A stretch of 64,000 bases of DNA from Trueperella bonasi. GTDB taxonomy: Bacteria; Actinomycetota; Actinomycetes; Actinomycetales; Actinomycetaceae. Each line of letters begins with the position of its first letter. Position 1 is the stretch's first letter. Both the position numbers and the translations under genes were made by a program. Below, in pieces: positions 1 through 64,000 of this stretch. A model generated the notes under the pieces. It had not been told where the DNA came from, did no database searches, and saw only the letters and a list, made by a program, of their open reading frames with translations. The stretch is from positions 1,302,001 to 1,366,000 of the forward strand of contig NZ_JAUSQX010000001.1 in the NCBI RefSeq assembly GCF_030811535.1. Reading direction: 5' to 3'.

Positions 1-835
1 TGCGCTGATAGCCGGATGCACTAGGATCTACATCGGTATCAAGGCTGGTGTCTTTCAGGTCGAGCGAGGCAAAGAATTCGTCGTCGAGTGCGCGTTCTTC
101 GTCGGAGACGCTACCGTTGCGTTCGAATCGAACGACGACGTCGTAGGTCCCGTTGGCTAGCGGCGTTAATTCGACGTGAACCCCGTCGAAACCGCCGTCT
201 TCGACCTCGTCAATATTCAGCCTGCCTCCGTATGGTTGTTCGAAGGTTTCGCCGTTGTAGGTGAGGGTGGTTTTGTCTTCGCCGTCGATAACGCTCGACG
301 CGTTTTCCTCTTCAAGGACGCCGTCGGCGACGAGCGCCTGTGGCGCCCAGGCAAGTAGCTCGGAGGAGGTGAAGTTTTCCTCGTAACCAAAGCCGGATTT
401 GAGTGCGTCGTCAGAAGTGACAATTTTAATCTCGGGTTCGAGATCGACACCGCCGGTCTCGAGAAGTTTACCAACTTTGGCCTCGTAGTCCTCGAGCGAG
501 GAAAAGGCGAGTGTGAACGAGCCGGTGATTTCCTCATCCGTGATCGTGAGCCCTGAAAATTCCAGTTCTTCAGGAAGATGGCTTTTTAGTGAGGTATCAA
601 CGGCCTCATAGCCGCCGTTAAGCGCATTTTCAGCATCGGCGTCCCGCTGTGCAACGAAAGACATCGTGCGGCTGCCCGCACCTTCTTGGTCCACATCAAT
701 ATTGGTGCTAATGCGAGCTCCACAACCGGCGAGAAAAATGATCAGTGCCGCGAGGAAGGCGAGCGCTCCCCGGCGCGAACGCGGGGCGGGCGTCGTCGGC
801 TCCCGTAGCGTTGAGGTAGGTGTGTGCGTGGCCAT
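1..835 (-). CDS. putative lipoprotein, 3' end beyond the left edge
   Basis: An open frame starts at ATG 835-833 and runs to base 2 without a stop, so about 278 codons are visible and the C-terminus is missing. Residues 1-22 are polar and basic, residues 23-37 are hydrophobic, and they end in a lipobox (Leu-Ala-Gly-Cys, Cys38), so the product should be a lipid-anchored extracytoplasmic protein. The rest is soluble, acidic and rich in Gly, Asp and Glu, with no membrane segment or motif I recognise. The start overlaps the upstream membrane-protein gene's stop by one base (TAATG), so the two are probably translated as a pair. Function unknown; a role with the membrane partner is inference from coupling only. 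Confidence 0.75.
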   Translation of the reverse strand, partial: MATHTPTSTLREPTTPAPRSRRGALAFLAALIIFLAGCGARISTNIDVDQEGAGSRTMSFVAQRDADAENALNGGYEAVDTSLKSHLPEELEFSGLTITDEEITGSFTLAFSSLEDYEAKVGKLLETGGVDLEPEIKIVTSDDALKSGFGYEENFTSSELLAWAPQALVADGVLEEENASSVIDGEDKTTLTYNGETFEQPYGGRLNIDEVEDGGFDGVHVELTPLANGTYDVVVRFERNGSVSDEERALDDEFFASLDLKDTSLDTDVDPSASGYQR

Positions 836-1749
836 TAGCTCACCAGCAATTCGATAATGACAAAGCCAATGAACCCGGCTACGAACACCGACAGCGCGGT
901 GAACAGCGTGTGTGGAATCAAAATCGACTTTTCGGGGCGCGCGACCTGGTTAAGCCCTACGTAGATGGAAAGCTCGCTCATGAATGCCGCCATGATTCCG
1001 AGAATTCCAAGGATCATCGAGGCAAGGATTGCGGTGACGGTCACGGGAATAATGCCGAAAATTGCGCCCAGCGCGAGAACGAAAACTAGTGGGATCACTG
1101 ACACGGACCAGATGGTTGCCGCCATGGCAAAAGTTGCTTGGACACCACGGACCTTCAGAGTGAAGTAGAGGCCGGCGATGCGCGCAAAGATGAAAAGTGC
1201 TGAGGCGACCGCTCCAACCAGGAACAGTTTCAGGCTTGTTGTCAATGCGTTGTCAACGTAGCACATTCCGCCACCCAACATGGCCGTCAGTGCATTATCG
1301 ACTCCTCGGGAAGCGGATATGGCGAAGCCGAAATAGAGCAGGCCGGTGAGAACGATGTAGGAGATCGTAGCGACTGGCCATAGGCGGCGGAAGGAATGGC
1401 CCATGCTCAACGCGTCGACGAGTCGACCAGAGAAAATCAGTTTCAAACCGGTCCAAAGCGCCCCGAAGGCGCCGCCGATCGACTCGGTTGGTGGGGTGGT
1501 AACCTGATACGGAATCGAATCGTGACCAGCATGTGGTTGATACTGCTGCTGCGGTGCCTGTTGGCTGCCGTCCGGCTGCTGATTCGAGTATGGCTGCTGG
1601 TTTGAGTAGGACTGTTCGGGTGAGGCTGGTTGAGTGGTGCCCTCGTCCTGCAAGTTACCGGCGGGAGATGGCGAAAACTCATTATTGTGTGGTGGCTGAA
1701 AGTGCTGGGTTTCCCCGGAATTTGACGTGGGATTTTGTTGATTTTCCAC
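835..1749 (-). CDS. multi-pass membrane protein with Gln/Pro-rich N-terminus
   Basis: The start is GTG 1749-1747, preceded by an AGAGGA ribosome site. Of 304 residues, about the first 95 are disordered and rich in Gln, Pro, Ser, Asn and Tyr, with short SNQQPY-like repeats. The remainder holds about five hydrophobic segments (roughly residues 125-145, 165-190, 205-230, 235-258 and 280-302). This layout, a Q/P-rich cytoplasmic tail before a bundle of helices, is common among unnamed actinobacterial membrane proteins, and no catalytic motif was seen. It is translationally coupled to the downstream lipoprotein. Function unknown. Confidence 0.75.
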   Translation of the reverse strand: MENQQNPTSNSGETQHFQPPHNNEFSPSPAGNLQDEGTTQPASPEQSYSNQQPYSNQQPDGSQQAPQQQYQPHAGHDSIPYQVTTPPTESIGGAFGALWTGLKLIFSGRLVDALSMGHSFRRLWPVATISYIVLTGLLYFGFAISASRGVDNALTAMLGGGMCYVDNALTTSLKLFLVGAVASALFIFARIAGLYFTLKVRGVQATFAMAATIWSVSVIPLVFVLALGAIFGIIPVTVTAILASMILGILGIMAAFMSELSIYVGLNQVARPEKSILIPHTLFTALSVFVAGFIGFVIIELLVS

Positions 1750-1965
1750 AGGTCCTCTTTCAACTGGCCCGGTTAAAGCTAACCAGATGCGTGCAATTTC
1801 TTCGGAATCCCCGCGGTATCAACCTCTGCAAAATGTTGTCCGCGCGTCTCAACACCGTGGTAAGAGGCATTGGCGGAGCTCCGACTAGGCGTTGGCGGTG
1901 TCGAAATTAGTCGGCGGCCAATGGTAGATTCGAGGGTACGATTCGATCATCCCAACGGAGGGAAA

Positions 1966-4701
1966 ATGACAAAGTACGTATACGACTTTACCGAGGGAGA
2001 CAAAGAGCAGAAAGACCTGCTTGGCGGTAAAGGCGCAAATCTTGCCGAGATGACCAACTTGGGCCTGCCAGTCCCACCCGGCTTCACGATTACCACAGAG
2101 GCGTGCCGGGTGTACCTGAAGAACGGGGAGTCGCCCGACGAGCTCGCGGTGCAGGTCACTGCGGCAATCCGCCAGGTTGAGGAGAAGATGGGGAAGGACC
2201 TCGGCGATCCGAAGGATCCGCTCCTGTTATCCGTCCGCTCCGGCGCAAAGTTTTCCATGCCCGGAATGATGGAAACCGTGTTGAACATCGGGTTGAATGA
2301 CGAGTCCGTGGTCGGCCTTGCCGAACAGTCTGGTGACGACCGGTTTGCCTGGGATTCATACCGACGCCTACTTCAGATGTTCGGCAAGACGGTTTTGCAC
2401 ATTGAGGGTGAACCTTTCGCCGATGCCTTGCATGCGCTCCAAGATGAGAAGGGCTATTCTGGCGATCCGGATATGACGACGGACGATCTGAAGCGCCTCG
2501 TGACAGAGTTTAAGACCATCATTAAGGACGAGACGGGGGGAGACTTCCCGCAGGATCCGCGCACTCAGCTTGACCTCGCAATTGAGGCCGTTTTTAACTC
2601 ATGGAATACAGAACGTGCAGTAATCTACCGGCGCCGTGAGCACATTCCTGCCGATATTGGTACTGCAGTGAACGTGCAGACCATGGTCTTTGGCAACATG
2701 GGCGAAGGTTCGGGTACAGGCGTGTGCTTTACTCGTGATCCCTCTACCGGCCACTCCGGTGTTTACGGTGACTACCTAGAAGACGCTCAGGGCGAGGACG
2801 TCGTCGCTGGAATCCGTAACACCCTACCGCTGTCGGCGCTGGAGGAACTTGACAAGAAGTCCTACGACGAGCTGATCGCGATTATGGACAGGCTCGAAAC
2901 GCACTACCGAGATCTGTGCGATATCGAGTTCACAGTCCAGCGTGGCAAGCTGTGGATGTTGCAGACCCGTATCGGCAAGCGTACAGCAGCTGCCGCTTTC
3001 CGTATTGCTGACCAGCTTGTTGACGAAAAGCTCATCACTCGTGATGAGGCCGTGACCCGCGTGACCGGCGAACAGCTCACCGCACTGTTGTTCCCGCAGT
3101 TCGATAAGGATGCGAAGAAGATCGACATTTCGCGGGGTATGCCTGCTTCGCCAGGTGCAGCTGTCGGTGAGATCGTCATGGATAACGCTACCGCCGTCGA
3201 ACGTACCAAGGCGGGCGCCAACGTAATTTTGGTGCGTCGCGAAACCAATCCTGATGATCTCGAAGGAATGGTCGTTGCCGAAGGTATCTTGACTGCGCGC
3301 GGTGGTAAGACCTCCCACGCCGCCGTCGTCGCTCGTGGCATGGGCCGATGCTGTGTTGTCGGCGCTGATGATCTGGTGATCGATGAATCGGCGGGCACGA
3401 TGGACGTGAAGTCTACCGGCAAGCAGTACAAGGTTGGTGACGTGATCGCCATCGACGGTGCTTCTGGCGAGATTTTTGAAGGTGACGTGCCGGTTACTGA
3501 TTCGCCTGTTACCGCCTACCTGACTTCCGGTCTTGAAGCTGGTCTTGAAGCCGCGCCGGACGAGGGAGCGAAAGAGCTCGTCCACGCCGTTGACCGCATT
3601 TTGACGCACGCTGATTCCAAGCGCCGCATGAAGGTACGCGCCAATGCGGATAGCCCCGAAGACGCCAAGGCTGCTCGCGATTTCGGTGCCGAAGGTATCG
3701 GCCTATGCCGTACCGAGCACATGTTCCTTGGCGAGCGCCGCAAGCTCGTTGAAGAAATGATCCTTGCGAAGGACGCCGAAGCCCAGGCGGCCGCGTTGGG
3801 GAAGCTGCTGCCGCATCAGCGCGAGGACTTCATCGGTATTTTCGACGCGATGGATGGCCTGCCTGTTACAGTCCGGCTGATTGACCCGCCGCTGCATGAG
3901 TTCCTGCCAGATCTCACGCAACTATCGGTGGATATTGCCGTCAAGGAGGCTAAGGGCGAGGAGGTTACCGACGAGGAATACGAGCTCCTTCGCGCGGTTC
4001 GCCAGAATCACGAGCAAAACCCGATGCTCGGCCTACGAGGCGTACGTCTCGGGTTGAAAATTCCCGGCCTGATCAAACTTCAGGTGCGTGCGATCGCCGA
4101 GGCTGCGGCCAAGCTTGTTAAGGAAGGCAAGGATCCTCAGCCGGAGATCATGGTTCCGTTGGTTGGCGCGATTCGCGAAATGCAGATTGTACGGGAAATG
4201 ACGGAAGAGGTTATCGCGGAGGTTGAAAGCGAAACCGGAGTCAAGCTCGATATTCCGATTGGCAACATGATCGAGCTTCCGCGTGCTGCCATCTCAGCCG
4301 ACACGATTGCGACCGAGTCCGACTTCTTCTCGTTCGGCACGAATGATCTCACGCAGACCGCGTGGGGCTTCTCGCGTGACGATGTGGAAGGCGCGTTCTT
4401 CAACGAGTACTTCGACTACGGAATCTTCGGTATTTCGCCATTTGAATCCGTGGATCTTGGTGGCGTTGGGCCGCTCGTTGACATTGCGGTTGAGCGTGGC
4501 CGTAACACCAAGCCCGATCTGAAGATGGGCGTGTGTGGTGAGCATGGCGGTGACCCGCACTCGGTTCACTTCTTTGAGAAGGTGGGCCTCAACTACGTGT
4601 CGTGTTCGCCGTTCCGCGTGCCGATCGCTCGGCTTGAGGCGGGGCGTGCGGCCATCGACAACGAGACCACCTACCTCACGCAGTTCGATCCGCGGAACTA
4701 G
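1966..4701 (+). CDS. ppdK: pyruvate, phosphate dikinase
   Basis: Reversibly converts pyruvate, ATP and phosphate to PEP, AMP and pyrophosphate in the cytoplasm. The 911-residue product has the full three-domain layout. The N-terminal ATP-grasp domain begins with GGKGANLAEM. The central swivelling domain carries the phospho-histidine loop GGKTSHAAVVARGMG (His451). The C-terminal PEP-binding barrel has the catalytic cysteine in GVCGEHGGDP (Cys857). An in-frame start at 1870 is possible, but ATG 1966 follows GGAGGG at 1957-1962 and matches the family N-terminus. TAGATT (1925-1930) is a possible -10. No PPDK regulatory protein gene is adjacent. The ppa pyrophosphatase in this window could pull the reaction toward PEP, which also feeds DhaM; that link is inference. 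Confidence 0.97.
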   Translation: MTKYVYDFTEGDKEQKDLLGGKGANLAEMTNLGLPVPPGFTITTEACRVYLKNGESPDELAVQVTAAIRQVEEKMGKDLGDPKDPLLLSVRSGAKFSMPGMMETVLNIGLNDESVVGLAEQSGDDRFAWDSYRRLLQMFGKTVLHIEGEPFADALHALQDEKGYSGDPDMTTDDLKRLVTEFKTIIKDETGGDFPQDPRTQLDLAIEAVFNSWNTERAVIYRRREHIPADIGTAVNVQTMVFGNMGEGSGTGVCFTRDPSTGHSGVYGDYLEDAQGEDVVAGIRNTLPLSALEELDKKSYDELIAIMDRLETHYRDLCDIEFTVQRGKLWMLQTRIGKRTAAAAFRIADQLVDEKLITRDEAVTRVTGEQLTALLFPQFDKDAKKIDISRGMPASPGAAVGEIVMDNATAVERTKAGANVILVRRETNPDDLEGMVVAEGILTARGGKTSHAAVVARGMGRCCVVGADDLVIDESAGTMDVKSTGKQYKVGDVIAIDGASGEIFEGDVPVTDSPVTAYLTSGLEAGLEAAPDEGAKELVHAVDRILTHADSKRRMKVRANADSPEDAKAARDFGAEGIGLCRTEHMFLGERRKLVEEMILAKDAEAQAAALGKLLPHQREDFIGIFDAMDGLPVTVRLIDPPLHEFLPDLTQLSVDIAVKEAKGEEVTDEEYELLRAVRQNHEQNPMLGLRGVRLGLKIPGLIKLQVRAIAEAAAKLVKEGKDPQPEIMVPLVGAIREMQIVREMTEEVIAEVESETGVKLDIPIGNMIELPRAAISADTIATESDFFSFGTNDLTQTAWGFSRDDVEGAFFNEYFDYGIFGISPFESVDLGGVGPLVDIAVERGRNTKPDLKMGVCGEHGGDPHSVHFFEKVGLNYVSCSPFRVPIARLEAGRAAIDNETTYLTQFDPRN

Positions 4702-4798
4702 CTCGATACCTCGACAAGGGGATTTGTGTTTAGCAAGTTCGGGTTGATAACCGTATAGCTAGTCACAAAAGTTTTCGGGAAACTACGCAATGCTAGGA

Positions 4799-4830
4799 CC
4801 GGCCGCTCCGTAACGGGGCGGCCGGCTTTT
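4799..4830 (+). terminator. rho-independent terminator after ppdK
   Basis: CCGGCCGC (4799-4806) pairs perfectly with GCGGCCGG (4818-4825). A G-T pair and two C-G pairs extend this to an 11-bp stem around the loop GTAAC, and CTTTT follows. It lies about 100 bases past the ppdK stop and before the next gene's ribosome site. Confidence 0.85.
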
Positions 4831-4945
4831 CTCGCTCTCGACATGCATCGCGCATAGGTCCCGAAGCGGTCCGTTCGTAACCGGCTAAGATGGGAGGGCA
4901 CATGCGCTCTCGATGGCAAAGCCAGGGAGCTCCCGAGGAGGAAAA

Positions 4946-7882
4946 ATGACCGCGCAGTTTAAAACACTGACATTCGCCGAGCACATTGCACAGCGAATTT
5001 CCGGTGAGGTCGACGATTCCACCCGGGCACGAGCCGAGTACTCAACGGATGCCTCGAATTACCGAGTTCTGCCAACCCTCGTTGCCTTCCCAAAAACTAG
5101 CGAAGACGTCGCCGCCGTTCTGCAGCTGTGCCGCGAACAAGGGGTGCCGTTCACGTCCAGGGGAGGGGGAACCTCGGTAGCGGGAAACTCGATCGGTACC
5201 GGCGTGGTGCTCGATTTTTCGCGGCATATGAATGGCATCCTCGAGATTGACCCCGAAGCGCGAAGTGCTCGCGTTCAACCCGGCGTCGTTATGAGCGACC
5301 TCCAGCGCGAAGCCGCTAAGTACGGTCTTCGATTTGGCCCCGATCCCTCCACCCAAAACCGTGCAACTTTCGGCGGGATGATTGGTAACAATGCCTGTGG
5401 CCCTCACGCGGTTGCCTGGGGGCGCACCGCAGATAACGTGCTTGCCCTTGAATGCATAGACGGCCAAGGGCGGAAATTTACAGCTGGAGCGGGTGCCGGA
5501 GCGCTCGACGTCGTACCGGGCCTAGAACCGCTCATCTCCGCCCACCTCGCCGATGTCCGCACCAACTTTGGTCGTTTTTCGCGCCAAGTATCCGGCTACT
5601 CGCTCGAACATCTACTCCCAGAAAACGGCCGTGATCTTGCCAAAATGTTGGTTGGTTCAGAAGGCACGCTCGTTGTCATTACCGAGGCAACCCTTCGGCT
5701 CGTACCGCTCGCGCAAGCCCCCACCCTGATAGTTCTTGGCTATCCGGACATGGCCGCGGCTGCCGACGCTGTGCCCGCCCTCCTCGAGCACGCCCCGCTC
5801 GCGGTGGAAGGTATCGACGCCGAACTTGTAGACGTCGTTCGACGCTCGAACGGCACCGTGCCCGAACTACCTCCCGGCGGCGGCTGGCTCTTCATAGAAG
5901 TTGGCGCTCAAGAAGGCGAAGATGTGTCGGTGGTCGGCGAACGCGTCGAAGCGATCACGCGCGATGCCGGTACCGATGCCGTCATGGTTCGCCCACCCGG
6001 GCCCGAAGCAACCGAACTGTGGCGGATCCGTGCCGACGGCGCCGGGCTCGGCGGCCGCACTCCCGAGGGCAATCCCGCGTGGCCCGGCTGGGAGGACTCC
6101 GCCGTACCACCCGAAAAGCTCGGCGACTATCTGCGCGACCTGCGCGCGCTCATGGACCACCACGGGCTCGACGGGCTCATGTATGGCCACTTTGGCGATG
6201 GCTGTGTACACGTGCGCATCGACTTCCCAATCGACGAGGCATCGGGCTTGCCAATCATGCGGCAATTCATGGAAGAGGCAACGGATATCGCCGTAAGGTA
6301 CGGCGGTTCAATCTCCGGCGAACACGGCGATGGGCGAGCCCGCTCAGAAATGCTCCAGCGCATGTACCCGCCGAAAATCATTGAACTATTTTCAGCAGTC
6401 AAGAACCTGTTTGACCCAGAAGAAGTGCTCAATCCCGGTATTCTTGTGGATCCCAAACCGCTCGACGTCGATCTGCGCCGCCCCGTTGCCAAACCCACCG
6501 AGTATGCGGGCGGTTTCCATTTCGTTGAAGACGACGGCGATTTTACTCGGGCCGTCCACCGCTGTACGGGAGTGGGGAACTGCCGGGCTGACCGGGGTGC
6601 GGCCGGCTTTTTCATGTGCCCCTCGTATTTGGCTAGCCGCGACGAAAAGGATGTCACACGCGGCCGAGCCCGCGTGCTACAAGAAGTTACCAACGGCAGG
6701 CTCGTGAAGGATTTTGCCGACAAGGCGGTCGCCGAAGCGCTCGACTTGTGCCTGGCGTGTAAAGCCTGTGGACGCGACTGCCCAACCGGTGTCAACCTGG
6801 CCAAATACAAGTCCGAAGCGCTCTATCGCGGATACAAAGGAAAACTTCGGCCACGCACTCACTACGTACTCGGCAATCTTCCGATCCTTGGGCGGCTTGT
6901 TACCTGGCTACCACCCGTGGCGGCCATCGCCAATGCGGTACTGAAGATCAGCCCGATCCGCAAACTCGCCTTTTCCGCTTTAGGGATTGACGCCCGCCGG
7001 CAAATGCCAGGATTTTCCACTAAACGTTTTTCCCGGATTGCGCGTTCCCATCGGGCCGCAGCTCGGCAAGCCCGCGAGGAACTCGAACCGGGCCGCGCCG
7101 TCGTCGTGCCCGAAGCTGCTGGACGGAAAAGCAACGCCAAGAAATACGTGATGCTCTGGGCCGACTCCTTCTCCGAAACGCTTGATACTACAGGTGCACA
7201 GGCGATGGTCTCCGTTTTGCAGGGTGCTGGATACACTGTGCTCATTCCGCCGGAGGATGCCTGCTGCGGGCTCACCTGGATCACCACCGGGCAGCTTGGG
7301 CACGCGAAAAAAGAGCTCACGAACCTGCTCGGCATTCTCGCGCCGTTCGCGGCTTCCGGTATTCCGATCGTGGGCGTCGAACCCTCCTGCACCGCCGTGC
7401 TTCGCGAAGATATGCGCGATCTTTTGCCGGAGGACAAGCGGGTCGAGGTCGTCGCCGACATGACATTCACACTCGCCGAACTACTGAGCGCTCCCGACCC
7501 CATCGGCCCTGGAAACGAATGGAACGCCCCGGATCTGACCGGCATGGAAATCGTGGCCCAACCCCACTGCCACCACTATTCGGTCATGGGCTGGGAAGCC
7601 GACGCCGATCTCCTGAAAGCTGCGGGCGCTCAAGTCACAACGATCTCGGGTTGCTGCGGACTTGCCGGAAACTTTGGAATGGAGCAAGGCCACTACGATA
7701 TTTCCGTGAAAGTTGCTGAAAATAACCTCCTACCCGTCCTGAAGAACTCCGCGCCCGATACCGTTTATCTTGCGGATGGGTTCTCCTGCCGCACCCAAGC
7801 CGAACAACTCGCCGGGAATCAAGGTGTACATCTGGCCGAGCTCCTTCGCGACGGGCGTTCCACGCGCAGGCGAACCGCTTAG
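4946..7882 (+). CDS. FAD/Fe-S 2-hydroxyacid dehydrogenase (D-lactate or D-2-hydroxyglutarate type, YdiJ-like)
   Basis: A 978-residue fusion. Residues about 25-270 form a FAD-binding oxidase domain with the glycine-rich TSRGGGTSVAG loop. Residues about 270-530 are the FAD-oxidase C domain with an SGEHGDGRARS segment. Then come ferredoxin-like cysteines (CLACKACGRDCP from Cys602) and two CCG cysteine-rich motifs (Cys773 and Cys903) of the GlpC/HdrB type. The family oxidises D-2-hydroxy acids and passes electrons through Fe-S clusters to quinone or another carrier; the exact substrate cannot be read from sequence. ATG 4946 is chosen because GAGGAGG lies at 4935-4941; a start at 4913 would lack one. 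Monocistronic by position, after a terminator. Confidence 0.88.
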   Translation: MTAQFKTLTFAEHIAQRISGEVDDSTRARAEYSTDASNYRVLPTLVAFPKTSEDVAAVLQLCREQGVPFTSRGGGTSVAGNSIGTGVVLDFSRHMNGILEIDPEARSARVQPGVVMSDLQREAAKYGLRFGPDPSTQNRATFGGMIGNNACGPHAVAWGRTADNVLALECIDGQGRKFTAGAGAGALDVVPGLEPLISAHLADVRTNFGRFSRQVSGYSLEHLLPENGRDLAKMLVGSEGTLVVITEATLRLVPLAQAPTLIVLGYPDMAAAADAVPALLEHAPLAVEGIDAELVDVVRRSNGTVPELPPGGGWLFIEVGAQEGEDVSVVGERVEAITRDAGTDAVMVRPPGPEATELWRIRADGAGLGGRTPEGNPAWPGWEDSAVPPEKLGDYLRDLRALMDHHGLDGLMYGHFGDGCVHVRIDFPIDEASGLPIMRQFMEEATDIAVRYGGSISGEHGDGRARSEMLQRMYPPKIIELFSAVKNLFDPEEVLNPGILVDPKPLDVDLRRPVAKPTEYAGGFHFVEDDGDFTRAVHRCTGVGNCRADRGAAGFFMCPSYLASRDEKDVTRGRARVLQEVTNGRLVKDFADKAVAEALDLCLACKACGRDCPTGVNLAKYKSEALYRGYKGKLRPRTHYVLGNLPILGRLVTWLPPVAAIANAVLKISPIRKLAFSALGIDARRQMPGFSTKRFSRIARSHRAAARQAREELEPGRAVVVPEAAGRKSNAKKYVMLWADSFSETLDTTGAQAMVSVLQGAGYTVLIPPEDACCGLTWITTGQLGHAKKELTNLLGILAPFAASGIPIVGVEPSCTAVLREDMRDLLPEDKRVEVVADMTFTLAELLSAPDPIGPGNEWNAPDLTGMEIVAQPHCHHYSVMGWEADADLLKAAGAQVTTISGCCGLAGNFGMEQGHYDISVKVAENNLLPVLKNSAPDTVYLADGFSCRTQAEQLAGNQGVHLAELLRDGRSTRRRTA

Positions 7883-7952
7883 CGAACTCCTACCGTGCTA
7901 CTACGTCAGATGGCTTGGCGTCAGGTAACCTAGTTCGGAGAAAGGGGAACGC

Positions 7953-9299
7953 TTGGGAGTTTACAATGTGCGAGAGGGGCGGCTCGTCGCCGTGCAAGAA
8001 TCGGCAATCAGCGACGTCGAAGATGCCGTTCTTGACGCCGTACGCGCGCAATCCCTTGAACTCATCGATAGTCCGCTGTTCCCAGTCCGGCGGATCGGTG
8101 ACAACGAAGAAACCCTCATCGCTTTAGACCCAAGCGGCCAAGTGGTAACGGTTCTTGTAGTTCCTACATTGACCGCCCAGAATTTCGTGACGGCCTTGAT
8201 TTACTCGGGCCGCCACTCGGTGATGAGCCGGCGAGAATTGGCAGACCTATACGTGGGCGGCAGCGAGGCCTTCGAAGCCGACTTTGAGGAATTTGTTAGC
8301 CGTTCCTTCCCGCTTAGTAAGCCCGGGCCGCGGCTGTTCATTTTTTCGGTCCATACCGAACCGGAGTTACATTGGGCGCTCGAAGGTTTGCGCGACGCCG
8401 GAGTGGAGGCTCTTCGAATAGTGCGCCACCAGGGTGGGGCAGATTCATTCGTTGAGATAACTCCCAACTATGAATCCCGCGCGGCCAGGGGCCAAAGCGC
8501 ACCCGAGAGTGCAACTGCCAACGTGGAGGAGCAAGCCCCGCAGGCCACCGAACCGGATAATGCTCAACAGCCAAATGACGCTGTCCACACGCGTGCTGAC
8601 ACAGATTTCCGCCAGGTGTTTACCGATGTTTACCCGGCGACCAGCGAAGAACCGCCAGTTGAAACAACACTTTACGAAAGCATGCCCGACGCCGCCGAAA
8701 TAGCGGACAGCGCGAGACAATACGATACGGCTTGGGATATCTCGGGCTGGAGATTCGAAAAAGAGCGCCCGGCTGCCCGTGCTGCGGAAGAAGTTCTGGA
8801 TTCTGCCGCAAAACGTCAAGCATCGCGCCGAGAGCGCGTTGCGGAGCAACAAAGAATGCTTGAGCGCCTTGAACGTGAACGCCAAAGCACGGGGACTACC
8901 CTGTACGAACAGACCGTGGAAGCAAGCAAGCGCCCCGAGCAGCGCCTGTGGGACAAGAGTGCAGTAACGCAAAGCGCTGAGCTACCCCAGCCGACGCCGA
9001 CCTCGCCAGATTTTGCAAACCACTCGGCCGCGCACGAGCCCGCTGTAGGGCTTACACCGGATCCTCGAATGAAGCGGATCGTTGACCAGGTTGGTGCGGT
9101 TAAAATTTCGTGGCGTTCACGGCGTAGGCGGGCTTCCCTCGATGGGCATCTGACCAATGAGGGACTCATTGAGATCATCGGTGTGGGGATATTTTCAGAT
9201 CCAACGCAAGCGGCGGTTGAAGCTTCAGGCAACACCGCCGTGAATGGCTGGCGAATCTGGCAGGTTCCAGACGGCCGTAGATTAGCCGATTTCCCTTAA
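7953..9299 (+). CDS. RAMA-domain protein with nuclease-like N-terminal domain
   Basis: TTG start (7953-7955) after GGAGAAAGGGG at 7937-7947; 448 residues. The N-terminal ~170 residues are a mixed alpha/beta domain (…ALDPSGQVVTVLVVP… then …ALIYSGRHSVMSRRELADLY). In order of elements this resembles the DUF91/NucS-type nuclease domains of actinobacteria; that is a resemblance, not a proof, and the acidic catalytic triad is not clear. Residues ~175-385 are low-complexity, charged and probably coiled. Residues ~386-444 match the RAMA fold (restriction enzyme and adenine methylase associated), ending in the typical AVNGWRIWQV. RAMA domains are thought to read DNA or modified DNA. The stop overlaps the convergent hydrolase gene by 18 bases. 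Biological role unknown. Confidence 0.75.
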   Translation: MGVYNVREGRLVAVQESAISDVEDAVLDAVRAQSLELIDSPLFPVRRIGDNEETLIALDPSGQVVTVLVVPTLTAQNFVTALIYSGRHSVMSRRELADLYVGGSEAFEADFEEFVSRSFPLSKPGPRLFIFSVHTEPELHWALEGLRDAGVEALRIVRHQGGADSFVEITPNYESRAARGQSAPESATANVEEQAPQATEPDNAQQPNDAVHTRADTDFRQVFTDVYPATSEEPPVETTLYESMPDAAEIADSARQYDTAWDISGWRFEKERPAARAAEEVLDSAAKRQASRRERVAEQQRMLERLERERQSTGTTLYEQTVEASKRPEQRLWDKSAVTQSAELPQPTPTSPDFANHSAAHEPAVGLTPDPRMKRIVDQVGAVKISWRSRRRRASLDGHLTNEGLIEIIGVGIFSDPTQAAVEASGNTAVNGWRIWQVPDGRRLADFP

Positions 9300-10409
9300 T
9301 TTAACGCATGCGGAAATAAATTCGCGGATGTGGAAGTAGCCAACATCCCGTGCGCTCTTGCGTGAAAGCAACACGTCATGGATGGCGTTTTCAATTTTCA
9401 CGAGGGTGGTCACCGCGCCAAGTGTAGGAACGCGCTTCCAGATCTGCTCCACGTCGAGAACGGTATCTTGCGCTCGCACCTCATCACTCCAGGAGTCAGG
9501 AAAATCACTTGAATCGCTGGTGAGCACCAGAATCGGGCAATCAATGGCGAGCCCCTGAGCAACGCGTTCGTGCCCGGTCAGAACTGCTGCCAGCCATCCT
9601 GGCCGAACGGGAAAAGAGGGGTAGTGGCGATAGTCGGGATTGGGTTTCCAGCCGCCCTCGCGAAAGAAGGGATCAAGGTCACCGTCGGCAATACCAGCCC
9701 GAGCTTGATACTCTTCGATTTGGGCTCGTTCCTCTTCCGTCATCCACCCGGTGAGCACTCGCTGATAATAACCGTTGTCGCTAAACGGTAGCTCGGCTGT
9801 TGGAGACATTTTCTGCAAGGCCTCCAAGATTGGTTGACCGATATGGCGTAGAGCGGTTGGGGCTTGTATTTCAAGCCACGGCGAGTTCAAAAGCAAGCCG
9901 TGTAGTACTCCTGGATGTCGGTCGGCCCAAAGCGTCGCTGTTAGGCCGCCGGTTGAGTGGCCGTATAAAAATACTGGGATGTCAAGGCCGTGTTCTTCAT
10001 AAATGACGTTAAGCGCTTTACCAATTTCCTCATCGTAGGTAGACAGATCTTCGACGTACCCCCACATCTGGCCGTCGATGTGAGCGCGGCCGTATTTTCG
10101 CAGATCAATGGCGAAAAATTGCCCGCCCATGCGGGCAATCTTCTCGGCAAATTCGCCGTGGTAGAAATAGTCGTTCCAGCCATGAATCGCGAGCAGCGCG
10201 AAACGTGCATCGCCGCCTCGTCCGGCTTCTTGAGCCTCATTTAAGGTGTTAACCGGTTGATGATCCGGCTCCCCGTGTTCGGAAGTCTGCGTATGCCAAT
10301 CGGGCCGGTAGGTCACAAGAGCGGCCCGGTTTGGTCCATATTCGTCGTCGTGAAGTTCAAGGATGCGCTGGTAAAAGCCCTCACCAAGGGGGTCTGGAGT
10401 CCACGTCAT
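9282..10409 (-). CDS. alpha/beta hydrolase, serine-aminopeptidase/lysophospholipase-like
   Basis: A 375-residue cytoplasmic hydrolase of the Hydrolase_4 (S33-like) group. The nucleophile elbow is YGHSTGG with Ser152, after the oxyanion strand ALLAIHGWNDY near residue 71. An acidic residue in LVLTSDSSDF and a late histidine in KIENAIHDVLLS complete a plausible triad. Such enzymes act on monoacylglycerols, lysophospholipids or other esters; the substrate is unknown. The gene starts 7 bases after metX on the same strand, so they should be co-transcribed, although no pathway link to methionine is evident. Confidence 0.85.
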   Translation of the reverse strand: MTWTPDPLGEGFYQRILELHDDEYGPNRAALVTYRPDWHTQTSEHGEPDHQPVNTLNEAQEAGRGGDARFALLAIHGWNDYFYHGEFAEKIARMGGQFFAIDLRKYGRAHIDGQMWGYVEDLSTYDEEIGKALNVIYEEHGLDIPVFLYGHSTGGLTATLWADRHPGVLHGLLLNSPWLEIQAPTALRHIGQPILEALQKMSPTAELPFSDNGYYQRVLTGWMTEEERAQIEEYQARAGIADGDLDPFFREGGWKPNPDYRHYPSFPVRPGWLAAVLTGHERVAQGLAIDCPILVLTSDSSDFPDSWSDEVRAQDTVLDVEQIWKRVPTLGAVTTLVKIENAIHDVLLSRKSARDVGYFHIREFISACVKLREIG

Positions 10410-10416
10410 AGCTTAA

Positions 10417-11661
10417 TTATTGCGTGAAAAGGCTGGGATCGTCGAGGAAGTCGCGCAGGATCTTGGTGACCTGATCGTTTTCGATGAGGAAGCCGTCATG
10501 CCCATAGTCCGATTTGACGTAGACCGCCGGCCCCGAACCGGGAAGCTGGTCGGCTAACGCTTCGACGTCGCGCGGATAGAACAATCGATCCGTGTCAACC
10601 GTGACGACGAGCGCCGGCATCGTCAGGGCCGCAACGACGACGTCGGTACCGCCACGTCCACGCCCGACGTCGTGCGTGATCATTGACTGGGAAATGGCGA
10701 TATAGGAGTTCGCGTCAAAGCGTAAGGCGAGTTTGTATGCGTGGTGGTCGAGGTAGGAGGAGACGGCGTAACGCCCGCCGGCGAGTGGATCTTCGCCCTG
10801 TTGGGGGGTTCTGCCAAAGCGCTGGTCGAGTTCGGTGGGGCAGCGGTAGGTGATATGGGCCAATTCGCGCGCGAGCCCAAGGCCCCGGTGCGGCCCGCAA
10901 CCATCTGGTTGCGAGTAGTAGTCCCCGCCATTGAACGCGGGGTCGAGGGCAATCGCCTGAATTTGGGTTTTGGCGTAGGCGATCTGTTCCGCGGTTGTGG
11001 CCGCTGCCGATACGAGTACGGCGATTGCGCCGGTCATCTCCGGATAGGAGGCGGCCCACTCCATCACTCGATTGCCCCCGAAGGAGGCACCCGCGATGAG
11101 GGCCCACCGGGTAATTCCCAGCGTGTCGGCGAGCCGTTTTTCGGCGTCGCACATGTCGCGGATAGTGATTTCTGGCCATCGTGAACCCCACGGTTTGCCA
11201 TCGGGGGCGGCTGAGGCTGGGCCGGTGGATCCTTGGCAGCCGCCGAGCGCATTTGGGCACACGACGTACCAGCGATCCGTGTCGATTGCTTTACCCGGGC
11301 CGACGATGTTGTGCCACCAGCCATCTGTGCCATCTTTTGAGGTGGCGTGAGAATCTCCGGTCAGGGCGTGGCAAAGCAGCACGGCGTTGGTGCCCTCGTC
11401 GTTGAGTTCGCCCCACGTTTCATAGGCGAGCGTGATGGCAGGAAGAAAGCCGCCGAGTTCTAGGCTCATCGGGCCGACGTGGGCAAATTGGCGCTCGCCG
11501 GGAGGATCGCCGGGCAGCCAAGCGCCGGTGGCGGGTATCGGTTTGTGGACGAGTGGTGGGTGGTATCCGGTGTCGTAGTCGCCTACTGGGGCGGCGTCGG
11601 TGACCGGGGTCAGTGGCGGATAGCCAACGAGATAAGCGGGGTGAAGGTTTTGATTCGTCAT
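10417..11661 (-). CDS. metX: homoserine O-acetyltransferase
   Basis: Transfers acetyl from acetyl-CoA to homoserine, committing it to methionine. The 414-residue product has the MetX alpha/beta hydrolase signatures: HALTGDSHA near residue 98, PNALGGCQGSTGP, the nucleophile in GASFGGNRVMEW (Ser193), and the catalytic His in SDYGHDGFL near the C-terminus. ATG 11661 follows an AGAGGA site. In many actinobacteria metY lies beside metX; here the neighbour is an unrelated hydrolase and no sulfhydrylase occurs in the window. A promoter with a palindromic spacer lies about 90 bases upstream. Confidence 0.95.
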   Translation of the reverse strand: MTNQNLHPAYLVGYPPLTPVTDAAPVGDYDTGYHPPLVHKPIPATGAWLPGDPPGERQFAHVGPMSLELGGFLPAITLAYETWGELNDEGTNAVLLCHALTGDSHATSKDGTDGWWHNIVGPGKAIDTDRWYVVCPNALGGCQGSTGPASAAPDGKPWGSRWPEITIRDMCDAEKRLADTLGITRWALIAGASFGGNRVMEWAASYPEMTGAIAVLVSAAATTAEQIAYAKTQIQAIALDPAFNGGDYYSQPDGCGPHRGLGLARELAHITYRCPTELDQRFGRTPQQGEDPLAGGRYAVSSYLDHHAYKLALRFDANSYIAISQSMITHDVGRGRGGTDVVVAALTMPALVVTVDTDRLFYPRDVEALADQLPGSGPAVYVKSDYGHDGFLIENDQVTKILRDFLDDPSLFTQ

Positions 11662-12011
11662 GGGTCCTCTTTGAGTGATTGCATTGAACGATCAAGGGCG
11701 CCAAGCCGGATTCTGGGCCTGCGCCCGCTTCACATTCGCTTCATGATCTTGAGCCTAGGGTGTATACCTAAGTTTTGCAAAGAGTTGCTTTCGGAGCGTG
11801 AATTTGGGCTGAAAGAAGTTGAGAAACGAGTCGTGGACAATGTTTCCGGTGAGACTGCTGTTGCGTTTGAGGTAAATGTTGCAGATGTATGTCGTGTGAA
11901 TTTTGATTCTGGTGTTTCATTTTGTAACGGTTTGGTATACGGTCTTATCGGAAGGTTGCCTAAAGTCAAGGCGACACGCCAAGCAATTCATGTACAACAA
12001 CGGAGGTACGA
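11662..12011. other. divergent intergenic region, metX / NlpC-P60 gene
   Basis: 350 bases, noticeably richer in A+T than the genes around it, between divergent metX (minus) and the cell-wall hydrolase (plus). It holds the metX promoter at 11752-11780. A TATACG (11936-11941) could be the -10 of the plus-strand gene, but no convincing -35 was seen. The frame running through it from 11479 is antisense to metX and shows no protein family. I looked for a c-di-AMP (ydaO-type) riboswitch, which often precedes NlpC/P60 genes in actinobacteria, and could not find its conserved core. Confidence 0.5.
11752..11780 (-). promoter_or_regulatory. probable metX promoter with palindromic spacer
   Basis: Read on the minus strand: -35 TTGCAA (11780-11775), a 17-base spacer, and -10 TAGGCT (11757-11752). 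The spacer holds an imperfect palindrome, TAGG-N7-CCTA (11756-11770), placed where a repressor would block polymerase. The predicted 5' leader is about 84 bases. Confidence 0.55.
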
Positions 12012-13442
12012 GTGGCCTGGGCACGGAAGTCACTAGTTCTCATTGCGGTTGCCGCGCTCGCGGCCTCGCTGGCCGGACCCGCAGTAGCTACGCCGGTGAC
12101 AGACCAAGATATAGAGGACGTGTATGCGCAACAAGCGCAAACCGAACGTACTCTCGTAGATGTGGAAGTTGAACTCGCTGAGCTTTCATTAGAAAGCAAC
12201 AGGCTTGCTGCCGATTCCACACAGAAGCAGGCCGAAGCTATCTTGGCCCAGGCGGATTTAGCGGAAGCCATTTCCTTGGCTGTCGAGGCTCAGGAAAAGG
12301 CGAATGTCGCGCTTGCTGATCTGGAAGCTGCACGCAAGGAACTCGGTGGCGTTTCGCAGGCCATGTACCAAAATTCCGCGGGCGAAATCACGCAGTCGTA
12401 CTATATTTTCGGTGCGGAATCGGTGGACGAAGCCAATCGGCGTTCGCAGGCGTACGGCGCTCTAGCGGGCCAGGTGGATTCGAAGGTCAAGAGGTTCCGT
12501 GCATTGGAAGAGGTTGCGCGCGTACTGCAAGAAGATGCGGACTTAGCGGCTGCCGAGCAGGCGGAAGCTGCACAGGCTGTGATAGATACTGCTGACGAAG
12601 CCCAGCGTGCGGCAGATGAACAGGCAACTCAAGTGGCTGAAGCTTCAGCCCGTCGTGAGAATTTGGCTGCCGAGCTAGCGGTGCAGCGAGGGACAACCAT
12701 TGAACTGGAGCGCGAGCGCCTCCAGCAGATAGAGGATGAGCGGCGCGCACAGGCTGAGGTCCAAGCGGAGCAGATACTCATCGAAGCGCAGGAGCATAGC
12801 CAGGCAGTCCATGAAGAACGGGCACAACGTGAAGCGAGTCGTGATGTGGCCCGAGCAGTGTTAACTGTTCCAGAGGCGCCGGCACCCGCGCCTTCCTCGA
12901 GCCCGACACCGGCGCCGTCACCTAGTCCAGCGCCGAGTCCAACTCCAGCGCCTGCACCCGCACCCGCGCCGGCCCCTGCACCGTTACCTAGTCCTACGCC
13001 GCCCCCTGCACCGGCCCCGGCACCCAGACCGGCTCCGCAGCCAGCACCAGCACCACGGCCTGCTCCGCGCCCAGCGCCCGCGCCGCCGCAGGGTACCAAT
13101 GGCCAGGCAGTGGTTAATTACGCTCGCCAGTTTGTCGGAGCGCCTTACGTTTGGGGAGGTACTTCTCCCACGTCCGGTTGGGATTGTGTGGGCTTCGTCT
13201 GGTATGTCTACCAGCAGTTTGGGCACACGACGCCGCGCCGAACCGGTTCGCACGTCGGGCAATTCTGGGGCGGTTACTCCCGAGTCCCAGCCTCGCAAGC
13301 GCAACCTGGTGACATCATGTGGTGGCCCGGGCACGTCGGAATTTACACCGGCAATGGCATGCACATTGCGGCATGGAACCCATCAATGGGCACCCAAGAG
13401 CGGGCAGTTTGGGGTAACCCGGTCTACTTACGCGTGGGCTGA
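12012..13442 (+). CDS. secreted NlpC/P60 peptidoglycan endopeptidase (RipA-like)
   Basis: GTG start at 12012 behind CGGAGG (12001-12006). Residues 1-27 are a signal peptide with a probable cut after Ala-Val-Ala. Residues ~30-280 are an Ala/Glu/Gln-rich coiled coil, as in the RipA/CwlO autoinhibitory region. Residues ~290-365 are a Pro/Ala/Ser linker of repeated PAP and PSP units. Residues ~366-476 are the NlpC/P60 domain with Cys392 (WDCVGF), His441 (GHVGIYTG) and a third polar residue in HIAAWNP. The family cleaves the D-Glu/meso-DAP (or equivalent) bond in stem peptides during cell separation. The usual DCSGF is DCVGF here. Expected outside the membrane. Confidence 0.92.
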   Translation: MAWARKSLVLIAVAALAASLAGPAVATPVTDQDIEDVYAQQAQTERTLVDVEVELAELSLESNRLAADSTQKQAEAILAQADLAEAISLAVEAQEKANVALADLEAARKELGGVSQAMYQNSAGEITQSYYIFGAESVDEANRRSQAYGALAGQVDSKVKRFRALEEVARVLQEDADLAAAEQAEAAQAVIDTADEAQRAADEQATQVAEASARRENLAAELAVQRGTTIELERERLQQIEDERRAQAEVQAEQILIEAQEHSQAVHEERAQREASRDVARAVLTVPEAPAPAPSSSPTPAPSPSPAPSPTPAPAPAPAPAPAPLPSPTPPPAPAPAPRPAPQPAPAPRPAPRPAPAPPQGTNGQAVVNYARQFVGAPYVWGGTSPTSGWDCVGFVWYVYQQFGHTTPRRTGSHVGQFWGGYSRVPASQAQPGDIMWWPGHVGIYTGNGMHIAAWNPSMGTQERAVWGNPVYLRVG

Positions 13443-13451
13443 TCACGCGTA

Positions 13452-13484
13452 GGCTAGTAACGCGGCCGGGCCGCGTTACTAGCC
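13452..13484 (+). terminator. perfect 15-bp hairpin after the NlpC/P60 gene
   Basis: GGCTAGTAACGCGGC (13452-13466) and its exact complement (13470-13484) enclose a 3-base CGG loop, ten bases past the stop codon. No T-run follows, so it may be a non-canonical terminator or an mRNA 3'-end stabiliser. Confidence 0.6.
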
Positions 13485-13490
13485 GGTATA

Positions 13491-13563
13491 TAAACGTGAG
13501 GGGTTTTGGCTAAACACGAGGGGAATTAACCCTCGCAGATGACCAAAACCCCTCACACGTTTA
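13491..13563. terminator. nested double hairpin between convergent genes
   Basis: Outer stem: GTGAGGGGTTTTGG (13496-13509) pairs with CCAAAACCCCTCAC (13543-13556); a two-base bulge away, TAAACGT (13491-13497) can pair with ACGTTTA (13557-13563). Inside sits CGAGGG (13517-13522) with CCCTCG (13530-13535). It lies between the NlpC/P60 gene and ppa and is symmetrical, so it could stop transcription from both sides. T-runs are short. Confidence 0.55.
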
Positions 13564-13599
13564 ACAGGTGGCGGTTTTACCCGCGCTCATCTAAACCTT

Positions 13600-14130
13600 T
13601 TACGAATCGACGTTCGACGGGTTCGCTTTCGGATGCTCGTCGTAATATCCGGTATCGATTGCACGCTGGAAAGAATCACGGATTTCCTGCTCGGCCTCTT
13701 CGCGGCCCACCCAATGGGCGCCCTCAACAGATTTACCGGGTTCGAGATCCTTATAAACTTCGAAGAAGTGCTGGATCTCGAGGCGATGAAACTCCGATAT
13801 ATCTTCGAGCTCGGTACGCCACGATGCGCGCTGATCTCCTACGGGAACGCAAACAACCTTGTCATCGCCGCCGGCTTCGTCCTTCATGCGGAACATACCC
13901 AGAGCGCGGCACCTGATCACGCAGCCCGGGAACGTGGGCTCGTCGAGAAGTACGAGCGCGTCGAGCGGATCGCCATCTTCGCCAAGAGTGCCGTCGATGA
14001 AACCGTAATCATCGGGATAGCGGGTTGAGGTGAAGAGCATGCGGTCAAGCCGGATGCGGCCAGTTTTATGGTCGAGCTCGTACTTGTTGCGGTTACCCTT
14101 CGGAATCTCGATCGTGACATCAAAGTCCAT
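13600..14130 (-). CDS. ppa: inorganic pyrophosphatase
   Basis: Family I soluble pyrophosphatase, 176 residues, a usual bacterial length. It hydrolyses pyrophosphate with magnesium in the cytoplasm and pulls biosynthetic reactions forward. The signature DGDPLDAL lies at residues 52-59, with the metal-binding acidic cluster and the DEPTFPGC segment after it. The start ATG 14130 has an excellent AAGGAGG site. A TAGAAT at 14164-14169 on the minus strand is a likely -10. It is divergent from dacB, as in many actinobacteria. Confidence 0.96.
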
Positions 14131-14251
14131 TGATTCCTCCTTCTAACAGTTCATTCTGTGCCCATTCTAGCCCGTAGATGCACAAGTTTTCGCGCGATGA
14201 GGAAGGTTGGCTCGCACGGTTACCCACAACACGCGTTCGGTGTGGGAAGAT

Positions 14252-15613
14252 ATGCGAGTGTGGAAGAGGTTAGTGGCGGTTCTTGCCCTTGTGTGTACCG
14301 GAGGGTATATCTTTGCTGACGCGTGGGATATTGTGCCGGGCCCGTTTACTAATACCCCGAAGCCTGCTGATCCCAAACCTTATCCGACCATCCAGCACGT
14401 GAGTCCGACCGCGCCCGCCCCTCTTGCCGATGTCACGGGCACGCCGCCATCGAGCGAGCCCGTGTCCGAGCTCATTGCCTCCTTGGAATCCGATAGTCGC
14501 AATACGGGCGCGATTTCCGTCGTCGTTGCAGACTCGTTGACAGGTGAGCCGATTGCCACCTGGGGCGCTGACCGCCCTGCCGTTCCGGCGTCAAACATGA
14601 AAATTGTGACGGCGGTGGCCGCGCTACACGCTCTCGGCCCGGAAACCACGCTACCTACGATTGCTTCACTGTCGGGAACAACCGTCCACCTCATAGGCGG
14701 GGGAGACGTACTACTAGCTGGTGGCGCAGGCGAAGAAACAGCGACGACGGGGCGCGCAGGTCTGGCTGACCTAGCGGCCGATACGGCCAGCCAGTTGCAA
14801 GACCGCGGTGTCAGCTTGGTCAATATCGCCGTCGATTCGTCACTATTTACCGGTCCCCAATATCACCGTGATATCGAGGGCGTGGACCGCAGTTACGTGA
14901 TGGAACTACGGCCGATCGCGGTGGATCGCGGCCGCGTTGACGGCGTCGGCTACCTCGCAAATCCGGATCTCGTGGCGGGCGAAGCCTTTGCCGAGAGCTT
15001 GCGTGATCAGGGCATCGAGGTAACGACGGTCGAGCGTTCGTCTGCTCCCGCAGATGCGGCGGAACTTGCCCGCGTTGAATCGGCGCCAGTGCGCGAAATC
15101 GTGGACTACATGTTGGTCACCTCAGACAATTCGGTGGCAGAGGTACTCGGCCACCTCGTGGGAATCGAATCAGGGCTTGGCGGTAGCTTTGACGGCGCGA
15201 ACGAGGCGCGCATGCGTGTGCTCGCTGATCTGGGCGTGGGTAGCGAAGGGGCCGTGTTGGCAGATTCTTCCGGCCTGTCCACATCCAACCGGCTGACCGC
15301 AAATCTACTCCTAGATCTGCTGAACCACACCTGGGAATGCGATGCGTGCTCGCTTGCGGCGCTTCCTTCTGGGCTTCCGGTGGGCGCGCTGGACGGTACG
15401 TTAACCCAGCGATTCCACGGCACTGATATCGAGGGGCAGGTACGAGCAAAGACGGGCACGCTCGTGCGCGCGATCTCCTTGGCGGGATACATGCTGACTG
15501 ACTCGGGATACCCGCTCACATTCGTGATTCTCATGGACGATTTAGAACCGGGAACCGCGCCGGCCTCGAGAGTTTTGCAAGACGAGTTTCTTGACGCCCT
15601 CGCCAAACTTTAA
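14252..15613 (+). CDS. dacB: D-alanyl-D-alanine carboxypeptidase/endopeptidase (PBP4, peptidase S13)
   Basis: A low-molecular-weight penicillin-binding protein that trims or cuts peptidoglycan peptides outside the membrane. Counting from ATG 14252, residues 1-22 are a basic start then a hydrophobic helix (signal or anchor). The three serine-acyltransferase motifs are present: SNMK (Ser114, Lys117), SDN (Ser291) and KTGT (Lys400). A longer frame opens at TTG 14207, but ATG 14252 puts the signal peptide at the N-terminus; GGGAAG ahead of it is a weak ribosome site. Length (453) fits the family. It sits back to back with ppa, sharing a short promoter region. Confidence 0.9.
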   Translation: MRVWKRLVAVLALVCTGGYIFADAWDIVPGPFTNTPKPADPKPYPTIQHVSPTAPAPLADVTGTPPSSEPVSELIASLESDSRNTGAISVVVADSLTGEPIATWGADRPAVPASNMKIVTAVAALHALGPETTLPTIASLSGTTVHLIGGGDVLLAGGAGEETATTGRAGLADLAADTASQLQDRGVSLVNIAVDSSLFTGPQYHRDIEGVDRSYVMELRPIAVDRGRVDGVGYLANPDLVAGEAFAESLRDQGIEVTTVERSSAPADAAELARVESAPVREIVDYMLVTSDNSVAEVLGHLVGIESGLGGSFDGANEARMRVLADLGVGSEGAVLADSSGLSTSNRLTANLLLDLLNHTWECDACSLAALPSGLPVGALDGTLTQRFHGTDIEGQVRAKTGTLVRAISLAGYMLTDSGYPLTFVILMDDLEPGTAPASRVLQDEFLDALAKL

Positions 15614-15682
15614 GCCGCGTTAGCCACGACGGCAGGGCTTTCACCCTGAGCAACTTTCGAGGCGTGGCGCCGAAATGCCGAC

Positions 15683-15695
15683 TATTCTTGGCTTC
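15683..15695 (+). promoter_or_regulatory. -10 box of a leaderless start
   Basis: TATTCT (15683-15688) lies seven bases before ATG 15696, with no Shine-Dalgarno sequence between. This spacing places the transcription start at or next to the start codon. Confidence 0.5.
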
Positions 15696-16637
15696 ATGAT
15701 TGAACCAAGAAAAGTGCAACGAGTTGCGAGAGTTATGTCCGGGGGTGGCCCCCGGATGTCAGAAGCGAAGGCGCAAGCTGTGGTGGATGATCTGCGCGCC
15801 CAGGCTGAGCTTGCTCCCACGCTCGTTGCACAGATGACCGAACTATCCGAGGCGGCTGAGCGCGCTTCGAATACCGAAGTGCTGGTTGTGGATCGGGCGG
15901 CGTGGGCCGCCGCCGCGGCAGTTTCCATAGAGGCGATGCTCCCGCCGGGTAGTGACATGCTCGGCACGGGCGAGCTTGCGCTTGTTCTTTCGGCCATTTC
16001 TCCTCGGATACTTGGCCAGTTTGATCCGTACTCCTCGGGTGATGGCCGCCTGTATCTCGTTGCCCCGAATGTGGCAGCTTTTCGGGAATCCTATAATCTT
16101 GATCAGCGCGACCTGGCGTTGTGGGTGGCCGTTCACGAGTTGACGCATGCGGTCCAATTCGCAGCGGCGCCGTGGTTGAAAGATGAGATTATCCGGCGCG
16201 CACATCTGCTCCTTGGGCTTGACGACGGTGTCACGGAATCGAAGGGTGCTGGTGCCGAGCATTCCGAAAGCGCTGATTCCCACGGCGAAAGCGTCTCGAA
16301 GCTTCTCGAAGAAGTGACGGCGATTATGTCCCTCCTCGAAGGGCATGCCGAGTATGCAATGAATCGGGTGCCACGCCAGCGCATGCTTGGCCGTGACCGC
16401 ATTATTCAGGCGATGGCAGACAGGCGCGCGAACAAGAATCCGCTGATTGCCCTCATTTCCAAACGGATTGGAGCCGCCGACAAGCTCAAGCAGTACACGG
16501 GTGGGGAAAAGTTCGTCGAAGCCGTGATTGACAGGGCCGGAATGGAGGTTTTCAATCTCGTGTGGGAACGCTCAGAAAACCTGCCCACCGCCGCTGAAAT
16601 CAAGGATCCCGCGGCCTGGATCAAGCGCGTGGGCTGA
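15696..16637 (+). CDS. zinc-dependent metalloprotease-like protein (Zincin_2, 'coenzyme F420 biosynthesis associated')
   Basis: 313 residues from ATG 15696, chosen because a -10 box lies seven bases upstream and the next residues match the family N-terminus; ATG 15675 is an alternative. The zinc motif HELTH appears in VAVHELTHAVQF, with a downstream EGHAEY segment that could supply the third ligand. This actinobacterial family normally sits just upstream of tilS, as here, and despite the database name is not shown to make F420. The stop overlaps the tilS start by one base, so they are coupled. Substrate unknown; probably cytoplasmic, as no signal peptide is seen. Confidence 0.85.
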   Translation: MIEPRKVQRVARVMSGGGPRMSEAKAQAVVDDLRAQAELAPTLVAQMTELSEAAERASNTEVLVVDRAAWAAAAAVSIEAMLPPGSDMLGTGELALVLSAISPRILGQFDPYSSGDGRLYLVAPNVAAFRESYNLDQRDLALWVAVHELTHAVQFAAAPWLKDEIIRRAHLLLGLDDGVTESKGAGAEHSESADSHGESVSKLLEEVTAIMSLLEGHAEYAMNRVPRQRMLGRDRIIQAMADRRANKNPLIALISKRIGAADKLKQYTGGEKFVEAVIDRAGMEVFNLVWERSENLPTAAEIKDPAAWIKRVG

Positions 16638-17758
16638 TGTCTTTCCCGCATCCCGCGCTCACGGCCGCCCGTCACTCCATGACGGAGGCGCTCGCCGCCA
16701 TTCCCGACGGCGGTGCTGTACTTCTTGCCGTATCCGGCGGTTCCGATTCCATGGCTTTAACGAAAGTTGCCATGTGGGCGGCGCGCGGGCGTATCGAAGT
16801 GTTAACGACGACGATCGATCACGGCCTGCGCCCGGAGTCCGCAGATGAAGCGAAGGAAGTTGATCGATATTTGCAACGCGTTGTTGATTCCACGGTGGTT
16901 ACCCGCGTTATACCGCAGGGAGACGAGGGCCCGGAAGGCAATGCTAGGAGGGCCCGCTACGATCGGCTTGCCGAAATCGCTCGTGCGGGAGGTGAAATGA
17001 TCGCCGGGCGGCACAGGGGATGGAACCCGGCGGGCCCGCTTGCCCAGTGGACTGACTGGCCTGACGCGCCACTGCCTGTACTTACCGGGCACACTGCTGA
17101 CGATCAGGCAGAGACCGTGATCATGGGACTAGGGCGAGGGTCGGGCCCGCGCTCGATCGCGGGTATGCGTTCGATTGATTCGATGCCCGGGCACCCGGAT
17201 GTGCCGCTCATGCGGCCCTATTTATCGATGCGCCGTAGCGACTTACGGGTCGTCTGCCGAGAGCTCGACCTGCCGTGGGTAGACGACCCGACGAACGAGC
17301 CCGATGGGCAGTGGCGCGCTGCCGACGGTGGCCCGCTACGGCGCAACGCGATCCGTCACGAGATCTTACCCAAACTCGATACCGTGCTGGGCGGAGGCGT
17401 CGTCGATGCCCTGATCCGAACTGCCAGTATCGCCCGTGAAGACGACGATTTACTCTCTTCGCTCGCGCAGGCGATCAGCCGGGACCTCCTGCGAAGTCGC
17501 GGTGCGGGCGTCGTCATAAACTGCGCGGCGCTTGCCACGCACCCTCGCCCGCTACGTGCACGTGTGTTGCGCGCGGCCGTACAGGAAATCGGATCGGGTG
17601 AACTTGCGTACTGGCATGTTGATGCACTTGATAGGCTCGTCACCGGAGAAGATAATAAAATCCATATCGATCTTCCCGGCGCATACGCGCGGCGGGAAAG
17701 CGATCAGTTATATATCGCCCCTCAACCGCGGAGAAATCATGAGACTCGAGGATTGTAA
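16637..17758 (+). CDS. tilS: tRNA(Ile)-lysidine synthase
   Basis: Adds lysine to C34 of the CAU-anticodon isoleucine tRNA so it reads AUA. The PP-loop ATPase motif SGGSDS lies at residues 33-38, and TGHTADDQAETV and RPYLSMRRSDLR follow as usual for TilS. At 373 residues it lacks the longer C-terminal domains of the E. coli enzyme, as is common in actinobacteria. Start overlaps the preceding stop (TGATG). The 3' end overlaps hpt by 20 bases, placing both in one transcript. Confidence 0.95.
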   Translation: MSFPHPALTAARHSMTEALAAIPDGGAVLLAVSGGSDSMALTKVAMWAARGRIEVLTTTIDHGLRPESADEAKEVDRYLQRVVDSTVVTRVIPQGDEGPEGNARRARYDRLAEIARAGGEMIAGRHRGWNPAGPLAQWTDWPDAPLPVLTGHTADDQAETVIMGLGRGSGPRSIAGMRSIDSMPGHPDVPLMRPYLSMRRSDLRVVCRELDLPWVDDPTNEPDGQWRAADGGPLRRNAIRHEILPKLDTVLGGGVVDALIRTASIAREDDDLLSSLAQAISRDLLRSRGAGVVINCAALATHPRPLRARVLRAAVQEIGSGELAYWHVDALDRLVTGEDNKIHIDLPGAYARRESDQLYIAPQPRRNHETRGL

Positions 17759-18293
17759 GGACGACATCGTTCGCGTCGTCGTCACCGAAGAACAAATCAA
17801 AGAACGCCTGGCCGAAATGGGTGCGCAGATCAGCGAGGACTACGCCGGTGAGCCGCTCGTCGTCGTCGGCGTATTGCGAGGTGCGGTCATGGTGGTGGCG
17901 GATCTGGTGCGTGAAATTTCAATCCCGCTGCACATGGATTGGATGGCCGTCTCCTCCTACGGAGACTCCACCAAATCATCGGGCGTCGTTCGCATCTTGA
18001 AGGATTTGAACTCCGATATTGCGGATGTGAACGTGCTGATCGTCGAGGACATTATCGATACCGGCTTAACGCTCGACTACCTGAAACAGTACCTAGAGGC
18101 ACGCGGTCCAAAATCGGTGCGTATCGCCACGTTCCTACGTAAACCGGACGCTGCACAGGTAGACGTACCGGTAGACTATGTTGGTTTTGATATTCCTAAT
18201 GAATTCGTGGTCGGTTACGGCCTCGATTACGCGGAGGACTACCGGCACTTGAATTTCGTCGGAACGCTGGCCCCGCACGTATACGGAGGTTAA
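17739..18293 (+). CDS. hpt: hypoxanthine phosphoribosyltransferase
   Basis: Salvages hypoxanthine or guanine with PRPP to IMP or GMP. Start ATG 17739 inside the end of tilS, with GGAG at 17730-17733; a longer in-frame opening is ruled out because it would read most of the tilS tail. The 184-residue product has the PRPP loop VLIVEDIIDTGLTL (residues ~99-112) and the purine-contacting VGFDIPNEFVVGYGLDY segment. The tilS-hpt-ftsH order is conserved across Gram-positives. Confidence 0.96.
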   Translation: MRLEDCKDDIVRVVVTEEQIKERLAEMGAQISEDYAGEPLVVVGVLRGAVMVVADLVREISIPLHMDWMAVSSYGDSTKSSGVVRILKDLNSDIADVNVLIVEDIIDTGLTLDYLKQYLEARGPKSVRIATFLRKPDAAQVDVPVDYVGFDIPNEFVVGYGLDYAEDYRHLNFVGTLAPHVYGG

Positions 18294-20423
18294 ATGAGCG
18301 ATCGGCAACGCCGCATCCTCGAAGATTTCAATCGCACAGGTCGAAAGACCGCGAACGACGAGGCAGACAAGAACGCAAAACGTTCTGAAAAAAAGAACGA
18401 ATCGGGGCGCCCAGATAAACCTTCCGCAGACAGCGAGAAGGATAAGCGGCAACGGATCACGTTTTGGTCGGTGATGGCCGCTCTCGTCATCGGTGCGATT
18501 CTGCTGTTTTTCGTGATCCGCCCGGCGGGATTCGTGTCTATAAAGACGAGCGAGGGTAAAGAAATCCTAGCTTCGCAGGCGATCGAGCGAATTCAGGTGA
18601 CTGATGGCTCGCAGATCGTGCAAATCTGGTTAGAAAACGACTATAAACCGACCGATCTCGAGGGCAAGGAACAGGACGCGACGAAGAAAGTCCAGTTCCA
18701 GTACACCGATCCAGAAGCTGAAACGGTGGCACAGCTCGTAGATTCGGCGAACTCCAAACACGGGTACAACTCGGTCGTCCCCCAGCAGTCCGTTTTCTTC
18801 TCGCTGTTCACGTTCATGCTGCCCATGCTGCTGATCGTGGCACTGTTTTTGTGGATGATTCCACGGATGCAAAATCGGATGGGAGAGTTTGGCAAGCTGA
18901 AGAAAGACGGCGTGGATTCGGACTTGCCCGAGGTAACTTTCGACGACGTCGCAGGCGTCGACGAAGCCGTCGAGGAGCTTCGCGAGATCAAAGAATTTAT
19001 AGAAACTCCGGAAAAGTTCCGAGACATGGGCGCAAAGATTCCTCGAGGAGTGCTTTTGTACGGACCGCCGGGAACTGGTAAAACCCTGCTTGCCCGCGCG
19101 GTTGCGGGCGAGGCGGGAGTGCCCTTCTTCCAGATTTCAGCCTCTGAATTTGTGGAAATGTTCGTTGGTGTGGGTGCCTCACGCGTGCGTGACCTGTTTG
19201 ACAAGGCGAAAAAGGTTGCGCCCGCAATCATATTCGTGGACGAGATTGACGCCGTCGGCCGTAACCGCGGATCCGGAATTGGGGGCGGAAACGACGAACG
19301 TGAACAAACGCTTAACCAGCTGCTTGTCGAGATGGACGGTTTCGACGAGCGTACGAACGTGATCGTGATCGCGGCCACTAACCGGCCCGACGTGCTCGAT
19401 TCGGCGCTGCTACGCCCGGGGCGATTCGACCGTCAGATTGCCGTGGATGCTCCGGATCTAACTGGGCGCGAGGCTATTTTGCGCGTGCATGCCGACGGCA
19501 AACCGCTTGCTGACGGTGTTTCCGTGGAGGCGATCGCTCGCCGGACACCCGGTTTTTCGGGCGCGGATCTTGCGAATTTGCTGAACGAGGCGGCGCTTTT
19601 GGCGGCCAGGCGTGGGCACAAGAAGATTATGGAAGACGACGTCGACGAGGCCATTGATCGCGTGATAGCGGGTCCGCAGCGGCGAACGCGGGTAATGAAC
19701 GCTGAAGAAAAGCGAATGACGGCCTATCACGAGGCTGGGCACGCCGTGGCAGCCGCAGCGCTCAACCATACGGATCCGGTGACTAAGGTGACTATTTTGC
19801 CACGTGGGCGGGCGCTCGGGTACACGATGGTCATGCCGACGGAAGATCGTTATTCCACCTCGCGCCACGAGTTGCTCGATCAGCTCGTCTACGCGATGGG
19901 CGGGCGCGCCGCGGAGGAAGTGGTTTTCCACGATCCGACGACGGGCGCAGAAAACGACATCCAAAAGGCCACCAAGATCGCACGCAAAATGGTTGCCGAA
20001 TATGGAATGTCTCAGCGGGTTGGCGCAGTTCGGCTGACCACCGAGCAGGCCGATCCGATGACGCGCATGGCAGGCGGAGGCGGCGGATGGGAACATTCGG
20101 ACCAGCTTGCCCACGTGGTGGACGAAGAAGTGCGAACACTCATGGACACGGCCTCGCAAGAGGCGTGGCAGATCATGATTGACAACCGCCACGTACTCGA
20201 CCGGCTCACGAGCGTGCTGCTCGAAAAAGAAACGGTGTTGGAAAACGAGCTGAATGAGATTTTCGTCGATATCGTCAAGGCGCCGCCGCGGGATCTGTGG
20301 CTCTCCTCGCCTCACCGGCCCGTATCGGATGCGCCACCGGTGCCGATTCCGGCCACGGATGCGCAAGCTGGGGAGAAACCAGCTGAGCCGCCATCCGACT
20401 CCGCTCGAGAGGGTGAGAGCTAA
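18294..20423 (+). CDS. ftsH: ATP-dependent membrane zinc metalloprotease FtsH
   Basis: Membrane-anchored AAA+ protease that degrades misfolded membrane and regulatory proteins. ATG 18294 directly follows the hpt stop, with CGGAGG just upstream. Residues 1-55 are a hydrophilic, highly charged cytoplasmic tail longer than that of E. coli FtsH. Two membrane helices (about 60-80 and 163-185) bracket a small external domain. Walker A GPPGTGKT is at 257-264 and the zinc site HEAGH at 479-483. The last ~50 residues are Pro/Ala-rich. 709 residues in all. The stop overlaps folE by one base. Confidence 0.97.
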
Positions 20424-21001
20424 TGGCTTACGATGCTGCCGGTGTTGAACGCGCTGTGCGCGAACTGCTCGTCGCGATCGGAGAAGATCCCGATCGTGAT
20501 GGCTTGCTCGATACTCCGAGCCGGGTGGCTCGCTCCTATGCGGAAATTTTCGGCGGCCTGCACGAAAATCCGGCCGAACATCTGGATAAGGTTTTCGATG
20601 TGGGCCACCAGGAAATGGTGCTCGTTCGCGACATCCCGCTGTATTCGATGTGCGAACATCACCTGCTGCCTTTCCATGGCATCGCACACGTTGGCTACAT
20701 TCCCGCCGACGACGGCCGGGTGACCGGCCTGTCCAAACTCGCCCGGCTTGTCGAAGGCTATGCCCGCCGCCCGCAGGTCCAAGAACGGCTCACCAGCGAG
20801 GTTGCCGACGCGATCGCAGATCGACTCGGCGCTTCGGGCGTGATCGTCGTCGTTGAAGCCGAACACTTGTGCATGTCAATGCGCGGGGTGCGAAAGCCCG
20901 GCTCGAAAACAGTGACCTCCGCGGTGCGCGGCACGATGCACGACCCGGCCACCCGCGCCGAGGCGATGAGCCTCATCATGGCGGGCTCGGCCCTCAGATA
21001 G
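20423..21001 (+). CDS. folE: GTP cyclohydrolase I
   Basis: First step of folate synthesis: GTP to dihydroneopterin triphosphate. 192 residues, the standard type I length. Zinc ligands are visible in [12 protein letters not shown] and in [11 protein letters not shown], and the [17 protein letters not shown] core is typical. ATG 20423 overlaps the ftsH stop (TAATG). Followed by folP and folBK, so three consecutive enzymes of the pathway are co-transcribed. Confidence 0.97.
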
Positions 21002-21065
21002 GCGTGCAGGCAGGTCGCTCTGATGAAACATCAGTAACTCACGTCAACCCGAAAGCGAGGCCCAC

Positions 21066-21863
21066 ATGCAGATCATGGGAATTTTAAACGTTACGCCAAA
21101 TTCGTTTTCCGACGGCGGGCGCTACACCGATCCGGAAGTGGCGATCGAGCACGGGCGTACACTGATCGAGCACGGTGCGAGCATCATTGACATCGGCGGG
21201 GAATCGACCCGGCCCGGCGCCGAACCCGTGCCCGCCGAACGGGAATGGGACCGGATTGCTGACGTCGTCGCCACGCTTGCAAAGGAAACCACCGTGTCGG
21301 TGGATACCTACCACGCTTATACCGCGCGCAAATCGGTGGAGGCGGGCGCGCATATCGTCAACGACGTGACCGGCGGGCAGGGCGATCCGGACATGTTTGC
21401 GACCGTTGCGGGTCTGGACTGCGATTATATTTTGCAGCACGGGCGCGGCAATGCCCGTTCGATGAATGATTTGGCGAGTTACGATGACGTCGTTGCCACG
21501 GTTCGCGAAGAGCTGCTCGGCTCGCGCGATGCGGCGGTTGCGGCCGGGATTGCGCCGGAGCGGATCATCCTTGATCCGGGGCTCGGCTTTGCGAAGGTGG
21601 GCGATCAGGACTGGCAGGTGCTGCGCGGCGTGGACGCGTTCTTGGGCGAGGGCCATCAGGTACTGATCGGCCAGTCACGCAAAAGATTCTTAAGCCCGGT
21701 AACGGTGAACGAGGAGCGCGACGTGGCGAGCGCCGTCATCTCCGGGCTGCTCGCAGGCACGGGCGTGTGGGCGGTGCGGGTGCATAACGTCGCCGCAACA
21801 CGTACGGCGCTGAACGTGCATGCGGCGATGTTGGCGGGCGGGGTGAGCTCAGATGATGAATAA
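21066..21863 (+). CDS. folP: dihydropteroate synthase
   Basis: Joins hydroxymethyl-dihydropterin pyrophosphate to p-aminobenzoate; the sulfonamide target. The product opens directly on the pterin/phosphate loop GILNVTPNSFSDGG, followed by GGESTRPGA, DVTGG and the late SRKRFL segment. 265 residues. ATG 21066 with GAGG 6 bases upstream. It overlaps folBK by 11 bases. Confidence 0.96.
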   Translation: MQIMGILNVTPNSFSDGGRYTDPEVAIEHGRTLIEHGASIIDIGGESTRPGAEPVPAEREWDRIADVVATLAKETTVSVDTYHAYTARKSVEAGAHIVNDVTGGQGDPDMFATVAGLDCDYILQHGRGNARSMNDLASYDDVVATVREELLGSRDAAVAAGIAPERIILDPGLGFAKVGDQDWQVLRGVDAFLGEGHQVLIGQSRKRFLSPVTVNEERDVASAVISGLLAGTGVWAVRVHNVAATRTALNVHAAMLAGGVSSDDE

Positions 21864-22701
21864 GATTTCGCTCACCGGCCTGCGCGCTCGCGGAACGCAC
21901 GGCGTGCTCGAGCACGAAAAAATAGAGCCGCAAGACTTTGTGGTGGACGTGGACATGTGGCTGGACGCATCGGCTGCAGCGCGAAGCGACGACGTCGCCC
22001 ACACCGTTTCGTATGCAGAGGTTGCGGACGCGATCGTGGAGATCATCGAGGGCGAGCACGCGGATCTGATTGAGACGCTCGCGGATCGGATCGTGCGGCG
22101 GCTATCGGTTTTTCCGGTCGACGGGCTATCCGTGACGGTACACAAGCCAAATGCGCCGATTCCGCACCAGTTCGAGGACGTGTCGGTGACTTTCGAATGG
22201 TGGCGCCTACCCGATACGGACACGTGCGAGGTAGTGATCTCGCTCGGATCAAATTTGGATGATCCGCGGGCCCACGTGCGCGAGGCAATCGAGCAGATCG
22301 GGGACAGCTTTGAGGTGCTCGCGGTCTCGAGCCTGTACGAGACGGCTCCGCAGCTCGCGGAGGGTCAGCAGCCGCAGCCCGCGTACGTGAACGCTGCGAT
22401 GAAAGTGCGCGCATCGGCGGATCTCGAGGCGGTACTGTTGAATTTGCAGGAGATCGAACAAGCGCACGGGCGTGTTCGTGACGAGCGTTGGGGCGCGCGG
22501 ACCCTCGACCTTGACATCATCAGCGCAGGCGGGCTGAGCACCGATGGCCCGCTTCTGACCGTGCCGCATCCGCGCGCCCACGAACGGCGATTCGTGCTTG
22601 AACCGTGGCTGGAGATCGACCCGCATGCCACCCTCGGCGGGCGTGCCGTGTCCGATCTGGTTGACGAGCTGCCCGAACAGTCCGTAAAGCGACTGGACTG
22701 A
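21853..22701 (+). CDS. folBK: dihydroneopterin aldolase / hydroxymethyl-dihydropterin pyrophosphokinase fusion
   Basis: One 282-residue chain carries two successive folate activities. Residues ~1-118 are FolB (GLRARGTHGVLEHEK, then the ETLADRI segment). Residues ~124-282 are FolK, with the ATP/pterin segments ISLGSNLDDPRAH and RWGARTLDLDI and the late PHPRAHERRFVLEP. FolB-FolK fusions are known in actinobacteria. Start is ATG 21853 or the adjacent ATG 21856, within the end of folP, indicating coupling. Confidence 0.94.
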   Translation: MMNKISLTGLRARGTHGVLEHEKIEPQDFVVDVDMWLDASAAARSDDVAHTVSYAEVADAIVEIIEGEHADLIETLADRIVRRLSVFPVDGLSVTVHKPNAPIPHQFEDVSVTFEWWRLPDTDTCEVVISLGSNLDDPRAHVREAIEQIGDSFEVLAVSSLYETAPQLAEGQQPQPAYVNAAMKVRASADLEAVLLNLQEIEQAHGRVRDERWGARTLDLDIISAGGLSTDGPLLTVPHPRAHERRFVLEPWLEIDPHATLGGRAVSDLVDELPEQSVKRLD

Positions 22702-22704
22702 CCC

Positions 22705-23235
22705 GTGGCCCGCAATCACGATTCCTACCAGCCCGGCAAACAGGATCGCGAACCGGGCGGCAAGCTCCGCCCCACCTCGATTTGGATGCTTGTGGCGGTG
22801 GGAACCGTTGCGAGCGTGACGCTGTTTATGCTGATCACCCTGTTGTTGCGTTCAGGTGGTAGTCCGATCGCAATCCACAGCCTCCTGTTTTTCGCGCCGA
22901 TTCTTATTGGGGTGGCCGTGGCCTGGCAGGCGTGGCTTGTACGCTCGTACAAACTGGGGCGCCGGAATCTTGACCCGCTCTACGCTGCGCGGATTTGGGT
23001 GCTGACGCAGGCGACGTCGCGCGTGGGTGCACTCATGACCGGCGGCGCGGCTGGAATCTCGCTTGCGTACTGGTGGGGCGGGCCGACGTCGTTCCTTAGC
23101 GAGCAGGCCATCAACGCCGGGCTTGCAGCGCTCGGTTCGCTCGTGATGACGGCGCTCGCGATAGTTGGGGAGCGTTGGTGCATCGTCGACGACGAAGACG
23201 GCGGCCAGCCTGATATCGCGCAGGCGGGCGTGTAG
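22705..23235 (+). CDS. DUF3180 family membrane protein
   Basis: GTG start three bases after folBK stops. 176 residues with about four hydrophobic segments: 29-50, 55-75, 105-125 and 133-155. DUF3180 proteins follow folK in most actinobacteria, and this position is the main support. No catalytic motif is seen and the function is unknown. It is probably the last gene of the folate transcript, since the next pair has its own -10 box. Confidence 0.85.
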   Translation: MARNHDSYQPGKQDREPGGKLRPTSIWMLVAVGTVASVTLFMLITLLLRSGGSPIAIHSLLFFAPILIGVAVAWQAWLVRSYKLGRRNLDPLYAARIWVLTQATSRVGALMTGGAAGISLAYWWGGPTSFLSEQAINAGLAALGSLVMTALAIVGERWCIVDDEDGGQPDIAQAGV

Positions 23236-23237
23236 TC

Positions 23238-23307
23238 CCGGACTCGGTCCTAGGCTCGGCCCGGTCCCGAACTCTGGCTCGGCCCGGACTCAGCCCGGAC
23301 TCGAGAC
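23238..23307. repeat. short degenerate G+C-rich repeats
   Basis: Between DUF3180 and the PH-domain genes, GGCTCGGCCCGG occurs twice (23253-23264 and 23276-23287) with shorter CAGCCCGGACTCG relatives around it. No hairpin with a T-run is formed. Similar low-order repeats follow lysS at 34802-34945. Confidence 0.5.
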
Positions 23308-23348
23308 AGTTACCGCCCGGGCATGACAAGGGCGCTTTCCGTGGTAGC

Positions 23349-23360
23349 TAGAATGATGTT
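23349..23360 (+). promoter_or_regulatory. -10 box of a leaderless start
   Basis: TAGAAT (23349-23354), six bases, then ATG 23361, with no ribosome-binding site. Marks a separate promoter for the PH-domain pair. Confidence 0.6.
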
Positions 23361-23861
23361 ATGAAAAATCTGCTCGCACAGGACGTGCAATTCACCCCGT
23401 TGCACCCCAAGTTTACGAATGTTACCGTCATTCGATGGGGCTCCTTGGCTCTCGTGGTTCTCATTGCTGCGTTAGTGGCAGCTATTGCCGGGAGCCGGTT
23501 TTCTGGCAGTAATGGCTGGCTATGGTGGCTCGCCGTCGTCGTAGCGCTCGGGGTCGGCGTCTGGGCCATATGGCTCGCGGTACGCCGGGCGCGCGTTTTT
23601 GGCTATGCCGAGCTCGAGGATGAACTGCTCATCCGCTCCGGCATCATGTTTCACCGCGTGACCGTGATTCCCTATGGCCGGATGCAACAGGTGAACGTCG
23701 AAACGGGGCCGCTGCTCAAACGATACGGTTTGGCCTCAGTCGAGCTTGTGACGGCCTCTGCAGACACGAATGCCGAGATCCCCGGCATAACACTCGAAGA
23801 GGCCGAACGCCTCCGCGAAAAACTCACCGCGCTCGGTGAAGCGAACATGGAGGGCCTGTGA
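23361..23861 (+). CDS. PH domain-containing membrane protein (bPH2, YdbS-like)
   Basis: 166 residues. Two hydrophobic helices (about 28-48 and 52-72) are followed by one bacterial PH-like domain (AELEDELLIRSGIMFHRVTVIPYGRMQQVNVETG…). YdbS/YdbT pairs occur widely in Gram-positives; their function is poorly known. The ATG follows a -10 box by six bases and is probably leaderless. The gene overlaps the next by four bases (GTGA), so the two products likely form a complex; that is inference. Confidence 0.85.
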   Translation: MKNLLAQDVQFTPLHPKFTNVTVIRWGSLALVVLIAALVAAIAGSRFSGSNGWLWWLAVVVALGVGVWAIWLAVRRARVFGYAELEDELLIRSGIMFHRVTVIPYGRMQQVNVETGPLLKRYGLASVELVTASADTNAEIPGITLEEAERLREKLTALGEANMEGL

Positions 23862-25561
23862 TCCCGCACGACGAACCCGAGACTCAGCCAGCCGCCAACG
23901 AAACGCAGCCGCAGGTGCCGCCGACGTCGGGCAAAAGTGGTTTGGGCGGATCAGTGCCGGAGGGCGCCTGGCGAAAATTCCACAAAGTTACCCCGCTTGC
24001 GCAAGGTGGCGCGCTGTGGGTGGTCCTCGCGATCTTCGTTTATAACGTAGTCACGCAAATTATTGAATCTGGTTTGACCGAAATGCTCGAAAGGGTTGGC
24101 GATATTACGCTCACCTTCGTGCTCGCTATCTTGGGCGCTTTGCTCGCACTGACTTTGCTCGTTATCTTTTTCTCGTGGATTTCGTGGCGGTACCAGTCGT
24201 TCGCGATTATCGACTCCGGCATCCACAAGCGTTCGGGCGTACTGCTGAAGAATCATTCGCACATGCGCTGGGATCGCATCCAAACTGTTGAGATCGAACA
24301 GAAGCTGTTTGGGCGGATCTTCGGTTTCGGATCGGTCAAGGTCGAGTCGGCGGGCTCGGAGCCGGCTACTGAACTCGGACTGCTGACCATGGAAGACTGC
24401 GGCAAACTACGCCGGGAAATTCTTACAGGACTGGGCAACGCCCGGGCCGGTAGACCGATCGGTGTGGGCGTACCGGTCAGTGCCGTCGTCGGCGCCAACA
24501 CCGTGGAAGCAATCCCCGAGGGTGCGGGTGTGCCGCTCGCGCCTGATTCGCAGACGCCGCCAGATTTAGACACTATGGGTGCTGCGGCGTTGGACTGCAC
24601 GGGTATGCAATCCGGTATGCAGAGTGGCGAGATCCCCGTTTTTGACCCCGACGACCTCGAAACCGATCAGAAAATCTTCGAACTACCCACATCGCGTCTA
24701 ATTGTCTCGGCGCTACTTCAACTCGGCCGCATTCTCGCCCTGTTATTCATGGTTGTCTTCATCGTGATTGCAATCGTGTCTGGCGAAATGGGCTTCCTCG
24801 CCATCGCGCTTGGTGTCGGTTCGGGCGTGTTCGTGCTGGTGAAAGCGAGTATCGACTCATACGGAACGAAGGTCTATCTCTCGCGTAACGGCTTACGTGT
24901 ACGCGCAGGCTTGACAACCCTCGTCACCCGTTCCATCCCGCCGCAGCGCTTGCACGCGATCGAAATCCGCCAGCCGATGTTGTGGCGCCGTGCAGACTGG
25001 TGGCAGTTGCGTGCGGTGCTCGCCGGCGGCCAGTTTGATTTAGATAGTTCAAGCGATGCTGGCGACGCGATGATTATTCCAGCAGGCACCCGCGAAGACG
25101 TGCTGAAAGTGCTGTGGACGATGCTCCCGTCGGCCGGCACCGACGACGACGCCACGCTCATCCGCGACGCCTTCGACGGCAGCGGCACGGGCGAGTTCTT
25201 CTTAAGCGCGCCGCGAAAGGCACGCTGGCTCGATCCGATCACCTGGAAATCGCGCGGAATTTGCCTCACGCCGAACGTGGCTGTGTTCCGCACCGGCCGG
25301 TGGAGCCGCCGTGTCGTGTTCGTGTGGCAGGATCACACGCAGTCGCTACGGATGAGCCAGGGGCCACTGCAACGGTTGTTCGGGCTCGGGGCGATCCAAC
25401 TCGATCTGGTCTCGCCGTTTATGGACGCGGGCCAGAACAATATGGCTGTCGAAGATGTGGAGCGCATGATCTGGATCGAAAACGACCTGACTGCGCAAGC
25501 TCGCAATCGAGGCGTATCTGAGTCGATCGAAGCGTGGCAGCGCCGAGTTGGCCTCGATTAG
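23858..25561 (+). CDS. PH domain-containing membrane protein with three bPH2 domains (YdbT-like)
   Basis: 567 residues from GTG 23858. The N-terminal ~40 residues are polar and Pro/Gln-rich. A helix pair (~50-105) leads into a first PH-like domain (IIDSGIHKRSGVLLKN…), then an acidic/Gly-rich linker (~200-260). A second helix pair (~275-325) leads into a second PH-like domain (…RNGLRVRAGLTTLVTRSIPPQ). A third domain lies in the last ~110 residues (…VFRTGRWSRRVVFVWQDHTQ). This matches the YdbT plan. Translationally coupled to the smaller partner upstream. Function unknown. Confidence 0.85.
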   Translation: MIPHDEPETQPAANETQPQVPPTSGKSGLGGSVPEGAWRKFHKVTPLAQGGALWVVLAIFVYNVVTQIIESGLTEMLERVGDITLTFVLAILGALLALTLLVIFFSWISWRYQSFAIIDSGIHKRSGVLLKNHSHMRWDRIQTVEIEQKLFGRIFGFGSVKVESAGSEPATELGLLTMEDCGKLRREILTGLGNARAGRPIGVGVPVSAVVGANTVEAIPEGAGVPLAPDSQTPPDLDTMGAAALDCTGMQSGMQSGEIPVFDPDDLETDQKIFELPTSRLIVSALLQLGRILALLFMVVFIVIAIVSGEMGFLAIALGVGSGVFVLVKASIDSYGTKVYLSRNGLRVRAGLTTLVTRSIPPQRLHAIEIRQPMLWRRADWWQLRAVLAGGQFDLDSSSDAGDAMIIPAGTREDVLKVLWTMLPSAGTDDDATLIRDAFDGSGTGEFFLSAPRKARWLDPITWKSRGICLTPNVAVFRTGRWSRRVVFVWQDHTQSLRMSQGPLQRLFGLGAIQLDLVSPFMDAGQNNMAVEDVERMIWIENDLTAQARNRGVSESIEAWQRRVGLD

Positions 25562-25601
25562 CGTTTAAGTACATGTGACCCTGTTTCGCGGGTGCGTACG
25601 T

Positions 25602-25618
25602 GGCCGCCTCGGGCGGTC
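25602..25618. terminator. small hairpin between convergent genes
   Basis: CCGCC (25604-25608) and GGCGG (25612-25616), extended by a G-T and a G-C pair, sit between the PH-domain gene and dhaM, which converge. No T-run, so only a weak terminator candidate. Confidence 0.3.
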
Positions 25619-25674
25619 AGGCTTGATCCCTCGGACGCCCACTTTTCGGACCCGCTGCGGTGCTGGCGCCTGCA

Positions 25675-28173
25675 CTAGCTCGACGCGGCCTTACGGACCG
25701 CCTGCTTGATTCGCGGTACCAGGCTTGGGCGCACAGATAGCTCGCGCACACCCGCCGCCAACAGTTGCGGCACGTGCTCCTCGGACGAGGCAAGATCGCC
25801 GCATACCGATATCGGCTTATCGAGATTGTCCACCGCGTTTGCGATCAGGTCGATAACCAGTGGCACGACATCACCGGCCAGCCCGGCAACTTCTGCATTG
25901 CCCCGATCGGCGGCGGCGATGTACTGAATCAGGTCATTAGTACCAACCGATACGAAATCGACCAACTCGTTGAACTCGGCGATCCGAAGTGCCGCGGCCG
26001 GTGTTTCGAGCATCATGCCGAACTCGGGCAACTCCTCCGGGCGCCCCTCAAGCTGGACGGCATCGTGAAACTTCTCCCGTGCCCACGCAAGCTCCTCAAC
26101 CGTCGTGATCATCGGAACCATCACCTTGATCTGCGCACTTTGCGCCACCTGAATGATGGCCCGGAACTGATCTACCAGCGCGTCCGAGTACCGGCGCATG
26201 AGCCTGATTCCCCGCACGCCCAAGAACGGGTTTTCTTCGGGTTCGGCGGCAAAGAAGGGGAGAGGTTTATCTGCACCTACATCCCACGTGCGAATCGTGA
26301 TCGGCTTGTCGGTGCCGATCTGCTCGGCAATCTCGGTGAAAACCGCTACCTGTTCGGGGATCGTTGGCACGTCGTCGTGATCTGCGAAAAGCACTTCGGT
26401 ACGTACTAGGCCCGAACCGTCGGCGCCGTTCGCGCGGGCCGTGCCGGCATCGCTTTCCATCGCCACATTCGCCGCCACCACAACGACTTCCTCGCCGTAC
26501 AACGCGGGCTCGTGCGCGTGCTTCAACGCCTCGGCGTCTAGGCGCTGCTGCTCCTTCGAGGCGCGCAACAATTCGCTCAACTGTGCGCGCGAGGGATTCA
26601 CCGTGACCATTTGGCTACGCGGTTCGAGCGCCACCTCTTCGCGATCGTTGATCTCCCGTGCCTTTGCAAAGCCCGCTATCACGGGTATGCCCTTGGTGGC
26701 AGCGATCAGCGCGCCATGCCCCGTTGCTGAACCCGTGGCTGCCACGATCCCCATAACGCTGCCTTCGTCGATTTCCGAGGCGAGCGCTGGCGTCAACGAT
26801 TCGAGCACAACGACGGGTGGCGTTCCCAGTTCTTCGATCGCCTTTGCAAGTCCGCCGAGTACCTCACCTCGCAATGCCTGCATGAGTAATTCACCGAGCG
26901 CGTTTACATCTTCGGCCCGTTCGCGCAGATAGTCGGTGGGAAGATCGCCATACGCGGCGGCGAGGGCCGCTGTAGCAGCGCTGACGGCGACCCCGGCCGG
27001 AATACCGTTCTTTATCCGCGCGCTGATATCTCCCGCATACGTGGGATCATCGAGCAGTCCGAATTGAAGCGCCAACATTGGATTCTCGCCAAGCGAGTTC
27101 AAATATTCGCGCACCAGTTCGCGTGCGGTTTCGAAAGCCTCACCCTGGTCGTGTGCAATTTCCTGAGCCCCAGACTGCTGGCCGGGCCGCCACACAAGCG
27201 CGGGGCCAACAGCGATATCAACGCTCGAGGTCGGTTTGCGAGTATGGGCAGGTACCGCTGAGACTTCGGTTTTCTTCTCACCCTCGGCCGTCCAACCGCG
27301 GGCAGCTAATTCGCCGACGGCGTCGAGGGCCTTGTTCGCATCCAGGCCCGACGCCTGGACGAGAATCTCTCCGCCGCCCTGCACGCCGAGCGAAATGAGG
27401 GAGGTCATCGAATTTGCCAGGTTCGGCCCGCGCCCGGCCTTCTCATTGGCCACCCGCACCTGCGCGTCCAGCCCAGAAATCGCCCGCACGAGTGCCGCCG
27501 CCGGCCTGGCATGGAGACCAGCCGGATCGTCGACGACGTACCGGCGGCTCGTCCACTCGACTCCCTCTGCATCCGTGATGCCAGTTCCTGGCTGGTCGCC
27601 CGTTGAGCTCGCGCTGTCCGCCGAGCCCGAACCGTCCGCCGAGCCCGAACCGTCCGCCGAGTTTTGGCCGCCCACAGTGCCGTCCAAATCCGTGCCGTCC
27701 GAATCCGTGCTGTCCACCGAACTAGCTCTGCCGGCCGTACCCGCACTGCCCGGCGACCCACCTCCGTCGTAGGGAATATCCGTTTCCTTCGCGGCTAACG
27801 CCCCCATCGCTTCGCCCGCAACCGTTGCGCGATCTGCGCCCGCTCCGGCTGCTACGGCCGCCACCACGAGCCCCTCGACGAGGGGAGCGGGAACGACAGT
27901 CGTACGCTCGGCGATATCCGGATCGATGAACTCGAGCGCCATTTCGGTTGACATGACGGCCGAGCCGAGATCTACCAGCACCACGACGCCCGCTTCCGAA
28001 TCAGCTTCCTCAATAGCGTTCGCAATCAGTTCCGCGTTGGTGCCAAAACTGCCGTCATCCGTACCACCGGCGGCCACGACGACGGCGTCCCTGCCCATAT
28101 CGAGGGCAAGATCGCGCGCCGCAACCGCCAGCGGCTGTGAATGAGAGACGGCAACAAGGCCGACGTTAGCCAT
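25675..28173 (-). CDS. dhaM: DhaM with fused HPr and complete enzyme I (PTS phosphotransferase of dihydroxyacetone kinase)
   Basis: 832 residues carry a whole phosphorelay from PEP to DhaL-bound nucleotide. Residues 1-130 are the EIIA-type DhaM domain, phospho-site His11 in VSHSQ. Residues ~135-205 are a Ser/Gly/Asp linker with SADGSG repeats. Residues ~208-295 are HPr, His221 in AGLHARPA. Residues ~318-540 are the enzyme I N-domain, His486 in SATGHGALI. Residues ~555-832 are the enzyme I PEP-binding barrel, with SVGTNDLIQY and Cys791 in SVCGD. E. coli DhaM stops after a truncated enzyme I; here the barrel is complete. ATG 28173 has GGAGG upstream. Last gene of dhaKLM. Confidence 0.92.
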   Translation of the reverse strand: MANVGLVAVSHSQPLAVAARDLALDMGRDAVVVAAGGTDDGSFGTNAELIANAIEEADSEAGVVVLVDLGSAVMSTEMALEFIDPDIAERTTVVPAPLVEGLVVAAVAAGAGADRATVAGEAMGALAAKETDIPYDGGGSPGSAGTAGRASSVDSTDSDGTDLDGTVGGQNSADGSGSADGSGSADSASSTGDQPGTGITDAEGVEWTSRRYVVDDPAGLHARPAAALVRAISGLDAQVRVANEKAGRGPNLANSMTSLISLGVQGGGEILVQASGLDANKALDAVGELAARGWTAEGEKKTEVSAVPAHTRKPTSSVDIAVGPALVWRPGQQSGAQEIAHDQGEAFETARELVREYLNSLGENPMLALQFGLLDDPTYAGDISARIKNGIPAGVAVSAATAALAAAYGDLPTDYLRERAEDVNALGELLMQALRGEVLGGLAKAIEELGTPPVVVLESLTPALASEIDEGSVMGIVAATGSATGHGALIAATKGIPVIAGFAKAREINDREEVALEPRSQMVTVNPSRAQLSELLRASKEQQRLDAEALKHAHEPALYGEEVVVVAANVAMESDAGTARANGADGSGLVRTEVLFADHDDVPTIPEQVAVFTEIAEQIGTDKPITIRTWDVGADKPLPFFAAEPEENPFLGVRGIRLMRRYSDALVDQFRAIIQVAQSAQIKVMVPMITTVEELAWAREKFHDAVQLEGRPEELPEFGMMLETPAAALRIAEFNELVDFVSVGTNDLIQYIAAADRGNAEVAGLAGDVVPLVIDLIANAVDNLDKPISVCGDLASSEEHVPQLLAAGVRELSVRPSLVPRIKQAVRKAASS

Positions 28174-28248
28174 TCGAGGCCTCCGTATTCGTCGTTAAAG
28201 AATCTGAGATGTGGGCCGAGCTCGGCGTGATCGAGGCAAAGCTCCGCG

Positions 28249-28863
28249 TTAGTGAGCGAAAGCTTCCGCGGCGGCTTCGATCAGAAGAACCGACGATGCC
28301 GAACCCGGATCCTTCACGCCCCTCGATCGTTCGCCAAGATACGATGCCCGCCCTTTCCGAGCGATCATCGGGATGGTATCTTCGGCACCCTTTTCGGCCG
28401 CCTCGAGTGCCGCAGCAAGTGCCGTCGACAACGGGCCGTCACTTGCCTCGCCGGCTTCGAGAGCGGGGAACCACACGTCAAGCATCGTTTTATCTCCGAC
28501 CTCGGCCTTTCCACGAGCTTGCAGGCCCTCAACCCCGGCGCGAAGCGCAGCAAAGAAAGAGTCCTTGGTCAGTTCGCTATCGCCGAGCGCTCCGCCCATT
28601 TTCATGAGCAACGTGCCGTACAACGGGCCGGAGGCGCCACCAACTTTGGACACCAGCGCCATGCCGGCCTTCTTCAGATAAGCGCCCGCATCCGCCATCG
28701 AATCCGCGTCCAGCTCAGCAACTGCGGCCACGCCTCGAACCATGTTCGAACCGTGATCGGCGTCGCCAATCTGCCGGTCAAGATCGGTCAGCTCGGCGGC
28801 GTTAGCGTCGATTTTTTCTTTGAACGCGGCCATCCAGGCCGAAAATTGTGAAAGATCAGCCAC
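28249..28863 (-). CDS. dhaL: dihydroxyacetone kinase ADP-binding subunit
   Basis: DhaL holds ADP/ATP, is rephosphorylated by DhaM and passes phosphate to dihydroxyacetone on DhaK. 204 residues from GTG 28863, which overlaps the dhaK stop (TAGTG). A longer in-frame opening at 28953 would run antisense-free into the dhaK tail and adds nothing like DhaL. The metal-binding acidic residues are in DRQIGDADHGSNM, with the KVGGASGPLYGTL loop and the late RKGRASYLGERSRGVKDPG segment typical of the family. Confidence 0.95.
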   Translation of the reverse strand: MADLSQFSAWMAAFKEKIDANAAELTDLDRQIGDADHGSNMVRGVAAVAELDADSMADAGAYLKKAGMALVSKVGGASGPLYGTLLMKMGGALGDSELTKDSFFAALRAGVEGLQARGKAEVGDKTMLDVWFPALEAGEASDGPLSTALAAALEAAEKGAEDTIPMIARKGRASYLGERSRGVKDPGSASSVLLIEAAAEAFAH

Positions 28864-29861
28864 TATGCACCCCACCGAAGCCCGGTGGTCACAACGGGAG
28901 CGTCCCAGAGGCGGAGCAGTTCGTCGTCGGCCTTCAGCAGGGAAAGCGCACATCCAGCCATGTCGAGCGAAGTGACGTAATTGCCCACGAGTACGCGTTC
29001 GACCTTAACGCCCGCTTCCTCGAGAAGCTTGGCGCACTCGCCCCACATGAGGTACAGCTCCGAAAGCGGCGTGCCGCCCATGCCGCCAAGCAAGGCGACG
29101 ACGGGAGCACCCGTGAAGTCATAATCGGAAATGATTGGCTTAACCAGTTCCGCGGCCAGCTCGTTCGCTTCTTGAAGCTCGCGGCGCTCGCGCCCCGGTT
29201 CGCCGTGGATGCCGATGCCCAGCTCGATCTCGTTTTCTGCAAGATCGAAGGTCGGCTTGCCCGCGGCTGGAACGGTGCACGAGGTGAGCGCGAGACCGTA
29301 CGAACGAGTATTATCGGCGGCCTTCTGCGCGACGGCGGTTACGGCGTCGAGATCGGCGCCTTCTTCGGCGAGCGCTCCCGCGATTTTCTCCACGAAGAGT
29401 GTTCCACCGACGCCGCGACGGCCGGCAGTGTACAGCGAATCCTGGACGGCGACGTCGTCTTCTACAATTACCGAAGTAACTTGCGTGTTCTCCATGTCGG
29501 CAGCCATTTCAGCGGCCATTTCGAAGTTCATCACGTCACCGGTGTAGTTCTTGACGATGTGCAAAACGCCCTTGCCGGTATCTACCTTCGTGGTTGCTTC
29601 CATGATCTGATCGGGAACAGGGGAGGTAAACACCTCGCCGCAGACGGCTGCATCAAGCATTCCGGTTCCTACAAAACCGGAATGGAGGGGTTCGTGACCA
29701 GCGCCGCCGCCGGAAATAATGGCGACCTTGCCATCCTTGGGTTGCTTGCGGTAAACGATATGATTGTCGAGATCGACGTCGAGCTCGTTCGGGTGGGCTA
29801 AGGCCACTCCCTTGAGGGAATCAGTGACCACATCATTGGGGTTATTGATTAGTTTCTTCAT
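28863..29861 (-). CDS. dhaK: dihydroxyacetone kinase substrate-binding subunit
   Basis: DhaK binds dihydroxyacetone covalently through a histidine. 332 residues. The substrate-loop [13 protein letters not shown] (His56, His60) and the hemiaminal-forming His219 in [11 protein letters not shown] are present, as are [11 protein letters not shown] and the RWGA C-terminus. First gene of dhaK-dhaL-dhaM. The start ATG 29861 has no Shine-Dalgarno sequence and lies six bases after a -10-like GAGAAT, so it may be leaderless. The product DHAP joins glycolysis, as does that of GlpABC. Confidence 0.96.
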
Positions 29862-29867
29862 GCGGCA

Positions 29868-29896
29868 ATTCTCGCACTATTGCTCAACCTATGCAA
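29868..29896 (-). promoter_or_regulatory. probable dhaKLM promoter with operator-like inverted repeat
   Basis: On the minus strand: -35 TTGCAT (29896-29891), 17-base spacer, -10 GAGAAT (29873-29868), then six bases to the dhaK ATG. An inverted repeat ATTGC-N9-GCAAT (29879-29897) overlaps the -35, a plausible regulator site. Confidence 0.5.
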
Positions 29897-30029
29897 TGAT
29901 CTGCCGAAACCTTGACTCTCGCGCGAGCGCATCGACATTGCGTCATTGTGAGTTCGGTTTTCCTTCAGGTTCCGGGGTCGTTGACGCGATGGCGAGCCTG
30001 GTTCGGCTTTAGCCCACGCCTATACCCGA

Positions 30030-30041
30030 TAGACTTTCGCC
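30030..30041 (+). promoter_or_regulatory. -10 box of a leaderless start
   Basis: TAGACT (30030-30035), six bases, then GTG 30042. No ribosome-binding site upstream. Confidence 0.55.
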
Positions 30042-30749
30042 GTGAACACACAATTGCATGAAAACGCGAGCGGCCGGATGGGCATTGGCATTATCTCTGC
30101 GGGCCGAGTAGGGGCTGCGTTAGGTAGCGCTTTACGTGCCGCCGGGCACACGGTGATCGGCGCTTATGCCGCCTCCGATGATTCACGTGATCGACTCGAC
30201 GCCATGCTGCCGGGGGTGCCCGCACTCGATATTCCAACGATTGTTGAACGGGCTGAACTCGTTGTGCTCGCCGTGCCAGACTCTGAACTCGCGCCTCTTG
30301 TTCAGGGATTAGCGAAGCTTGAAGCGTGGCAGCCAGGCCAAATTGTTTTCCATACGGCGCCCGGGTTTGGCATCGAAATTCTTGAGCCTGCTGCGAAACG
30401 GGGTGCACTTACCCTCGCCATCCATCCCGCCATGGAGTTTTCCGGAACATCACTCGATGTCGCTCGGTTAGCAGAGTGCCGATTTGTAGTGTCAGCTGCC
30501 AACGCGCTCCAACCAATTGGCTTGGCTTTAGCCGCCGAGATGGGTGGGGAAGGAATCGTGATCGATTCAGCTAACCGCTCGAGCTATCAGGCGGCCGTGG
30601 AAAAAGCGGTTTCCAGTATCGAGTCCGCGTCAGCTCAGGCGGTAGAGACGCTCGTCAAGATGGGTGTGAGCCAGCCCGGTGATCTTCTTCGTTCGCTGAG
30701 CAGTGCCGCCCTTGAACGTGGCTTGGGCGGTCGTGAACCTCATGCTTAA
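30042..30749 (+). CDS. Rossmann-fold/DUF2520 protein
   Basis: 235 residues. A nucleotide-binding GIISAGRVGAALG (near residue 12) is followed by beta/alpha repeats (LVVLAVPDSEL) and a helical DUF2520 C-terminal half, as in NADP-dependent ketopantoate-reductase-like proteins. DUF2520 genes stand directly before panC in most actinobacteria, so a role in pantothenate synthesis (ketopantoate reduction) is often suggested; that is inference. GTG 30042 appears leaderless. panC follows after 178 bases with its own -10 box. Confidence 0.85.
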   Translation: MNTQLHENASGRMGIGIISAGRVGAALGSALRAAGHTVIGAYAASDDSRDRLDAMLPGVPALDIPTIVERAELVVLAVPDSELAPLVQGLAKLEAWQPGQIVFHTAPGFGIEILEPAAKRGALTLAIHPAMEFSGTSLDVARLAECRFVVSAANALQPIGLALAAEMGGEGIVIDSANRSSYQAAVEKAVSSIESASAQAVETLVKMGVSQPGDLLRSLSSAALERGLGGREPHA

Positions 30750-30915
30750 CTGCCGTCGTGTTTGCTCGAAGCACCACTTCACTTCGATAGCCGACCAAAT
30801 TTTGTGAAAAACCTTGCGATTGTGGCGATAACGTTCATGGAAAGCCCTATTCTCCCAAAATTTGTCCGCTAATATAGCCATCGCCCGCTCGCTGCCCCGC
30901 CCACACGATACGCGC

Positions 30916-30927
30916 TAGAATCTTTAC
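30916..30927 (+). promoter_or_regulatory. -10 box of the leaderless panC start
   Basis: TAGAAT (30916-30921), six bases, then GTG 30928. Nothing resembling a Shine-Dalgarno sequence. Confidence 0.6.
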
Positions 30928-31794
30928 GTGAAAGTTTGTAAAACGCGGCACGAGTTAGCCCAATCCCTTCATGAATCCTCGATCGGTGAATCTACTCATG
31001 GTGTTTCCCAACTTCGTGGGCTGGTGATGACGATGGGCGCCCTGCACGCCGGGCACGCCCGGCTCCTGAAGGCAGGCCGGGAGGCGGCCGACGTTCTGAT
31101 TGCCTCGGTGTACGTCAATCCGCTGCAGTTCGGCCCACATGAGGACTTCGAGGCCTACCCGCGGCCTATCGAGTCCGATCTTGCACTTCTCGAAAGTGAG
31201 GGAGTAGATATCGCTTTCGTGCCATCGGACGAAGAAATGTATCCACGCACGCCCCTTGTCCGGATTGATCCGGGGCCAATCGCCACCGTTCTTGAAGGCA
31301 AAACCCGCCCGACCCATTTCGCCGGTGTTCTCCAAGTGGTGCACAAAGTTTTTAATCTCGTACGCCCGGACGTAACGTTCTTCGGCCAAAAGGACGCCCA
31401 ACAGCTCGCCCTTGTTCGCACCATGGTTGAAGACCTCGACATGGGGATTGAGGTTCGGGCAGTTCCAATTGAGCGGGATAGCGACGGGCTGGCGCTCTCG
31501 TCTCGAAATACTTATCTTTCCCCGGAGGAACGACGGCGGGCCCTCGCGATCCCGGCAGCGTTACGGGCTGGCCGCGAGGTCGCGGAAGCCGGTGGATCTG
31601 CCGCTGATGTCCGCGAGGCCGCACGGAGCGTCGTAACGGGGGCGGACGGCGTCGTTCTGGATTACCTCGTGCTCGTTGATCCGTACACCTTCGTCGAGCT
31701 CCCACATGACGCGAGCGGCCGTGGCCTTATCGCGGCGGCCGCTTGGGTTGGGGAAACCCGCCTCATTGACAACATGGAGGTCGAGATCCGATGA
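30928..31794 (+). CDS. panC: pantothenate synthetase
   Basis: ATP-dependent condensation of pantoate with beta-alanine, the last step of pantothenate (vitamin B5) synthesis. 288 residues. The nucleotide-binding HAGH lies at 40-43 in TMGALHAGHARL, with GQKDAQQLALV and the SSRNTYLSPEER loop typical of PanC. GTG start without a ribosome site, six bases after TAGAAT. No panD (aspartate decarboxylase) follows, contrary to the common panC-panD order; the next gene is a HAD-like protein. Confidence 0.95.
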   Translation: MKVCKTRHELAQSLHESSIGESTHGVSQLRGLVMTMGALHAGHARLLKAGREAADVLIASVYVNPLQFGPHEDFEAYPRPIESDLALLESEGVDIAFVPSDEEMYPRTPLVRIDPGPIATVLEGKTRPTHFAGVLQVVHKVFNLVRPDVTFFGQKDAQQLALVRTMVEDLDMGIEVRAVPIERDSDGLALSSRNTYLSPEERRRALAIPAALRAGREVAEAGGSAADVREAARSVVTGADGVVLDYLVLVDPYTFVELPHDASGRGLIAAAAWVGETRLIDNMEVEIR

Positions 31795-31905
31795 CATTAC
31801 CGACCAGCCTACGCACAGTGAGCACCGAAAAACCTACCGCGCGCTGGTGTGCCCAACGCTGCCCGATCGAATGCCAAACCATTGTATGCGAATCAAGGAG
31901 TAACC

Positions 31906-32916
31906 ATGCGTTTCCCAACACCGCGTATTCCGCAGATTAACCCGAAAGCTTTCATCCCGGACCCGCGTGAACTTCGCGAAAAACTAGCGAAGCGCGTGGC
32001 TCCCGAGACGGCCACAGAGCGAGTGTCGACGGCCCCGGGCGCTAAGGTCGGTGAAAAGGAGATTTCGGAACGGATCGCGTCCCTTGACGTCATGGTTCGG
32101 GAGGCACCGCAACGCGTTTTCGATGCGTACGTCCTCAATATTGACGCCACGGTGTTCACAGGTACTCAGCTGATGCCGGAATTACGATTGGTGGTCGATA
32201 CGCTCGATTCGCTGCGCAGGCCGATCTCGTATCTGTCGATGATGTCGACGGTTTCTTCCGAGCAGCTGATTGCCGCAATGAGAGCGGAGGGCGTGCACCT
32301 TGAGCCGGAACAGATCGTGACGCCGGGTCGTCAGGCCGCACGTTATATTCACAAGTCCTATCCGGGGGCAAAAGTGTTCGTGATCGGCGACCACGCGTTA
32401 TCGGCGGAACTTGAGCAGGGCGGCGTCGCGTTGAGTGGTGACCCGGAAGAGATCAATGTTGTGCTCGTTGGCCACGACTGGAATTTCACATTCGATAAGT
32501 TGACGACGGCGTTTCGCGCGATTGACGAGAACGGTGCGGATTTGGTGGCGTCCTCGCTCCGGCGTGTGCGGCGCCAACCGGACGGGACTCGCGAGCCGGG
32601 CACTCTTTCCGTGGTGACCGCGATCGAGGTGGCCACGCGTAAACGTGTTGCAAAGAACCTTGGGAGCCCGGAGACGGATTTACTCGAGATGATTTTCGAG
32701 GATCTGAACGTTGCCCCGGAGGATGCGTTGCTCGTGACCGACTCTCTGGGCGCTGATATTCGTATGGCGAAGCGTTTCGGAGTTCCGTCGGCCCTCGTGC
32801 TCACGGGGGAGGCGAGCCTCGAACAGGCGGAGAAACTTAAGTGGAAGGATCAGCCTAATTACGTGCTCGATTCTGTGGATTCGATTATCCCGCCCTACAT
32901 CAAGGATCAGCTCTGA
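31906..32916 (+). CDS. HAD-superfamily (NagD-like) protein lacking catalytic residues
   Basis: 336 residues from ATG 31906 (AAGGAG upstream). Residues ~70-330 follow the HAD subfamily IIA plan: a motif I strand, cap domain (VVLVGHDWNFTFDKL), and motif IV DSLGADIRMAKRFG with the strand PSALVLTG. The catalytic positions are altered. The nucleophile Asp of motif I is Asn78 (VLNIDATVF instead of DxDGT), and the motif III GKP is GSP (NLGSPETD), losing the lysine. It is thus predicted to bind but not turn over phosphoesters. The N-terminal ~60 residues are polar and family-free. It sits between panC and lysS. Role unknown. Confidence 0.8.
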   Translation: MRFPTPRIPQINPKAFIPDPRELREKLAKRVAPETATERVSTAPGAKVGEKEISERIASLDVMVREAPQRVFDAYVLNIDATVFTGTQLMPELRLVVDTLDSLRRPISYLSMMSTVSSEQLIAAMRAEGVHLEPEQIVTPGRQAARYIHKSYPGAKVFVIGDHALSAELEQGGVALSGDPEEINVVLVGHDWNFTFDKLTTAFRAIDENGADLVASSLRRVRRQPDGTREPGTLSVVTAIEVATRKRVAKNLGSPETDLLEMIFEDLNVAPEDALLVTDSLGADIRMAKRFGVPSALVLTGEASLEQAEKLKWKDQPNYVLDSVDSIIPPYIKDQL

Positions 32917-33085
32917 GCACCGAGCGTTTAGCCACATCGCCGCTAACGAGTGATGTTGCCGTAAAATGATGACATTAGAGTGTAGCCAATGGTAAGAAGC
33001 TAGAGGTAGAGGCCTTGAGCAAGAGCCCCGACTGCGAATCGCCAATCAGGGCCAAGCGACACGAACACGACATAGGAAAGAGCGA

Positions 33086-34801
33086 ATGACACAGCCGCAC
33101 TACGACGACACCTCCGATCAGATCGCCGTTCGCAAGGAAAAGCGTCAGCGCATGCTTGACGAGGGGCGCGATCCGTATCCGCCCGAGCTCGAAGTGACGG
33201 ATACACTTGCCGAGATCCGCAAGCGTTATGTCGTGGACCGGGGCGACGACGGCGGCCAGCCCACCTCTGGCCAGCCCGCCACCGGCCCGTCTAGCGACGG
33301 CCAGCCCGCCTCTGTCCAGCCCGGCTCAGACCAGTCCCGTGGTGTAGCCCCAACGGTTTTGCAACCGGGCGATGAACTGACCGACGCCGTCGTCAAGATC
33401 GCGGGCCGCGTCATGCTCTTCCGGCCGTCGGGCAAGATTGCGTTCGCGCAACTCCAGTCGGGTGATGGCGAGCGTTTGCAGGTCATTTTCTCGTTGGCGA
33501 ACGTCGGTAAGGAGGCGCTCGACGCGTTGAAGGCCGACGTGGATCTGGGTGACCACCTCTGTGTGGAAGGTTACGTGGGCGCCTCCAAGCGCGGCGAGCT
33601 TTCCGTGTTTGCGACGAGCTGGAAGATGGCTTCTAAAGCGATTCGCCCTCTGCCGAAGACGTTTACGGCTGAAGACGGCACCGAGATGTCCCTGAACGAG
33701 GAAACCCGCGTGCGCAAGCGGCACCTCGACCTGATCACCCGCGCCGATGCCCGGAACATCGTGCGGATTCGCGCGAAGATGATGAAGTCGATTCGTGCTA
33801 CGTTCGACGCCCGTGGCTATATCGAGGTCGAGACGCCGATGCTGCAGCCGCTTCATGGTGGTGCGGCGGCTCGTCCGTTCGAAACGCATATTAATGCTTA
33901 CGATCAGGACCTGTATCTGCGTATCGCCACTGAGCTGTATTTGAAGCGCGCGGTGGTTGGTGGCCTCGAAAAGGTTTATGAGATTGGTAAGAATTTCCGG
34001 AACGAAGGCGCGGATTCGACGCATTCGCCCGAGTTTTCGGCCATGGAGGCCTATGAGGCGTACGCGACGTACGAAGAGATGGCGGATTTGACGCGCGATT
34101 TAATCCAGAACGCGGCGCGTGACATTTTCGGAACGACGACGGTGACGCTGGCCGACGGAACCGAATACGACCTTGGTGGCGAATGGGCGAGGCTGGATTT
34201 GTATGAGTCGTTGTCGAAGGCGGTAGGTGAGGAGATCACGGTTGAAACGCCGCGTGAGCGGTTGGTGGAGATCGCCGAGTCTCGCGGGATTTCTGTGAAA
34301 GATTATGCGGTGCCAGGGAAGATCGCGGAGGACATTTGGGAGGAGCTCGTCGGGGATCATCTGTGGGAGCCCACGTTCGTGTTCGATTTCCCGGAGGATA
34401 CCTCGCCCCTCACGCGTAACCATCGGTCAAAGCCGGGCTTGACGGAGAAGTGGGATTTGTATGTGCGCGGAGTTGAAATTGCGACGGCGTATACCGAGCT
34501 TGCTGATCCGGTGATTCAGCGCGAACGCCTTACACAGCAGTCTCTTGATGCTGCAGCCGGCGACCCGGAGGCCATGCAGCTCGACGAGGACTTCATCGAG
34601 GCGATGGAGCAGGGCTTCCCGCCCTCGGGAGGCATGGGAATGGGCATTGATCGGATGCTCATGGTGTTGACCGGCCTTGGAATTCGAGAGACGATTTTGT
34701 TTCCGTTCGTGCGGCCGCAATCCCGAAAACCCGCTGCTGAGCAGTCTGTGGATGGGGTAGCCGAACCGGCTGCCGATCAGTCTGCCGAACCGACCGCCTA
34801 G
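33086..34801 (+). CDS. lysS: lysyl-tRNA synthetase, class II, with repeat insertion
   Basis: Charges tRNA(Lys). 571 residues, longer than the usual ~500. The anticodon-binding OB-fold (~95-200) and the class II core are intact: motif 2 FRNEGADSTHSPEF, motif 3 GMGMGIDRMLMVLTG. Extra length comes from a Gly/Gln/Pro/Ser insertion at residues 57-86, made of six 15-bp repeats, just before the OB-fold, and from an Ala/Glu/Pro/Ser tail after the normal C-terminus. ATG 33086 follows AGGAAAG. Probably transcribed alone or with the HAD gene 169 bases upstream. Confidence 0.96.
   Translation: MTQPHYDDTSDQIAVRKEKRQRMLDEGRDPYPPELEVTDTLAEIRKRYVVDRGDDGGQPTSGQPATGPSSDGQPASVQPGSDQSRGVAPTVLQPGDELTDAVVKIAGRVMLFRPSGKIAFAQLQSGDGERLQVIFSLANVGKEALDALKADVDLGDHLCVEGYVGASKRGELSVFATSWKMASKAIRPLPKTFTAEDGTEMSLNEETRVRKRHLDLITRADARNIVRIRAKMMKSIRATFDARGYIEVETPMLQPLHGGAAARPFETHINAYDQDLYLRIATELYLKRAVVGGLEKVYEIGKNFRNEGADSTHSPEFSAMEAYEAYATYEEMADLTRDLIQNAARDIFGTTTVTLADGTEYDLGGEWARLDLYESLSKAVGEEITVETPRERLVEIAESRGISVKDYAVPGKIAEDIWEELVGDHLWEPTFVFDFPEDTSPLTRNHRSKPGLTEKWDLYVRGVEIATAYTELADPVIQRERLTQQSLDAAAGDPEAMQLDEDFIEAMEQGFPPSGGMGMGIDRMLMVLTGLGIRETILFPFVRPQSRKPAAEQSVDGVAEPAADQSAEPTA
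33254..33343 (+). repeat. 15-bp tandem repeat inside lysS
   Basis: Six 15-bp units in frame with lysS, of the type GGCCAGCCCGCCTCT, encode GQPTS, GQPAT, GPSSD, GQPAS, VQPGS and DQSRG. Units diverge by a few bases. They are placed between the N-terminal helix and the OB-fold. Confidence 0.8.
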
Positions 34802-34945
34802 TCCCGCTACCGATCCGGCTACTGTGCCGACCGCTTAATGAGGCGACCACCTAACGCGGCGACCGGGTCTGACCCAACACCGAGTCTGATCCGGTCGCTG
34901 AACCTACCTCAACATCGAATCTGACCGGCGACCGGGTCCGGCCGA
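34802..34945. repeat. degenerate repeats after lysS
   Basis: Between convergent lysS and the HNH gene, short related units (GAGTCTGATCCGG, GAATCTGACCGG, GCGACCGGGTC) recur. An 8-bp inverted repeat GCGACCGG (34859-34866) / CCGGTCGC (34891-34898) with a 24-base loop may form a weak terminator. No gene is seen. Confidence 0.5.
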
Positions 34946-36655
34946 TCACTGAGTCCGGTTGGCCGTCGAACCGGGCGGCGCTTCCGAATCAGGCCGAACG
35001 GGCACAATCCTGCGCCGACCGTGAGCAATGTATTCCCATCCATTGCGGTCTCGGAATGCCCAGCCGTGTTCGTGGCGATAGATTGTGATGTCTCGACTGT
35101 GAACGAACCGATGGTGATACCAACACAGCATCACGAGATTGTCGATATTGGAATCCCCACCGTCTTTCCAGTGAACGGCATGGTGAATTTGCGAGGACTG
35201 ATATGTGTGGTGACATCCGGGAAATCTACAAGTTCGATCCCTTGCTATCACGGCTCTTCGCTGTTGCGGAGTGCATAATCGGTGGGCGTGCCCGTGATCT
35301 AGAGTGACACCTTCTTTTGAAAAGATCTGCCTCGAAATTCGTGAATCACATAGTAACGTCATCAAGTCCGAAGGCACTAGGGGAGTTCCGTCATCGAGGG
35401 TTGCTGGCTCAAGCCCCTTGAAGAGGTCCGGATCGATGCCCGCTCGGATTTCGCTAAGTACGCGACCTAACACTGGATGCGAAGTAGTTTTTGTGTCGAA
35501 GACAGGAGCGGCTTGCGCATTGCCGTCGGTAGCCGCTTGGGTGGCGAAGTTTGGCCCGGTGTGCGTGGTGGAGCCTAGTCCCGCATGGCCTGCTGACTCA
35601 TCCTTTGCTTGAGCCGCGTGCTGTTCCCTCACCTGAGCCGCGTGCTCACCCCTAGCCTGGGCGGCCAACTCCAATCCGGCTTCACGCTCGAGCTTCGCCG
35701 CCGCCTCGGCGGTAAGAAGCGTTTCTAGCGGCACCTGCACAGAAATGTGCGCTGCACCGTTACCCTTGCCTGCTTCGTCGTTTGACTCAGCCGCCCGGTT
35801 GCAAATCTCTGCCAACGCGGCCGCCCTGCGAGCCAGTGGGCCGCGCGGATCTCCCAGGCTCGGCACACCCATAACCTTGGTGAGGGCCGAATCGATGATC
35901 TTTCCGTTAAGTGAGTCAAGAAAGCCGCTGATAATCCAACCATCTGATTCCTCGACGATCGACAATCGCTCTTCTTTCGAGATTTCGCGTGCCATTCGTT
36001 CGGCTCGCTTTGGCGCATGCTTGATCGCCCACGCCTTGACATGCTTTTCAAACTTACCGGCGTCCATGGATTGCGCGGCCTCTCGAAGTTGCGCCGCGCC
36101 ATCTTCGGGATCTTGAAGTTGGTTTTTCAGCACGGGAGCCTGAATCACCTTCGTGAGCACGTCAACGTGCGCCACCGAAATCTCTCCCTCCGAAAGTCCA
36201 TCCTTAAACTTCGGAAGATCTTCCTTGAGGGCCTTTGCCCGCCTCACCGTTTTGCGCGACTGCGCCAAACTGGTTTTACTGATCTGGCGTTCGTACTCGC
36301 CAACCGTGCGCGCACCGGCCTCTTGCCAATCACCGGTAGCCTCCACGCGTGCGAGCGTCTCTGCTCGTAAAGCCCCAATCTTTGTTTCGGCCTTTGCGAG
36401 AAGAGAAGAAAACGTCAGTAGCTCCTCCCCGGCAAGCCCACTTATTTTGCCCTTCGCAAGGGAGTCCAGTCCGTCAATTACCCGCCGAAGCTCTTGCACC
36501 GCATTTGCGCCGATGACGCCCGCATTTCCGTTAATGCCGCTCGCACTTGCTGTGTCAACGCCCACGCTTGTGCCACTGACGCCCACCGTGACACGCGATA
36601 CTCCGCGGCCGTCTGGACGCGCAGCGGAATCAAAGAGGTCTAGTGCCGTAGACAC
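34946..36655 (-). CDS. HNH endonuclease-domain protein of the DUF222 / 13E12 repeat family
   Basis: 569 residues from GTG 36655, preceded by AAGGAGG. Residues ~45-330 are the helical DUF222 region. Residues ~335-375 are an Ala/Gln/His-rich linker (EHAAQVREQHAAQAK-type repeats). Residues ~470-525 form an HNH fold: CRFPGCHHTYQSSQIHHAVHW, then DGGDSNIDNLVMLCWYHH. The Cys/His residues could hold zinc. These proteins are multi-copy in mycobacteria and other actinobacteria and some are linked to mobile elements; the biochemical role is unproven. No repeats or transposase were found beside it. Confidence 0.9.
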   Translation of the reverse strand: MSTALDLFDSAARPDGRGVSRVTVGVSGTSVGVDTASASGINGNAGVIGANAVQELRRVIDGLDSLAKGKISGLAGEELLTFSSLLAKAETKIGALRAETLARVEATGDWQEAGARTVGEYERQISKTSLAQSRKTVRRAKALKEDLPKFKDGLSEGEISVAHVDVLTKVIQAPVLKNQLQDPEDGAAQLREAAQSMDAGKFEKHVKAWAIKHAPKRAERMAREISKEERLSIVEESDGWIISGFLDSLNGKIIDSALTKVMGVPSLGDPRGPLARRAAALAEICNRAAESNDEAGKGNGAAHISVQVPLETLLTAEAAAKLEREAGLELAAQARGEHAAQVREQHAAQAKDESAGHAGLGSTTHTGPNFATQAATDGNAQAAPVFDTKTTSHPVLGRVLSEIRAGIDPDLFKGLEPATLDDGTPLVPSDLMTLLCDSRISRQIFSKEGVTLDHGHAHRLCTPQQRRAVIARDRTCRFPGCHHTYQSSQIHHAVHWKDGGDSNIDNLVMLCWYHHRFVHSRDITIYRHEHGWAFRDRNGWEYIAHGRRRIVPVRPDSEAPPGSTANRTQ

Positions 36656-36879
36656 AGCTGGCCTCCTTTCGGTGAGAGTAGTGAAACGTTCTGAACACAG
36701 CGCTTTTACTGCTTCGTTCGTTTGGTGAGATGCTTCAATTCTACCCCGCTATTCGAACGTCTGTTCGACATATGGCTCACGCCGCAACCCAGCTCGACGT
36801 TTCAGAATTTGTGGAAAACTTTTCGCCCCGCCGCCCCGCCGCACCCGCCGTCCCGGGCCACTCCACCACCCACCTCCTG

Positions 36880-36891
36880 TACGCTAGGCGA
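36880..36891 (+). promoter_or_regulatory. -10 box of a leaderless start
   Basis: TACGCT (36880-36885), six bases, then GTG 36892. This fixes the start of the transporter gene 54 codons inside the longest open frame. Confidence 0.55.
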
Positions 36892-39048
36892 GTGCAAACT
36901 TTTTTGACGTCCAAAAAGGCGCTACCTCTGCGCGCCCTCTTTCTCATCTTCTGGTTAGCCATGCTCGGCTTCGGTGGCGTAGCCCAGGGCAAAATTTCTT
37001 CCGTCACGGTCAACGATCCGGCCTTCTTCTTGCCGGAATCAGCCGAGTCCACGCTCGCATCGCAGGCCACGGCTGAATTCAAGCAATCCAATGAGCTACC
37101 GCTGTTGATCGCCGTCGTCGCTCCGGATGGCTCCGCCCTCGACGCTGCCGCGCTCACCGAGCTTGGCGCCCTCGCCGAAGCGCTCCCCGGCCTCGAACTT
37201 GAAAACGGCGCCACTCTGCGCGACGTCATGACCACCGAGTTCATCCCAGTTATCCCCAGCGAGGACTCCACCGCCGCCCTGCTCCCGGTCGGCCTTGACG
37301 CTGGCGCTATTAACGTCACCGGGCCAAGCGGCGATCGCCTCGGCAGCACCATCGTCGACGACGTTCGCACTTTTTTCGCCGAAGAATCCCGCTCGTTAGA
37401 TGCGGATTTCTACGTCTCCGGCCCTGCCGCACTCTCGGCGGATCTCAGCGGCGCCTTCGCGGGCATCGATCTCACTCTTCTCCTTGTGGCGGTCGTGCTC
37501 GTTTTCGTCATTCTGATCGTCGTCTATCGTTCGCTCTACCTACCGATCGCGGTGCTCCTCACGGCAATCGCAGCATTGTGCGCGGCAGTGCTCGTCGTCT
37601 ACAACCTCGCCGCCAACGACGTTTTCGACCTCAATGGCCAAACCCAGGGCATCCTCTCCATCTTGGTTATCGGCGCCACCACGGACTATTCGCTGCTTGT
37701 CGTCTCACGTTACCGCGACGAACTTACCGGCCCCGGCACTCCAATCCAAGCACTCGCTCGCTCGATCAAAGGTGTGTGGGAGCCGATCCTCGCCTCGGGC
37801 GGCACGGTGATCGCTGGCCTTCTCGCCCTGCTGCTATCTGACCTATCTTCGACCGCGTCGCTTGGCCCGATTGCCGCGCTCGGCGTCGTCTTCTCCATGC
37901 TTGCCGCGCTTACCTTGCTTCCCGGCCTTCTCATGATGTTCGGTAACCGGTTCGCGCGCGTCGTGTTCTGGCCGGCGAAACTTCCAGAAAAGTCGGTTTC
38001 TGAGGACGGTATCGAAGGGCACGGTATCTGGTCCAGATGGGCCCGTGTCGTTGGAAAACACGACCGCAAGGTCTGGGTTGGCTCTCTCATTTTCCTCGTT
38101 GCCCTAGCTGCCTTTGCGCCTACCTTCCGCGCTGAAGGTACCTCGCAAACCGACCAGTTCGTCGACAGTCCCGAGTCCGTCGTCGGTTTTGAAATTTTGG
38201 GAGAAAAGTTTGACGCCGGCTCGGTTGAGCCGGTTGAGGTGATTATTTCCGAGGACGCCGCTTTGGCTGCTGCCGAGCAGATCTTGGCGCTCGATGGGGT
38301 CGAGTCAGTAGAGCCGACGGTTGGGCAAGACGACGAGCCGCTCGCCGTCGATGGGCGAGTGCTCCTTTCGGTGACGACGTCGATGCCAGCAGGCGATAAG
38401 GCGGCGGGGCAAGTGGTGCAGGAGATCCGGGCGTCAGCTCACGAGCTTGATTCCGATGCGCTGGTTGGAGGTGTGGCAGCACAAAACCTTGACACTCAGC
38501 AGACGGCGCGTGCGGATTTGGTGAAGATCATTCCCGTGGTTCTCATCATTATCACGGTGATGCTGGTTATCTTACTGCGCGCAATCTTGGCGCCGGTCTT
38601 GCTGATCCTTGCGAATATCCTGTCCTTTGCCTCGGCGATGGGGATCTCAGCGATTATTTTCAACTGGATACTGGACTATCCGGGCGCGGATGCATCCGTA
38701 CCTCTTTATGCCTTCGTGTTCCTCGTTGCGCTTGGTATCGATTACACGATATTCCTGATGGCGCGTGTGCGTGAAGAGTCGGCGCAACATGGAACGCGCG
38801 AGGGGTTATTGCGCGGGCTTGCCGTCACCGGTGGCGTGATTACATCAGCGGGTATTGTTCTTGCCGCGACCTTCGGGGCTCTCGCGGTAATTCCACTATT
38901 GTTTATGGTACAGTTGGCGATCATCGTGCCGTTAGGACTGCTCATTGACACCTTTGTTGTGCGAACGGCGCTTATCGCAGGCATCGTCCACGATATTGGC
39001 AATCCGGTGTGGTGGCCGCGCCGCCTTAACAGGACGGGTGCTCAATGA
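36892..39048 (+). CDS. MMPL/RND-family transporter
   Basis: 718 residues from GTG 36892. The longer frame from 36730 adds 54 residues with no membrane-protein character and reads through the promoter region. One N-terminal helix (~10-30) is followed by an external domain. A first bundle of about five helices (~185-380) contains the GATTDYSLLVVSRYRDEL motif. A second external domain is followed by a second bundle with GIDYTIFLMARVREE. The paired G-x-D-Y motifs are the proton-relay signatures of MMPL lipid and drug exporters. Length suits the actinobacterial MmpL group. Substrate unknown. Confidence 0.92.
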   Translation: MQTFLTSKKALPLRALFLIFWLAMLGFGGVAQGKISSVTVNDPAFFLPESAESTLASQATAEFKQSNELPLLIAVVAPDGSALDAAALTELGALAEALPGLELENGATLRDVMTTEFIPVIPSEDSTAALLPVGLDAGAINVTGPSGDRLGSTIVDDVRTFFAEESRSLDADFYVSGPAALSADLSGAFAGIDLTLLLVAVVLVFVILIVVYRSLYLPIAVLLTAIAALCAAVLVVYNLAANDVFDLNGQTQGILSILVIGATTDYSLLVVSRYRDELTGPGTPIQALARSIKGVWEPILASGGTVIAGLLALLLSDLSSTASLGPIAALGVVFSMLAALTLLPGLLMMFGNRFARVVFWPAKLPEKSVSEDGIEGHGIWSRWARVVGKHDRKVWVGSLIFLVALAAFAPTFRAEGTSQTDQFVDSPESVVGFEILGEKFDAGSVEPVEVIISEDAALAAAEQILALDGVESVEPTVGQDDEPLAVDGRVLLSVTTSMPAGDKAAGQVVQEIRASAHELDSDALVGGVAAQNLDTQQTARADLVKIIPVVLIIITVMLVILLRAILAPVLLILANILSFASAMGISAIIFNWILDYPGADASVPLYAFVFLVALGIDYTIFLMARVREESAQHGTREGLLRGLAVTGGVITSAGIVLAATFGALAVIPLLFMVQLAIIVPLGLLIDTFVVRTALIAGIVHDIGNPVWWPRRLNRTGAQ

Positions 39049-39142
39049 ATGCGTCACGCGGCGCCTCATAACGGTGGCCACCTGCCGTGCCGCGCAGAAC
39101 ATGCCCCACGTGTAAGATATCTTGGCCGTGAGGCATAAAACG

Positions 39143-39176
39143 TGGGGTCCAAGTCAGTTAGGACTTGGACCCCACT
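39143..39176. terminator. perfect 14-bp bidirectional hairpin
   Basis: GTGGGGTCCAAGTC (39143-39156) and its exact complement (39163-39176) around the loop AGTTAG, between the convergent transporter gene and glpK. TGCTTTGTT follows on the plus strand and TTTTATG on the minus strand, so it can serve both genes. Confidence 0.75.
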
Positions 39177-39235
39177 GCTTTGTTGCCACCTAACTATGAG
39201 GTGTCAGAACATCGCGGGCAACACCCGGTTAGCGT

Positions 39236-40792
39236 TTAGGCGTCTTCGGGAGTGACGACGTCCACTACCTCGGTGTCCTCGTCAACCCAGTCGAAGGTGC
39301 GCGTGACGGCCTTCTTCCACAGGCGCATCTGACGATCGCGCTCTGCCTTATCCATGGACGGTGACCAGCGCTTGTCTTCCTGCCAATTGTTGACGACGTC
39401 GTCGGTGCCGTCCCAGAACCCGACAGCAATACCTGCAGCGTATGCCGCGCCGAGAGCCGTGGTCTCCGTGACAACCGGACGAACCACGTCGGTGCCGAGA
39501 ATGTCTGCCTGGAACTGCATGAGAGTGTCGTTGGCCGTCATGCCGCCGTCGACGCGAAGCTCTGCGAGATCCACGCCCGAGTCGGCGTTCATCGCGTCCA
39601 GCACCTCGGAGGTCTGGAAAGCAGTCGCCTCGAGAACTGCACGTGCCAGGTGACCCTTGTTGTTGTAGCGGGTCAGGCCGACAATCGCGCCGCGTGCGTC
39701 GTCCTTCCAGTAAGGTGCGAACAGGCCGGAGAAGGCCGGGACGATGTATACGCCACCGTTGTCCTTCACCGTCTCGGCAAGCCGCTCAACTTCGGGCGCC
39801 GAGGAAATGATTCCGAGCTGATCGCGCAACCACTGGACAAGCGAACCGGTCACGGCGATCGACCCCTCGAGCGCGTAGACAGGATCTTGATCACCGAGCT
39901 TGTAGCACACCGTGGTCAGCAGACCGTTTTCCGACGTAACAGCCTCGTTGCCGGTGTTCATGAGCATGAAACAGCCCGTGCCGTAGGTGTTCTTCGCCAT
40001 GCCCTTTTCGAAACAGGCCTGGCCGAACGTTGCGGCCTGCTGATCACCGAGAATGCCCGAAATCGGGGTGTCAATGATCAGCGTGTTCTTGGCGCCGTAG
40101 CCGTAGACCTCAGAGGAGGACTTAATGTCTGGAAGCATCGACATCGGGATGCCCATGTCCTCACAGATTTCCGGTACCCACTCAAGCTTGCGTACATCCA
40201 TGAGCATGGTACGTGAGGCATTGGTTACGTCCGTGACGTGCACGCCGCCATTGACGCCGCCCGTGAGGTTCCAAATGACCCAGCTATCCATGTTGCCAAA
40301 CAGCAGGTCTCCCGCCTCGGCGCGCTCGCGAGCACCTTCCACATTGTCGAGGATCCACTTGATCTTCGGACCCGAGAAGTAGGTGGATAGGCCCAAGCCG
40401 ACGATTGGCTTGTAGCGATCCACACCTTCATCTCCGGCGAGTTCGCGGACGATCTTGTCGGTACGCGTGTCCTGCCATACGATCGCGTTGTAGACCGGTT
40501 CGCCAGTGTTCTTATCCCACACGACGGTGGTCTCGCGCTGGTTGGTAATGCCAACGGTGGCAATCTCGTGGCGGTTGATATTCGCCTTTGACAGCGCCTC
40601 GCCAACTACCTCACGGATAGCGCCGGACACTTCGACGGGGTCGTGCTCGACCCAGCCAGCGCGCGGCATGATTTGCTCGTGTTCTTTTTGTCCAATAGCA
40701 ACAATGTTTCCGCCATGGTCGAAGATGATCGCACGGGACGACGTCGTCCCTTGATCGATCGCCATGACGTACTTCTTTTCTAATCCTGCCAT
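39236..40792 (-). CDS. glpK: glycerol kinase
   Basis: Phosphorylates glycerol to sn-glycerol 3-phosphate. 518 residues of the FGGY kinase family. The product opens on the phosphate loop [15 protein letters not shown]. The glycerol site GWVEHDP, the [10 protein letters not shown] loop and the FGGY signature region [13 protein letters not shown] follow. ATG 40792 lies behind an AAGAAGGGA site. No glpF facilitator gene is adjacent. Its product is the substrate of GlpABC further on. Confidence 0.97.
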
Positions 40793-40942
40793 TGAAATCC
40801 CTTCTTCTTTGAACGGCTAAATTTCGATCGACGCTGGTTTCCGAAAACCCTCGCCAGCTGCGTTGATGCGATAGGCAGTTAAGGCGCCCTCGGCATCAAT
40901 CTGCTAACCGCTAGTCTTTCATAAATGGACAAACAGTGACGG

Positions 40943-40972
40943 ACGCTACACTCACATTGCAAGAAGTTGCAA
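40943..40972 (-). promoter_or_regulatory. candidate glpK promoter with paired TTGCAA boxes
   Basis: On the minus strand: -35 TTGCAA (40972-40967), 18-base spacer, -10 TAGCGT (40948-40943). A second TTGCAA (40957-40962) lies in the spacer. This would leave a leader of about 140 bases before glpK, with no recognised riboswitch. Confidence 0.4.
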
Positions 40973-41006
40973 GCGGGTGGCCGTGACGTAGAAAACGTTC
41001 ACGGTT

Positions 41007-41663
41007 TTATTCGCTCCAGCGCAGCGCCGCAAGCATCTGGGTCAAGGATTCCTGAGCCTCGGAATACGACACGAGCCGTGCGCCCTTGGCTTCGAGTTCT
41101 TGATACATGGCCGGCTCCTTGCAAAAGTGCGCGATACCGCGCCGCAGCAGATTCGGTAACGGCTTCCTGTTTTCATCAATATCGCGCATGAGCCTGAACC
41201 AGAATGTTTGCAACCGAGGGCGCTTGATCCCAAGGGCATCGGCAAGGATTCCCTCGGCACGCAGATCATCAATAATTTCGACGGCGAAAATCCCTTCTGC
41301 CAGTACGTAGCGGCGGCCGTCCATATCAAGTTTACGCTCACCGATCTTAGTCGAGGTGGGAATGTCGTAGACCGGCAGTATGGTTGAACCCGTCGTGCAC
41401 AATTCACGAAGAGTGCGCACGGCCCCCTCTTTGTCCCACGTTTGTGGAGAATCCCAATCGACCATGCCGTGGCGTTTTGGCATTCCCGGGCGATCGCCGT
41501 CGTAATAGAAATCGTCAAGTGAGACCACGGGCAGTCCCGTACGTTTGGTGAAGCGCGTCTTTCCGCTGCCGGATGCTCCCATGACGAGAATTACGCGAGC
41601 GGTAGGCCGCCGCGCGGATTCGGGCAGATCAAACAGACCATCATCAGACAGGGGCGTAGACAT
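41007..41663 (-). CDS. uridine kinase-like P-loop ATPase
   Basis: 218 residues. Walker A GASGSGKT lies near residue 29, followed by VSLDDFYYDGD, a segment shared with uridine and phosphoribulokinase-type kinases, and YVLAEGIFAVEI as the likely Walker B-like strand. The middle lacks the full uridine-binding pattern of Udk, so the substrate is uncertain. ATG 41663 has no ribosome site and lies six bases after TAGAAT. glpK is next on the same strand after 214 bases, with its own likely promoter. Confidence 0.8.
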   Translation of the reverse strand: MSTPLSDDGLFDLPESARRPTARVILVMGASGSGKTRFTKRTGLPVVSLDDFYYDGDRPGMPKRHGMVDWDSPQTWDKEGAVRTLRELCTTGSTILPVYDIPTSTKIGERKLDMDGRRYVLAEGIFAVEIIDDLRAEGILADALGIKRPRLQTFWFRLMRDIDENRKPLPNLLRRGIAHFCKEPAMYQELEAKGARLVSYSEAQESLTQMLAALRWSE

Positions 41664-41675
41664 GCTGGCATTCTA
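41664..41675 (-). promoter_or_regulatory. -10 box of a leaderless start
   Basis: On the minus strand TAGAAT (41675-41670), six bases, then ATG 41663. Confidence 0.6.
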
Positions 41676-41771
41676 ACCCGGGCACGCACCTACCTTGATG
41701 GTGGGCAGACGTGATTCCCAACGCGCCGCACACCCCCGGCGTGTCATCTAGCGCGCCGGGAACGAAGCGAT

Positions 41772-42611
41772 TTAGCCTCCAAACGGGACTACCGGCTTAC
41801 CTGGAACCTGTGCGCGGCCAAGGAAAACAGCTCCCTCGGTGTCGGTGGGATCGTCGAGGTTTTCTCGCGAAGTGGTCACGAACACGTCGCGGCCGTCAGC
41901 CCCGCCGAGCGTGACAGCGGTGACGAGCCGCGCTGGAATATCCCACTCACCAAGAATTTCCGCGCCCGGGGAGTAGAGCCGGATCTTGCCCACCCGATTG
42001 AGCGCCACCCACACGTTGCCCTCAGAATCCACATTCAGGCCATCCGGGCTCGTCCCCGTTGCTTCATGAAATTCCCGGCGATTGGTGAGTTCTTGATCCA
42101 CCACGTCGAACACGTCCGTGCGCCGCGTTGCGGTGTCATGGTAGTAGGCCCGTGTGCCGTCGGGGCAGAAATCGATGCCGTTCGAGGTCGTGACAGATTC
42201 GAGTACCGTTGTGACCTCAAAATCTGGCGTGATCTTGTAAAACTTGCCCGCCCGTTCCTTGCGCGAATATGACATTGAACCGGCATACAGGTTGCCCCAC
42301 GGATCGGTGCCGCCCTCGTTCATCCGGATATCGGGATCCGTCCACATGGGCTCAAGCGGGCGCACCTCGCCAAAGGCTTCATCGGCAAGGCCAAGCCCGC
42401 GCTCAAGTCCCACCACGAATCCGCCAGATTTTTTCGGGCGCACAAACGCGGCAACGGGCGAACCTACGTGCAACCGGTCGATTTCCCCGTTGTCTTCCAA
42501 GGTCAGTAGGTCGCCTGCAAGCATGTCGACCCAGCGTAGGCCTCCCCACTCGCTTGCCCAGACGGGCCCTTCAGCGTGGTAGGCAACAGCATCGGTGATC
42601 TGTTCGAACAC
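41772..42611 (-). CDS. SMP-30/gluconolactonase/LRE-family protein
   Basis: 279 residues forming a six-bladed beta-propeller. Family landmarks are AEGPVWASEWGGLRWVD at the start, MNEGGTDPWGNLYAGSM, SNGIDFCPDGTRAYY and SPDGLNVDSEGNVWVAL; the Glu, Asn and Asp residues in these loops are the usual metal ligands. Members hydrolyse sugar lactones or other esters; the substrate is not evident. GGAGG precedes the start codon at 42611. Single gene between the kinase-like gene and glpC. Confidence 0.88.
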   Translation of the reverse strand: MFEQITDAVAYHAEGPVWASEWGGLRWVDMLAGDLLTLEDNGEIDRLHVGSPVAAFVRPKKSGGFVVGLERGLGLADEAFGEVRPLEPMWTDPDIRMNEGGTDPWGNLYAGSMSYSRKERAGKFYKITPDFEVTTVLESVTTSNGIDFCPDGTRAYYHDTATRRTDVFDVVDQELTNRREFHEATGTSPDGLNVDSEGNVWVALNRVGKIRLYSPGAEILGEWDIPARLVTAVTLGGADGRDVFVTTSRENLDDPTDTEGAVFLGRAQVPGKPVVPFGG

Positions 42612-42722
42612 ATTTCCTCCGGCAGTAGGTCGGCCCCAGCCATTTGCTGGGAGTCTGAGCGTTTGCGCAGACGAAATTTACCGTATCAGCAAAATTTTCC
42701 CCGCAATTGGCTCAGGTGGTGC

Positions 42723-43964
42723 CTACTCAGCCAGCCCAAGCGACCTATGAATGATTTCCACAGGATGAACTGTAGTGGCGCCACTACCTTTGCGGATCTG
42801 CCACCGGCAGGTATCCGTTTCGCATGCCGCAAGCTTTGGATTGGTGCGCTTAATCATGTCGAACAACGGCTTGCCCACAGCCTGAGCAACGTCATACTTT
42901 TCCTTCTTCAAGCCGTATGTGCCAGCGATACCGCAGCAAGCCTCACCCGATTCAACAACCGTCACACCCGGAATCGTTTCCATCATCTTGATGGCTGGCT
43001 TACCTATGCCCTGACTCTTGACCTGGCATGGTTGGTGGTACGGAATAGTGATATCCCATCGCTGCAGGTCCTCAACCGGGAACTCGCCCTTGTCGATCAA
43101 CTCCGCAATAAACTCTGAAATCTCGATAGTTCGTGAGCCAACCTCTAGCAGATCGGGATCATCAAGCCCCATAATTTCGTGAGCTTCGTGGCGGATCATA
43201 CCCGCACAAGAGCCGGAGGAAGCCACGATCGTCAGATCCTTGCCGGCCGCATTCAACTGGTCAACCAACTGGCGGAGCTTCTTCGAAGCGCGCCCGAACA
43301 GGCCGTTAGACTGGTGGGCTAGGCCGCAGCATCCCTGCTTTGGCGCGAGTACCTCGTAACCGATGTGTTCGAGTACTTCAACGGCAGCTTTCGATGTTGC
43401 AGTTTCGAAATATCCGCCCGCGCATCCGTGGAAAAATACGATCGGCCCCTTCGGAAACGGCCCGGTGCGAGTTTTCTCATGTTCCTTAAACCATGACATG
43501 AAGGTGCGCGATTGCGCTTTGGGCATGGGTGCATCGCGGTGAATACCGATCACTTTTTCGACGACGACGCGCACCGGTTTAGTTGCCAGTGCCGCATTGG
43601 CGATTGGCGCGAAGGGCGTCATGAGCTTGCCTTCGAGTTCGGTCTCGGGCATGAGCCGATCACGCAGGGGCATGTTATCGGCCTTCATCACGGCACGCGC
43701 TTGGGCGTTAATCTCCGCGATCTTCACGCCCTGCGGGCAGACGGTCGTGCAAATCGAGCACCCCGAACAGTAATCGAGCGAAAGATCAACTGATTTGCCG
43801 TGCCGGAACCGCTCTGCCTGAGGGCCTACCCACTTCGGGCCTGAGAACAGCGGGGTTTCGCGTACTACGGGGCAATGCGATTCACAGATCGTGCATTTTA
43901 CGCAGGCATCAAGGGAAGCTCGCGCAAGCGAGGCTTTCGCGTGTTCGAGTGGATTGACAGTCAT
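42723..43964 (-). CDS. glpC: anaerobic glycerol-3-phosphate dehydrogenase, subunit C
   Basis: Fe-S electron-transfer subunit linking GlpAB to menaquinone at the membrane. 413 residues. Two ferredoxin-type cysteine sets lie at Cys21/24/27/31 and Cys66/69/72/76. Two CCG domains follow, with GCCGLAHQSNG and ACCGIAGTYG. The start follows glpB by 27 bases with a purine-rich ribosome site. Third gene of glpABC. The local menA/E/B and menC/D genes make the likely acceptor. Confidence 0.95.
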   Translation of the reverse strand: MTVNPLEHAKASLARASLDACVKCTICESHCPVVRETPLFSGPKWVGPQAERFRHGKSVDLSLDYCSGCSICTTVCPQGVKIAEINAQARAVMKADNMPLRDRLMPETELEGKLMTPFAPIANAALATKPVRVVVEKVIGIHRDAPMPKAQSRTFMSWFKEHEKTRTGPFPKGPIVFFHGCAGGYFETATSKAAVEVLEHIGYEVLAPKQGCCGLAHQSNGLFGRASKKLRQLVDQLNAAGKDLTIVASSGSCAGMIRHEAHEIMGLDDPDLLEVGSRTIEISEFIAELIDKGEFPVEDLQRWDITIPYHQPCQVKSQGIGKPAIKMMETIPGVTVVESGEACCGIAGTYGLKKEKYDVAQAVGKPLFDMIKRTNPKLAACETDTCRWQIRKGSGATTVHPVEIIHRSLGLAE

Positions 43965-43991
43965 GATTGATCCTTCTTCCTCTGTGCTTCC

Positions 43992-45254
43992 TCAGTTTTT
44001 CTTTAGCGCGCGGGTGGCGGCAACCGCGGATCCGAGAGCGATTCCTTCGCCGGACTTCTCAGTCCATGGGCGCGCGCCGCCCAGTAGCGATCCCACGCAA
44101 TGCAGGTTGTCGTACACGGGCTTGCCCTCGGCAAGTGGCAACATTTGAGCATCTACTTTGACGCCACAGCCGAAAATATCCTTGCCGTCTACCACGACAG
44201 CTCCTGTTACGGTCCGAGCATCCTCATCCTCGGGATCCATAAAGATCAGTGGCAGATCAAAGATCCGCTCGCCGATGTGTCCGTAGGAATCACGCTCGAT
44301 TGTTCCGGATTCTAGGCCGCCACCTGCGTAGACGACGGCGTCAACTTTTTCGGTGGTTATTCGCCCGGCACGCTGCACCTTGAGTGCGCTAACCCGTGAG
44401 CCGTCAGCCTCGAATCCAACCACCTGAGCGTTGAGGCTGATATCTACACGCTTCTTTCGGGTTTCTTCGGTGAGCGCATCATTGATTCGGCGCCCGGGAA
44501 TCGACGGTGGTGGAACGGGAATTTCAGCCACCGGTGCGCCGAGCTCTTCGGCGATCTCGTTGTAGGCATCGGTTGAGAAACCCAAAATTGCCGGTAGCAA
44601 CACCGTTTCACCTTCGCGCATTTCAGAACGGAGCGCTTCAACGATTGCGTCCCGAGTTCCCGGTCCGTCAAGCCCGGCGGTTCCGTCTAGGGCGCGGGCA
44701 AATGTTGTGCCCGTGGAATCAGCTTCGGGGCGGCGGGCCTGCACGTCAATCGTCACGGCCCGGGCCTCCACCTGAGCTAGAGGCGTGCGAGCAATATTGT
44801 CCGCTATTAGCTGTGCGGGAAAGTCTCGGAACTGTTTAATTCCGGCGACGAGGTATTTCTTTCCATCCTCAACAAGTGCTGGAAGCATCGTGTTTTGCAC
44901 GCAGGCTGTGGGGCGAACAGCGCCGATCGCCGTCGGGATCAACACGTTCGTGCCGGAATTTTGTGTGAACAGGCCTGTTCTTTCGCAGAGCCAGTCGACA
45001 CCTTCGCGCACCGCGTCGGCGCCGATAGTAGCGTACGGATGTTCGGGCTGCTCTTTCACCAGCTGGTCGATGGCCGCGTAGGGTTCTTTGATTGGTTGGC
45101 CATCGCTGTGCCAGCCGTATACGTCGAGCGTGCCACTGGACAGCCCAAGGCCGCCGATTCCGCGAGTCACGATGTCAACGTCGTGCCCGTCTTCGCGCAA
45201 CATGAGCGCACTGGCCAAGCCGGCCAATCCCGCTCCAATCACTATGATTCGCAT
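43992..45254 (-). CDS. glpB: anaerobic glycerol-3-phosphate dehydrogenase, subunit B
   Basis: 420-residue flavoprotein subunit. The FAD-binding Rossmann motif VIGAGLAGLASALMLREDGH opens the chain, and GGGLESGTIERD and the late GSLLGGARPWTEKSGEG are typical of GlpB. Its ATG overlaps the glpA stop by one base (TAATG), so GlpA and GlpB are translated in step, as expected for a tight heterodimer. Confidence 0.95.
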   Translation of the reverse strand: MRIIVIGAGLAGLASALMLREDGHDVDIVTRGIGGLGLSSGTLDVYGWHSDGQPIKEPYAAIDQLVKEQPEHPYATIGADAVREGVDWLCERTGLFTQNSGTNVLIPTAIGAVRPTACVQNTMLPALVEDGKKYLVAGIKQFRDFPAQLIADNIARTPLAQVEARAVTIDVQARRPEADSTGTTFARALDGTAGLDGPGTRDAIVEALRSEMREGETVLLPAILGFSTDAYNEIAEELGAPVAEIPVPPPSIPGRRINDALTEETRKKRVDISLNAQVVGFEADGSRVSALKVQRAGRITTEKVDAVVYAGGGLESGTIERDSYGHIGERIFDLPLIFMDPEDEDARTVTGAVVVDGKDIFGCGVKVDAQMLPLAEGKPVYDNLHCVGSLLGGARPWTEKSGEGIALGSAVAATRALKKN

Positions 45255-46912
45255 TATGCGTCCTCCTTCACCGGTGCCTGTACGGGCCGGCCATGCAACA
45301 GTTCCAGATCGCCGGTGGCGACGATTGCCTCTTTGGTGGGTGCCGGCAGGTGGTCAATGTCTAGATTGCCTGCCAGGATCCACTTGTTGAGCGTGGCCTC
45401 GCGTAACTGTTCGCCGTACATGAGCGATTCGAGGCCCGAATAGCGGTTTTTCACGAAGAGCCTGAGCATCGACGACGTGCGGTCGGCATTAGCTTCCGGA
45501 TCCGTGACGGTGTCGGCGGTCTTTTCGTGCATGATCCCCGCGGCACGCATACCGCAGAAGGTGCCTTGGCACGGGCCCATTCCAAGGCGCGTGCGGCGCC
45601 GGATATCGTCAAGGTTTGCTTCCGGTTGCTTGTCGAATTCCTGCTCGATGGTTGAGCGCTGCAGGAGTTCACATTCGCAGATGATCGGATCTTCGTGGCG
45701 CTCTTCTTCGGCTTCTGCGAGCCGGTCGGTCACCCTGTGGGTGCGCGCCGCGCGCGGGGGCACGGGCTCGTCCGCCGTCGTGCATTCCACAAATTCATCC
45801 AGCTGCGTGAGGAGGGCGTCCACGATGTTCTTCGCCATGAGTCGGTAGGTGGTAAGTTTGCCGCCAGCAATCGTGAAAAATCCCTTGATTCCATCGCGCG
45901 TAGAATGGTCGATAATCGACATGCCGCGTGACATGTGGCGGGTATCGGAGGCATCCACACGTGAATCGAGAACGAGTGGCCGGGCTCCTGCCCACGCGTG
46001 GACTGCACGAGCCTTGCGGAATCCGGGGATGAGGTCTTCACCTGAATCCAGCATCTGCTGCACTTCGGAGTTCTTTATTTCGAGGAAGTCTGGATCCTCG
46101 GCACGCTGGTCGGTGGTGCCAATGATGGACACCGTGTGTGCCGGCACGATGATATCGCCGTCAGCTGGGTGAATACAGCGGTTAACCACCATGTTCACGA
46201 GCCGGTGGTTCATCGCAATCATAATTCCGCGGCCGGGAACGACGTCGACGCCGTGGGCGCCCGCCATTTGGGCGATCTGGCCGGCCCATGGGCCACCGGC
46301 GTTGATGGCCGCTCGGCAGTTGATGCGGACCTCTTCGCCCGTCTTTTCGTTTGTGCACACGACTTGGCTAACCTGGCCATCCTCGTTTTCGATTTTGGTT
46401 ACCCGGTGGTAGGTGAGCGTCTGGCCGCCATATTCGCGCGCCGACTCGGCGCATCCCCAGACCATGGCCCAACCATCGACCGAGCCGTCCTCAACCTGAA
46501 AGGCTCGCTGAATGCCCGGATTCAGACGGGGTTCAAGGGTGAGTGCCTCCTTGATCGAGAGCTCGTGGGCGGGCACGCGGGTTTCGTTCGCAGCGGCAAG
46601 GAACCGTGTGGAGTACTCCGGGTCATCATTTGGCCCGACGACGAACAGGCCGCCGGTTTCCTCGACTGAGTCCGCATGGATTCGGCGCAAGATCACGTTT
46701 TCTTCGGCGCATTCGGTTGCCGAGTGCGGATCCGAGATGACGTAGCGTCCACCAGAATGCAGCAGGCCGTGGAAGCGCCCCGAGGTGCCTTGCGCCAGAT
46801 CGGCGCGTTCTACCATGATGGTGTCAAAGCCACGCATAGCAAGGTCTCGTAAGACTCCCGCTCCCGTAGCTCCGCCACCTATAACAACAACATCGGTGTT
46901 CATAGTTTTCAT
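45254..46912 (-). CDS. glpA: anaerobic glycerol-3-phosphate dehydrogenase, subunit A
   Basis: Catalytic flavoprotein that oxidises glycerol 3-phosphate to DHAP. 552 residues. FAD motif VVIGGGATGAGVLRDLAMRG at the N-terminus, substrate-facing DLAQGTSGRFHGLLHSGGRY, and a BFD-like [2Fe-2S] domain near residues 410-470 with ICECELL and GMGPCQGTFCGM. ATG 46912 or 46903; the ribosome site is weak. First gene of glpABC and divergent from a SorC-type regulator with a 28-bp palindrome between them. GlpABC is usually an anaerobic alternative to GlpD. Confidence 0.96.
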   Translation of the reverse strand: MKTMNTDVVVIGGGATGAGVLRDLAMRGFDTIMVERADLAQGTSGRFHGLLHSGGRYVISDPHSATECAEENVILRRIHADSVEETGGLFVVGPNDDPEYSTRFLAAANETRVPAHELSIKEALTLEPRLNPGIQRAFQVEDGSVDGWAMVWGCAESAREYGGQTLTYHRVTKIENEDGQVSQVVCTNEKTGEEVRINCRAAINAGGPWAGQIAQMAGAHGVDVVPGRGIMIAMNHRLVNMVVNRCIHPADGDIIVPAHTVSIIGTTDQRAEDPDFLEIKNSEVQQMLDSGEDLIPGFRKARAVHAWAGARPLVLDSRVDASDTRHMSRGMSIIDHSTRDGIKGFFTIAGGKLTTYRLMAKNIVDALLTQLDEFVECTTADEPVPPRAARTHRVTDRLAEAEEERHEDPIICECELLQRSTIEQEFDKQPEANLDDIRRRTRLGMGPCQGTFCGMRAAGIMHEKTADTVTDPEANADRTSSMLRLFVKNRYSGLESLMYGEQLREATLNKWILAGNLDIDHLPAPTKEAIVATGDLELLHGRPVQAPVKEDA

Positions 46913-47006
46913 TATTTATCCCGTTTTCTACGCGGAAGGTTCCCTTCCAATGTACGACGTTGTTGCCGTTCGCGGGCGAAAATCTCTTAAGACAAAGAAA
47001 AAATGC

Positions 47007-47034
47007 TCAATCGTGCACATGCGTGCACGATTGA
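47007..47034. promoter_or_regulatory. 28-bp palindromic operator between glpABC and its regulator
   Basis: TCAATCGTGCAC and its exact complement GTGCACGATTGA flank a 4-base centre, ATGC. It ends 23 bases before a likely -10 (TAGGAT, 47058-47063) of the regulator gene, so it abuts that -35 region, and lies about 95 bases before glpA. Size and position suit a SorC-family tetramer. No second copy was noticed upstream of glpK or dhaK. Confidence 0.75.
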
Positions 47035-47094
47035 TGAAATCAGTTTCACATTGAGTGTAGGATTCTGAGGAGTCAAATCGGGTAAGGAGCACGA

Positions 47095-48066
47095 ATGAAC
47101 GAACGGGCGCAAGTTGCCTACCAGGCGGCCGTGATGCATTTTGTACAGGGCGAAACGATGGAATCGATAGCCCGGCGGTTGTCGGTATCCCGCTCGACAG
47201 TCTCGCGACTCATCGCCGAGGCGAAAGAGACGGGCCTGGTTCAAGTGACTATTCATCCGCCTCAAGCCGCGGCATCCGAACTGCAAAACTCGATAGTGGA
47301 CATGTTCGACGTGCGGGTCAAGGTCGTCCCCGTTCCATTTGGAGTTAATGAAACCCGGCGGTTAAACGCAGTGGCTCAAGTGGCTGCCATGATGGTGTCC
47401 GAGCTCATGAAGCCGGGAACGATCATCGGGGTTGCATGGGGCAATACAATAGCCGCCCTCGTCGATCATTTGGTTCCCCGCCCAGCACGCGGCTCGATCG
47501 CCGTTCAACTCAACGGTGCCGCCAATGCATCCACTACGGGCGTCCCCTATGCCGGCTCACTCATGGAAGAGTTCCGGAAAGCATTCGGTTCAGAAAGCCA
47601 GTATTTTTCGGTTCCCGCATTTTTTGATTTTGCACAAACTCGCGATGCCCTGTGGCGCGAACGTTCTATTAACTCTGTTCGTGAAACGCAAAAGAACGCC
47701 GATGTTGCGCTGTTTGGCATTGGATCGATGACCTCCAACAGTCCCTCACTTGTATACTCTGGCGGGTACCTGAGCGCCGATGAGATCAAAAACTTACGTG
47801 AAGACGGCGTCGTCGGCGATATTTGCACCGTTCTGCTGCGAGCGGATGGCTCGTGGGAGGATCTGGAGATCAACTCCCGCGCCTCAGGCCCGACGCCGGC
47901 CGACCTGAAAAATATCCCCAAGCGGATCGGCGTCGTTTCTGGGACGGACAAGGTCACCGCAACCGTTGCCGCGTTGCGAGCAGGTGTGATCACCGATTTA
48001 GTCATCGATGAGGACTCAGCCGAACTGCTCTACGGGCTCGCGCGCCGGTCAAATAACCCGCGCTAG
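47095..48066 (+). CDS. SorC/DeoR-type sugar-binding transcriptional regulator
   Basis: 323 residues. An N-terminal helix-turn-helix (ESIARRLSVSRSTVSRLIAEA, about residues 21-41) is followed by the SorC effector domain (~60-315) with GVAWGNTIAALVDHL and FGIGSM loops, which bind phosphorylated sugars in the family. ATG 47095 has AAGGAG upstream. It is divergent from glpABC, so glycerol 3-phosphate or DHAP is the natural guess for the effector, but that is inference. The palindrome at 47007-47034 is its likely site, controlling itself and glpABC. Confidence 0.9.
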   Translation: MNERAQVAYQAAVMHFVQGETMESIARRLSVSRSTVSRLIAEAKETGLVQVTIHPPQAAASELQNSIVDMFDVRVKVVPVPFGVNETRRLNAVAQVAAMMVSELMKPGTIIGVAWGNTIAALVDHLVPRPARGSIAVQLNGAANASTTGVPYAGSLMEEFRKAFGSESQYFSVPAFFDFAQTRDALWRERSINSVRETQKNADVALFGIGSMTSNSPSLVYSGGYLSADEIKNLREDGVVGDICTVLLRADGSWEDLEINSRASGPTPADLKNIPKRIGVVSGTDKVTATVAALRAGVITDLVIDEDSAELLYGLARRSNNPR

Positions 48067-48074
48067 GAGGCCAC

Positions 48075-48563
48075 ATGATCCGCTCGGCCCAAGCTAAAGA
48101 CGCCCGAACTATCGCAGAACTTGTGCGGCCCTATGCCCGCCGCCGAATCCTTATCGCTAAAGACCTCATCGACTATTTCGAGGACATCCAAGAGTTTGTG
48201 GTTGCCGAAATTGACGGCGAAGTGATTGGCTGTGGAGCCCTGCACGTGTTTTGGGATGACATTGGCGAAATCCGCACCCTCGCGGTGAAAGAAGAAATGA
48301 TAGGTAAAGGCGTGGGCAAGGCGATAGTGGCCGAATTGGAACAACGCGCTCGCGAACTTGGCCTACGCAGACTGTTTTGCCTGACCTTCGAAATCGACTT
48401 CTTCGAAAGCCGCGGCTACCGGCACATCGACGGCACGCCCGTGGGGGTGGACGTCTACCAACAGATTTTGCGCTCCCATGACGACGGCACGGCCGAGTTT
48501 CTTGATTTAGCGCGAGTAAAGCCCAATACGCTTGGCAACTACCGCATGCTCAAAGAACTGTAG
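48075..48563 (+). CDS. argA: amino-acid N-acetyltransferase (N-acetylglutamate synthase, GNAT type)
   Basis: 162 residues, a single GNAT domain. The sequence pattern (ELVRPYA…, VGCGALHVFWDDIGEIRT-like strand, then LTFEIDFFESRGY and LARVKPNTLGN-RML) closely follows the mycobacterial ArgA typified by Rv2747, which acetylates glutamate or glutamine for arginine synthesis. The acetyl-CoA loop is around GKGVGKAIV. AGGAGG lies just upstream and the gene starts eight bases after the regulator stops, so they may share a transcript although their roles differ. No other arg gene is in the window. Confidence 0.88.
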   Translation: MIRSAQAKDARTIAELVRPYARRRILIAKDLIDYFEDIQEFVVAEIDGEVIGCGALHVFWDDIGEIRTLAVKEEMIGKGVGKAIVAELEQRARELGLRRLFCLTFEIDFFESRGYRHIDGTPVGVDVYQQILRSHDDGTAEFLDLARVKPNTLGNYRMLKEL

Positions 48564-48578
48564 ATGTGAAGCTGGCCG

Positions 48579-48603
48579 ATCGCCCAAGTAAACTGGGGGC
48601 GAT
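48579..48603. terminator. weak hairpin between convergent genes
   Basis: ATCGCCC (48579-48585) and GGGCGAT (48597-48603) with an 11-base loop between argA and the minus-strand membrane-protein gene. No T-run. Confidence 0.4.
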
Positions 48604-48608
48604 GCCCG

Positions 48609-49019
48609 TTAGGAGTCCGCGGGCCTGTTGCGGATAAAACCTGCTGCCATGACCATCGCTATCGGTGCTTGAAGGCCAACGAGAATAAGAATAATGCTCG
48701 TCACCAACCCGGGCCCGTTAGCTAGCGAGGCGATTCCACTGATCACGACGATAAGGCCAGCCACGATCGCGGCCAGTTTGAGAACTGAAGCGCCAGACCT
48801 CGATGCAGCTGACCAACTGACCGGGCGGCGCGAGGACAGCACGAGGTAGGCGGCCCCCACTAAGAGCGAAAGGCCGGCGCCGCCAGTGATCAGAATTGGG
48901 AAAATCATATCCTCGCCGGTCATCTGGATCACCAGCCCGATCGCAAAAATAGTGGCGGCTAAAAACGCCAATATGGCGCCGACCCGGGCAAGGGATAGCT
49001 TTGCGGAAGCCTCATTCAT
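48609..49019 (-). CDS. small four-helix membrane protein
   Basis: 136 residues with four hydrophobic segments (about 11-33, 38-61, 79-101 and 105-126) and short polar loops. No family recognised. The start overlaps the mutY stop by four bases (ATGA), so it is translated after mutY. A -10-like TAGCAT also lies seven bases before the ATG. Function unknown; the linkage to mutY suggests only shared expression. Confidence 0.75.
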   Translation of the reverse strand: MNEASAKLSLARVGAILAFLAATIFAIGLVIQMTGEDMIFPILITGGAGLSLLVGAAYLVLSSRRPVSWSAASRSGASVLKLAAIVAGLIVVISGIASLANGPGLVTSIILILVGLQAPIAMVMAAGFIRNRPADS

Positions 49020-49897
49020 GGCTTCGATGCTATCGGAAGTTGAAATAGTTCGCCTTCCTGCTCGATCAGGCCATCGACCAACAGGCCGTCAAGTGCGCGT
49101 GCAAACCTCGCGGGCTCAAGCGCGGTGGCGGCGTTGAGTGCCTGCCTGCTTGCCGGTTCCTTGCGAAGTTGGGCCATGATCTTGCCACGAGCTTGCCGGT
49201 TGGTTCCGTGCCATTTTTGCGGCTTGCGTCGGGCGGCATGTTCGTCCGCGGGCTGCCCGGCTTGGAACCACTCGCAATGCGCTGTCAGCGGGCAGGATTC
49301 GCACAGAGGCGATCGAGCTGTGCAGGTTAAAGCCCCGAACTCCATTATTGCTGCGTTCCACAGGGCCGCCCGTTCGTCGTCGTCAGGAACGAAACGCTGT
49401 GCACGGGAGAATTCGGCCTTAGTCTGGCTCGGGGCGGGTAGGGCTTGGCCATGCCAGCGCGCCAACACCCGGCGAATATTCGTATCGAGAACGACCGAGC
49501 GCTTCCCAAATGCGAATGCTACGACGGCCGCGGCCGTATACGGGCCAACACCGGGTAATTCCACGAGCTCCTCGTATGTGCGCGGAAAACCCTGTGCCCT
49601 ACCCGCTATCAGTTGTGCGGCTGCGTGGAGCCGCAGTGCCCTGCGCGGATAACCCATCGTCGACCAGGCGATCAAGACCTCGGCGGGTGAGGCGCTGGCG
49701 AGGTCGGCCGGCGTTGGCCACCGGTCCATCCACTCACGCCACACGGGCTCAACGCGTGCTACAGGTGTTTGCTGACTCATGATTTCACACACCAAAATGG
49801 CCCACGGGTCGGTTGTTTTGCGCCAGGGTAGATCCCGAGCGTGGGTTGAGTACCAGCGGGAAAGCACGGAGTATGCGTGCTCGCGTGTTGGAGCCAT
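49016..49897 (-). CDS. mutY: A/G-specific adenine DNA glycosylase
   Basis: Removes adenine mispaired with 8-oxoguanine. 293 residues from ATG 49897, chosen because a -10 box lies seven bases upstream and MutY homology begins there; the frame stays open a further 159 codons upstream without any homology. Catalytic Glu38 (LVCEIMSQQT) and Asp138 (VVLDTNIRR), the helix-hairpin-helix LPGVGPYTAAAV, and the [4Fe-4S] ligands Cys192, 199, 202 and 208 (spacing C-x6-C-x2-C-x5-C) are all present. It lacks the MutT-like C-terminal domain of E. coli length, as usual in actinobacteria. Confidence 0.94.
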   Translation of the reverse strand: MAPTREHAYSVLSRWYSTHARDLPWRKTTDPWAILVCEIMSQQTPVARVEPVWREWMDRWPTPADLASASPAEVLIAWSTMGYPRRALRLHAAAQLIAGRAQGFPRTYEELVELPGVGPYTAAAVVAFAFGKRSVVLDTNIRRVLARWHGQALPAPSQTKAEFSRAQRFVPDDDERAALWNAAIMEFGALTCTARSPLCESCPLTAHCEWFQAGQPADEHAARRKPQKWHGTNRQARGKIMAQLRKEPASRQALNAATALEPARFARALDGLLVDGLIEQEGELFQLPIASKP

Positions 49898-49910
49898 CGC
49901 ACATACTATA
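49898..49910 (-). promoter_or_regulatory. -10 box of the leaderless mutY start
   Basis: On the minus strand TATAGT (49910-49905), seven bases, then ATG 49897. Confidence 0.6.
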
Positions 49911-49956
49911 CGCGGGCAACGCGGCGCGCGTCGCTCTGTGGCCTTCGGTTTGCGGT

Positions 49957-49968
49957 TACTGTATTTGC
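49957..49968 (+). promoter_or_regulatory. -10 box of a leaderless start
   Basis: TACTGT (49957-49962), six bases, then GTG 49969. Divergent from the mutY promoter, the two start codons being 71 bases apart. Confidence 0.6.
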
Positions 49969-51087
49969 GTGGCAGATGACAAACCTCGGCGTACGCGCAG
50001 ACCTGCGGGTTCTCGCTCGCGCGATGCTGCCCGAAAAGGGCAGCCGCGCCGTGGTGCGGAGCTCCCACGTTCCGAAAAACAGCGGCGTGCGCAAGCAGCT
50101 CGTGGTGATAGGCCGACCGTTGGCCGGAGCAGAAGTGATCGGCAACGAAGCGGGCAGCAACCAGCTGGACGCTCAGGAAAAGCTGCAGATGCGAGGGGGC
50201 GAAATGTCCACCGTCGGTCGGGTGACGCGCGGGCTCAGGCAGCAATTGCCCGGCGAACAAAGGCCCAGGGAACTGGAGCTCAAAGAACAGCGCCGCAAAG
50301 AACAGTGCCGCAAAGACCTGGGCCGCGGAAGCCAAGTTCGCGGAGCGTTCGGTCCGCAGCGGGTGGCCTGTCACAGCGTCAAAAGACGGTCATCTTCGCG
50401 GCCACGGCCGTGGTTCTGGCCGTCCTTGCGGTGGTCTTCGTTATGCGTTATGCGCTGTCCAAAATTGAAAGCCATACTGCGCCAGCAAGCCCCGTCGAGC
50501 AGTTTGCGCCAGTTGAATGTAGTTCAGACATGCTGGTCACCTCTGCTGAACGCCTCGGCGAGCAGGCCGGGCAGCCGATGCAATTCACGGCCTCGATCAC
50601 GAACACCGGTGAAAGGCCATGCCATTTCGATGCCACCGATCTTCGGCTGAACATCACGTCGGGTGACCAAACGGTTTACGATACCGCCACCTGTCAAACG
50701 GGCATCGGCTCAAAAGTGCTGTTGCTCGATACCGGGCTGACGACGAGCCAGCCATTGCAATGGAATGGCATCAATGCAGGCGTTGACTGTTCCGGCGCTT
50801 CCTTCGCACAACCAGGCACGTACGTTGCCCGAATCTTCCTTGCAGGCGAGGAGCTGTTGGAATCCGGAATGGTCTTCGAGCTAAGTGCCACACCTGCGGC
50901 GAAGCCGGCTCCTGATGAAGCTGCGGACAACCAGCAGGCAGACGACGGTGCCGAGCAGAGCGAGGCCGGGCAGGTAGGCGAAGCATCTGAGGACGATCAG
51001 GCAGCTGAGGAAGTTCCAAACGATGAAGGCGTGCAAGCGCCAACTGAGCTTCAAGCTGATGATCCCGTTGAGGACGTAGAGGAATAG
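49969..51087 (+). CDS. single-pass membrane protein with polybasic N-terminus and acidic tail
   Basis: 372 residues from GTG 49969, fixed by the -10 box six bases upstream; the frame stays open to 49813 but that part is antisense to mutY. Residues 1-~140 are very rich in Arg, Gln, Ala and Gly (cytoplasmic, nucleic-acid-like charge). A membrane helix spans ~143-163. An external domain (~175-310) resembles an immunoglobulin-like or DUF4232-type sandwich, with several Cys (VECSSDM, RPCHFDA, ATCQTG, GVDCSG) that could form disulfides. The last ~55 residues are almost all Glu, Asp, Ala and Gln. Function unknown. Confidence 0.75.
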   Translation: MADDKPRRTRRPAGSRSRDAARKGQPRRGAELPRSEKQRRAQAARGDRPTVGRSRSDRQRSGQQPAGRSGKAADARGRNVHRRSGDARAQAAIARRTKAQGTGAQRTAPQRTVPQRPGPRKPSSRSVRSAAGGLSQRQKTVIFAATAVVLAVLAVVFVMRYALSKIESHTAPASPVEQFAPVECSSDMLVTSAERLGEQAGQPMQFTASITNTGERPCHFDATDLRLNITSGDQTVYDTATCQTGIGSKVLLLDTGLTTSQPLQWNGINAGVDCSGASFAQPGTYVARIFLAGEELLESGMVFELSATPAAKPAPDEAADNQQADDGAEQSEAGQVGEASEDDQAAEEVPNDEGVQAPTELQADDPVEDVEE

Positions 51088-51133
51088 TCCCTCAGGGGAG
51101 TGCGTTGTGGTAGACGTTATCTCCGGGACGGGC

Positions 51134-52513
51134 TTAAACCTCGACGGTAACGGGAAGAACCGAGCGCGTGGCCTGTTGAACGTCGGCCACAGCTTTGACT
51201 TTCATGCCTTCTGGTGCTTTCAGGTCATCGCCAGTGTTCGGCACGATAGCCGTGTGAAAGCCAAGCCGAGCCGCTTCGTTTAGGCGCCGTTGCAAACCGA
51301 CGACGGGGCGCAGCTCGCCGGTTAGCGACACTTCCCCGATGGCGATGACACCTGGGGCTAGCGGAAGGTCAAGAGCTGCCGAGGCGAGCGCTAAGGCAAT
51401 TGCCACGTCAACCGAGGGTTCTAAAGCTCGCGCCCCACCGACCGTGGAAACGAATACGTCATTGCGGTCAAATTCCACGCTCAAACGTGACTGCAAAACA
51501 GCGAGCATCATTGCTACGCGTGAACTATCCACTCCCGAAGTTGTGCGCCTAGGCGGACCAGCAGCCGCCACAGAAAGTGCTTGGACCTCGACGGGCATGG
51601 GCCGCCTGCCTTCGAGGGTGACCGTCACGCAGGTACCGGGAACCGTGAGGCTGCGGGCGGATAGAAATAAGCCAGACGGATCAGCTAATCCGTGGATCCC
51701 CGAATCTACGAGCTCGAAACAGCCGACTTCGTCCGTCGCCCCATAACGGTTTTTAACCGCCCGAACAAGGCGTAAACGCGAATGGCGATCGCCTTCGAAT
51801 TGGCATACGACATCCACCAGATGTTCCAGGACTCGGGGCCCGGCAATCGATCCATCTTTGGTCACATGCCCGACTAGGATCACCGGAAGATCGGATGCCT
51901 TCGCGGTGTTAACAAGAGCGGAAGTCACGGATCGTACCTGCGCCACCCCGCCCGCGCTGCCTTCCACATTCGGATCTATGACGGTTTGCACGGAATCAAC
52001 AATCAGCAACGAGGGCTTCGATTCGTTCACGTGACCGAGAATCTTCGCCAAATCTGCTTCGGCAGTTAAGAATAAGTGCTCGTGTAGCGCCCCAATCCGT
52101 TCCGCACGCGAGCGCACCTGAGAGGCCGACTCTTCCCCCGTTACGTATAAAACTTGCGGCTTTCCACCTGCCAGTGCCTCCTGTGCGGCTTTAGCGGCGA
52201 CATCGAGCAAAAGAGTTGATTTACCGACACCTGGCTCACCAGCCAGAAGAATGACGACGCCGGGCACGATACCGCCGCCCAGAACGCGATCAAGTTCAGA
52301 AACGCCGGTGGGGATCTTCACGGATGCTTGCTGCGAAACTTCGGTAATCGGTTGCGCGGGAGACCGGGGAGCTAGCGGGGCAACCTTCGATCCACTAGTG
52401 AAATCGGCTGCCTCCTCAACGGTGCCCCACGCCTGACATTCGCCGCACCTGCCGACCCACTTCATGGTTGTCCAGCCACATTCGGAACACGTAAATCTCT
52501 GTTTCTTTGCCAT
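51134..52513 (-). CDS. radA: DNA repair protein RadA
   Basis: RecA-like branch-migration ATPase in recombination and repair. 459 residues. N-terminal zinc finger CSECGWTTMKWVGRCGEC, Walker A GEPGVGKST near residue 90, the RadA-specific KNRYG (the KNRFG motif with Tyr for Phe), and a C-terminal Lon-like domain with the conserved DVAIALALASAA. Nine bases after trkA on the same strand. Confidence 0.96.
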   Translation of the reverse strand: MAKKQRFTCSECGWTTMKWVGRCGECQAWGTVEEAADFTSGSKVAPLAPRSPAQPITEVSQQASVKIPTGVSELDRVLGGGIVPGVVILLAGEPGVGKSTLLLDVAAKAAQEALAGGKPQVLYVTGEESASQVRSRAERIGALHEHLFLTAEADLAKILGHVNESKPSLLIVDSVQTVIDPNVEGSAGGVAQVRSVTSALVNTAKASDLPVILVGHVTKDGSIAGPRVLEHLVDVVCQFEGDRHSRLRLVRAVKNRYGATDEVGCFELVDSGIHGLADPSGLFLSARSLTVPGTCVTVTLEGRRPMPVEVQALSVAAAGPPRRTTSGVDSSRVAMMLAVLQSRLSVEFDRNDVFVSTVGGARALEPSVDVAIALALASAALDLPLAPGVIAIGEVSLTGELRPVVGLQRRLNEAARLGFHTAIVPNTGDDLKAPEGMKVKAVADVQQATRSVLPVTVEV

Positions 52514-52522
52514 GAGCTCAGA

Positions 52523-53200
52523 TTATCTGAGGCGTCCGACATGTCGATTTGCGAACGCCTCAAGGAGGGAGGATTCACCTGAAACAATAAGGATATCTGC
52601 GGCTCCGACAGTTGTGTCCGCAGTTGCATACTCGAAGGGTTGCCCGGGTGATTTAACACCGATGATCGTCACGCCATACTTTTGCCGGATATTCAATTTT
52701 CCAAGCGAATAGCCCACCAGATCTTTCGGCGGAACCATCTTCACGATCGTGAAGCCGTCCTCCATGTCAATGTAGTCCAGCATGCGCCCCGAGAGCATGT
52801 GCGCAACTCGCTGCCCGGCGTCGTATTCGGGATAAATCACGTGATGGGCACCGATCCGTTTCAAAATCGTGCCGTGTTCAATGGACGTTGCTTTTGCCCA
52901 GATGTCCTTGACTCCCAGGTCAACGAGATTGGCGGTGATGAGCACAGAGGCCTCCAGTGCGCCAACACCCACCACGGCGACGTCGAATTCCTCCGCACCT
53001 AGTTGATGGAGAGTTTCGGATGTGCGCGCGTCAGCTTCCACCACGGAGAATCGGTGCGACCACTGCTGTGCCAGATCCGGATTCACTTCGACGGCGAGAA
53101 GCTCCTTATCAAGCTTGTCGAGTGTGGCGGCGATCGCGGAACCGAAACGGCCCAAACCGATGACCAACGTAGCTGAATTGACATAATCTCGGTGAGGCAT
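52523..53200 (-). CDS. trkA: potassium-uptake regulatory subunit (TrkA/KtrA)
   Basis: 225 residues. An RCK-N Rossmann domain with GLGRFG at 15-20 binds NAD or ATP, and an RCK-C domain (~135-220) follows. It gates the TrkH-type channel encoded 24 bases upstream on the same strand. Cytoplasmic, bound to the membrane subunit as an octameric ring in the family. Confidence 0.93.
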   Translation of the reverse strand: MPHRDYVNSATLVIGLGRFGSAIAATLDKLDKELLAVEVNPDLAQQWSHRFSVVEADARTSETLHQLGAEEFDVAVVGVGALEASVLITANLVDLGVKDIWAKATSIEHGTILKRIGAHHVIYPEYDAGQRVAHMLSGRMLDYIDMEDGFTIVKMVPPKDLVGYSLGKLNIRQKYGVTIIGVKSPGQPFEYATADTTVGAADILIVSGESSLLEAFANRHVGRLR

Positions 53201-53224
53201 AGCTTCCCTTCCGTTGCTGAAATT

Positions 53225-54595
53225 TTAGCCAATAATAGGGCGATCTTCGGGCATCCGGATGACTCGGCGCCGCGAACGCAGAGCAAGCGCGGCAGCGAAG
53301 GTCATCGTGCCCACCCGCCCTAGGTACATCAGAATAATGAGTATCGCATGCGCGGATGAGGGGAGGTCTGCCGTGATTCCCGTGGAAAGCCCGACGGTGG
53401 CGAAAGCGGAGATTGCCTCGAACAGTACACGCGAAAGTGGTAGGCCCGAGAGGTTAAGAATCGTCAGGGTAGCGATCCCGACGAGCAGGGCTCCGATGAA
53501 GGTAGCCGAAATTGCCAATCGAAGCACATCGGCAGGGATTCGCTTTCCAAACGCCTCCGTGTCACGGTCGCCACGCGCCTCCGCAATAATGGCGAGTACT
53601 AAGACTGCGAAGGTCGTGACCTTGATACCCCCGCCTGTACTCGCAGGACCGGCGCCGATGAACATGAGCGCGTCCATGACGAACCAGGTGCCCTCAGACA
53701 TTGTGGAAATATCTACCGTGGATAGGCCCGATGAACGCGGTGTCGTGCCCTGGACAAGGGTGGCCAAGAGGCGTTCATTGGTGGAGAGATTGCTGAACGA
53801 GCCGTTCCATTCGAGAGCTCCAATCATTGCTACGGCAAGCACCCAAATCGAAAAATACGTGACCAAGGTGAGCTTCGTGTGCAAGGACCACCTGCGTGGC
53901 GAACCGGGGTTTTGAGAAATATTTAAGATGACCGGAAATCCGATTGCGCCCACCATTGTTCCTAAAATGATCGGGAGCGAAACGGCCCAATTGCCAACAA
54001 AGCTGGCCAGAGCGGCGTCGGTGATGACGAAACCGGCGTTGTTAAAAGTTGAAAGCGCCATGAAAATCGACTGGCCAAGCGCCGCTAGGAAGGTCTCTTC
54101 GCGAACCATGATCGATGGAAACAGCGCGAGTGCAATCAGGAGCTCGGCCAATATTGAAACGAGTACAACCGCCTTGAGGAGCCCGCCGATATTTCCCAGT
54201 TCAGATTTCCGTTCGGAAGCTGCGAGAAGGCGCTGAGTCAAGCCGATGTGTCGGGAGACGGCCAGGCCGAGGATCGATGCGAGAGTCATCACTCCAAGGC
54301 CACCGATCTGAACTCCGATTGCGATGACGGCGTGCCCGAAACCCGTCCAATACGTGGCGGTATCAACGATCGTTAGGCCGGTGACGCACACGGCTGACGT
54401 GGCAGTGAACAATGCCTCGATAAGGCTGGCTCCACCCGGGCCAGCCTTTGCGAACGGCATGAGCAACAGCGATGTGATGATCAAGATGATGAATGCAAAT
54501 ACCAGCAGGGTAAGGCGGGCAGGGGAGTGCCGCGCTAGGTGTTCGATGCGCGATCCCAGCGGTCGAATATTTCGCGCGCGGGCCTCCAAGGCCAT
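53225..54595 (-). CDS. trkH: potassium transporter membrane subunit (TrkH/KtrB)
   Basis: 456 residues from ATG 54595, favoured by GGAGAAGGA just upstream; GTG 54631 is an alternative giving 12 more residues. About eight to ten membrane helices with four pore-loop segments, seen as SAVCVTGLT, LSTFNNAGF, GAGPASTGGG and ISAFATVGLSTG. The conserved pore glycines are present. Works with TrkA; trkH-trkA-radA read in one direction with short gaps. Confidence 0.92.
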   Translation of the reverse strand: MALEARARNIRPLGSRIEHLARHSPARLTLLVFAFIILIITSLLLMPFAKAGPGGASLIEALFTATSAVCVTGLTIVDTATYWTGFGHAVIAIGVQIGGLGVMTLASILGLAVSRHIGLTQRLLAASERKSELGNIGGLLKAVVLVSILAELLIALALFPSIMVREETFLAALGQSIFMALSTFNNAGFVITDAALASFVGNWAVSLPIILGTMVGAIGFPVILNISQNPGSPRRWSLHTKLTLVTYFSIWVLAVAMIGALEWNGSFSNLSTNERLLATLVQGTTPRSSGLSTVDISTMSEGTWFVMDALMFIGAGPASTGGGIKVTTFAVLVLAIIAEARGDRDTEAFGKRIPADVLRLAISATFIGALLVGIATLTILNLSGLPLSRVLFEAISAFATVGLSTGITADLPSSAHAILIILMYLGRVGTMTFAAALALRSRRRVIRMPEDRPIIG

Positions 54596-54762
54596 GTGAT
54601 CCTTCTCCATTACGTGATCGAGTGTTGACACGTCAAGATTAGACCTTGCGCCCGGTGTATCACCATTCGAGATATCACAGCGGTATTGTGCGAGTTAACT
54701 CGGTTCTTCCCGGGCAATGGTGTTGAAATTGAGGAAATCGGGTATGGTGTGAAACGGACTAA

Positions 54763-54787
54763 CGTCGAAAGACCTTAGGTTTCGACG
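54763..54787 (+). promoter_or_regulatory. leader hairpin followed by T-run upstream of the HTH gene
   Basis: CGTCGAA (54763-54769) pairs with TTCGACG (54781-54787), with an inner ACC/GGT pair after a two-base bulge; GAAAATTTTT follows. It lies in the expected 5' leader of the small HTH gene, 36 bases before the ATG, and could act as an attenuator or transcript stabiliser. Confidence 0.4.
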
Positions 54788-54822
54788 AAAATTTTTACAC
54801 CTCGGATGCAAGGACGGTTCAT

Positions 54823-55035
54823 ATGGCGCAACTCCCACCATCGGCGCCGCAGTTCTTCACTGTGGCCGAAGTTGCCGAAATGACTCGAGTGTCAAGAATG
54901 ACTGTGTACCGAATGGTGCATTCAGGAGAGCTACCAGCAGTGCGCGTCGGAAATTCGTACCGGGTACCGAAGTCAGCTGTCGATAGCCTGCTTGGCGGTT
55001 CGAGTACAGATTCTCGTGAGGCTTCAGGCGCCTAA
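54823..55035 (+). CDS. small excisionase-type helix-turn-helix protein (Rv0500A-like)
   Basis: 70 residues. FFTVAEVAEMTRVSRMTVYRM and the wing segment GELPAVRVGNSYRVP form a MerR/excisionase-type DNA-binding domain; the last 15 residues are polar. It is closely related in pattern to mycobacterial Rv0500A and more distantly to BldC. The gene pair with bS22 downstream is the same as Rv0500A-Rv0500B. AAGGA lies upstream of ATG 54823. Target genes unknown. Confidence 0.88.
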   Translation: MAQLPPSAPQFFTVAEVAEMTRVSRMTVYRMVHSGELPAVRVGNSYRVPKSAVDSLLGGSSTDSREASGA

Positions 55036-55113
55036 TTTTGCACATGCAAACTCTGAGGTAGTATTTTCACGTTCACGTGGTGTATCCACTGCCCAAGCGA
55101 TCGGAGGTAGCCA

Positions 55114-55212
55114 ATGGGTTCCGTAGTCAAGAAACGCCGCAAGCGTATGTCGAAGAAGAAGCATCGCAAGTTGCTGCGTAAGACGCGCCACCAGCGTCGC
55201 AACAAGAAGTAG
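55114..55212 (+). CDS. 30S ribosomal protein bS22 (AURKAIP1/COX24 family)
   Basis: 32 codons: [19 protein letters not shown] then [13 protein letters not shown] and a stop at 55210-55212. A strong CGGAGG lies nine bases before the ATG. The sequence is nearly identical in pattern to the 33-residue mycobacterial bS22 (Rv0500B), an extremely basic small-subunit protein seen in mycobacterial ribosome structures. 78 bases after the HTH gene and followed by a terminator, so the two form a short operon. Confidence 0.92.
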
Positions 55213-55231
55213 GCGGCTGAGGCTTGCAAGG

Positions 55232-55259
55232 ACCGGTTTCTTTAAGAGGCCGGTTTTTT
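55232..55259 (+). terminator. rho-independent terminator after bS22
   Basis: ACCGG (55232-55236) pairs with CCGGT (55250-55254); U-G and A-U pairs continue the stem to a UUA loop, about 10 bp in all, followed by a run of T. Confidence 0.85.
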
Positions 55260-55386
55260 CTTGTGCTGGAAGGTTCCGTTCTCGGCGCTCAAATAACGTC
55301 CTGGTGATGTGCAATGTCTGCAAACCCACAGTCGATTTCACCTGGCAGGCTTTTCGACAAACCGAAAATGTGGCATACTCAGCTTG

Positions 55387-55398
55387 TTGAAGTTTCAA
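55387..55398. promoter_or_regulatory. possible MarR operator
   Basis: TTGAA-GT-TTCAA, a 12-bp palindrome 16 bases before the marR start codon. A second inverted repeat, TTTTCG-N6-CGAAAA (55351-55368), lies just upstream. Autoregulation is usual for MarR genes. Confidence 0.4.
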
Positions 55399-55414
55399 TG
55401 ATGAGGGAGTAGAC

Positions 55415-55861
55415 GTGGTTGATTGGCTCACTGACAAGGAGCAGGTTGCTTGGCGGTCCTTTCTTACGGGTCAAGCACTGGTTCTTGACGCGATCAACCA
55501 GGACCTCGCGAGTGATTCCGGCCTAACGCTCAACGAATACGAAGTGCTCGTGCGCCTATCAGAATCGCCACAGCGGCAGCTGCGGATGTCCCATCTGGCA
55601 GAAAATCTTGTCCATTCGCGCTCGCGTTTAACCCACACCGTGAAGCGCCTAGAGAACCAGGGATACGTCTACCGTGAACCATGCCCGGAGGACAGGCGGG
55701 GAATAATCTGCAAGCTTACCGACGCCGGATTCGCCAAGCTGGAGCAAACGGCTCCGCAACATGTTGAATCGGTGCGCCGACACCTGATTTCCCATCTCAA
55801 ACCAGATGAATTCCTCGAATTTGGGCGCGTACTCAAGAAGCTGATCGACGCTCAAGGCTGA
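55415..55861 (+). CDS. MarR-family transcriptional regulator
   Basis: 148 residues, the standard length. A winged helix-turn-helix (about 35-105) contains LTLNEYEVLVRLSESPQ, the recognition region MSHLAENLVHSRSRLTHTVKRL and the wing EPCPEDRRGIICKLT; flanking helices mediate dimerisation. GTG 55415 follows GGGAG. Palindromes upstream suggest self-control. No transporter or enzyme is divergent from it, so the effector is unclear; the histidine phosphatase gene follows on the same strand. Confidence 0.9.
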   Translation: MVDWLTDKEQVAWRSFLTGQALVLDAINQDLASDSGLTLNEYEVLVRLSESPQRQLRMSHLAENLVHSRSRLTHTVKRLENQGYVYREPCPEDRRGIICKLTDAGFAKLEQTAPQHVESVRRHLISHLKPDEFLEFGRVLKKLIDAQG

Positions 55862-55890
55862 CACGCGGAAGAAGTTTCGCCCCCGCGTGG

Positions 55891-55903
55891 CACAATTGTT
55901 CCT
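55891..55903 (+). promoter_or_regulatory. weak -10 box of a possibly leaderless start
   Basis: CACAAT (55891-55896), seven bases, then ATG 55904; no Shine-Dalgarno sequence is visible. The first base departs from TANNNT. Confidence 0.35.
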
Positions 55904-56566
55904 ATGGAAATGACAATCGTTCACCTCGTCCGGCACGGAGAGGTTCACAATCCCGAAGCTGTCCTGTACGGCCGCATGCCCGGATACCACCTTTCGCAGC
56001 TGGGGTATCGCATGGCAGATGGCCTTGGTGAAGCGTTTCAAGATCGCGACGTCCGGTACGTGATGTCTTCACCTCTTGAGCGAGCAGTTGAAACAGCGAC
56101 GCCGACGGCTCGGGCTTTCGATCTTGAGATCGTGAAAGATCCGCGACTTATCGAGGCGGACAACAAGTTCGAGGGCGTTCCGGTCAATCAGAACCGGTGG
56201 ATATTAGCCCATCCGCGCTACTGGCCGTGGTATGTGAATCCGCTCGAACCATCGTGGGGCGAACCGTACACCGAGATTATCGAACGGATGTCGGGAGCAA
56301 TTGCACACGCCATCGATCACGCCCGAGGTGGCGAGGCCGTGCTGTTTTCGCACCAGTTAACCATTTGGACGATGCGGCGCTTCGTAGAGCGTAAGCCGCT
56401 CGCCCACGATCCGCGAAAGCGCGAGTGTTCGCTGGCCTCGGTCACATCGTTAACATTTGCCGACAAGCAGCTTTTAGCGCTTGATTATTGGGAGCCGGTG
56501 GGATGTCTGCTGGATGAGGCAGCAGACATGGTTCCTGGCACGTCATCTGCTCAAACCCACGCTTAA
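55904..56566 (+). CDS. histidine phosphatase family protein (phosphoglycerate mutase-like)
   Basis: 220 residues. The phospho-histidine motif LVRHGEVHNP lies near residue 8 and the second catalytic His is in LFSHQLTIW near residue 148. The branch cannot be assigned to a substrate; many such enzymes are broad phosphatases. It overlaps the convergent PLDc_N gene by four bases. Confidence 0.87.
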   Translation: MEMTIVHLVRHGEVHNPEAVLYGRMPGYHLSQLGYRMADGLGEAFQDRDVRYVMSSPLERAVETATPTARAFDLEIVKDPRLIEADNKFEGVPVNQNRWILAHPRYWPWYVNPLEPSWGEPYTEIIERMSGAIAHAIDHARGGEAVLFSHQLTIWTMRRFVERKPLAHDPRKRECSLASVTSLTFADKQLLALDYWEPVGCLLDEAADMVPGTSSAQTHA

Positions 56567-56997
56567 CGCGAGCCGTACAGGCCACCTTCGTCGCGTTCGT
56601 CGTCGTTGGCCTTGTCGTCTTCTTTCCCGTCGTCAACCGGGTCTAGGCCCTCTTCTTCCCGTCTGCGCTGTTCGTAGGCACGGCGGCGATTGCGCGCCTC
56701 GAGCCGGGCGAGGAATTCAGGGTCATCGTCGGGAGCAACCGGGCCCGAAGGCTTCTTTGAGCGGCCAAACGGGGTTCCACCGGTGGTGCGATAGTCGGAT
56801 TTGAGGACGTGCTGATATTTAAAAAACAGCCAAATCAGCGCGCCAATCACGGGCACGATCGCAATCAGCAAGAGCCACACTGGTTTGCTGATACGCGCCG
56901 GCATTTTGGATGAATCCGTACGCGCGGCGTCGATGAACGCGTAGATGATCAACGCCACGCCAATGATGATCGGTATTACTCGTGCCACGCGCCCCAC
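56563..56997 (-). CDS. PLDc_N-domain membrane protein
   Basis: 144 residues from GTG 56997. Two N-terminal helices (about 5-24 and 38-60, the latter VWLLLIAIVPVIGALIWLFF) with a short loop are the PLDc_N (phospholipase D nuclease N-terminal) membrane domain; the catalytic HKD domain itself is absent, as in most actinobacterial members. The C-terminal ~70 residues are Arg- then Asp/Glu-rich and cytoplasmic. No clear ribosome site. Function unknown. It precedes menA on the minus strand only by position; the genes are convergent-separated units. Confidence 0.8.
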   Translation of the reverse strand: MGRVARVIPIIIGVALIIYAFIDAARTDSSKMPARISKPVWLLLIAIVPVIGALIWLFFKYQHVLKSDYRTTGGTPFGRSKKPSGPVAPDDDPEFLARLEARNRRRAYEQRRREEEGLDPVDDGKEDDKANDDERDEGGLYGSR

Positions 56998-57067
56998 TTT
57001 AGTTCAAAATATGGTCAATATAAATGTAGTTCAGTCACAGCCAAATTCACCGGTTCGCAAATTAAGA

Positions 57068-57943
57068 TCAGAAAAGAAGAATGGCCAGCAAAACGACGAG
57101 GCCCCAAGCCAATTCGAGCAGCCCGGTATCGCGCAACACCGGAATAAGGGCCTGCCCAGCAAGCCCGCTTAGGACTCGCCGCGCGAGGATAGCGGCCCAT
57201 GCGGCAAGGGGAATCATTCCTAGCGCGATCGGCCAGTGGCTGGCGCTAAGCGCTAGGCCGCAAATGATTGAGCCAGCCAGGATGAGCCCGTAGGAAATGC
57301 GCGCGCGGTTATCGCCCAACCGCACGGCGAGCGTGTGCTTGCCCGTCACGGAGTCGGTGGGAATATCCCGAATATTGTTGACCATGAGCAATGCGCATGC
57401 AATGAGGCCGATACCCGTGCCGCCAACCCATGCCTCCCACGGCGCGGTGCCCGTTTGCGTGTATGTGGTGCCGACCGTGGCGACGTAGCCGAAGAAGATC
57501 ATCACGAATACTTCGCCAAGGCCCATGTATCCGTATGGGTTTTTGCCACCGGTGTAAAACCAAGCGGCGATCACGGCAAGTGCGCCAATTCCGATCAGCC
57601 ACCACTGCCCGGCCAGCGCCACGAGAATCACCCCGGCGATACTTGCCAGTCCAAACGCGATGAAGGCTGCAGCCTTGACAACTGCGGGTGAAGTTTTGCC
57701 ACCGCCGGTGAGGCGAGGGGGGCCTGTGCGAAACTCGTCCGTGCCGCGGACGCCATCGGAGTAGTCGTTGGCGAAGTTCACCCCGATCTGTAACAGGAGC
57801 GCTACGATTCCAGCCAACAGGGCGCGCAGCCACGAGGCGCCACCTTCGAGGGCCGCAACGCCGGTGCCCACCAACACCGGAGACACTGCGGCGGGCAGCG
57901 TGCGCACGCGCGCACCTTCGAGCCAGTCGTTGAAGGTCGCCAT
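57068..57943 (-). CDS. menA: 1,4-dihydroxy-2-naphthoate polyprenyltransferase
   Basis: Attaches the polyprenyl tail to DHNA, giving demethylmenaquinone. 291 residues with eight or nine membrane helices. The prenyl-diphosphate/Mg site NFANDYSDGVRGTD is at about residues 55-68 and the second acidic loop NNIRDIPTDSVTGKHTLAVR in the middle. Reads from the same strand as menE, which ends 34 bases upstream of its start. Confidence 0.94.
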   Translation of the reverse strand: MATFNDWLEGARVRTLPAAVSPVLVGTGVAALEGGASWLRALLAGIVALLLQIGVNFANDYSDGVRGTDEFRTGPPRLTGGGKTSPAVVKAAAFIAFGLASIAGVILVALAGQWWLIGIGALAVIAAWFYTGGKNPYGYMGLGEVFVMIFFGYVATVGTTYTQTGTAPWEAWVGGTGIGLIACALLMVNNIRDIPTDSVTGKHTLAVRLGDNRARISYGLILAGSIICGLALSASHWPIALGMIPLAAWAAILARRVLSGLAGQALIPVLRDTGLLELAWGLVVLLAILLF

Positions 57944-57977
57944 TTCCGTCCTTTCAGCCGCCCTATCTTACCGCGGC

Positions 57978-59192
57978 TTAGAGGCTGAGGTGAGCGGCGA
58001 CCATGTCGGATAGCTCTCGTCGGTTCACCTTCCCAGAATCTGTTAGTGGTAGCGTGCCGCTCAGTTCCGATAAACCAACCACGTATGTTGGCGCCCAGCC
58101 TTCGCCCAGTGCCAGTTTGACGAAGCTTCGCATCACCGTGATGTTGCAGCTTTGAGCATGTGCGGCGCGATCATCGACGACGGCGACCACGGCCTCGCCC
58201 CACTCCAAATGCGGTATTCCAACGACGACGGCGTCCCAGCCAGTTTTCGCAAGTGCGGCTTCAATGAGGCTCGGCATGACGGTCAGGCCGCCGGTGGTGA
58301 TCGCATCGTCAATTCGGCCAAGTATGTCGAGCTTGCCGTCCGTGAAGCTGCCAGCGTCCTTGGTGTGGTGGGTGCGGGGCTGGCCTTGCGAATCTGCATC
58401 TGGAGAGATGGTGAAATCCTCGCCGGTTTCCTGGCCGAGGTACCCGAGTGCGATGCAGCTTCCGCGAAGGCTGATTCGGCCTTCATCGCTGAGCAGGATG
58501 TCGGTATCGCCAATCGGCTCGCCGTCGTAAACGCAGCCACCACACGTTTCCGTCATTCCGTACGAGGTGTGGATTCTCAGGCCGGCTGCCCGCGCGCGTT
58601 CTAAAGTTTGCGCGTGAATGCCCGCGCCACCTACCAGAAATACGGCCTGGCGCAGGGCGTCTAGCACTTGCGGATCATCGAGAATTCGCAGTAGCTGGGT
58701 GGGCACGAGCGAGAGGTAGACGCGTTCGTGATTGTTGAGCGCCGAGCGAATGGCAAGGGCGTCGGAAAGATCAAGGTCCACGGCGCACAGTGCCGAATTC
58801 TCCGAGGCTAGCGAGTGAAGCGCACTGCGGACGACGGTTTGGAATCCTGCGATGTGATGAAAAGGCAGGTGAGCAGCCCAAACGCCCGGCCCGCCGAGAG
58901 CGTCGTGAGTCGCTCGCACTGACGCAACGAGCGAATCCCAGCTCAGGGCAACAATCTTTCCGGTGCCGGTGGTTGATCCGGACGTCCGCATGAGAACGCC
59001 TGCGCCCTCGGGGATACCGAGCGCGAGTACTTCCTCGCGGGTGGCGGCTTCATCGGTGCCCGGCGGAACCACGAAAAGCGGAGCCGGCCGCTCGCCGGCA
59101 AAATGCACATGCAAGGCCTCGCGTACAGCCCGATCAACGCGTTCCAGTGCCAACTGCCCTCGCCCGCCTTCAATAATCGCTATAGCCATCAT
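57978..59192 (-). CDS. menE: o-succinylbenzoate-CoA ligase
   Basis: Activates o-succinylbenzoate with ATP and CoA. 404 residues. The adenylate-forming P-loop is MRTSGSTTGTGKIVALSW (about 68-85), with HTSYGMTETCGGCVYDG as the A5 region and DILGRIDDAITTGGLTV before the hinge; the late KVNRREL holds the catalytic lysine. Shorter than the ~450-residue Bacillus enzyme, as in other actinobacteria. GAGGAGA lies just before the twin ATG start. Between menB and menA. Confidence 0.92.
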   Translation of the reverse strand: MMAIAIIEGGRGQLALERVDRAVREALHVHFAGERPAPLFVVPPGTDEAATREEVLALGIPEGAGVLMRTSGSTTGTGKIVALSWDSLVASVRATHDALGGPGVWAAHLPFHHIAGFQTVVRSALHSLASENSALCAVDLDLSDALAIRSALNNHERVYLSLVPTQLLRILDDPQVLDALRQAVFLVGGAGIHAQTLERARAAGLRIHTSYGMTETCGGCVYDGEPIGDTDILLSDEGRISLRGSCIALGYLGQETGEDFTISPDADSQGQPRTHHTKDAGSFTDGKLDILGRIDDAITTGGLTVMPSLIEAALAKTGWDAVVVGIPHLEWGEAVVAVVDDRAAHAQSCNITVMRSFVKLALGEGWAPTYVVGLSELSGTLPLTDSGKVNRRELSDMVAAHLSL

Positions 59193-59279
59193 GCTTTCTC
59201 CTCAGTGGCTGACATTTGAGGGACGAATTTTAAACGATTGTCGAATATAAGAAGATCGTTGCGAGAAAGTCCCCCAAAT

Positions 59280-60266
59280 TTACGCATAGTAGGGAAAGTC
59301 TTCCCAGTTTGGCGGGCGCTTTTCCAAAAACGCATCACGGCCTTCTTGTGCTTCGTCGGTCATATAGGCGAGCCTTGTTGCCTCCCCGGCAAACACTTGT
59401 TGGCCAGCCAGCCCATCGTCGGCAAGATTGAACGCAAACTTGAGCATCCGTAGCGCCTGCGGCGATTTTGTAGCCAAAATTTTGGCGTATTCAAGCGCCT
59501 TTTCCTCGATCTGTGCATGTGGCACGGCCTCGTTGACCACTCCCCAACGCTCGGCATCCTCGGCGGAGTATTCGCGCGCAAGGAAGAAGATCTCGCGCGC
59601 CCGCTTGTCGCCAACTTGCCGAGCCAACAGCGCCGAGCCGTACCCGGCATCGAAGGATCCTACATTGGCATCAACCTGCATGAAGCGCGCGTGCTCAATG
59701 GACGCGACCGACAGATCGCACACGACGTTAAGCGAATGCCCGCCGCCGGTGGCCCAGCCGGTAACGGCAGCAATAAAGATCATCCCCGAGGTCCGCATAA
59801 GGCGCTGCACCTCGAGAATGTGCAGGCGCCCGGCCCGCGAGGTTTCGGCGCGGGTTGCGGCATTGGCCTGCGCGTCGTCTCCGCCACCGTCGTACTTGTA
59901 GCCGTCCCGGCCCCGAATGCGCTGATCGCCGCCCGAACAAAACGCCCAGCCGCCGTCTTTTTCGCTCGGTCCGTTTCCGGTCAAAATCACGGTGCCGATT
60001 TCGCCCGATAGCCGCGCGTGATCGATCGCCCGATAGAGTTGATCCACGGTTTCAGGCCGAAACGCGTTACGCACGTGAGGCCGATTGAAAGCAATGCGCA
60101 CGACGGGCAGGTCGCGCTCGGCAATCACATCCTCGCCGTCGTAGACGCGTTCGACGCTGCGGTGATAGGTCACGTCCGAATCTGGAAAACCCTCGACGGC
60201 GCGCCAGCGGCGCGGATCGAATGTTTCGGAAACGGAATCGGGTAGGGGAGAAGGTGAAAGTGTCAT
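59280..60266 (-). CDS. menB: 1,4-dihydroxy-2-naphthoyl-CoA synthase
   Basis: Ring-closing crotonase of menaquinone synthesis. 328 residues from ATG 60266; the frame is open far upstream but that part is antisense to menC and shows no homology. The oxyanion and active-site loops AFCSGGDQRIRGRDGYKY and VTGWATGGGHSLNVVCDL are present. The ~60-residue N-terminal extension and the insertion after GYKY are like those of mycobacterial MenB. ATG lies six bases after CACAAT and appears leaderless. Confidence 0.94.
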   Translation of the reverse strand: MTLSPSPLPDSVSETFDPRRWRAVEGFPDSDVTYHRSVERVYDGEDVIAERDLPVVRIAFNRPHVRNAFRPETVDQLYRAIDHARLSGEIGTVILTGNGPSEKDGGWAFCSGGDQRIRGRDGYKYDGGGDDAQANAATRAETSRAGRLHILEVQRLMRTSGMIFIAAVTGWATGGGHSLNVVCDLSVASIEHARFMQVDANVGSFDAGYGSALLARQVGDKRAREIFFLAREYSAEDAERWGVVNEAVPHAQIEEKALEYAKILATKSPQALRMLKFAFNLADDGLAGQQVFAGEATRLAYMTDEAQEGRDAFLEKRPPNWEDFPYYA

Positions 60267-60278
60267 AACCCCATTGTG
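60267..60278 (-). promoter_or_regulatory. -10 box of the leaderless menB start
   Basis: On the minus strand CACAAT (60278-60273), six bases (GGGGTT), then ATG 60266. Part of the 30-base menB/menC divergent gap. Confidence 0.45.
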
Positions 60279-60284
60279 CCAGCG

Positions 60285-60296
60285 TATTGTGGAGGG
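60285..60296 (+). promoter_or_regulatory. -10 box of the leaderless menC start
   Basis: TATTGT (60285-60290), six bases (GGAGGG), then GTG 60297. The GGAGGG abuts the start codon and is too close to act as a normal ribosome site. Confidence 0.55.
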
Positions 60297-61274
60297 GTGG
60301 AGATTTACGTGTATCGGCTCAAATTCAAGAACCGCTTTCGGGGGCTTACCGAGCGCGACGGTTTGCTTTTGCGCGGCCGTGCCGGCTGGGCCGAGGTATC
60401 GCCGTTTTGGGATTACGACGACGCCGTGGCGGCAACCTGGCTTGCCGCCGGTTTCGAGGCGGCGCAGCGAGGTTACCCGAAGCACGTGCGCAATGTGATT
60501 CCCGTCAATGAGACGATCCCAGCCGTTGACGCGCATACGGCCCACCGTCTCGCAACCGCGTCGACGTGCGGAACTTTCAAAGTGAAGATCGCCGAACATC
60601 CGGATTCTTTGGCCGAGGATGTGGCCCGCCTCGAAGTGGTTCGGGATGCCCAGCCAAATGCAAAAATCCGTGTGGATGCCAACGGCGCTTGGAATGTGGA
60701 CACCGCCGTGAAGCACATACTCCTCATGGAACAGGCGGCGGGCGGTCTGGAATACGTGGAGCAGCCGTGCAGAACGGTGGAGGACATGGCTGCCGTGCGC
60801 CGCAGAGTCGAGGTTCCAATCGCCGCCGATGAGTCGATTCGGCTCGACCACGCAATCGACGACATTAAACGAAAGGGCGCGGCAGATATCGCGATCGTGA
60901 AGAATCAGCCGCTCGGGGGAGTACGTGCGACGCTCGAACGGTTCGCCAGTTATGGCATGCCGGTGGTGGTGTCATCTGCTGTCGAAAGCTCGGTGGGTCT
61001 GCGGGCTGGTCTGGCGCTCGCGGCCTCGCTTCCGCAACTGCCTCATGCGTGCGGGCTTGCTACCTCTCGCCTATTCGAGCGTGACGTGACGGCGGATCCG
61101 CTCGTCCCCCGTGGTGGGTACATCGAGATTCGTGATGTGGTGCCAGAGCACTCAGAAGCCATCGACGACGAGTTAATCGAGCGCTGGCGCCTGCGGCTAG
61201 AGGCTATGTGGCAGCGGGCTGAGCGACGTGGCCTAGTGGGGGGACGCTACACATTCATGGGGAGGTTTGTGTGA
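60297..61274 (+). CDS. menC: o-succinylbenzoate synthase
   Basis: Enolase-superfamily dehydratase that makes o-succinylbenzoate from SHCHC. 325 residues from GTG 60297. The catalytic lysine pair is in CGTFKVKIAEH, the metal ligands in RVDANGAW, YVEQPC and ADESIRL, and the opposing lysine in DIAIVKNQPLGG. ATG-like openings before 60297 lie in the promoter gap. Its stop overlaps the menD start. Confidence 0.93.
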   Translation: MEIYVYRLKFKNRFRGLTERDGLLLRGRAGWAEVSPFWDYDDAVAATWLAAGFEAAQRGYPKHVRNVIPVNETIPAVDAHTAHRLATASTCGTFKVKIAEHPDSLAEDVARLEVVRDAQPNAKIRVDANGAWNVDTAVKHILLMEQAAGGLEYVEQPCRTVEDMAAVRRRVEVPIAADESIRLDHAIDDIKRKGAADIAIVKNQPLGGVRATLERFASYGMPVVVSSAVESSVGLRAGLALAASLPQLPHACGLATSRLFERDVTADPLVPRGGYIEIRDVVPEHSEAIDDELIERWRLRLEAMWQRAERRGLVGGRYTFMGRFV

Positions 61275-62863
61275 TGGAAGCTTCGACGCGCGTGGCACGG
61301 CAGGTCGTCGCCGAACTGGTCAAGGCCGGGGTGAGCACCTTCGTGCTGTGCCCTGGTTCGCGGTCCGCTCCGCTCGCCTATGCGCTTGGCGCAGCCGCCG
61401 ACGCCGGTGTGTTGACCTTACATGTTGAAATCGATGAGCGTGTGGCCGGTTTTGTTGTTCTGGGCGCCGCACTTGCAGGCAAGCCGGCGGCGGTGGTCAC
61501 GACGTCGGGCTCTGCGGTTGCCAACCTGCACCCGGCTGTCGAAGAGGCGAATCATGCCGGAGTGCCCCTCATTGTCTTGGCGGCTGACCGCCCGCATGAG
61601 TTGCGCGGAGTGCGGGCATCCCAGACAGCGGATCACCGTGCGATCCTCGAAGGCTCGGTCCGTTTCGTTACGGAAATTCCCGCAGGTGCGCCACATGTAC
61701 GCGGGCAAGTTATGCGCGCCGCGAATAAGGCCACCGGCACAAACCCTGGGCCGGTTCTGATAAATGTGGCCTTTCGTGAACCGCTCGTGCCTAGCTCAAA
61801 CTGGACCGACCCGATCGCTGATTGCAGGTTCGAGCGGCCGAAACCAGCGCGGCATCCGGTCGTGGTTTCTGGGCCGTCAAATCGATCACTTGGCATTGCA
61901 AATTTGCTGCATGTCGCCCCCAACCTAGGCCATGTGCCAATACTGGCAGAACCAACTGGCGAGCTCCGTTCTCATTCCAACGCGGTTGGCGCGCACCCGC
62001 TCCTGTTACGCACGCGGGTGCGCGAGCAGATCGATTCGGTCGTTGTTCTGGGGCACCCCACACTGACCCGCGAGGTAAGCCACCTTCTTGCGGATCCGAA
62101 AGTGAGCGTTTTTGCGGTCGATGAGCCAGCTGGGTACACCGATGCGGCGGGTACCGCGCATGTTGTGAATCTTCGCGAGGTAAATGATCTGCTTTCCAAC
62201 GCCGAACCCGGTTGGCTCGATCGCTGGCTTGACCTCGATAGAACTGCGCAGAAGGCGATTGACCGGGAAATCGGTACAGAACTTAGTTTCCCAACGATAG
62301 CGCGAGCTCTGACCTCCTCACCCGTGCCGACCCAGCTTGCGGCGTCCTCGATTATTCGAGCGGTCAATCTCTACGGTCACGCCCCGGCAGGGCCGATGTT
62401 TGCCAATCGAGGTCTTGCGGGGATTGACGGGACGATATCGACGGCGATTGGCGCGGCAATCGCGCTTGGCCAACCAGCGAGGGTCGTCGTCGGAGATCTG
62501 GCATTTATTTACGACTTGGGGGCACTCGCTAAGGGAGCAGGCCAGAAGATCCCGGGCCTTGACGTCGTCGTTGTCGACGATCACGGCGGATCGCTGTTTG
62601 CTACCCTCGATTACGGCGCCGGCGATGAACCGACCTACGACCGCCTGTTCCGCACGGAAAAGGACGTGGATATCGAAGCGGCCACACGTGCCTTTGGCGT
62701 TGACTACGCCGCGCCAACCACTTTGGAAGAGTTCGTTCGACTTCTTTCTCAACCCGATGGCGTGAGGATAACTCACGTAGATCTTGGGCGTATTCCGATG
62801 GGCGTGGAACGGGCTTCTCGGCAGGATCTCGGTGAGGTAATCGTGCGCATTCTTGAGCCGTGA
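61271..62863 (+). CDS. menD: SEPHCHC synthase
   Basis: Thiamine-diphosphate enzyme that adds a 2-oxoglutarate-derived unit to isochorismate, the first committed menaquinone step. 530 residues from GTG 61271; ATG 61274 one codon later is equally possible, both behind GGGGAGG and overlapping the menC stop. LCPGSRSAPLAYALG and the catalytic-Glu strand HVEIDERVAGF open the chain; the C-terminal ThDP/Mg motif starts at VVGDLAFIYDLGAL. No menF or menH is seen in the window. Confidence 0.94.
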   Translation: MMEASTRVARQVVAELVKAGVSTFVLCPGSRSAPLAYALGAAADAGVLTLHVEIDERVAGFVVLGAALAGKPAAVVTTSGSAVANLHPAVEEANHAGVPLIVLAADRPHELRGVRASQTADHRAILEGSVRFVTEIPAGAPHVRGQVMRAANKATGTNPGPVLINVAFREPLVPSSNWTDPIADCRFERPKPARHPVVVSGPSNRSLGIANLLHVAPNLGHVPILAEPTGELRSHSNAVGAHPLLLRTRVREQIDSVVVLGHPTLTREVSHLLADPKVSVFAVDEPAGYTDAAGTAHVVNLREVNDLLSNAEPGWLDRWLDLDRTAQKAIDREIGTELSFPTIARALTSSPVPTQLAASSIIRAVNLYGHAPAGPMFANRGLAGIDGTISTAIGAAIALGQPARVVVGDLAFIYDLGALAKGAGQKIPGLDVVVVDDHGGSLFATLDYGAGDEPTYDRLFRTEKDVDIEAATRAFGVDYAAPTTLEEFVRLLSQPDGVRITHVDLGRIPMGVERASRQDLGEVIVRILEP

Positions 62864-62963
62864 GTAAAATTTGAGTCCGAAATTTTTCTCGATCGGGCCG
62901 TTCTGCTTAGATTTAGCGTGAGCAAAGCTTTGGGATAAACGTGGAGGGGTAGCGGAAAAAGCT

Positions 62964-64000
62964 ATGAAAGGTCACGAGAACGAACGAGGTTACGGTTCCG
63001 CTGGTGAAGCAGGAGACTACTGGCCGGGTGCTCACCACGAAAATGAGCCTTCACAGGCTGAGCGCCTTGCCTATCCGCTTTCCGGGCAACCAACGGTTGG
63101 GATGAGCCCGGCGCCGGCCCCTGCCGATATGCCTTGGGCGGAGCAGGTGCACGCTGACAAACCGACAAAGACGAGCCGCAAGGGGCCAGGCTGGATGGCG
63201 CTTATCGCCGTCGGCTTGATTGCTGCGCTTTTAGGCGGTGTGCTTGGCGTGGGAGTAGTGAATGCGCGTTGGACCAACGCGAGACCCGCCGCAGCGCCAA
63301 CCACCTTTACGTCAGGTAGCACCGAGCTTGTCGAATCGAATGGCACGTCACCAAACTGGTCGGCCGTGGCGCAAGCAGTCGGAAATTCGGTCGTTGCTAT
63401 CGATGTGTCGCTCGCGAATGGTGCGTCCACCGGATCGGGCTTCGTGATCGACGATCAGGGCCACATCATCACGAATGACCACGTGGTTTCCGGTGGCACT
63501 TCGATGTTCGTTACTTTGCACGATGGGCGAGTGTATGAAGCGAAGCTTGTGGGTGCCGATGAATCGACCGATCTCGCCGTGATCAAACTGGTATCGCCTC
63601 CAGACAATCTGACGATTGCACGTTTTGGTGATTCGAACGAGGTCGTGGTTGGCGATCCGGTGGCAGCGATAGGTAACCCGCTGGGACTATCATCAACCAT
63701 GACCACGGGTATTGTTTCGGCGCTGGATCGCCCCGTACAAACCGTCAAAGACAAGCGCGGTGCCGATGCGACCCGCGTGATCACTAATGCCATCCAGATC
63801 GATGCTGCCGTCAATCCAGGAAACTCGGGCGGACCGGTGTTCGATAAAAACGGAACGGTTATTGGCGTGGCATCTTCGATTGCCTCGCTTGGTGAAGAGG
63901 GCAAGACGGGTTCGATCGGGCTCGGTTTTGCGATACCGGCGAATCTTGCTCAGCGCGTTGCAGGCCAGCTCATTGACCATGGCGTGGCAGAACATGCCTT
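62964..64000 (+). CDS. membrane-anchored HtrA/DegP-type serine protease, C-terminus beyond the right edge
   Basis: ATG 62964 opens a frame that stays open to the window end (345 codons). Residues 1-~72 are a polar, Pro/His-rich cytoplasmic region, ~73-97 a membrane helix (WMALIAVGLIAALLGGVLGV), then the trypsin-like domain with the triad His173 (TNDHVV), Asp203 (STDLAVIK) and Ser288 (NPGNSGGP). A PDZ domain is expected after the edge but cannot be seen. Actinobacterial members act in envelope protein quality control. AGCGGAAA lies upstream as a poor ribosome site. Confidence 0.93.
   Translation, partial: MKGHENERGYGSAGEAGDYWPGAHHENEPSQAERLAYPLSGQPTVGMSPAPAPADMPWAEQVHADKPTKTSRKGPGWMALIAVGLIAALLGGVLGVGVVNARWTNARPAAAPTTFTSGSTELVESNGTSPNWSAVAQAVGNSVVAIDVSLANGASTGSGFVIDDQGHIITNDHVVSGGTSMFVTLHDGRVYEAKLVGADESTDLAVIKLVSPPDNLTIARFGDSNEVVVGDPVAAIGNPLGLSSTMTTGIVSALDRPVQTVKDKRGADATRVITNAIQIDAAVNPGNSGGPVFDKNGTVIGVASSIASLGEEGKTGSIGLGFAIPANLAQRVAGQLIDHGVAEHA

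What the first reader, a model, noticed from the sequence alone, without database searches (positions are those of the whole stretch)
25675..28173. All-in-one DhaM carrying EIIA, HPr and full enzyme I
All four phosphotransfer sites needed from PEP to DhaL are in one chain: enzyme I barrel with Cys791, His486, HPr His221 and EIIA His11. E. coli DhaM lacks the PEP-binding barrel and depends on general enzyme I and HPr. Here dihydroxyacetone phosphorylation could run independently of any general PTS, and in cis.
Basis: partly seen in the sequence, partly recalled or inferred. Interest (0 to 1): 0.5.

Follow-up and report, generated by a model that had tools for sequence, protein, structure and literature searches.

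The report
Self-contained PEP-driven dihydroxyacetone kinase donor
One protein carries every relay station needed to pass phosphate from phosphoenolpyruvate to a small-sugar kinase, in a bacterium where no other general enzyme of that relay was found; the design was already known, but it seems to let several bacterial lineages keep this kinase after losing the rest of the sugar-transport system.

Summary
The minus-strand ORF 25675-28173 (832 aa, last gene of dhaK-dhaL-dhaM) holds EIIA-man, HPr and a complete enzyme I, with His11, His221, His486, Cys791 and the PEP-site residues in place. In the genus 8 of 9 genomes have the fusion; 4 of these 8 have no separate EI or HPr. Among 76 DhaM-bearing actinobacterial genomes, 20 of 34 with a fused DhaM lack a separate EI, against 0 of 42 with a short DhaM. 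The architecture is not new: IIA-Man/HPr/EI fusions beside dihydroxyacetone-kinase genes were described in 2008 (PMC2405797). That such a fusion can be a genome's only PTS I did not see in print (nine searches, listed under Tried and rejected). Activity, and transfer within one chain, are untested.

The parts
25675..28173 (-). dhaM, 832 aa, EIIA-man / HPr / full enzyme I fusion
27820..28161 (-). EIIA-man domain (residues 5-118), phosphorylation site His11
   Evidence: PF03610 E 3.4e-22; TIGR02364 112 bits, cut-off 98.25
27304..27549 (-). HPr domain (residues 209-290), His221, Arg223
   Evidence: PF00381 E 1.2e-17; both residues 56 of 56
26917..27219 (-). enzyme I N-terminal (HPr-binding) domain, residues 319-419
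   Evidence: PF05524 E 5.4e-11; structure match 1zym Z 19.5
26626..26814 (-). enzyme I phosphohistidine (mobile) domain, residues 454-516, His486
   Evidence: PF00391 E 6.8e-11; aligned with E. coli EI His189
25687..26508 (-). PEP-binding barrel, residues 556-829, with R591, R628, E723, N746, D747, R757, C791
   Evidence: PF02896 E 6.8e-77; these residues 56 of 56
28249..28863 (-). dhaL; likely GTG start at 28863 overlapping the dhaK stop by one base (a longer ATG-start form to 28953 is also open)
   Evidence: TIGR02365 227.8 bits, cut-off 138.3; start read
28863..29861 (-). dhaK, 332 aa
   Evidence: TIGR02363 473.6 bits, cut-off 406.25

Best explanation
This is the phosphoryl-donor subunit of a PEP-dependent dihydroxyacetone kinase that brings its own complete PTS relay. 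PEP phosphorylates His486 of the enzyme I part, which passes the phosphate to His221 of the HPr domain, then to His11 of the EIIA domain, then to the ADP bound in DhaL, and DhaL/DhaK make dihydroxyacetone phosphate. No other EI or HPr that could feed DhaM was found in the genome, so the relay must be self-sufficient if the kinase works at all. Shown here: the domains, the catalytic residues, the operon, the absence of other EI, HPr, PTS_EIIC and PTS_EIIA_2 domains at profile sensitivity, purifying selection on every domain, and the association of the fusion with lack of a separate EI. Inferred: the chemistry, the order of transfer (from the known families), and whether transfer runs inside one chain or between chains of a dimer.
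For: Domains and residues. EI fold. Gene order dhaK-dhaL-dhaM with DhaK and DhaL over their curated cut-offs; DhaK and DhaL genes lie within the fetched flanks of 37 of 45 named fused loci. Own genome, one contig, 99.99% complete: one PF00381 hit and one PF05524 hit, both inside DhaM; PF02896 twice, DhaM and a PPDK; no PF02378 or PF00359. Genus: 8 of 9 genomes have the fusion, 4 of the 8 without separate EI and HPr. Survey: 20 of 34 fused-DhaM genomes lack a separate EI versus 0 of 42 short-DhaM genomes, Fisher p 1.3e-9; at 90% completeness or more 16 of 30 versus 0 of 39, p 7.6e-8. All 20 also lack a separate HPr. dN/dS by domain 0.06-0.24 in the three pairs that include a PTS-less species.
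Against: No biochemical test. The EI part scores 312.5 on the NCBIfam enzyme I equivalog model, below its cut-off of 341.7, and the T-S-H around the phosphohistidine of E. coli EI reads T-G-H in 8 of 8 genus members, so its catalytic rate cannot be assumed. Absence rests on profile searches; a very divergent EI or HPr could be missed (the EI N-terminal domain of one fused DhaM, G243, was missed by PF05524). The Fisher tests treat related genomes as independent. In 8 of 45 named fused loci DhaK and DhaL are not both in the fetched flanks.
Confidence: 0.85

Rival explanations
1. The enzyme I and HPr parts serve as the cell's general EI and HPr in trans for other PTS permeases, with the kinase as one client among several.
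For: They are the only EI and HPr found in the genome. One fused-only genome, G098, does hold a PTS_EIIC, so such use is conceivable there.
Against: No PTS_EIIC (PF02378) and no PTS_EIIA_2 (PF00359) in the own genome; across the 20 fused-only genomes PF02378 is absent in 19 and PF00359 in 20. Other permease families (such as PF03611, PF04215, PF03609, PF00358) were not searched.
Confidence: 0.06
2. The enzyme I part is a relic or only a regulatory module; the kinase gets phosphate otherwise or is not functional.
For: The EI part falls below the NCBIfam enzyme I cut-off, and its N-terminal domain has the highest dN/dS in four of the five pairs (up to 0.24).
Against: The phosphohistidine and seven named barrel residues plus Lys636 are 56 of 56; barrel dN/dS is 0.06-0.17 in five pairs; the fusion is kept intact in 4 genus members in which no other EI was found.
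Confidence: 0.06
3. The protein works as described but depends on transfer between chains (dimer or higher oligomer), so 'in cis' is wrong although 'self-contained' is right.
For: Enzyme I dimerises through its barrel (recalled; dimer entries 2kx9 and 2l5h are among the matches). The stretches 129-195 and 303-317 have pLDDT under 50 and could be flexible tethers that let domains reach either chain.
Against: None from sequence; the two routes give the same sequence signature.
Confidence: 0.5

Closest known systems
Multiphosphoryl transfer proteins (MTPs) with IIA-Man domains, Comas et al. 2008 (PMC2405797)
   Same: IIA-Man, HPr and EI in one chain, beside dihydroxyacetone-kinase genes; the paper calls the association invariable (passages and section 13 read).
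   Different: The passages read do not discuss genomes where this is the only EI/HPr. For Actinobacteria they name IIA-Man/HPr proteins of L. xyli and C. diphtheriae. In my sample 8 of 45 named fused loci do not have both kinase genes in the fetched flanks.
E. coli DhaM (YcgC; NF008478, 473 positions)
   Same: EIIA-man and HPr domains; donor for DhaL in a DhaKLM kinase.
   Different: E. coli DhaM has a truncated EI (passage of PMC13099321) and relies on general EI and HPr (recalled). This protein scores 191.3 against a cut-off of 520.
Enzyme I of the PTS (ptsI; 2hwg, 2xdf)
   Same: Same fold and PEP-site residues.
   Different: Fused behind EIIA and HPr; below the NCBIfam cut-off (312.5 versus 341.7); phosphohistidine context T-G-H instead of T-S-H.
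M. smegmatis PtsT (EIIA, HPr and EI domains, function unknown), as cited in PMC13099321
   Same: A fused EIIA, HPr and EI in an actinobacterium (passage read).
   Different: Which EIIA class PtsT carries, and whether it lies beside dhaKL, was not checked.

Membership tests
DhaM, phosphoryl donor of PTS-dependent dihydroxyacetone kinase (TIGR02364) | EIIA-man domain of the DhaM type over the curated cut-off | tested here: met
   112 bits, cut-off 98.25
DhaM, phosphoryl donor of PTS-dependent dihydroxyacetone kinase (TIGR02364) | Gene beside dhaK and dhaL | tested here: met
   In four genus members looked at, a DhaL ORF adjoins in 4 of 4; DhaK was called in 2 of 4, my overlap filter having kept other ORFs in the other two
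DhaM, phosphoryl donor of PTS-dependent dihydroxyacetone kinase (TIGR02364) | Transfers phosphate to ADP on DhaL | not testable with these tools
   Needs purified proteins
IIA-Man multiphosphoryl transfer proteins (Comas et al. 2008) | IIA-Man, HPr and EI in this order in one chain | tested here: met
IIA-Man multiphosphoryl transfer proteins (Comas et al. 2008) | HPr domain falls in the IIA-Man MTP clade | not tested
   Only EI parts were put in trees
Enzyme I (PTS_I_fam, TIGR01417) | Score over the curated cut-off | tested here: not met
   312.5 bits, cut-off 341.7; so filed as DhaM with an EI part, not as a ptsI equivalog
Enzyme I (PTS_I_fam, TIGR01417) | Phosphohistidine and PEP-site residues, EI fold | tested here: met
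E. coli-type DhaM (NF008478) | Score over the curated cut-off of the 473-position model | tested here: not met
   191.3 bits, cut-off 520

The most novel reading that the evidence does not exclude
The fused DhaM is a complete single-chain PTS relay that has repeatedly outlived the general PTS: lineages lost ptsI, ptsH and sugar permeases but kept PEP-driven dihydroxyacetone phosphorylation because all its carriers sit in one protein. The architecture may even have arisen twice in Actinobacteria, a second group (L100, L115, L170, L177) having captured a general-type enzyme I (not established: AU p 0.211).
Probability: 0.6. Interest if true: 0.5.

Novelty: new member of a known kind. Interest (0 to 1): 0.4.

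Why it matters
It gives a natural minimal PTS, PEP to substrate through one relay protein plus DhaL/DhaK, in organisms where no other EI or HPr was found to confuse the assay. It also shows that genomes that look PTS-less can retain a likely PEP relay inside dhaM, and turns the idea that fusing carriers protects a pathway from loss of shared components into a countable prediction: 20 of 34 versus 0 of 42.

Tried and rejected
Two independent origins of the fusion were tested and not established. In the quick tree of 58 rows the starred branches force 2 changes, but in the careful tree of 31 rows they force only 1; 4% of 200 bootstrap trees hold the fused rows as one side of a branch; the AU test does not reject one clade (p 0.211).

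Viral contigs: 7 stretches matched a pattern, none encodes a relative. Barabote and Saier 2005 is not held.

How the 76 genomes were chosen. Class survey: 127 of 394 genomes match TIGR02364 at E 0.001 (81 over the cut-off); 18 were first taken as fused by frame length, 4 as intermediate, and of the other 105 I used 37, one per genus. Ten fused genomes came from the order survey and 7 from the genus besides the own genome. Reassigned: G488, first listed as fused, has no HPr or EI in that frame and was counted as short, giving 42 short = 37 + 4 + 1. Left out: G056 (62% complete, fusion cut by its contig) and G154 (90% complete, no EI or HPr domain at all). G202's DhaM runs off its contig, so its barrel is unseen beyond R591. 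G185's separate EI is a fragment of 149 aa. G243's EI N-terminal domain was not found by PF05524, but its frame carries the EI residues. G251, G363 and G172 carry a second, short DhaM as well and were counted as fused. The fused set is not exhaustive. Whether an EI lies inside or outside the DhaM frame was judged by me from the coordinates.

Of the 80 named loci my motif filter called 45 fused, 22 short and left 13 uncalled.

Papers: the searches for a statement that a fused DhaM is a genome's only PTS were made; none was seen in the listings or in the passages read of five papers (PMC5720513, PMC4777399, PMC2405797, PMC13099321, PMC3863723).

Full report
What is there. The ORF 25675-28173 on the minus strand encodes 832 aa. 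Pfam finds EIIA-man (5-118), HPr (209-290), enzyme I N-terminal domain (319-419), phosphohistidine domain (454-516) and PEP barrel (556-829), each over its curated cut-off. It is the third gene of dhaK (28863-29861), dhaL (GTG start probably at 28863, overlapping the dhaK stop by one base) and dhaM; DhaK, DhaL and the DhaM EIIA exceed their NCBIfam cut-offs. AlphaFold2 (alignment A3, 56 sequences) gives mean pLDDT 86 and pTM 0.67; the segments under pLDDT 50 are 129-195 and 303-317. Residues 317-832 match full enzyme I structures (2hwg Z 33.9, rmsd 8.0, 477 aligned; 2wqd, 316-832, Z 32.9, rmsd 4.7, 509 aligned) and 317-545 match the E. coli EI N-terminal domain (1zym, Z 19.5, rmsd 2.6, 216 aligned). 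So the EI part is complete, although its first segment is too divergent for phmmer, whose alignment starts at residue 371.

Catalytic residues. In A3, His221, Arg223, His486, Arg591, Arg628, Lys636, Glu723, Asn746, Asp747, Arg757 and Cys791 are 56 of 56, and His11 is 55 of 55 (one row trimmed by me; its untrimmed form has it). S255 and D739 are 54 of 56 and T484 47 of 56. The 39 named rows were picked with a filter that included G[TS]ND, so Asn746/Asp747 are partly selected for; two rows (L012, L084) are identical in the EI part. Twelve further fused proteins, outside A3, were aligned: 11 show the same twelve residues (these eleven and His11), and the twelfth (G202) is cut off by its contig end after R591. 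The assignment of these residues to E. coli EI functions is recalled; the alignment itself is.

Does the genome have another EI or HPr? None was found at the sensitivity of Pfam profiles. The genome is one contig of 1,903,164 bases, 99.99% complete. PF05524 and PF00381 each hit once, inside DhaM. PF02896 hits twice, in DhaM and in a pyruvate phosphate dikinase at window 1870-4701. PTS_EIIC (PF02378) and PTS_EIIA_2 (PF00359) are absent. Of the 14 control genomes, PF05524, PF00381, PF02378 and PF00359 rang in 7 (E. coli, B. subtilis and C. glutamicum among them) and PF02896 in 14.

Genus. Of 9 genomes, 8 carry the fusion (frames of 798-856 aa). Four (G002, G149, G150, G153) also have a separate EI (frames 563-584 aa), separate HPr and two PTS_EIIC each. 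Four (own, G123, G151, G152) show no separate EI, no separate HPr and no PTS_EIIC. G154 (90% complete, 360 contigs) shows none of these, the fusion included. In one search the 8 genomes from other genera of the family all show an EI-like match in a frame of 567-647 aa, so a general EI is probably ancestral there. In the quick EI tree G151 is sister to G149 (SH-aLRT 99) inside the PTS-bearing group (100, 4 rows; G150 was not in the tree), which points to loss of the general PTS in G151 with DhaM kept. dN/dS (Nei-Gojobori) by domain is 0.06-0.18 for G151/G149 and 0.06-0.24 for own/G152; dS exceeds 1 in most values outside G151/G149, and one value (G002/G153) is saturated.

Survey. TIGR02364 matches 127 of 394 class genomes at E 0.001, 81 over the cut-off. 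I examined 68 DhaM-bearing genomes for PF05524, PF00381 and PF02378 and added the 8 fused genus members; the choice of genomes is told under Tried and rejected. Of 34 genomes with a fused DhaM, 20 have no separate EI; of 42 with a short DhaM, 0 (Fisher p 1.3e-9). At 90% completeness or more: 16 of 30 versus 0 of 39 (p 7.6e-8). Genera with at least one such genome: 14 of 20 fused versus 0 of 40 short; families: 13 of 17 versus 0 of 18; some genera and families are in both sets. All 20 lack a separate HPr, 19 of 20 lack PTS_EIIC (G098 is the exception), and of the 14 fused genomes with a separate EI 14 have a separate HPr and 12 a PTS_EIIC. PF00359 is absent in 20 of 20 fused-only genomes. Genomes are related, so the p-values are optimistic; families f17, f19, f27 and f47 each hold both a fused-only genome and a short-DhaM genome.

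Elsewhere. Named records with the fusion include Kribbella, Gordonia jacobaea, Mycolicibacterium canariasense, Actinoplanes, Pseudonocardia oroxyli, Nocardia transvalensis, Chloroflexota MAGs, a Treponema MAG and cyanobacterial MAGs. DhaK and DhaL are both within the fetched flanks in 37 of 45 such loci. Of the other 8, L125 shows DhaL at its contig start, L086 shows DhaL at the edge of the fetched stretch, and six (L085, L097, L108, L113, L114, L122) show neither, so the neighbourhood is usual but not universal.

Prior art. Comas et al. 2008 (PMC2405797; passages and section 13 read) describe multiphosphoryl transfer proteins with IIA-Man domains as invariably associated with dihydroxyacetone-kinase genes and note that the E. 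coli form lacks the EI domain. PMC13099321 (passages) cites a fused EIIA-HPr-EI of unknown function in M. smegmatis. The architecture is therefore known. I saw no statement, in the searches listed under Tried and rejected, that it is the sole PTS of a genome.

How it works. The best reading is a relay PEP > His486 > His221 > His11 > ADP on DhaL > dihydroxyacetone on DhaK. The last two steps are as described for DhaKLM in a passage of PMC3863723. Each step is inferred from family knowledge; independence from a general PTS is inferred from genome content. Whether transfer is within one chain or across a dimer is open.

Noticed in passing
L100, L115, L170, L177 (fused DhaM of two Propionibacteriaceae records and of G009, G111): Their enzyme I parts group with actinobacterial general enzyme I rather than with the other fused DhaMs, suggesting a second capture of EI; one clade is not rejected by the AU test (p 0.211).
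   Followed up: partly
G098, contig C147:624-1433: A genome in which the only EI and HPr found are inside DhaM still holds one PTS_EIIC, so trans use of a fused DhaM by a permease is worth testing there (90% complete, fragmented).
   Followed up: no
Literature: PMC5720513 (passages read): Actinotignum schaalii is reported to have dhaK and dhaL but no dhaM, EI or HPr; a fused dhaM filed under another name could have been overlooked. Whether it belongs to this window's genus is not known.
   Followed up: no
window 1870-4701: Pyruvate phosphate dikinase, the only other PEP-barrel protein found in the genome; it could make or use the PEP that DhaM needs.
   Followed up: no
window 23361-25561: Two adjacent bacterial PH-domain (bPH_2) proteins, the second with two matched stretches, convergent with dhaM.
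   Followed up: no
DhaM residues 131-206 (window 27556-27783): Ser/Gly/Asp-rich linker with repeated SADGSG units between EIIA and HPr, very variable in length within the genus.
   Followed up: no
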